A stretch of DNA of 20,633 nt, taken from positions 1 through 20,633 of IMG/VR virus record IMGVR_UViG_3300048024_000823; one strand, written 5' to 3'. A program made the translations under genes and the position numbers. Source of the DNA: a virus. Shown in pieces: positions 1-20,633 of the stretch; the first letter of the stretch is position 1; each line of letters opens with the position of its first letter. Under the pieces are notes generated by a model. The model did not search any database, was not told the origin of the DNA, and worked only from the letters and a program-made list of their open reading frames with translations.

Positions 1-112
1 CTCCTCTGTAAAAGAAGTCAGATGCGTAACCTACTTTCGCAGAGTTGCCAGAAAAGGCGGCGTTAGTTGTAAGCCCTAAGGCTAGTAATAATGATACGAT
101 TTTTGTTTTCAT
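1..112 (-). CDS. Exported outer-membrane-like protein, N-terminal 37 residues (truncated by window edge)
   Basis: The ATG is at 112-110 and the frame is open to base 1. The visible part starts with a typical signal peptide: a short Lys-containing start (MKTKI), a hydrophobic core (VSLLLALGL) and small residues around TNAAFS, where signal peptidase I could cut. The next residues, AKVGYASDFFYRG, look like the first beta strand of the TorF/TIGR02001 type of putative outer-membrane proteins, which often start with an S-D-Y/F-x-F/Y-R-G motif. That match is from memory and covers only about 13 residues, so the family is a guess while export is well supported. It is the last visible gene of the leftward block, 19 bases after the nuclease gene. 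It has no visible Shine-Dalgarno site; the upstream bases are almost pure A/T. Confidence 0.55.
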   Translation of the reverse strand, partial: MKTKIVSLLLALGLTTNAAFSGNSAKVGYASDFFYRG

Positions 113-131
113 ATATTTTTTATAATTAAAT

Positions 132-677
132 TTATTTTATTCTAATTTCTTTCCAGCCTACTTTTTTGTCTTTGATTAAATCCCTTACTCTTCTTTGATT
201 ATTGTTTAATTGACTGTTTCCGCTTTTTACTTCTATAAAGGTAATTTCTTCTTCGCCGAATGATATATAATCTATGGGTTTTCCTAAAAATGTACAAGCT
301 TCTGGATCGAATTCAAATTGATCGAGGAAAGGAGCTAGAGTTTCTGCGATATGGCCAAGCCTTACTTCGCTACTCTTTTTTTGTGATGTGACTTTCTTTT
401 TTGCTTCTTTTTCTTTAGCTAATTGTATTTCTAAATCATTTAAAGTTAAAACTATACCTTTCTCTTTTTTATCTAATTCAATTTTTCGTTCTTGAATAAT
501 TTCTTGTTCACGTTTTAATGATGCGTTAAGTTCAGATATTGTTGTATTTAATTGATCCTCTCTAGTTTTTAATAATTTATTTTCAGATGATAATAAACTG
601 ACGTTGTTTTTATATTGAGATTGAAAGTATAAACTTGCTATTAGTATAATTATAGATATAAAAGCGATAATTTCCAT
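132..677 (-). CDS. Membrane-anchored endonuclease related to archaeal Holliday junction resolvases
   Basis: The 181-residue protein has three parts. Residues 2-19 form one hydrophobic segment (EIIAFISIIILIASLYF) likely to anchor it in the inner membrane. Residues about 25-105 are a long charged coiled coil. Residues 106-181 match the family of endonucleases related to archaeal Holliday junction resolvase (PF10107 as I recall it): RLGHIAETLAPFL, FEFDP, FLGKPIDYI, then ITFIEVKSGNSQLNNNQ. The PD-(D/E)xK catalytic set is visible as E112, D136 of PID, and E149-V-K151, so the nuclease looks intact. The substrate (branched recombination intermediates or foreign DNA) cannot be read from the sequence. 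It lies 7 bases after the possible acetyltransferase gene, without a Shine-Dalgarno site. The family is well supported; the role of membrane tethering is inference. Confidence 0.82.
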   Translation of the reverse strand: MEIIAFISIIILIASLYFQSQYKNNVSLLSSENKLLKTREDQLNTTISELNASLKREQEIIQERKIELDKKEKGIVLTLNDLEIQLAKEKEAKKKVTSQKKSSEVRLGHIAETLAPFLDQFEFDPEACTFLGKPIDYISFGEEEITFIEVKSGNSQLNNNQRRVRDLIKDKKVGWKEIRIK

Positions 678-684
678 ATTTTTT

Positions 685-1227
685 TTAGTTTGATCTTAGA
701 AAGAGAGTTAAATCTCTGTCTTTTCCTAGAATATTAACCTCATTTTTGAGCTCACACTCTACCTCTAAATAACCTTTTTTAACTAGAGTATGACACATTC
801 TTAATGATTGAACATTATCATTAACGACAAAAGCTCTTAATTTTTTGCATTGAAAAATTTCTCTGAATTTATCCACTAAATAAAAATATGTAGGCACAGC
901 TCTAATAAATTCTATTCCGTTAATGCCTGAGTTTGGGGGATTAAATACATCTAATGTCCACGCATTGTTGAAGTCTTGAGGTTTATTGAATAACCAATAC
1001 ATTTTATTATTGTTTTTGCTGAAGCTGAAACCTTTTGTTGTGAAAGATTTTAATTTAAAAAATAATTCTCCATCAGTCTGATCCCAAAACATAAGCTTTC
1101 TGGATTCTTTGTCTAGGTCTCTTAAATCTTTTAAGAAATTATCTACCCACAATGTTGATGGGGAGATTTTAAATCCTTTATGCTGATATGTTTTTTGAGA
1201 ATTTGACGGATCAAATTCGCCAATCAC
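685..1227 (-). CDS. Possible GNAT-like acetyltransferase
   Basis: This 180-residue protein starts with GTG at 1227-1225; the GTG overlaps the TGA stop of the preceding gene, which indicates translational coupling. The C-terminal half has a GNAT-like rhythm: a strand (LRAFVVNDN), then N-x-x-S-L-x-x-C-H-x-L-x-x-K-G-Y (residues about 137-152), then a strand with polar residues and a final DLTLFLRS strand. This resembles the acetyl-CoA fold tail (N..S...l..lGF), but the Q/R-x-x-G-x-G/A pyrophosphate loop is not clear. The N-terminal half (MFWDQTDGELFFKLKSF, WTLDVFNPP) is not recognised. It may be a viral GNAT relative or an unrelated protein. No host target can be inferred. Confidence 0.4.
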   Translation of the reverse strand: MIGEFDPSNSQKTYQHKGFKISPSTLWVDNFLKDLRDLDKESRKLMFWDQTDGELFFKLKSFTTKGFSFSKNNNKMYWLFNKPQDFNNAWTLDVFNPPNSGINGIEFIRAVPTYFYLVDKFREIFQCKKLRAFVVNDNVQSLRMCHTLVKKGYLEVECELKNEVNILGKDRDLTLFLRSN

Positions 1228-1412
1228 TTAATTAAATGAGGCTTTTCAGTTTCTACTACTTCTACTTTATTCCTGTCTTTATCTTTCCATTTTTTTAAAG
1301 TAGTTATAAGAGAATCTGCTCTCTTAAGCGCTCTGTCTTTAGTCCAATAGTCTTTCTCTTCTACTCTACGACCATTTCGTGTTACAACATAGAATTTATC
1401 TTGATTATTCAT
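1224..1412 (-). CDS. Small hypothetical protein, 62 residues
   Basis: I do not recognise this protein. It is soluble, highly charged and lysine-rich. It starts MNNQDKFYVVTRNGRRVEEKDYW, where a short beta strand and turn seem likely, followed by a probable helix (TKDRALKRADSLITTLKKWKDK). The pattern of a short strand followed by an Ala-rich helix is common in small phage proteins that format as 'value, arginine, helix', but no function follows. The start overlaps the end of the 57-residue membrane peptide gene by 8 bases, and the stop TGA overlaps the GTG of the next gene, so it is embedded in an operon. Confidence 0.7.
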   Translation of the reverse strand: MNNQDKFYVVTRNGRRVEEKDYWTKDRALKRADSLITTLKKWKDKDRNKVEVVETEKPHLIK

Positions 1413-1578
1413 ATAGTTTTGATTTGATTATTTTTAATAAGTTTGATGATTGTAGCTGTTTATTCCTAAAGTAAACACTCACTGGTAATGATATTGCTAA
1501 TCCAATAGTAATAATTAATACAATAGTTCCAAAAAAATGCCACACATTAAAAAGCGCGACTTCTAATAAATTACTCAT
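1405..1578 (-). CDS. Small single-pass membrane peptide, 57 residues
   Basis: This gene fills the gap between 1412 and 1571, which would otherwise look empty. The ATG is at 1578-1576 and the TAA at 1407-1405. It starts MSNLLEVALFNVWHFF, continues with a strongly hydrophobic stretch of about 20 residues (GTIVLIITIGLAISLPVSV) and ends with a basic tail (YFRNKQLQSSNLLKIIKSK). One transmembrane helix with a cytoplasmic basic tail is the simple reading. It overlaps the gene before it by 8 bases (1571-1578) and the gene after it by 8 bases (1405-1412), which supports it as a real gene. Small one-helix phage proteins may be holin-like, spanin-like or exclusion factors; nothing here decides among these. 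Confidence 0.72.
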   Translation of the reverse strand: MSNLLEVALFNVWHFFGTIVLIITIGLAISLPVSVYFRNKQLQSSNLLKIIKSKLYE

Positions 1579-2053
1579 ATTTTTTCCAAACTTGTACAGA
1601 TTTTAATTTTAATAAATCATGCGTTTTGATTTGAGTCAAAGTTTCTTTTGTCTGAGGTCTTCTGAAGACTCTATATTTAGCCTTCCAAGGTTGATCTACG
1701 AAAGGGAGATCAAAGCGAGCTACATTTGTTCTCTGTAAAAATTCGGCAAGCTCAGATCTATTTACTAGAATAAAAGAGTCTGCTGTTTCGAAAGCGATAA
1801 ATTTCGCCCTACCATAAACCCATCCTTTTCTGCCATGCTTGTCTGCAAATTCAATCCAAATCCATTTATCAAAAGATTTATTTTTAAAACGTTTTTTAGT
1901 TTTTAAATCTACCTCAATATCTTTATGGGTCGGCGTTTGAAATAGAAATTGCACATTTTCTTTTTTTAAAGAAGTGGTGGCTCTTTTAGGTCTATATCCT
2001 TTTTTTTCTGCTAAATCTTGAAACACGGAGAATGGGGTTGGGTTTTTATCCAT
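1571..2053 (-). CDS. Hypothetical phage protein, possible PD-(D/E)xK-like nuclease fold
   Basis: The 160-residue protein has a core of beta strands with a pattern seen in small viral restriction-like folds: KDIEVDLKTKKRF (D49-x-K51), then WIWIEFADKHGRKGWVYG (E68), then AKFIAFETADSFILVNRSELAEFL. In such proteins the order is acidic residue, D-x-K or E-x-K strand, W-x-E strand, G-W-x-x-G turn and a final 'AD-x-I-A-F' strand. The ligand set is not certain, so a nuclease role is only a suggestion. The C-terminus (residues 120-160) is basic. The ATG lies one base after the stop of the lipoprotein gene. There is no Shine-Dalgarno site. Confidence 0.6.
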   Translation of the reverse strand: MDKNPTPFSVFQDLAEKKGYRPKRATTSLKKENVQFLFQTPTHKDIEVDLKTKKRFKNKSFDKWIWIEFADKHGRKGWVYGRAKFIAFETADSFILVNRSELAEFLQRTNVARFDLPFVDQPWKAKYRVFRRPQTKETLTQIKTHDLLKLKSVQVWKKYE

Positions 2054-2054
2054 A

Positions 2055-2474
2055 TCAAAGGCCTAGTAAAAATCGTTTTTTATGATTTTGTTGAAAGCCT
2101 GAAGGATCTTTTATGTTTGAGTTAATATAATCAATTATATTCATTGATTGAGATTTTTCAATATTTTCGACATCGAAAGTTACATAATTTTCGACATACT
2201 GTTCTTCGGCATAATCATATTCATATATGTGTGGGGGCTGATCCCACTTGTTGATCATTTTAAGTCTGCTACCACTGACTAAAGGCATGTGATAAAGCTT
2301 TACTCGCACAGGGACCGACTCTTTAAGAGCGTCTCCAGCTTCTCCAATTTCTCTGATGATCGGCGGGTCGAATTCTCTGACGAGTTCATTATTTTGCCCT
2401 TTATGGATTTTTGTGATTGAACTGGAGCAGCCAATTGAATAAAAAAAGATTGTTGCAAGTAAAATTTTAGACAT
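2055..2474 (-). CDS. Phage-encoded lipoprotein
   Basis: The 139-residue protein starts MSKILLATIFFYSIGCSSS: one Lys, a hydrophobic core, and a lipobox S-I-G-C with Cys16 followed by serines. This fits signal peptidase II processing and lipid attachment at Cys16. Ser at +2 suggests sorting to the outer membrane in a Gram-negative host. The mature part is soluble and unrecognised; it has a Pro-rich start (FDPPIIREIGEAG) and several aromatic and acidic stretches (YEYDYAEEQYVENYV). Phage lipoproteins often act in superinfection exclusion or as outer spanins; the length is large for a spanin and no partner is recognisable. The ATG is preceded by AAATACTT plus ACA, a weak version of the motif seen before 4901 and 6417. 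Confidence 0.75.
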   Translation of the reverse strand: MSKILLATIFFYSIGCSSSITKIHKGQNNELVREFDPPIIREIGEAGDALKESVPVRVKLYHMPLVSGSRLKMINKWDQPPHIYEYDYAEEQYVENYVTFDVENIEKSQSMNIIDYINSNIKDPSGFQQNHKKRFLLGL

Positions 2475-2497
2475 TGTAAGTATTTGTTACACAATTA

Positions 2498-2701
2498 TTA
2501 AAGCTTTTTTTGAGTGTACTTTTCGATTTGTTCTTTAGTATAGATATCAAAACCTAATTGTTCTAGCCACGACTTATGAACAGGAACCAAAGTTTCGGCG
2601 CCAACAAATTTACCTAAGTCTTTATAAGTTAAATGAGTGAAAGATGTAGAGCCTTTTTTTCTTCCTCTTTTAGTAGAGTTTGAGTTGTTTTCAATTTTCA
2701 T
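2498..2701 (-). CDS. Small basic protein with AT-hook-like motif, 67 residues
   Basis: The protein starts MKIENNSNSTKRGRKKGSTSFTHLTYKDL. The K-R-G-R-K-K-G-S segment (residues 11-18) resembles an AT-hook-like minor-groove binding motif, and similar short 'GRKKGSTSF' proteins occur in marine myoviruses as far as I recall. The remainder (LGKFVGAETLVPVHKSWLEQLGFD) could be a small helical domain. A role as DNA-binding regulator or accessory protein is plausible but unproven. It is the first gene after a strong sigma-70 promoter (2710-2738) whose -10 box ends 8 bases before this ATG, so its transcript is likely leaderless or has a one- or two-base leader. Confidence 0.7.
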   Translation of the reverse strand: MKIENNSNSTKRGRKKGSTSFTHLTYKDLGKFVGAETLVPVHKSWLEQLGFDIYTKEQIEKYTQKKL

Positions 2702-2709
2702 ATATATAG

Positions 2710-2738
2710 ATTATATTTTAAAAGTATTAAAATGTCAA
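2710..2738 (-). promoter_or_regulatory. Sigma-70 type promoter for the gene at 2701
   Basis: On the minus strand TTGACA (2738-2733), a 17-base spacer and TATAAT (2715-2710) form a perfect consensus promoter. The ATG at 2701 starts 8 bases after the -10 box. It lies in the short gap after the 343-residue gene and would re-initiate transcription of the distal half of the leftward block. Confidence 0.88.
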
Positions 2739-2751
2739 TAAAAAAATAATT

Positions 2752-3783
2752 TTATATCATTGATATAGAAATCATGTTTGCAAAATTAACACCATTTTTG
2801 TTCACTAAGTCAAGGTCTGGATGCATTGCGCTGAGAAAAAAGTTTTGTGGGAAATGTTCGGCAAGATAATATTTATTTTCATATGCAATCTCATCATACA
2901 ACGGAAATAAAAAACTTCCATCGAGCATAGAAAAGTCTAAATAATTAATTAATTTATTATTTGGAGGGTTTTTAAATTTTATTGTAGTTGTATTATCTAT
3001 TTTATTGACTTCATCAATAACTAATTTAATTTTAGAATCTGTGTCTTGTATTCCTGTTTCTGCGTAAATTAATTTACTGTTGTTATTAACGCTGAAAGAT
3101 TCTGAAATATTTAGAGATGGCGCGGAATCAATTGACCTAAAATACTTTGTGATATCTGTCGAATTATCGGGAGATCGAAAAGTTATGATTTTTAATCTTA
3201 AAAAATCTGATAATTCTTTTTTTATGTTTTTATATTGCTTCTCAAGTGCCGTGGATATAATTGCATAATTCTTTGTTATGCAAATTTCATTCAAAGAAAT
3301 TTTTTGAGGTAAGTAAGTAAAGTAGGTAATCTGGTCAGGCTGATTAAATAATTGTCGGAAGTCTGTTAGATACTCTTCATGCATAAAACTATCAGATTGG
3401 GGGCAACTAATTAATTCTTGTCTGTTTCCAGTTTGGTAAAATAAATAATTTCTTGGGTTCAGATTTAGATGTCTAATTTCATAATGATCAGGAGTATTTA
3501 TAATAAGTCTGTAATCTTCAACTACATATTTTTCAGTTATTTTCAAAAACTTGTGGGGCGTAATAACTTTAACTTTAAATAAATATTCTAAAGTCCCACA
3601 AAGATGATTAAATAATTCTATATATCTTCTTTTAATGTCGTCATTTTTAAACTGAATACAATAAGGCGTAATAAGTGAAGCTATTTTTTGATGATCTAAT
3701 TTTTGATAATCATGAGACAAATTTTCATCTCTGAGGGAAATTTTTAATCTGATTAAATCAAAATCTATTAAAGGTTTTGCCAT
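2752..3783 (-). CDS. Hypothetical protein, 343 residues
   Basis: I do not recognise this protein. The best start is ATG at 3783-3781; a TTG two codons upstream is possible but less likely. It has no signal peptide and no clear transmembrane helix. It is rich in Asn, Ile, Lys and Tyr. The N-terminal half has repeated aromatic and charged segments (YIELFNHLCGTLEYLFKVK, DHYEIRHLNLNPRNYLFYQ), the middle a helical region (ALEKQYKNIKKELSDFLRLK), and the C-terminus a likely beta-rich part (KLIYAETGIQDTDSKIKLVID, NTTTIKFKNPP). It lies 14 bases downstream of the UvdE-like gene, so the two probably share a transcript. Its 3' end is 13 bases from the -35 box of the promoter for the next gene. Confidence 0.65.
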   Translation of the reverse strand: MAKPLIDFDLIRLKISLRDENLSHDYQKLDHQKIASLITPYCIQFKNDDIKRRYIELFNHLCGTLEYLFKVKVITPHKFLKITEKYVVEDYRLIINTPDHYEIRHLNLNPRNYLFYQTGNRQELISCPQSDSFMHEEYLTDFRQLFNQPDQITYFTYLPQKISLNEICITKNYAIISTALEKQYKNIKKELSDFLRLKIITFRSPDNSTDITKYFRSIDSAPSLNISESFSVNNNSKLIYAETGIQDTDSKIKLVIDEVNKIDNTTTIKFKNPPNNKLINYLDFSMLDGSFLFPLYDEIAYENKYYLAEHFPQNFFLSAMHPDLDLVNKNGVNFANMISISMI

Positions 3784-3797
3784 ATTCAAAAACTTAT

Positions 3798-4901
3798 CTA
3801 GAACCCGTATATCGAGTTGAAGCCGCTACCACCTTTAGTTTCAAGAGCTTCTTTAATCTTTTTATGAGCAATATCAATTTCTGTTTCGTTAATCTCGCTA
3901 TCGTCAATCTCAACTTTAACTGAGAGCAAGTCATCAAAACTGCTAAGATTAAGGTTTTCATCTTTTATGACGACACCTTTCATTTGAAAAATATTCTGAT
4001 CGCTATTAATACCGCAACATATCCACCCTATGTCCTTTCCAAAAGACGGTATTTCTTTCGAAAAAGCATCATCTAAAGGTTCTTCATCCCAAAAGAAGCA
4101 AGGTGTATTATTTTCTGGCCAAGTGTGTTTAAAAGCTTCGACATTCTGCTTATCAGAAACTTCTTTCCCTCCAATAACAGAAGGGTTTAATTTGTGATTT
4201 AAGTTGTTATAAACTAAAGGAAAAAACTTACCATATTCTCCACCACAATAAAGATGAAGCCATTTAAATAAATTTTGACAATTCCAGCAACCTTCTTTTT
4301 CGTTTGTAACTGAAACTCTTGATTGAGAAGATTCTGGTAGGTTTTCAAAAGAATTATAAAATTTATCAATTACGTTTTTTAATTTTAGCTCTTCCGACTC
4401 ATTAACAGAATTATTCACCTGTATAATAATCGGTGATTCCAATCCTTGATCTAGCTCAAATAAATCAAAAATTGTAGACCATAAATTAATTAAATTTAAA
4501 GATTTTTTAATAGTTGTTTCTGTGCCTGATAATAGAACTTGCTTTCTTAACTCGACACAAATTTTAACATTAAATTTTCTAGCTATAATTCCTATTTTTT
4601 TAAGTTCTTTTATTATTGATTCATAATCAGCGAGATCTTTAATGGAGCAAGGGATCGAATCATCATGCAATAAAGGAATTAAGTCGTTGAAGATAGAATA
4701 TAGTTTAATGTTATTTTGGGCACAAAATTTAATATGGTTTTGAGCACATATTGCATTATGCATTATGATTTGGCTAAGCTCCGAGATAGCTTCATTCAAA
4801 GGTTTTGCATTAAAAGCTTTCTTAGATAAACTTCTAAAAGAGTTTTCGCTAGACGATTGAGATAAAGTAGAGCTCGAGCTTAGTAAACCATAAGTATTCA
4901 T
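3798..4901 (-). CDS. UvdE-like (UV damage endonuclease family) TIM-barrel protein, probably catalytically degenerate
   Basis: The first 240 residues follow the UvdE layout: N-terminal YGLLSSS strand; helix IMHNAICAQNHIKFCAQNNIK; LYSIFNDLIPLLHDD, where UvdE has YR-S-S--P; helix IIKELKKIGIIARKFN; strand VKICVELRKQVLLSGTE, matching R-s-f-H-P-x-Q-f--L-S; strand IIIQVNN, matching the I-x-H-x-G strand; LPESSQSRVSVTNEKEG, matching LP-----R-t-L-E-N-D-D; and FFPLVYNNLNH, matching P-x-V-x-D-x-H-H. UvdE normally cleaves DNA 5' to UV lesions with a cluster of His, Asp and Glu metal ligands. Here several ligands are replaced: the HP-x-Q His (E117-R119 region), the I-H-x-G-G His (Q161) and the D-F-H-H motif (Y231-N-N-L-N-H236). 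Residues 241-367 are an unmatched acidic extension. The homology is read by eye. A binding or structural role is possible. Confidence 0.62.
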   Translation of the reverse strand: MNTYGLLSSSSTLSQSSSENSFRSLSKKAFNAKPLNEAISELSQIIMHNAICAQNHIKFCAQNNIKLYSIFNDLIPLLHDDSIPCSIKDLADYESIIKELKKIGIIARKFNVKICVELRKQVLLSGTETTIKKSLNLINLWSTIFDLFELDQGLESPIIIQVNNSVNESEELKLKNVIDKFYNSFENLPESSQSRVSVTNEKEGCWNCQNLFKWLHLYCGGEYGKFFPLVYNNLNHKLNPSVIGGKEVSDKQNVEAFKHTWPENNTPCFFWDEEPLDDAFSKEIPSFGKDIGWICCGINSDQNIFQMKGVVIKDENLNLSSFDDLLSVKVEIDDSEINETEIDIAHKKIKEALETKGGSGFNSIYGF

Positions 4902-4906
4902 AATAA

Positions 4907-4919
4907 AAGTATTTACACT
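4907..4919 (-). promoter_or_regulatory. AGTGTAAATACTT motif, possible T4-type late promoter box
   Basis: The minus strand reads AGTGTAAATACTT directly after the TAA of the 101-residue gene and six bases before the ATG at 4901. The identical 13-mer precedes 6417 on the plus strand. TGTAAATA differs at one position from the T4 late consensus TATAAATA. It could be a late promoter or a translation signal; two perfect copies are limited evidence. Confidence 0.4.
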
Positions 4920-5225
4920 TTAAAACAAGTTATCAGGGACTTCATCTTCAGAGCCTACAGAAGCTGCTACTGCTTGAGGTTCAACTTGTTGACTTTCTGT
5001 AACATTGTTAGGTTTAGACTTATAGATGATTAAGTCTGGAGCCCTTTCATTATCTTTTTTATTTTTGTTAGCAAAAATAACAACTTTATGGACGACTTCT
5101 TGACCAAGCTCTGTAGTCTTGAAGTGCCCTGTTAAATAGTCGGTATTACCGCTTTTGCGCCAAAGTGCCCCCATTTCTCTGGAAGACCACTCAGTAGAAG
5201 TTTTTGATTTATTTTCAGTATTCAT
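4920..5225 (-). CDS. DUF736-like small protein with SSB-like acidic C-terminal tail
   Basis: The start is ATG at 5225-5223 (MNTENKSKTSTEWS), because the promoter at 5233-5261 lies immediately upstream and any longer reading would begin inside it. The 101-residue protein has a beta-rich core (REMGALWRKSGNTDYLTGHFK, VVHKVVIFANKNKKDNERAPDLIIYKS) with the order 'iGal-rk--g---ytG-----i-vF-N-kk----PD--iy' known from DUF736-type proteins. A disordered Gln/Ala/Val linker follows, and the protein ends with an acidic tip, SEDEVPDNLF. Single-stranded DNA-binding proteins end similarly with an acidic tip plus Pro-Phe to recruit partners. A role in DNA replication or repair is inferred. It is the first gene of the leftward operon. 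Confidence 0.68.
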   Translation of the reverse strand: MNTENKSKTSTEWSSREMGALWRKSGNTDYLTGHFKTTELGQEVVHKVVIFANKNKKDNERAPDLIIYKSKPNNVTESQQVEPQAVAASVGSEDEVPDNLF

Positions 5226-5232
5226 GTTTATG

Positions 5233-5261
5233 ATCATAATGCATATTAAGTAATTTGTCAA
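5233..5261 (-). promoter_or_regulatory. Sigma-70 type promoter for the leftward operon at 5225
   Basis: On the minus strand the -35 box is TTGACA (5261-5256), the spacer is 17 bases, and the -10 box is TATGAT (5238-5233). Seven bases separate the -10 box from the ATG at 5225, which places the expected transcription start at or next to the A of the start codon. The mRNA should be leaderless. Confidence 0.85.
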
Positions 5262-5341
5262 GTATTATTTTTGTATATCGTCCACTATGATTTTAAATTT
5301 GTTCGAAAAAATTTTTAAGTTGTTTAAGTGTAAAAAAAAAT

Positions 5342-5653
5342 ATGGATTTAATTGTAGATGGTAGTTTGACGGCTCCGCCTAGTCAAGTATACTGTTTTAG
5401 AGACCTAAGTTTATATGTAAAATGTTTTTTAAATAAAAATTTATTAATAGAATGCCAAGAAGAGGAGATTGATTTGTATTGGTCTTGGCTGAAGCAAAAT
5501 AATTCATATGATTTTGTTGACGCTATAGTAAGCAGAGACGAAGTTCAAGGTTTTTATATAGGCCCGCGCCGAAAAAGTAACTTGAAGATAGAATTAATTA
5601 ATTACAATAACCAATCTTTTGTATTGAAGAAAATATTAAATAGATTAACATAA
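5342..5653 (+). CDS. Hypothetical protein upstream of tail-tip genes, 103 residues
   Basis: I do not recognise this protein. It starts MDLIVDGSLTAPPSQVYCFRDLSLYVKCF, has an acidic helix (LIECQEEEIDLYWSWLKQ), and a beta-rich basic end (VQGFYIGPRRKSNLKIELINYNNQSF). It occupies the place of the small lambda tail-tip gene M before L, but shows none of the M motifs I know. It is the first gene of the rightward block; the bases upstream are A-rich and contain AAGTGTAAAAA just before the ATG, a weak version of the motif before 6417. It ends 3 bases before the oxygenase gene, so the two are co-transcribed. Confidence 0.65.
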   Translation: MDLIVDGSLTAPPSQVYCFRDLSLYVKCFLNKNLLIECQEEEIDLYWSWLKQNNSYDFVDAIVSRDEVQGFYIGPRRKSNLKIELINYNNQSFVLKKILNRLT

Positions 5654-5656
5654 AGT

Positions 5657-6403
5657 ATGTTAAATGTTAAAAATACTGATAATATAACACATTTGTTTAA
5701 AAAAAATCAACCATTTGTTTTAAGTCATGATTTTGGATTGAGTGAAATTATCAACGTTGATAAAATATTAAAAGATTATGGAGACCTTAAAGTTATTGTA
5801 CCAGAGATAGTAGAGGGAGGTCAGTTATCAAATTTGCAAGAAATAAATCGTATAGAGATAACTATAGAACAATATGTTAAAGAATATATAAACAAAAAAA
5901 ATAACAAATATTACCTGCGTTCAGAAAATCCTTTTGGATTTGTACAACCTGAGAAAATTTTAAAATTAGAAAAAGAAATTATTAATAAGTATAATTTTGG
6001 TAAAGTAGGAGATATATCATTATGGTGGGGAGGGAAAGGTACTACCACTCCTTTACATTACGATTCCTATAGCTATAAAATCGACAGAACCCTTAAGCAG
6101 ATTCATAAAGAAAACTTCTATAAAAAACCAATAGCTCATTCTTTGTTAAGTGTTGTGAGTGGCAGCAAAGAGGTATTGTTAATTAGCCCTCAATACAATG
6201 AATTAATAGAAAATTTAGATTTAGATCATTCTGGAGCCATGTATTCTAAGACAGAGATTTCAAAAATTTTAATTAAAAATAATATAAAACAAAATATAAT
6301 AATATTAAATGAAAACCAAAGTTTAAATATACCTAGGTTTTGGTGGCATAGAATAAATAATATAAAACAAGGAATTTCAATAACTTATAATTTTAAACTA
6401 TAG
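5657..6403 (+). CDS. JmjC/cupin_8-type Fe(II)/2-oxoglutarate oxygenase-like protein
   Basis: The 248-residue protein carries the signature of the cupin_8/JmjC class. Residues 120-138 read ISLWWGGKGTTTPLHYDSY, with the H134-x-D136 metal pair. Residues 162-178 (SLLSVVSGSKEVLLISP) match the strand 'l----G-K-v-l--P'. Residues 218-234 (NENQSLNIPRFWWHRIN) match 'GD-l-iP--wwH-v-n' with the distal metal ligand H231, followed by a strand ending the barrel (GISITYNF). The facial triad is complete, so hydroxylase activity on protein, peptide or tRNA is possible. No substrate can be named. It directly precedes the L tail-tip gene, so it may act on the virion or be a late accessory. No Shine-Dalgarno site is visible. 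Confidence 0.8.
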   Translation: MLNVKNTDNITHLFKKNQPFVLSHDFGLSEIINVDKILKDYGDLKVIVPEIVEGGQLSNLQEINRIEITIEQYVKEYINKKNNKYYLRSENPFGFVQPEKILKLEKEIINKYNFGKVGDISLWWGGKGTTTPLHYDSYSYKIDRTLKQIHKENFYKKPIAHSLLSVVSGSKEVLLISPQYNELIENLDLDHSGAMYSKTEISKILIKNNIKQNIIILNENQSLNIPRFWWHRINNIKQGISITYNFKL

Positions 6404-6414
6404 TGTAAATACTT
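6402..6414 (+). promoter_or_regulatory. AGTGTAAATACTT motif before the L gene, possible T4-type late promoter box
   Basis: The 13-mer overlaps the TAG stop of the oxygenase gene and ends two bases before the ATG at 6417. Counting from TGTAAATA, five bases remain before the ATG, the usual distance from a T4 late box to the start of transcription. If it is a promoter the L transcript is leaderless. An exact copy lies on the minus strand at 4907-4919. Confidence 0.4.
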
Positions 6415-6416
6415 AT

Positions 6417-7619
6417 ATGGAAGATTACCAGAAACAAGGATTAAATATGGAGCAAGCTTTTGGGCTAGCTCCCACAGCTTTAATTTCTTTGTACGAGATA
6501 TATTATTTAGAAGGATATCAAGATGTAGATGTTTATGATAACAGAAATTATGCGCTACGCCTGTGCTCAGCCGATAACCTATCTAATATAGATGCTCAAT
6601 CAGCTCAATATATACAAGAAAATGGATTGAAATGGGCAGGCTTTTCATATATGCCTATAGGCCTTCAATCTGCAAATTTTTCATCTTCTTCTCAAGGCCT
6701 GCCTAGACCTTTGATTACTATATCAAATAAAAACATATCTACATTAATAAATCAAGTTGGGCATAAAGGTACGGTTTTAGAAACTATTTCTACTTATAAT
6801 AAATATTTTAATGATATGACGAACGCAAGGGTTATGAGGAGGCAAGTATTCGCTAAATTTTTAGATGGAGATAACTTTCCTCAAAATAATAATGTAAATC
6901 CTTGGGGAGTAAGGCCTCCTGGCCCTGGTCAAGCAGCAGATTCAGCTTATGAATTTTCTTCTAGCTTATATTTTATATCAAAAAAAGCTAATGAAACGAA
7001 AGAATCTGTTGAATATGAATTGACATCATCTTTAGATGTTGAAAACGTCACTATACCCAACAGAACCATTTTAGGGGGATATTGCTCATGGTGTTATAGG
7101 GGAGAAGGTTGTTATTTCACTGGCCCAGCCGTAGCTACAGAGTTAGACGAAACCAACTTTATGCTAGGACCTCAAGATTCTTATGAAAATTCAGCTGCAT
7201 TGTCCAGATTGAATGGAGCCAGACCAAAAAAAAGAGGCGGCAGCTCTATAATCGGCGAGTTCGATTATACTGCTACTATTTCCGATTGGACTATAGACGT
7301 AAACTATCAAGCAGGTGATGTTGTTAAAACTCCTCCAGCTGCTGCTGGAGAAGGTTTTGTGGCTGGCACTAAACAGGTTCAGTTAACTGCTAACGGAAAC
7401 CTTTCTCAACAAAATGATAAAACTATATGGGTTTGTGTTCTAGACCACTTATCTAATTTAAATAATGCTCCAGAAAAAAAGGGTGGCCAATGGGTCGCTG
7501 ACCAATGCTCTAAAAGTGTAGATGCTTGCAGATTAAGATTTAGATCTGGTTATACAAAAAACAACACGCTGAGATTTGGAGGCTTTCCAGCTACAGAAGG
7601 TTATGACACAAATTCTTAA
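6417..7619 (+). CDS. L: Minor tail protein L homologue with Fe-S cysteine set and an inserted domain
   Basis: The 400-residue protein matches the lambda L family: ISLYEI near residue 23-28, the 'G-y-s--p-gl-s-nfs---Q-LPRP-i-isN---' core, the 'N----R-VFAKFLDGDNFP' region, and the C-terminal cysteine part. C223 and C232 are 9 residues apart and C364 and C371 are 7 apart, the same spacings I recall for the four cysteines that bind the Fe-S cluster in lambda L. The end is FRSGYTKNNTLRFGGFP, a family hallmark. In lambda the two pairs are close; here about 130 residues lie between them. That insert (WTIDVNYQAGDVV ... TIWVCVLDHLS) resembles a small carbohydrate-binding beta domain. An alternative start at ATG 6447 has AAGGA six bases upstream. 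It joins the tail tube to the J tip. Confidence 0.88.
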   Translation: MEDYQKQGLNMEQAFGLAPTALISLYEIYYLEGYQDVDVYDNRNYALRLCSADNLSNIDAQSAQYIQENGLKWAGFSYMPIGLQSANFSSSSQGLPRPLITISNKNISTLINQVGHKGTVLETISTYNKYFNDMTNARVMRRQVFAKFLDGDNFPQNNNVNPWGVRPPGPGQAADSAYEFSSSLYFISKKANETKESVEYELTSSLDVENVTIPNRTILGGYCSWCYRGEGCYFTGPAVATELDETNFMLGPQDSYENSAALSRLNGARPKKRGGSSIIGEFDYTATISDWTIDVNYQAGDVVKTPPAAAGEGFVAGTKQVQLTANGNLSQQNDKTIWVCVLDHLSNLNNAPEKKGGQWVADQCSKSVDACRLRFRSGYTKNNTLRFGGFPATEGYDTNS

Positions 7620-7974
7620 AAATATAAAAATACACGCCTTAAGTAAACTTCAAGAAGAAGTTTGCGGCTTTGTTGTTGAGCTAGATAGCGAAGTTTTTAT
7701 TAAGCAATGTAAAAATATTTCGACAACTCCTGAAAGCAGGTTTGAGATACATCCTGAAGCATATCTGCAAACAAAATTAGAGTCTGATATTTTAGCTATA
7801 TATCATAGCCATCCAAATTCAGAGTCTTTTTCAGAAACAGATAAATTAATATCTAGAATTAATTGTTTGCCAAATATTTTATATATAAACGAAAAGGATA
7901 AATTTGAAGCTTTTTACCCAGATCTATGCAAAGAGTATAAAATTGAAAAAATAAAGGAGATTATTGATGGTTGA
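7603..7974 (+). CDS. K: JAB/MPN (Mov34) domain tail protein, K-like without NlpC/P60 domain
   Basis: The 123-residue protein is a JAMM metalloprotease-like domain: E18/E19 (QEEVCGFVV), then H68-S-H70-P and S77-x-x-D80 (HSHPNSESFSETD), then LPNILYIN, the typical order of the N-terminal domain of lambda K. The loop from the second His to Asp is one residue shorter than the common H-x-H-x10-D, so the geometry may be altered. The NlpC/P60 cell-wall hydrolase domain that forms the second half of lambda K is missing and is not encoded nearby. The ATG at 7603 overlaps the end of L by 17 bases; a TTG at 7576 would extend it by nine residues but is less likely. It ends 8 bases inside the I gene. Confidence 0.85.
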   Translation: MTQILKNIKIHALSKLQEEVCGFVVELDSEVFIKQCKNISTTPESRFEIHPEAYLQTKLESDILAIYHSHPNSESFSETDKLISRINCLPNILYINEKDKFEAFYPDLCKEYKIEKIKEIIDG

Positions 7975-8464
7975 AGTATATTTACATGGTATATTTGAAG
8001 AAAAATTTCGGTCAAAGTATGAATTTGAGTTAGAGTCTGTAAGTGATGTATTGAAAGCTATTGATGCTGTCGAGTCAAATTTTATGACTTTTTTAGCGCG
8101 AAATTTTGACCAAATGGAATTTTCTATGCTAGTTGACGGAAAAGTTGCATCTTTAGAAGACGCTAACAAAAAAGATATGAAAAGAATAGATATTTTACCC
8201 GCAGCAAAAGGAGCCTTCCTTTTTACTTTTATTGTTGGGCTAGTTGTGTCAATCGGAGTAAGTGTTATAATGGCAGCTAATTCTGTTCAGGCTCCAACTA
8301 TGGATAATGCATCAACACAATCAGCAAAAACATCCTCTTACTCTTTTCGCGGGGAAACTAATGTAGAAAGTCAAGGAAAGCCTGTTCCTTTAGGTTATGG
8401 TAGATTGAGGGTTGGTAGTAATGTTATAGGCAATCAGACATGGAATAGGAATTTGTTTAGATGA
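7967..8464 (+). CDS. I: Tail assembly protein I homologue
   Basis: The 165-residue protein follows the lambda I family. Residues 1-78 form a beta-grasp (ubiquitin-like) domain (VEVYLHGIFEEKF ... DVLKAIDAVESNF ... MKRIDILPAAKG). Residues 82-104 are a hydrophobic Gly-rich segment (GAFLFTFIVGLVVSIGVSVIMAA). The C-terminus carries the family hallmark SYSFRGETNVESQGKPVPLGYGRLRVGSNVI. It works with L, K and J in tail-tip assembly. The start is ATG 7967, with a good Shine-Dalgarno site (AAAGGAG at 7953-7959), which rules against the TTG three bases upstream. Its TGA overlaps the ATG of J in an ATGA junction. Confidence 0.9.
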   Translation: MVEVYLHGIFEEKFRSKYEFELESVSDVLKAIDAVESNFMTFLARNFDQMEFSMLVDGKVASLEDANKKDMKRIDILPAAKGAFLFTFIVGLVVSIGVSVIMAANSVQAPTMDNASTQSAKTSSYSFRGETNVESQGKPVPLGYGRLRVGSNVIGNQTWNRNLFR

Positions 8465-11400
8465 TAAATGTAAAATTTTATGGCATTCTCAATAAAACGC
8501 TTGGGAAGAGGAAGTATAAAAATTTAGATGAATTAAAATTTTTTGTAAAGTATAATATATATCCTTGTAAAATTATTGAGCAAAAAAAAAGCTACGCAGT
8601 CCTACCATTAGTTTCTGGAGAAGGGGGAGGAAAAGGGAAAGGATCACCTCCCACTCCTTTGCTGAAACCTCCTGCTCCAGATGAAAATTCTTTACAGAGC
8701 TTTTCTCAATCTGAAACACTTGACTTAATATGCGAAGGCCCGATTGAAGGCTTTTGCGACAGTAATGGAAATTTAGTTACTGGTACTGATATCGCAAAAG
8801 GTGTTTATTTTAACGGGACAGTAGTCCAAAACGAAAATAGCACTTATAATTATAGAAGGCTAGCTTTAAATTATGCAGTTGGAAGCCATAAAGGCATAAA
8901 CCCATATTCTCGGGACGAAAAGTGGGCTCGAAGTAAAATTTATAATACCCAGTCAATTAAACAAGCTCTTGTAGGACCAAATATGGCTACAACGGATACT
9001 ATGCTTGAGGAACAAAGCGCATATAATACAGAGACCTTACAAGAAGCGGCGAAAAGACCCTTCGGTTTTTTTGCATTACTTCTTCTTCAACTTGGCGGAA
9101 AAAAACTTGGATCTACATTTAATACTGCATCCTGGTTTCAAACACAAGGATCGCATATAGGCTATTTTATAGGAGACACAAGTGGTTTGCAAAAAGCAAT
9201 AGATTACGGTTATGCAGCAAGTCAAGTAGAGCATGGATCAGACATTAGGACACATACATCAACTCGAGACTTTACTGCTTGGAGTGCTGGCCATGCAGAA
9301 TTTTCAGAAGGAGGATTTCCTGTTTCTCATACAATCAAAAATAGCGAAGTTGATTTTGCATACGCTACAATATCTATAGATGAGTTAAAAGATACCGTAG
9401 ACCATGGAGCAGGAGCTGGCAAGGTTGGTTTAATGACAACAGCCAGGGAGCATAAAGTAGGATTCTCGATAGAAATAGGCATAAACGGACTAACTGATGA
9501 AGAAGCTCAATCTAGTGAGTTTAGAGCGTGGCTGGCACATCATGGCCTTTCTCAATCCTCATCCAATCCTCGGAAATCGATCACACGAAATTATTTTGTG
9601 CAGGGGTTGGTTGCAGGTAGTAAATATTTAATAGATGTGGGAAGAGCTAGTTTCGGAGTTGATGGAGAGGTAATTTTTGGAGAAGACAGCGATTTTGATG
9701 AAGGAATGGATGATCTTGAGAGTAAAAGAAACCCAGCAGAAGTTTTTGACGCTGAAGGCTTAACGGCATTAAAGGAAGATCAAGCTCTTCCTCATAATTA
9801 CACGTCAGATCAAACCGAACCAAATTTAGGGCTTAATCGATTTCAACAATTTGGATCAGCAGACGCAATTAGAGAAGTTTACGAGAGTGGAATGGAAACT
9901 TTTTTTATGCCAACAGATGACGCAAATAACGCTTTTAATTGCTTCAAGCTACCACCTTCTATAGTGACTGTTAATGGAGATAAAATATCTAAAGCAAGAT
10001 ATCTGAAAGTGACAAAAACAGGAAGAGAATTAATATCTCCAATTATGGGTTCAAAAATTAGCTTGGAGAGTGTCACAGAAATTATAGACGAAAAAATGTC
10101 TTATCCTTACTCGGCAATTGTACAGCAATCTTTTAATTCTAGATATTTTACAGAAAAACCAGAGAGAACTTATCATTTAAAACTTAAGAAAATTTTAATA
10201 CCATCTAACTATACCCCAGACAATAGATCAACAGTTGGAGCTAATGTATACGATGGAGCTTGGGATGGTACATTTAAGTATGCTTGGTCTGATAATCCTG
10301 CATGGGTTTTATATGATTTAATGACAAATAACAGATATGGTATTGGAGCCTATTTAGATATTAACAAAATTGATAAATGGACATTATATAAAATAGGTAG
10401 ATATTGTGATGCTGTGGATGATGATGGAAACTTTGTAGGGGTTGATGATACATACAATGGTAAAGAGCCTAGATACTCAATGAACGTACTAATTTCAGAA
10501 GAAGAAGAAGCTTATGAACTTTTAAAAACTATAGCAGAAACTTTTCATGGGATAGCATATTGGGATGGAAGGGGGGTTTCTGTCTCTATAGATGGAGGAG
10601 GTAATACCATAAAATACGAAAATTTTTCAAATTCTGCAAGTTATGTTATAGGAACAAAAGTAGAGTTTCCTCACTCCACTTTTAATATATATGAAAAAAT
10701 TACAAATGGTGGTGTTGGTATTAGGCCTGGAGTAGATCAAGATTGGAAAAAATACTGGAATAAAATTCCTGCGATTGAAATTGATGAACCTGCGATTAAC
10801 TTCACCAACACAAATGTTGAAGGAGGTGTTTTCGCATATTATACAAGTTCAAAATCCACAAGATACACTGTTGCTAGAGTTGGTTATATGGATAAAACTG
10901 ATGATTACAGAAAAAAATATGAATATGTAGAAGATAAACAAGGCGTTAAAGAATTAGGAGTAATAAGAAAAAACATCGAGCCACTAGGATGTACATCAAG
11001 AGGTCAAGCGCGAAGAATGGGGCGTTGGTTTTTCCTGACCTCTTCTGTCAATACAGAGACAATCACTTTTTCTACAGATTATAGAGCTTTATTTTTAAAA
11101 CCAGGTAATATTATAGGAGTAAGCGATTCTCTTAAAAATACAAATCAATCAATAGGTAAAATAGTTGATGTTGAGGGTGATGAAATTTTAGTATTAACTC
11201 ATCCTATTACTTTACAAACCCTTAATCAAACTACAAGACAAAATAAATATTATGATATAATATTAGGTAACATTGACCCAAGTTATAATATGGATTTTTT
11301 AGACAATAAAGGATCAGTCACTGGGCAAGATATTGCTAATTTAAATAAAGCTCAAAGATTACAAGGGTCAGTTTTTCCTGCAGATGGATCAAGCATAACT

Positions 11401-14265
11401 ACTAATAGAATTAAAGTTAAAGACGTTAATGGGAATATTTTAAAATTTACTAGCTCTTTGTTAGATAGCTACGATAATGGATATAATGTAGTATCAAAAG
11501 GAACAGATTGGGCTTTAGTTAATCCAACTGATGGTGGAACATATGCTAACGATTGGCAAGAAAGAAAATACAGAATTGTAGGTATAGAAGAAGAAGGAGA
11601 AGGTAAGTATAAAATCATAGCCACCTTATTTGACGAAGAAAAAATCTCTTCCATGGATCAAAGTTTTCCAGTAATATCTTCAAATTATGAAATAACACTA
11701 GGAGATAGTACTGAGATAGCAAATGCTACCCCACCCATTATTGAAAAATTCTCCATTGTTAGCGGATCAAATCTTTCTTTTAAAGTTAAATTTTCAACAA
11801 CTATTGACGAATCCAAATTTAATAGTATAACTAATAATATTATTTTAACTGATCCATCTGGAAGTCAAGCAACATATAATAATTCAAGCAGAAATGGTGG
11901 CGGAACAAAAGAATTTACAATAAACACTGGAGTGAGTAAAACTTCTAGCTCAGTTGCTGGAGTATGGACTATTTATGTTACAACAACAGGTATACAGTCT
12001 TCTACATCTCAATCTAAAACATCTGGAGCTGGAATAGCATCAAAACTTATATCTGACGAAAGTTATAGTAATAGCCCGCCAGGAATTTCAGATGTAGGAG
12101 TATTAAACGAAGATGGAGTAACCAAAAGTAATTATCGCGTGGTTGAGACTGCTGGAGCAAGCTTTGATATAAGTTGGAAATATCAAGATATAAATTCATC
12201 TAGAACTATATACGACAACATCGCTGACTTACAAACTAATAGCCCTTTCTTTGAGGGATTCAGGGTAGGTTTGTGTCCCGTTGATAGGGGTGGATCAACT
12301 AATGCAAGTAGCGCTGGCAATCCTCTTACTAATAATGTAAAATGGATTTATGATAATAATAATTTATTGACTAGAATGCAATATACTTTTAATTATGAAT
12401 TACGGTATAATACAACAGTTGATGATAATGGAATTCAAAGTTTTGTATATGCCAATTTACAAGATCAAAGAGGAATAGCTGTAGTTATTCAGGGTGTGGC
12501 AAGAGCGGGCAACATTAGAAAATACAGCTCTAAGCAATCTTTTATTATGTACGACCCTCCGATCTCATACACGCCTGTAGTCTCTACACTCGTGCCAAGA
12601 TTTACTCCGCATGATGATATCTTTTATGATTTAAATAAAGATAAAAAAATATCAATCATCTTAACGGATGAAGAGGGGAATGAAACTCAATCAGAAACAT
12701 CTGAGCATGGTAAAATACCTGAAAACGCAAAATTTGATTTTGTAGCAGAAGCTTCAAAAAATTCAAACGTCCCATCCAATATATATTCGTTGGAGGAGGC
12801 TCAAACATTATGGAACGAAATCAGAAATAATACTATTAATTCTAATGTTGTTAATTCGCGAAGTAGAAAAATAAGTCGATGGACAGGAGGCAATGCTCAA
12901 ACAATATATATAGATATATCGTATGATAACATTAAGCTTGCTGCTGAAGCATGGGAAGAATATCAGTATATAGATCCAAAATATGGCGAACAAGTCGATA
13001 CCCACTGGGAAAATTTTCCATTAGTGCATTACGCCCACTCCGAAGAAATTAGCGACAAAGAAATGATAAATGAGTTAGGTGAATGGGGTACTGAGGATGT
13101 AATTTTTAATGACACTAATAAAACAATTTTAAGAAAAAATATTCCAGAAGGTATAGGAAGTAACACCTTATCAGCATTTGAATCCATAAAATTATTAGTA
13201 TCTGGAAACTATACAAATGGTAATGCATATGAAGAGACTCAATCTATAGGTTTTATACAGGTATTTATAGGTAAAGATAACCCAGATTTTGAACCTGCTG
13301 ATGATAACGAATTCAATTCATTAGAAGGCTCTAATCAAATAATTATCCCATACGATGACGAACTAGAAGAAGGTATTAATTATGATAACGATTTTTATAT
13401 AAAAATAAAAGCATGGGATTATTTTACTTGGAATAATTCTGCGTTAGATTTTTTAGGTAAAATAACGGAGCTTCCCAGTCAAGAGATTGATTTTGGCGTC
13501 ACTGGTTTTATAGTTGTGCCCGAAGAAGATTTAGCTGATTTATTGGAAGAAGATGAAGATGAGGCAACTGAAGAAGACTTGGCTCATGCTTTTGTTAATA
13601 CCTTTGGCGATGAAAGATTAATGGGTATGAAGCAATTTAGGGAAGGTTTAATTATAGGGGGAACAGAGGCTTGGTCATCTGCAGATGGCGCTCAAAACAA
13701 CCCAGATTCTTTCGTTAAATATCCACTAGGAAATCATACAGATTCGCATCAAGGTACTCCTGTTGGTATAGGTCAATATAACTTAGAAAATGTAACAAGC
13801 AAAACTTATACAGACATATTAGGGGAAGGAGATAGTAGTAACAAGTTTGGACTAACTAAAGGAGAGATAAATAATGACATGCTTGACTTTTATGTTAATG
13901 TCAAAGGAATGAACATTAGATGCTTGGCTGGCGACGACGGAAACTACGATGGCGTTGGAGGAATAATTTCTGGACAAACTATAAAAACTAACGGTTTCGA
14001 AGCTGGAGAGATTGTGGCTTTTTCTCAAGAGCCTACAATTAACGGTTCGCCAATGTCAACTTACTTCTCTGAAGGAGAAGGAATATCTGGAAAAATAGAT
14101 GAAGCTTTAAATAACACAAATATTTTTGACGATAAAATACAAGATACAAACTTTACTGAAAATTTAGTTATATCTGGAGACTCAAGATTAAAAGTTGAAG
14201 ATGGTAATCTTCATATAGAAGTTAATGGTATATGGTATAGGATTGAGCCTGATGGCACATCTTAA
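8461..14265 (+). CDS. J: Tail tip / host specificity protein J homologue, 1934 residues
   Basis: This very large protein is the receptor-binding tip protein. After a 50-residue start (MINVKFYGILNKTL...) and a Gly-rich linker (GEGGGKGKG) comes the J hallmark SETLDLICEGPIEGF (residues 84-98). A second J signature, NPAWVLYDLMTNNRYGIGAYL followed by DKWTLYKIGRYCD, is near residues 608-640, then YSMNVLISEEEEAYELLKTIAETFHGIAYWDG. It is far longer than lambda J (about 1130). The excess lies in an insert (about residues 190-500: SWFQTQGSHIGYFIGDTS... and a Ser/His-rich part) and in a long C-terminal half with fibronectin- or Ig-like beta repeats (about 1085-1320) and an acidic stretch (EEDLADLLEEDEDEATEEDL, near 1690). 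The end (LHIEVNGIWYRIEPDGTS) probably folds as a fibre tip. Which part binds the receptor is not visible. Confidence 0.92.
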   Translation: MINVKFYGILNKTLGKRKYKNLDELKFFVKYNIYPCKIIEQKKSYAVLPLVSGEGGGKGKGSPPTPLLKPPAPDENSLQSFSQSETLDLICEGPIEGFCDSNGNLVTGTDIAKGVYFNGTVVQNENSTYNYRRLALNYAVGSHKGINPYSRDEKWARSKIYNTQSIKQALVGPNMATTDTMLEEQSAYNTETLQEAAKRPFGFFALLLLQLGGKKLGSTFNTASWFQTQGSHIGYFIGDTSGLQKAIDYGYAASQVEHGSDIRTHTSTRDFTAWSAGHAEFSEGGFPVSHTIKNSEVDFAYATISIDELKDTVDHGAGAGKVGLMTTAREHKVGFSIEIGINGLTDEEAQSSEFRAWLAHHGLSQSSSNPRKSITRNYFVQGLVAGSKYLIDVGRASFGVDGEVIFGEDSDFDEGMDDLESKRNPAEVFDAEGLTALKEDQALPHNYTSDQTEPNLGLNRFQQFGSADAIREVYESGMETFFMPTDDANNAFNCFKLPPSIVTVNGDKISKARYLKVTKTGRELISPIMGSKISLESVTEIIDEKMSYPYSAIVQQSFNSRYFTEKPERTYHLKLKKILIPSNYTPDNRSTVGANVYDGAWDGTFKYAWSDNPAWVLYDLMTNNRYGIGAYLDINKIDKWTLYKIGRYCDAVDDDGNFVGVDDTYNGKEPRYSMNVLISEEEEAYELLKTIAETFHGIAYWDGRGVSVSIDGGGNTIKYENFSNSASYVIGTKVEFPHSTFNIYEKITNGGVGIRPGVDQDWKKYWNKIPAIEIDEPAINFTNTNVEGGVFAYYTSSKSTRYTVARVGYMDKTDDYRKKYEYVEDKQGVKELGVIRKNIEPLGCTSRGQARRMGRWFFLTSSVNTETITFSTDYRALFLKPGNIIGVSDSLKNTNQSIGKIVDVEGDEILVLTHPITLQTLNQTTRQNKYYDIILGNIDPSYNMDFLDNKGSVTGQDIANLNKAQRLQGSVFPADGSSITTNRIKVKDVNGNILKFTSSLLDSYDNGYNVVSKGTDWALVNPTDGGTYANDWQERKYRIVGIEEEGEGKYKIIATLFDEEKISSMDQSFPVISSNYEITLGDSTEIANATPPIIEKFSIVSGSNLSFKVKFSTTIDESKFNSITNNIILTDPSGSQATYNNSSRNGGGTKEFTINTGVSKTSSSVAGVWTIYVTTTGIQSSTSQSKTSGAGIASKLISDESYSNSPPGISDVGVLNEDGVTKSNYRVVETAGASFDISWKYQDINSSRTIYDNIADLQTNSPFFEGFRVGLCPVDRGGSTNASSAGNPLTNNVKWIYDNNNLLTRMQYTFNYELRYNTTVDDNGIQSFVYANLQDQRGIAVVIQGVARAGNIRKYSSKQSFIMYDPPISYTPVVSTLVPRFTPHDDIFYDLNKDKKISIILTDEEGNETQSETSEHGKIPENAKFDFVAEASKNSNVPSNIYSLEEAQTLWNEIRNNTINSNVVNSRSRKISRWTGGNAQTIYIDISYDNIKLAAEAWEEYQYIDPKYGEQVDTHWENFPLVHYAHSEEISDKEMINELGEWGTEDVIFNDTNKTILRKNIPEGIGSNTLSAFESIKLLVSGNYTNGNAYEETQSIGFIQVFIGKDNPDFEPADDNEFNSLEGSNQIIIPYDDELEEGINYDNDFYIKIKAWDYFTWNNSALDFLGKITELPSQEIDFGVTGFIVVPEEDLADLLEEDEDEATEEDLAHAFVNTFGDERLMGMKQFREGLIIGGTEAWSSADGAQNNPDSFVKYPLGNHTDSHQGTPVGIGQYNLENVTSKTYTDILGEGDSSNKFGLTKGEINNDMLDFYVNVKGMNIRCLAGDDGNYDGVGGIISGQTIKTNGFEAGEIVAFSQEPTINGSPMSTYFSEGEGISGKIDEALNNTNIFDDKIQDTNFTENLVISGDSRLKVEDGNLHIEVNGIWYRIEPDGTS

Positions 14266-14426
14266 TCTTTGAATGTAGATTCTATATCTTGCAATAATTT
14301 AATCTTTTCTGATTTAGGTAAACTATTATATTTTTTCTTTAACTTTTTAAACACTCTTTTGTGTTCAGCTGATGAACCATCATAGGAAATTAATTTTTTA
14401 ATTAATAACGCTTTTTGTTTATTCAC
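14262..14426 (-). CDS. Small basic hypothetical protein, 54 residues
   Basis: The gene starts with GTG at 14426-14424, eight bases inside the end of the preceding gene, and stops with TAA at 14264-14262, overlapping the 3' end of J tail-to-tail by four bases. The protein (starting MNKQKALLIKKLISYDGSS, then HKRVFKKLKKKYNSLPKSEK, ending LLQDIESTFKD) is short, very lysine-rich and probably helical. No ATG is available in frame. I do not recognise it. The overlaps, the coding-like composition and the lack of any alternative use for this stretch support it as a real gene. Confidence 0.62.
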   Translation of the reverse strand: MNKQKALLIKKLISYDGSSAEHKRVFKKLKKKYNSLPKSEKIKLLQDIESTFKD

Positions 14427-14640
14427 TTTTTTCTTCTTCTTTAGGAATTAAATTATTCAATGTAGATATAAGGGAATCGTAGCTATCAATTTCTTCGATA
14501 ATTTTTTTAATCGTACCACTTAAATCTCCGTGCTCACCTACACCTACAGGAGAGTTAAGCATAACATTTAGATCTGCAATTTTCTGGTCTCTTAACCCAA
14601 TGTATTCAGAATAAATTCCTCTAAGATAAACTTCTTTCAT
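14419..14640 (-). CDS. Small hypothetical phage protein, 73 residues
   Basis: The protein reads MKEVYLRGIYSEYIGLRDQ, then LNVMLNSPVGVGEHGDLSG, then a helix IKKIIEEIDSYDSLISTLNNLI and a charged end. The 'PVG-GEH-DL' element followed by a helix that ends in a leucine-rich segment is, from memory, common to small conserved phage proteins of unknown role. The start codon is preceded by the best Shine-Dalgarno site in the window (GGAGG, 8 bases from the ATG), located inside the end of the upstream 32-codon gene; the stop TAA of that gene overlaps this ATG by one base (TAATG), giving translational coupling. Confidence 0.75.
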   Translation of the reverse strand: MKEVYLRGIYSEYIGLRDQKIADLNVMLNSPVGVGEHGDLSGTIKKIIEEIDSYDSLISTLNNLIPKEEEKSE

Positions 14641-14738
14641 TAAAGCTTTCCTCCTTCTGAATATTTAATACATAAGCAAATGCAATAAATTGCTGCTCCC
14701 GCTAAAATAAAATAACCTTGTAATTCTGAATTGTCCAT
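14640..14738 (-). CDS. Tiny membrane peptide, 32 residues
   Basis: The start is ATG at 14738-14736 and the stop TAA at 14642-14640. It reads MDNSELQGYFILAGAAIYC and ends ICLCIKYSEGGKL: a short acidic start, one hydrophobic helix of about 18 residues with two or three Cys, and a short polar tail. It is the first gene of its operon: a strong promoter lies directly upstream and its -10 box ends 7 bases before the ATG. Its last codons carry the GGAGG Shine-Dalgarno site of the next gene. It may be a real membrane peptide or a leader ORF that allows ribosome loading for the next gene; both may be true. Confidence 0.6.
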   Translation of the reverse strand: MDNSELQGYFILAGAAIYCICLCIKYSEGGKL

Positions 14739-14745
14739 ATATATA

Positions 14746-14774
14746 ATTATAGTAAAAAAGTTTTAAAAAGTCAA
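14746..14774 (-). promoter_or_regulatory. Sigma-70 type promoter for the 14738 operon
   Basis: On the minus strand TTGACT (14774-14769), a 17-base spacer and TATAAT (14751-14746). Seven bases separate the -10 box from the ATG at 14738, so the transcript should be leaderless. It lies in the 49-base gap after the deoxyribosyltransferase-like gene. Confidence 0.86.
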
Positions 14775-14787
14775 GAAATATTTTAAT

Positions 14788-15327
14788 TTATCTATATTCA
14801 TGCCTTAATAATCTCCAACGATCAGAATCAATTGGCTTTGATCCGTCATTGATTGCAAATAGCATATCCACAATTTCTTCTACCGAATCATAAATGTACT
14901 TGTGAGGTAACATACCAAGCATCCAAAGTGGAGTTTTTGACTTGCCCCCTTCCATGCTTATAAAGATTGGCTTCTTCATCCTAACAGCAGTTACAATTTC
15001 TTCAGCGCTACCCCAAGAAGCTACAGAGGGGACAAGATGAGCAATAATAAAGTCACTTCTATCTACTAAGTTTAAATCATATGCTCTTACGGTTTTCATT
15101 CTTTGAGCTGCCCTATCGTATTGCTTAGTTTTCATCCAATTTTCCATCTCAAGCCTAGACGCTTCATCTTCTTCTACGTCTTTCATAAATGGCTTTTCGT
15201 AAGGGTCAAAACAAGTTACATTGATTTCAGAGAGCTTTTGAGTAACTTCAGTTCTCCAATTTCTTCCGCTAATATATTGCATATGGCCGACTAGATAAGT
15301 TTTAGTTTTTTCTAGAATATTTTTCAT
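14788..15327 (-). CDS. Nucleoside 2-deoxyribosyltransferase-like protein
   Basis: The correct start is ATG at 15327-15325 (MKNILEKTKTYLVGHMQY); a longer frame exists upstream but runs through the promoter. The 179-residue protein follows the nucleoside 2-deoxyribosyltransferase fold common in phages: TYLVGHM at residues 10-16, a helix, CFDPYEKP at 39-46, KQYDRAAQRMKTVRAYDLNLVDRSDFIIAHL at 68-98, GSAEEIVTAV at 106-115 with E109/E110 as the likely nucleophilic glutamate, KPIFISMEGGKSKTPLWMLGMLPH. Such enzymes exchange the base on deoxynucleosides or hydrolyse them, feeding nucleotide salvage or base modification. The catalytic residues look intact. It has its own promoter, divergent from the small genes at 15368. 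Confidence 0.82.
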   Translation of the reverse strand: MKNILEKTKTYLVGHMQYISGRNWRTEVTQKLSEINVTCFDPYEKPFMKDVEEDEASRLEMENWMKTKQYDRAAQRMKTVRAYDLNLVDRSDFIIAHLVPSVASWGSAEEIVTAVRMKKPIFISMEGGKSKTPLWMLGMLPHKYIYDSVEEIVDMLFAINDGSKPIDSDRWRLLRHEYR

Positions 15328-15333
15328 ATTATA

Positions 15334-15362
15334 ACTATAATATATATAAACAAATTTGTCAA
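15334..15362 (-). promoter_or_regulatory. Sigma-70 type promoter for the 15327 gene
   Basis: On the minus strand TTGACA (15362-15357), a 17-base spacer and TATAGT (15339-15334). Six bases separate the -10 box from the ATG at 15327, so transcription should start at the start codon. The -35 box lies only five bases before the divergent ATG at 15368. Confidence 0.86.
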
Positions 15363-15367
15363 GAAAA

Positions 15368-15589
15368 ATGAATAATAGTACGCCAGAAGAAATGAATTTA
15401 ATAACGATATTTATGGATGTAAATAAAACTCCAGAGCAAACTTGCAAGGAAATTGATTTTGAAGGTTGCGAGCAAATGAAAAGAGATTATCTTTCTGAAG
15501 TTAATACGCCTGGAGGCTGCTCGTCGTGCAGGAAAGCTAGCGTGAGGAGAAAATACACATCTTTTATTAAACCAAAAATTAAAAAATGA
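15368..15589 (+). CDS. Small cysteine-motif phage protein, 73 residues
   Basis: The ATG at 15368 is chosen over a TTG at 15356, which lies inside the divergent promoter. The protein has four cysteines, C26, C34, C51 and C54; the last two sit in P-G-G-C-S-S-C-R-K followed by basic residues (ASVRRKYTSF). Small proteins with 'GGCSSCRK' and a basic tail occur in many phages and may bind zinc and nucleic acid, but no function is established to my knowledge. It is followed by an ATGA overlap with the next gene. I see no convincing rightward promoter or Shine-Dalgarno site in the 40-base divergent gap. Confidence 0.7.
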   Translation: MNNSTPEEMNLITIFMDVNKTPEQTCKEIDFEGCEQMKRDYLSEVNTPGGCSSCRKASVRRKYTSFIKPKIKK

Positions 15590-15915
15590 TAAATTATTTA
15601 TTAATTTATATTGCTTCTGTTTTAGTTGTATCTAATGTTATTGCTATATTGGAATATACTAATTTAAAGGTATATGCTCTGTCGTTATTTATAAAAGAAA
15701 AAATATATACATTAGATGATTTGCATGATTATATTGTAGATAATTGGGGAAAACTTGGAGAATTATTAAGCTGCCCTTTATGTTATAGCACTTGGCTGTC
15801 TTTGTTTTTAGGGTTGTGGTGTGTTTGGTTTTTTAATTTAAATATTATTTATGCTTTGCTTTGTATGTTTTCAATTCCTAGTCTCGCATGTTTAATAAAT
15901 AAAAAAATAATTTAA
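15586..15915 (+). CDS. Integral membrane protein with CPLC motif, 109 residues (DUF1360-like)
   Basis: The protein has an N-terminal transmembrane helix (INYLLIYIASVLVVSNVIAIL, residues 2-22), a short polar stretch (LDDLHDYIVDNWGKLGELL), then C63-P-L-C66 followed by YSTWLSLFLGLWCVWFFNL and a last hydrophobic helix (IIYALLCMFSIPSLACLI). The 'C-P-x-C----W' motif at the membrane edge recalls DUF1360-type small membrane proteins found in phages and Bacilli. It may be a holin-like or envelope protein; this is a guess. The ATG overlaps the stop of the preceding gene (ATGA). It ends two bases before the 3' end of the tmRNA on the opposite strand. Confidence 0.68.
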   Translation: MINYLLIYIASVLVVSNVIAILEYTNLKVYALSLFIKEKIYTLDDLHDYIVDNWGKLGELLSCPLCYSTWLSLFLGLWCVWFFNLNIIYALLCMFSIPSLACLINKKII

Positions 15916-15917
15916 AT

Positions 15918-16315
15918 TGGTGGACGTGGCGGGAGTCGAACCCGCGTCTTTAAATTTTCTGTAGATATACATCTACAAGTTTAGTTAATTTTTTTTACAG
16001 TTATGATATTAACATCCAACTAACCATTTCAATTATTCACTCAAACTTGAGGCCCTCGAATACTCAATGGTACAGTTTATGAAACGGATAAACTTTTATC
16101 TGTTTTGCAGATTGATGACCTCGTAATCTCTTTATCTGCGTCAAAAGTTACGAGGTAGCAGAACTAAGCTGCTAAGGCAAGCTTTTTAGCTTTTAAGCCA
16201 AAAGCTTTAACACGGTTTTTGTTGCCATGTAATTGTTTGCACCTTTTTTAGGAGCCAGATGCAACTCCTACTTGCAGTATACTAATCTAATTTAAATCGA
16301 ATCCAGTACACGCCC
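15918..16315 (-). ncRNA. ssrA: Transfer-messenger RNA (tmRNA), one-piece, complete
   Basis: The 398-base RNA rescues stalled ribosomes and adds a degradation tag. The 5' end GGGCGUG (16315-16309) pairs with CACGUCC next to the encoded CCA (15920-15918). The D-loop part GGAUUCGA and the T-arm GCGGGUUCGACUCCCGCC are canonical. H2 forms from UUUAAAUU and AAUUUAAA. PK1 forms from AGGAG/CUCCU plus UUGCA/UGCAA. H5 is UAGCAG/CUGCUA with the stop codon in its loop. PK2 has a perfect 9-base stem, ACCTCGTAA/TTACGAGGT, whose loop GCAGAT pairs with ATCTGC. CTCAA/TTGAG and TATTC/GAATA form PK4, and TGTAGAT/ATCTACA is a hairpin before the T-arm. The tag is read from GGC at 16226 to UAG at 16166-16164 and is 20 residues ending KKLALAA. 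It lies 2 bases from the gene on the opposite strand. No SmpB gene is in view. Confidence 0.95.
16164..16226 (-). other. tmRNA proteolysis tag reading frame
   Basis: Read from GGC ten bases after PK1, the tag is GNKNRVKAFGLKAKKLALAA followed by UAG. The last codons GCC UUA GCA GCU and the stop inside H5 mirror E. coli, whose tag ends ALAA. It is about twice the usual tag length and has six lysines or arginines. A second frame one base later (GCA start) gives ATKTVLKLLA followed by UAA; the ALAA end favours the first. Confidence 0.7.
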
Positions 16316-16323
16316 ATAAATTT

Positions 16324-16339
16324 TTCAAAGAACTTTGAA
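16324..16339. repeat. Perfect inverted repeat upstream of the tmRNA
   Basis: TTCAAAG-AA-CTTTGAA lies in the 36-base gap between the end of the 17140 gene and the 5' end of the tmRNA. As RNA it gives a 6-base stem with a GUUC loop. No U-run follows it on the minus strand, so it is not a standard terminator. It may help 5' processing of the tmRNA from a longer transcript or bind a regulator. Confidence 0.45.
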
Positions 16340-16351
16340 GGTTACACCTAA

Positions 16352-17140
16352 TTAAGATGAGTGTAGCGCTTTGAGTAGAGCTCTCGCTTCTTTAGGAGGA
16401 ATGTCTGAAAAGTCTGACCAATTTTTAGTGTCAGCATTTTTATACAAATCATTTTGCCACAATTCCCGAAGTTTGCTTTTGAAGTCGCTATAGTTATTGA
16501 TGCCAAATTTATCTTTTGCTAGGCTAGCGAGTATTCCAGCAGGAGAGATGTCTGAATTTGACTGCGCTTCAGTTTCTCTCTGGGTAAGATTCTGCTGAGT
16601 ATTGTTTGATTTATCGATTTCGTCATCTCCGACAATATGGACATTTAAAAAGTTTCTAACGCAGCGCACAAATGATCTATTACAAGCGATTGTTTCTAGA
16701 AATTTAGTTGCGAAGCTGCTAGTATTGTTCAGTGTTGCATTAGCCATATCCTCAAACACAATAGGCTCATTGTTGGTTTCATAGTTGGCTAGAAAAGTAA
16801 TCGAACAAGATACAGCTACATGGTCTTCTTCGCATTTTACAGTTTTATAGTTAACCGAAGAAAATCCTCTGAGTTTAGCTAGTTCTTTTATGCCACTTAA
16901 TTTTATTAAAAGTTGGTGATCCGCGAGACCTTCTATAGTTTTAGGATAATCTTTTCCTCTAGTTTGAAACCAAGATCTATTTGGAAATAAATGCTCATCT
17001 TTAATCATGGCTCTCCAATTGATTGAGCCATCGTCATTAAATTCATATTGATGGTTTTGTAGTAATCCGTTTTCGTCTCTAGCATAAAGATTTGGACCAG
17101 AGCTGTTATCTATTTTTGTTTGCTTAGTTGTTTTTTTCAT
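16352..17140 (-). CDS. Possible Rad52/RecT-type single-strand annealing protein
   Basis: The 262-residue protein has a core at residues 77-172 with the order strand-strand-strand-helix: KELAKLRGFSSVNYKTVKC, VAVSCSITFLANYE, PIVFEDMANATLNNT, then the helix FATKFLETIACNRSFVRCVRNFLNVHIVG. The final helix, with repeated Ala/Arg and 'R-x-x-R-x-V-R-N-F-L', resembles the helix of Rad52/Erf/RecT-like proteins (A--EA---ALKRA-R--G). The N-terminus is disordered and the C-terminus (LAKDKFGINNYSDFKSKLRELW, WSDFSDIPPKEARALLKAL) is a helical tail of a kind seen in DNA-processing proteins. I read this by eye; a different DNA-binding role is possible. It has its own strong promoter. It lies upstream of the tmRNA on the same strand. 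Confidence 0.48.
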   Translation of the reverse strand: MKKTTKQTKIDNSSGPNLYARDENGLLQNHQYEFNDDGSINWRAMIKDEHLFPNRSWFQTRGKDYPKTIEGLADHQLLIKLSGIKELAKLRGFSSVNYKTVKCEEDHVAVSCSITFLANYETNNEPIVFEDMANATLNNTSSFATKFLETIACNRSFVRCVRNFLNVHIVGDDEIDKSNNTQQNLTQRETEAQSNSDISPAGILASLAKDKFGINNYSDFKSKLRELWQNDLYKNADTKNWSDFSDIPPKEARALLKALHSS

Positions 17141-17149
17141 TGTTTATAT

Positions 17150-17178
17150 ATAATAACATATATTATAAACTAAGTCAA
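17150..17178 (-). promoter_or_regulatory. Sigma-70 type promoter for the 17140 gene (and perhaps the tmRNA)
   Basis: On the minus strand TTGACT (17178-17173), a 17-base spacer and TATTAT (17155-17150). Nine bases separate the -10 box from the ATG at 17140, predicting at most a two-base leader. The TGA stop of the upstream glycosyltransferase gene is contained in the -35 box. No separate strong promoter is visible directly before the tmRNA, so it may be co-transcribed. Confidence 0.78.
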
Positions 17179-18338
17179 TTACTTTTTGAAATAATTCTAT
17201 AATGATCTGATTCTGACCAAAATAAATCGCTATCTATGATTTTATTTACTCCAGTAGAACTTTCTACGTCGTTTACGGCATGCTCAATGGAAGGGTATTT
17301 TTTCCCATTTGAAAAGATCAGTTTGCCAGAATAAAAAAACAGATCTTTATTGTTTAAAACATCATCGCCAGGTTTCTTTTGAGATAAAACTTCAACATTC
17401 CAGTCAAAATAGTGCAATCTAAGTTTTTCTATAAACTCAGTTGTTTTTCTGAATAAACTAATGTTTATGCCAAATTTTTTAATAGTTTTAAAATACTGTT
17501 GATTTTCTGAGATAACTTCTTCACTACAATCATCTGGTATTTGAAAATGGATAACCTGCAAAGAACTTTTAATGGCATTAATTAAATTTAAATCTATCTT
17601 TCTATCTGTAATCAAATTGACCTTACGACCTGAAGCCCAAGAAGGAATATGGTCATCTGATTCTTCATAGTCCGCTCTAATTGTAATAAATGAATTTTTC
17701 AGAAAATCAGGGTTCGGCGAAAAATTAGGTATTACTTCAAAAATTTTGTTGTCATAAAGTTGACCTATAAATTGTGTATTTTGATCGCTTTCAAATGGAA
17801 TTTTCAGCCTTTTAAGTATAGCGTTTGCTATATCTTCAGGCTTGATTTGATCAATTGATTTCTCTAACTCTTTAGAGGAATAAGAAAATTTTTCTGTTTC
17901 ACACAAAATATCAAATTTATCCTTGTTCCAGAAGGGCGCGGTGCAGGAGGGAGGGATCGGCCCGAATAAAAGCACTCCTGGAGTGTTAAAATGCGATGCA
18001 ATGTTTGAATAAAAAATGTCAGAACCTATGAATAATTCAGATCTATTAATTATATAAGCCCCTTGATGTCTAGTCTGTATATGTCGGAAATCTTCACAGC
18101 TTGGTAGTAGTTGGTCTTTGGGTGAACCTATTTGGATGATTTTAATATTAGATTTGTCAAGATAAGGTTTGATTATATCAAATACGTCAGACCAATAAGA
18201 ATAATTAAATGAACTGATAGAATGGTCATTATTAATACATATAAACTTATCACAAGCTACTGGGATAAAGTCTTCCTGGATGAATGCCTCTGCAGATTTA
18301 ATTCCGCAATTAAGAGAAAAGTGTTCAAGTATGTGCAT
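17175..18338 (-). CDS. GT9-type (heptosyltransferase-like) C-terminal half plus unknown domain
   Basis: The 387-residue protein begins in the hinge of a GT9 fold (MHILEHFSLNCGI) and continues with its nucleotide-sugar-binding half: VFDIIKPYLDKSNIKIIQIGSPKDQ (residues 52-76), then HQGAYIINRSELFIGSDIFYSNIASHFNTPGVLLFGPIPPS (91-131), the 'G----l--a-l-ig-DSg--HiA---g-P-v-lfG---P' signature. The His before the Ala of the family is replaced by N112. Residues about 185-387 are a second domain (SFITIRADYEESDDHIPSW; IFSNGKKYPSIEHAVNDVES; DLFWSESDHYRII) that I do not recognise. The N-terminal GT9 half is encoded at the end of the preceding gene in another frame, with a 14-base overlap. It probably glycosylates a surface structure or viral component. 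Confidence 0.65.
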   Translation of the reverse strand: MHILEHFSLNCGIKSAEAFIQEDFIPVACDKFICINNDHSISSFNYSYWSDVFDIIKPYLDKSNIKIIQIGSPKDQLLPSCEDFRHIQTRHQGAYIINRSELFIGSDIFYSNIASHFNTPGVLLFGPIPPSCTAPFWNKDKFDILCETEKFSYSSKELEKSIDQIKPEDIANAILKRLKIPFESDQNTQFIGQLYDNKIFEVIPNFSPNPDFLKNSFITIRADYEESDDHIPSWASGRKVNLITDRKIDLNLINAIKSSLQVIHFQIPDDCSEEVISENQQYFKTIKKFGINISLFRKTTEFIEKLRLHYFDWNVEVLSQKKPGDDVLNNKDLFFYSGKLIFSNGKKYPSIEHAVNDVESSTGVNKIIDSDLFWSESDHYRIISKSN

Positions 18339-20235
18339 ATTCTGTTTTATATTCTATTTTATCTCTTCCTTGATGACAATAACGAAATGCTCCTGAAGAA
18401 GCATCTGATGGATAATAGACTACATCAAAGAAATTCTCGCCTTCCCTTTTCTTTTCCAGAGAAATACAATCAAAAAGATCTTCCGAGACGGGTAGGCTTT
18501 TATATATATGAGGATTACCCTTAAGTATATCTAGGCTATTTTCAGGGGCAAAGAAATATATATTATGATCTGCGTACAGTCTCTTTATTGAAGGTAGTAA
18601 GGATGTGCAGAGAAATGTTTCTGTAGCGTTTTCATTTACAACTATAGCAATTTTTTTAGAAGTATCTTCTCGTAGGATCCTATCAAGAGAATCCACAATT
18701 TCTTGGTTTTCTTTATTTGCTACCGAAATGAAGTAGTTGTGAATACTTTCTCTTGAGCCTCCCTGCTGTATCTTTGCCATCCAATGCTTGATACCGTCAT
18801 CGTTTTCATCAACATCTCTTATTAAAATATTTTTATAGAGATCTATAAGCCATTCTAGATTATCTTCTATTTTTTGTAATGGATAATTGTTGTTTCTTTT
18901 TTTGTTATGAGGCTTGATGTCAAAATTATATTCAATTTCAGGACAAGAATCAATAAACTCTTCTACTTGCCTTCCTATGACTTCTATTGAAAAGTTTTTT
19001 AAGACAAACTCACGGGCAATTTTACCTTTTTGCTCTAAGTCTTTTTCATTCATTTTATAAACTTTATTTAATTGTTTATAAATACTGAAAGGATCTGTGG
19101 TAGCTTTAATAAATTGTGTGCCAGGCTCTCGATATTCTTTCCAGTTGAGTGGCAAACCTCCACTTTCTTCAGTACAACAGTCTTCCCCGCAACTATAGTT
19201 AGTTACTAAAGTAATTAATTCAGTTAATTTAGCTTCTTGAATCGGAATCTCTTGCCCGCCAGATGTAAAAGGGTGACAATAGACATCCATTAAATTATAA
19301 ACTTGATTTAATTGATCTTCTGACACACCAGCATTAACACTAGTAGTATTTTGTGTTTTTTCTGAACCACAAAACTTACAATTTTGTTGTTGACCTACAA
19401 ATGTTTTGACTTCATAATTTTTACATTTAGAGCAATAGTAAGTGGTTAAAACTAATGATGGGTCTATTTCCTTCTCTTTTAAAAGCCTAGGAATGTCCCA
19501 GCCTTCTGACCAGTTTGTGTGCAGTAAAAGCTTAGCTTTGGATTCAGGATTTTTATCTCTGAATATTTTAAAACCATCTAATAGATTGGGAACGCTTTTG
19601 CGGAGTTGGTTTCTAAATACAAAGCCTATAATGAATTCTTTTTCGTCTATACCGAATGCAGACCTTAGTTTTAGCTTATCATTTTTATTTAATTTAAAAA
19701 ATTGATTTGTTTCTAAAGAACCTCTTATCATTTTGACGTGACCGTGCCCAAGCTCTTTCATAGCCTTTTCCGCAAAAGAAGCCCAAACAAAATAGTTTTT
19801 AATTCTAGGAGCAGCGCTAACTGCTTCAGGTAGAATAGGTAAACTGTCAAGGGTTGTCCAAACTGCATGATTAATTTTATCCCACCAAGGCTTTTCCCAG
19901 TAGCCACTAAAGGCCCATATATCTTCTATCCCTATGTAAACATCAGGTTTTTCTTTTTCTATAACTTCGTCTATCATGATGCCCCCGTAACCTAGTTGAC
20001 GTTTTAACTTGGGGTCTCTTGAGGCTTTTTGAGTAGCTATATCGCTATCAGGCGCAGAGCCATATGTTTTCCATGGCATTTTAGATAAAGTAGGGTCTGA
20101 CCACTTTCTACCGTTAGCAAACTCTATTAATTCATACTTACCTGTCTTTTGCAAAAAGATTAATAAATTTTTAGTATGTTTGCCGAAACCTGTAAAGGCT
20201 TTTGAGTGATTGCTGTGAATTAGAACTTTCTTCAT
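18325..20235 (-). CDS. GT4-type glycosyltransferase with zinc ribbon, DUF4214 and GT9 N-terminal half
   Basis: The 636-residue protein has four parts. Residues 1-430 are a GT-B, GT4-like glycosyltransferase: MKKVLIHSNHSKAFTGFGKHT (acceptor-side loop), IIGFVFRNQLRKSV near 202-215, and HPFTSGGQEIPIQEAKLTE (321-339), equivalent to the 'S--EG-g-p--EA-a-g' donor loop with E329 and E334. A zinc ribbon is inserted at 266-290 (CSKC and CKFCG). Residues about 455-515 match DUF4214 (LYKNILIRDVDENDDGIKHWMAKIQQGGSRESIHNYFIS; Y--iL-R--D--G---W---l--G-sR). Residues 527-636 are a GT9 N-terminal half (KKIAIVVNENATETFLCTSLLPSIKRLY ... IYFFAPEN). The gene overlaps the previous stop by one base (TAATG) and the next gene by 14 bases. 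Confidence 0.78.
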   Translation of the reverse strand: MKKVLIHSNHSKAFTGFGKHTKNLLIFLQKTGKYELIEFANGRKWSDPTLSKMPWKTYGSAPDSDIATQKASRDPKLKRQLGYGGIMIDEVIEKEKPDVYIGIEDIWAFSGYWEKPWWDKINHAVWTTLDSLPILPEAVSAAPRIKNYFVWASFAEKAMKELGHGHVKMIRGSLETNQFFKLNKNDKLKLRSAFGIDEKEFIIGFVFRNQLRKSVPNLLDGFKIFRDKNPESKAKLLLHTNWSEGWDIPRLLKEKEIDPSLVLTTYYCSKCKNYEVKTFVGQQQNCKFCGSEKTQNTTSVNAGVSEDQLNQVYNLMDVYCHPFTSGGQEIPIQEAKLTELITLVTNYSCGEDCCTEESGGLPLNWKEYREPGTQFIKATTDPFSIYKQLNKVYKMNEKDLEQKGKIAREFVLKNFSIEVIGRQVEEFIDSCPEIEYNFDIKPHNKKRNNNYPLQKIEDNLEWLIDLYKNILIRDVDENDDGIKHWMAKIQQGGSRESIHNYFISVANKENQEIVDSLDRILREDTSKKIAIVVNENATETFLCTSLLPSIKRLYADHNIYFFAPENSLDILKGNPHIYKSLPVSEDLFDCISLEKKREGENFFDVVYYPSDASSGAFRYCHQGRDKIEYKTEYAHT

Positions 20236-20633
20236 TAAAAAGGAGGATCTTCAGATAAATTTTCAGTTGGAGTAGCGGATGATTTATTTTTATCTAAATT
20301 TTCTGCTTTTGATTTAAAGAAATCAATCAAATAATTTTTTAAAAACTCTTCAATTACCCTAACTTCTCCTGGCTCAATTGAAATTTTAAAACTTTGATTC
20401 CCATTTCTTGTAATTGTTAAACCGAAGGCGCTTACTGTAACGCTTGTTTCATCGAAAGTTTTGCTTTTAGGATTGTATTTAGAAATTTTTCTTTGCTTGT
20501 CCCATGGTGTGAATTTAATCACTGTTTGGTTATCATCAAATTTATGAAAAGTTGAATACTCCACCCGATCCTTTATTGAGTTTAAGATTTCGCCACACTC
20601 AAATTCGTTTAACTTAATATTGATTGTTTTGTC
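20235..20633 (-). CDS. Single-stranded-DNA-binding-like protein, 3' part (truncated by window edge)
   Basis: The frame is open to the right edge, so the GTG at 20564 is not the start; at least 132 residues are present. The visible part begins DKTINIKLNEFECGEILNS and continues as a beta-rich domain (QTVIKFTPWDKQRKISKYNP, TSVTVSAFGLTITRNGNQSFKISIEPGEVRVIEEFLKNYLIDFF). It then has a flexible linker (KNKSSATPT) and ends ENLSEDPPF. An acidic tip ending in Pro-Phe is the partner-recruiting tail of phage and bacterial SSB proteins; the core may be an OB- or PC4-like fold, but I do not recognise the family. It is translationally coupled to the glycosyltransferase gene (TAATG). Confidence 0.55.
   Translation of the reverse strand, partial: DKTINIKLNEFECGEILNSIKDRVEYSTFHKFDDNQTVIKFTPWDKQRKISKYNPKSKTFDETSVTVSAFGLTITRNGNQSFKISIEPGEVRVIEEFLKNYLIDFFKSKAENLDKNKSSATPTENLSEDPPF

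Follow-up and report, generated by a model that had tools for sequence, protein, structure and literature searches.

A one-piece tmRNA with a long, apparently selected tag in a lineage of large phages, several of which encode a ClpC-type unfoldase near it

The window analysed here, the whole 20,633-nucleotide stretch of the virus record IMGVR_UViG_3300048024_000823, carries an ssrA tmRNA gene on its minus strand amid phage genes. ARAGORN and the Rfam model RF00023 give the gene the same exact ends, and the covariance match, at 130.1 bits (E 4.5e-51; gathering score 47), covers the full model from 1 to 374. Standard gene order along positions 1-374, with the curated threshold exceeded at full length, identifies the one-piece form and rules out a two-piece (permuted) tmRNA. 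The features of the locus are as follows.

15918-16315, minus strand: ssrA tmRNA gene, one-piece, CCA encoded
16309-16315, minus strand: acceptor stem, 5′ side, third pair G-U
15922-15928, minus strand: acceptor stem, 3′ side
15929-15945, minus strand: T-arm
16237-16269, minus strand: pseudoknot PK1
16164-16226, minus strand: tag reading frame, with resume codon GGC, 20 codons (GNKNRVKAFGLKAKKLALAA) and stop TAG
16156-16174, minus strand: helix H5, whose loop contains the tag stop codon
16107-16155, minus strand: pseudoknot PK2
16024-16094, minus strand: pseudoknot PK3, split by an insertion at 16038-16072
16038-16072, minus strand: insertion of about 34 nt in the PK3 region, seen by sequence comparison of relatives
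15999-16021, minus strand: PK4 region
16352-17140, minus strand: gene for a 262-aa protein, 36 nt upstream of the tmRNA and on the same strand
15586-15915, plus strand: 109-aa membrane-protein-like ORF (PHROG 781), converging on the tmRNA 3′ end
6417-14265, plus strand: lambda-type tail genes (minor tail protein L, JAB/K, assembly protein, tip protein J)

A first-pass annotation of the window had described a complete tmRNA with every hallmark it named, and both gene-finding programs and the comparative structure given below agree with it; the Rfam match is strong and full-length with its helices intact, and H2 is present alongside PK1, H5, PK2, the T-arm and the acceptor stem. The same annotation gave PK2 a nine-base stem. 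Its two strands, ACCUCGUAA and UUACGAGGU, are indeed present, but the comparative model assigns eight pairs to PK2 and places the ninth A in a pair of H5. The insertion in the PK3 region recurs in the homologues L103 and L254, and a shorter version of it in some other members scattered across the clade; it is missing in close relatives such as G004. Near the tmRNA gene a terminator was not found, and no promoter scored above chance.

Along its full length the window aligns to positions 24,684-45,317 of a 193,844-nt phage contig (G001, IMGVR_UViG_3300046168_000070) with 99.995% identity. This alignment, together with the tail genes in the window itself, upholds the earlier claim that phage genes lie on both flanks of the tmRNA. 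The carrier is a bacterial virus of marine type, roughly 200 kilobases in size. Its TerL is just 22-28% identical to those of Bacillus, Clostridioides and Lactococcus phages, and its tail protein L is less than 60% identical to anything matched. ARAGORN counts one tmRNA and no tRNA on the 193,844-nt contig, and the same on its 203-kb relative, of which 200 kb was read. The 262-aa neighbour gene served as the query by which related phages were found; a tblastn search with it against INPHARED phages found nothing. A Cupin_8/JmjC-like hydroxylase gene sits amid the tail genes (5657-6403, plus strand), and a nucleoside deoxyribosyltransferase-like gene (14788-15330, minus strand) has homologues near the tmRNA in 26 loci, making it the commonest neighbour.

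Homologues of the tmRNA lie on some 50 related phage contigs from a single lineage, and 36 distinct homologue sequences were used to compare the structure over 83 pairs in 14 helices, with four pseudoknots. Across these sequences the 14 helices are paired in 92.4% of cells, both sides of a pair have changed in 253 cells as against 75 +/- 8.5 in shuffles, and partners slid by 1-3 columns pair in only 39-45%. Covariation supports PK1 to PK4 and H5, with some limits: PK2 stem 2 is uninformative because it is invariant, PK3 is paired in only about 79%, and PK4 is weakly informative. The pattern indicates a tmRNA fold that is maintained by compensatory change. The encoded CCA is present in all aligned rows and the G3-U70 pair of the tRNA-like domain in 36/36. 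A G-U third acceptor pair is an alanine identity element, and charging by the host AlaRS is therefore expected.

The tag required a choice of reading frame, as the default ARAGORN tag for the window is ANNYMATKTVLKLLA while that for the close relatives L007 and L008 is GNKNRVKAFGLKAKKLALAA, in a different frame. All 49 distinct phage tmRNAs compared leave the GGC frame open, and its pN/pS is 0.45 in the 20-aa class, 0.52 in the 21-aa class, 0.20 in the 31-aa class and 0.18 in the 34-aa class, the last consisting of three sequences only. The other two frames meet stops in most sequences and have pN/pS of about 1 or above in the 20-, 21- and 31-aa classes. Frame conservation in the homologues rules out ANNYMATKTVLKLLA. 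Because the GGC frame is open everywhere with low pN/pS and the others contain stops, GNKNRVKAFGLKAKKLALAA is the correct tag, and the purifying selection on its frame indicates that selection acts on the tag at the peptide level. The first-pass description of a 20-residue tag with six K/R, ending in ALAA and with its stop in the H5 loop, is thereby corroborated.

At 20 residues the tag is about twice the typical length, as had been noted earlier, given that 10 aa is the most frequent length in a curated tag database (PMC11915505). The longest of 52 plausible bacterial tags, a set picked by sequence pattern and no census, has 23 residues. Tags of the phage homologues run from 19 to 42 residues and fall into basic tags of 20-21 aa, very basic tags of 31-32 aa (up to 11 K/R), acidic tags of 34-40 aa, and two others of 38 and 42 aa; the long-tag members also match RF00023 strongly (123-137 bits). 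Nearly all of the 20-21 aa tags end in ALAA, with L/M at -3 and A/V at -2. In most of the phage clade the N-terminal part of the tag conforms to G-[NK]-x-x-[RN]-[VIL]-x-[AS]-[FLY], a conserved motif that vindicates the earlier suggestion of a virus-specific N-terminal part; this N-terminus varies by lineage and is under selection. The acidic 34-40 aa tags (GEGYxSIEELLEAAREEY...) are found at the tmRNA loci L236, L233, L256 and L260, with a charge opposite to that of the basic tags in this clade of tmRNAs.

We propose, with a probability of about 0.8, that this gene encodes a working virus-specific tmRNA that would depend on the host AlaRS and host SmpB and would send its tagged products to a ClpP-dependent protease. 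By the known tmRNA pathway, the host AlaRS would charge the phage tmRNA with alanine, the G3-U70 pair being kept, and host SmpB would deliver it to stalled ribosomes. Alanine followed by the 20-residue tag would be appended to the unfinished protein and the ribosome would be freed, and the C-terminal LALAA would probably direct the product to the ClpP-dependent protease for degradation. SmpB was not detected in 20 related phage records (0/20) and would have to come from the host. The fold, the reading frame, the selection on the tag and the residence of the gene in phages rest on comparison among relatives, from which we judge them to be established.

The protease end of this pathway gains a possible phage component from a gene 1.35 kb past the window end on the same phage contig. 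Located at G001 20,893-23,337, it encodes an 815-aa Clp/Hsp100 ATPase with Pfam AAA_2 (1.5e-59), Clp_N and D2-small domains. Among proteins of solved structure its closest relative is S. aureus ClpC, matched over its full length (628 bits, residues 9-812); the protein falls below the equivalog cut-offs for ClpA (689/993) and ClpB (735/1232), and no ClpC equivalog model is listed. Full-length ClpC homologues occur in 16/25 related records. The two AAA+ modules keep their Walker A and Walker B motifs and the pore loops, and 19/20 copies have a [VLIMF]GF loop that is flanked by variable sequence and aligns to the GF of ClpC. Loops of the IGF/IGL type dock ClpP (PMC8138137), and ClpP itself was not found in the 25 related phage records (0/25).

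At 11 distinct loci the tmRNA is preceded on its own strand by the Clp gene, which lies 44 nt to 6.2 kb upstream (44, 58, 163, 1320-1375, 2711, 2841, 5659-5661 and 6181 nt; 5.66 kb in the window's phage). The two genes share a strand in 12 of the 13 contigs carrying both, and their closeness on these contigs has a p value of 6e-5 against random placement, a value that overstates independence because the contigs are related. Elsewhere the Clp gene is 11-20 kb from the tmRNA (G035, G049, G054, G055) or 74 kb away on the opposite strand (G016), and in the subgroup with GKN-type 21-aa tags it was neither seen near the tmRNA nor detected on the contigs. A link between Clp and tmRNA for the whole clade is rejected on account of this subgroup. 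Other genes recur beside the tmRNA as often as Clp does.

These observations bear on a refinement of our proposal, and no alternative to it, in which the phage ClpC would read the N-terminal part of the long tag and feed tagged proteins to the host ClpP. Such a reader would account for both the conserved tag N-terminus, which is lineage-specific and selected, and the linkage of the genes in phages that encode an unfoldase with a ClpP-docking loop and lack their own ClpP, but would not account for the subgroup that has no Clp gene nearby. The scattered distances, the equally recurrent neighbours and the relatedness of the contigs also weigh against it, as do other jumbo phages that have ClpA-like proteins with no tmRNA within 20 kb, and the C-terminal LALAA would suit host ClpX as well. 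That phage ClpC reads the tag and hands its cargo to host ClpP is plausible but unproven, and we give it somewhat less than even odds. Even so, the presence of the ClpC gene just outside the window makes more concrete the idea, raised in the first-pass annotation, that the phage redirects tagged proteins.

In its broadest form this refinement would be an orthogonal disposal route, composed of the phage's own tmRNA, lineage degrons of 19-42 aa, its own ClpC plugging into host ClpP and, in some phages, N-terminal degrons that an ATE-like aminoacyl-tRNA transferase may add; we regard this as speculative and rather unlikely. An ATE-like gene is located at 66191-66952 of the window's phage contig (G001:C1; locus L289:6191-6952, plus strand) and also in G004, G040, G053, G054 and G057, about 1.6 kb from the tmRNA in G054. 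It is related to arginyl/leucyl-tRNA-protein transferases (NCBIfam 1.8e-8), with PF04377 above the cut-off in 6/20 records, and its predicted fold has human ATE1 as best Foldseek match (2.4e-9), with FemX and MprF also matched. A phage N-degron enzyme is a possible assignment for this gene.

That the tmRNA is instead a decoy, titrating SmpB and so blocking host trans-translation, has a proposed precedent in the TLD-only tmRNA of mycobacteriophage DS6A (PMC4131195), but here selection has kept both the tag frame and every pseudoknot, neither of which a decoy requires, and this reading is very improbable. In a FastTree analysis of 49 phage and 98 bacterial tmRNAs, the bacterial set chosen by pattern, 48/49 phage tmRNAs form one clade (support 100, stem 0.58) without a bacterial sister, long branches calling for caution. 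No bacterial donor is found among those 98 tmRNAs, about 700 Pseudomonadota and Bacteroidota genomes match almost only the last 30 nt or so (T-arm/acceptor), and blastn of the window's tmRNA against 50,697 INPHARED phage records gave no match. The phage-only clade and the near-confinement of these bacterial matches to the T-arm/acceptor end therefore make the tmRNA most likely a long-standing viral gene and no recent capture, as far as sequence relationships indicate.

As ssrA is a common integration site of mobile elements, it could be supposed that the gene was captured from a host not long ago or was left behind by integration, without function in the phage, yet the deep phage clade, the near-terminal bacterial matches, the selection on fold and tag and the position inside a contig of about 194 kb leave this the least probable reading of all. 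Integration at ssrA is discussed in PMC9004378. A remnant of such an integration site is rejected for the present gene, which is complete, lies inside the 194-kb phage contig and belongs to a phage-only clade. One phage tmRNA, L262:2182-2623 on the plus strand, has a 42-aa tag, falls outside the main phage clade and lies some 130 nt downstream of a tRNA gene. The viral contigs L072, L077 and L085 carry unrelated tmRNAs that have only the acceptor/T-arm sequence in common with the window, with the tags GTTTVPATASRGFRGEAMALAA, DKVVSIHPAAIAALFARKAVA and ADDYHQAVQLAA, respectively.

Why phages carry tmRNA has been a question since the earliest cases. The roughly 50 related phages described here allow tag evolution to be read directly, with length and charge varying by sublineage, and the several sublineages with a ClpP-docking unfoldase encoded just upstream provide a testable proposal, in which the virus supplies both the degron and its reader. 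Were the orthogonal disposal route true, the virus would control the selection of proteins for recycling in the infected cell. Tags of up to 42 residues, strongly basic or acidic, would also be useful as new degrons.

Phage-borne tmRNA was considered uncommon in the first-pass annotation, which is right but already known, as 402/18,146 phage genomes (2.3%) had a tmRNA by 2021 (PMC9004378). Mycobacteriophages and phage G carry tmRNA (PMC4131195), and huge phages have tmRNA plus SmpB (PMC7162821). The window's tmRNA resembles bacterial one-piece ssrA in its fold, its resume codon after PK1, its stop in H5, its hydrophobic tag end, its CCA and its G3-U70 pair, and differs in a tag of 20 aa against the commonest 10, in a basic, conserved phage-type N-terminus and in its separate clade. 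Like the tmRNA of Melnitz, a pelagimyophage, it is complete and belongs to a phage of marine bacteria, but the Melnitz tmRNA is two-piece, of alphaproteobacterial type and riboswitch-controlled, whereas that of the window is one-piece and from an unrelated phage lineage (PMC9004378). Mycobacteriophages Bxz1 and Wildcat and Bacillus phage G likewise have a phage-borne ssrA and are unrelated to the window's phage (PMC4131195). Jumbo phages of the RaK2/PBECO4/PA5oct type also encode a double-ring Clp ATPase (annotated ClpA-like), but only residues 185-793 or so of our query align, at 35-37% identity, and no tmRNA lies within 20 kb of the ClpA-like gene in RaK2 or PA5oct. In the open-access literature we found no paper that pairs a phage tmRNA with a phage ClpC. 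Gram-positive ClpC is similar over its full length, including an M-domain-sized gap between the ATPase sites and the GF docking loop, while the phage copies are 36-85% identical to one another and the copy of the window's phage stays under the ClpA/ClpB equivalog cut-offs. What is new here is that tmRNA-bearing phages encode a ClpC-type unfoldase with a ClpP-docking loop and without ClpP.
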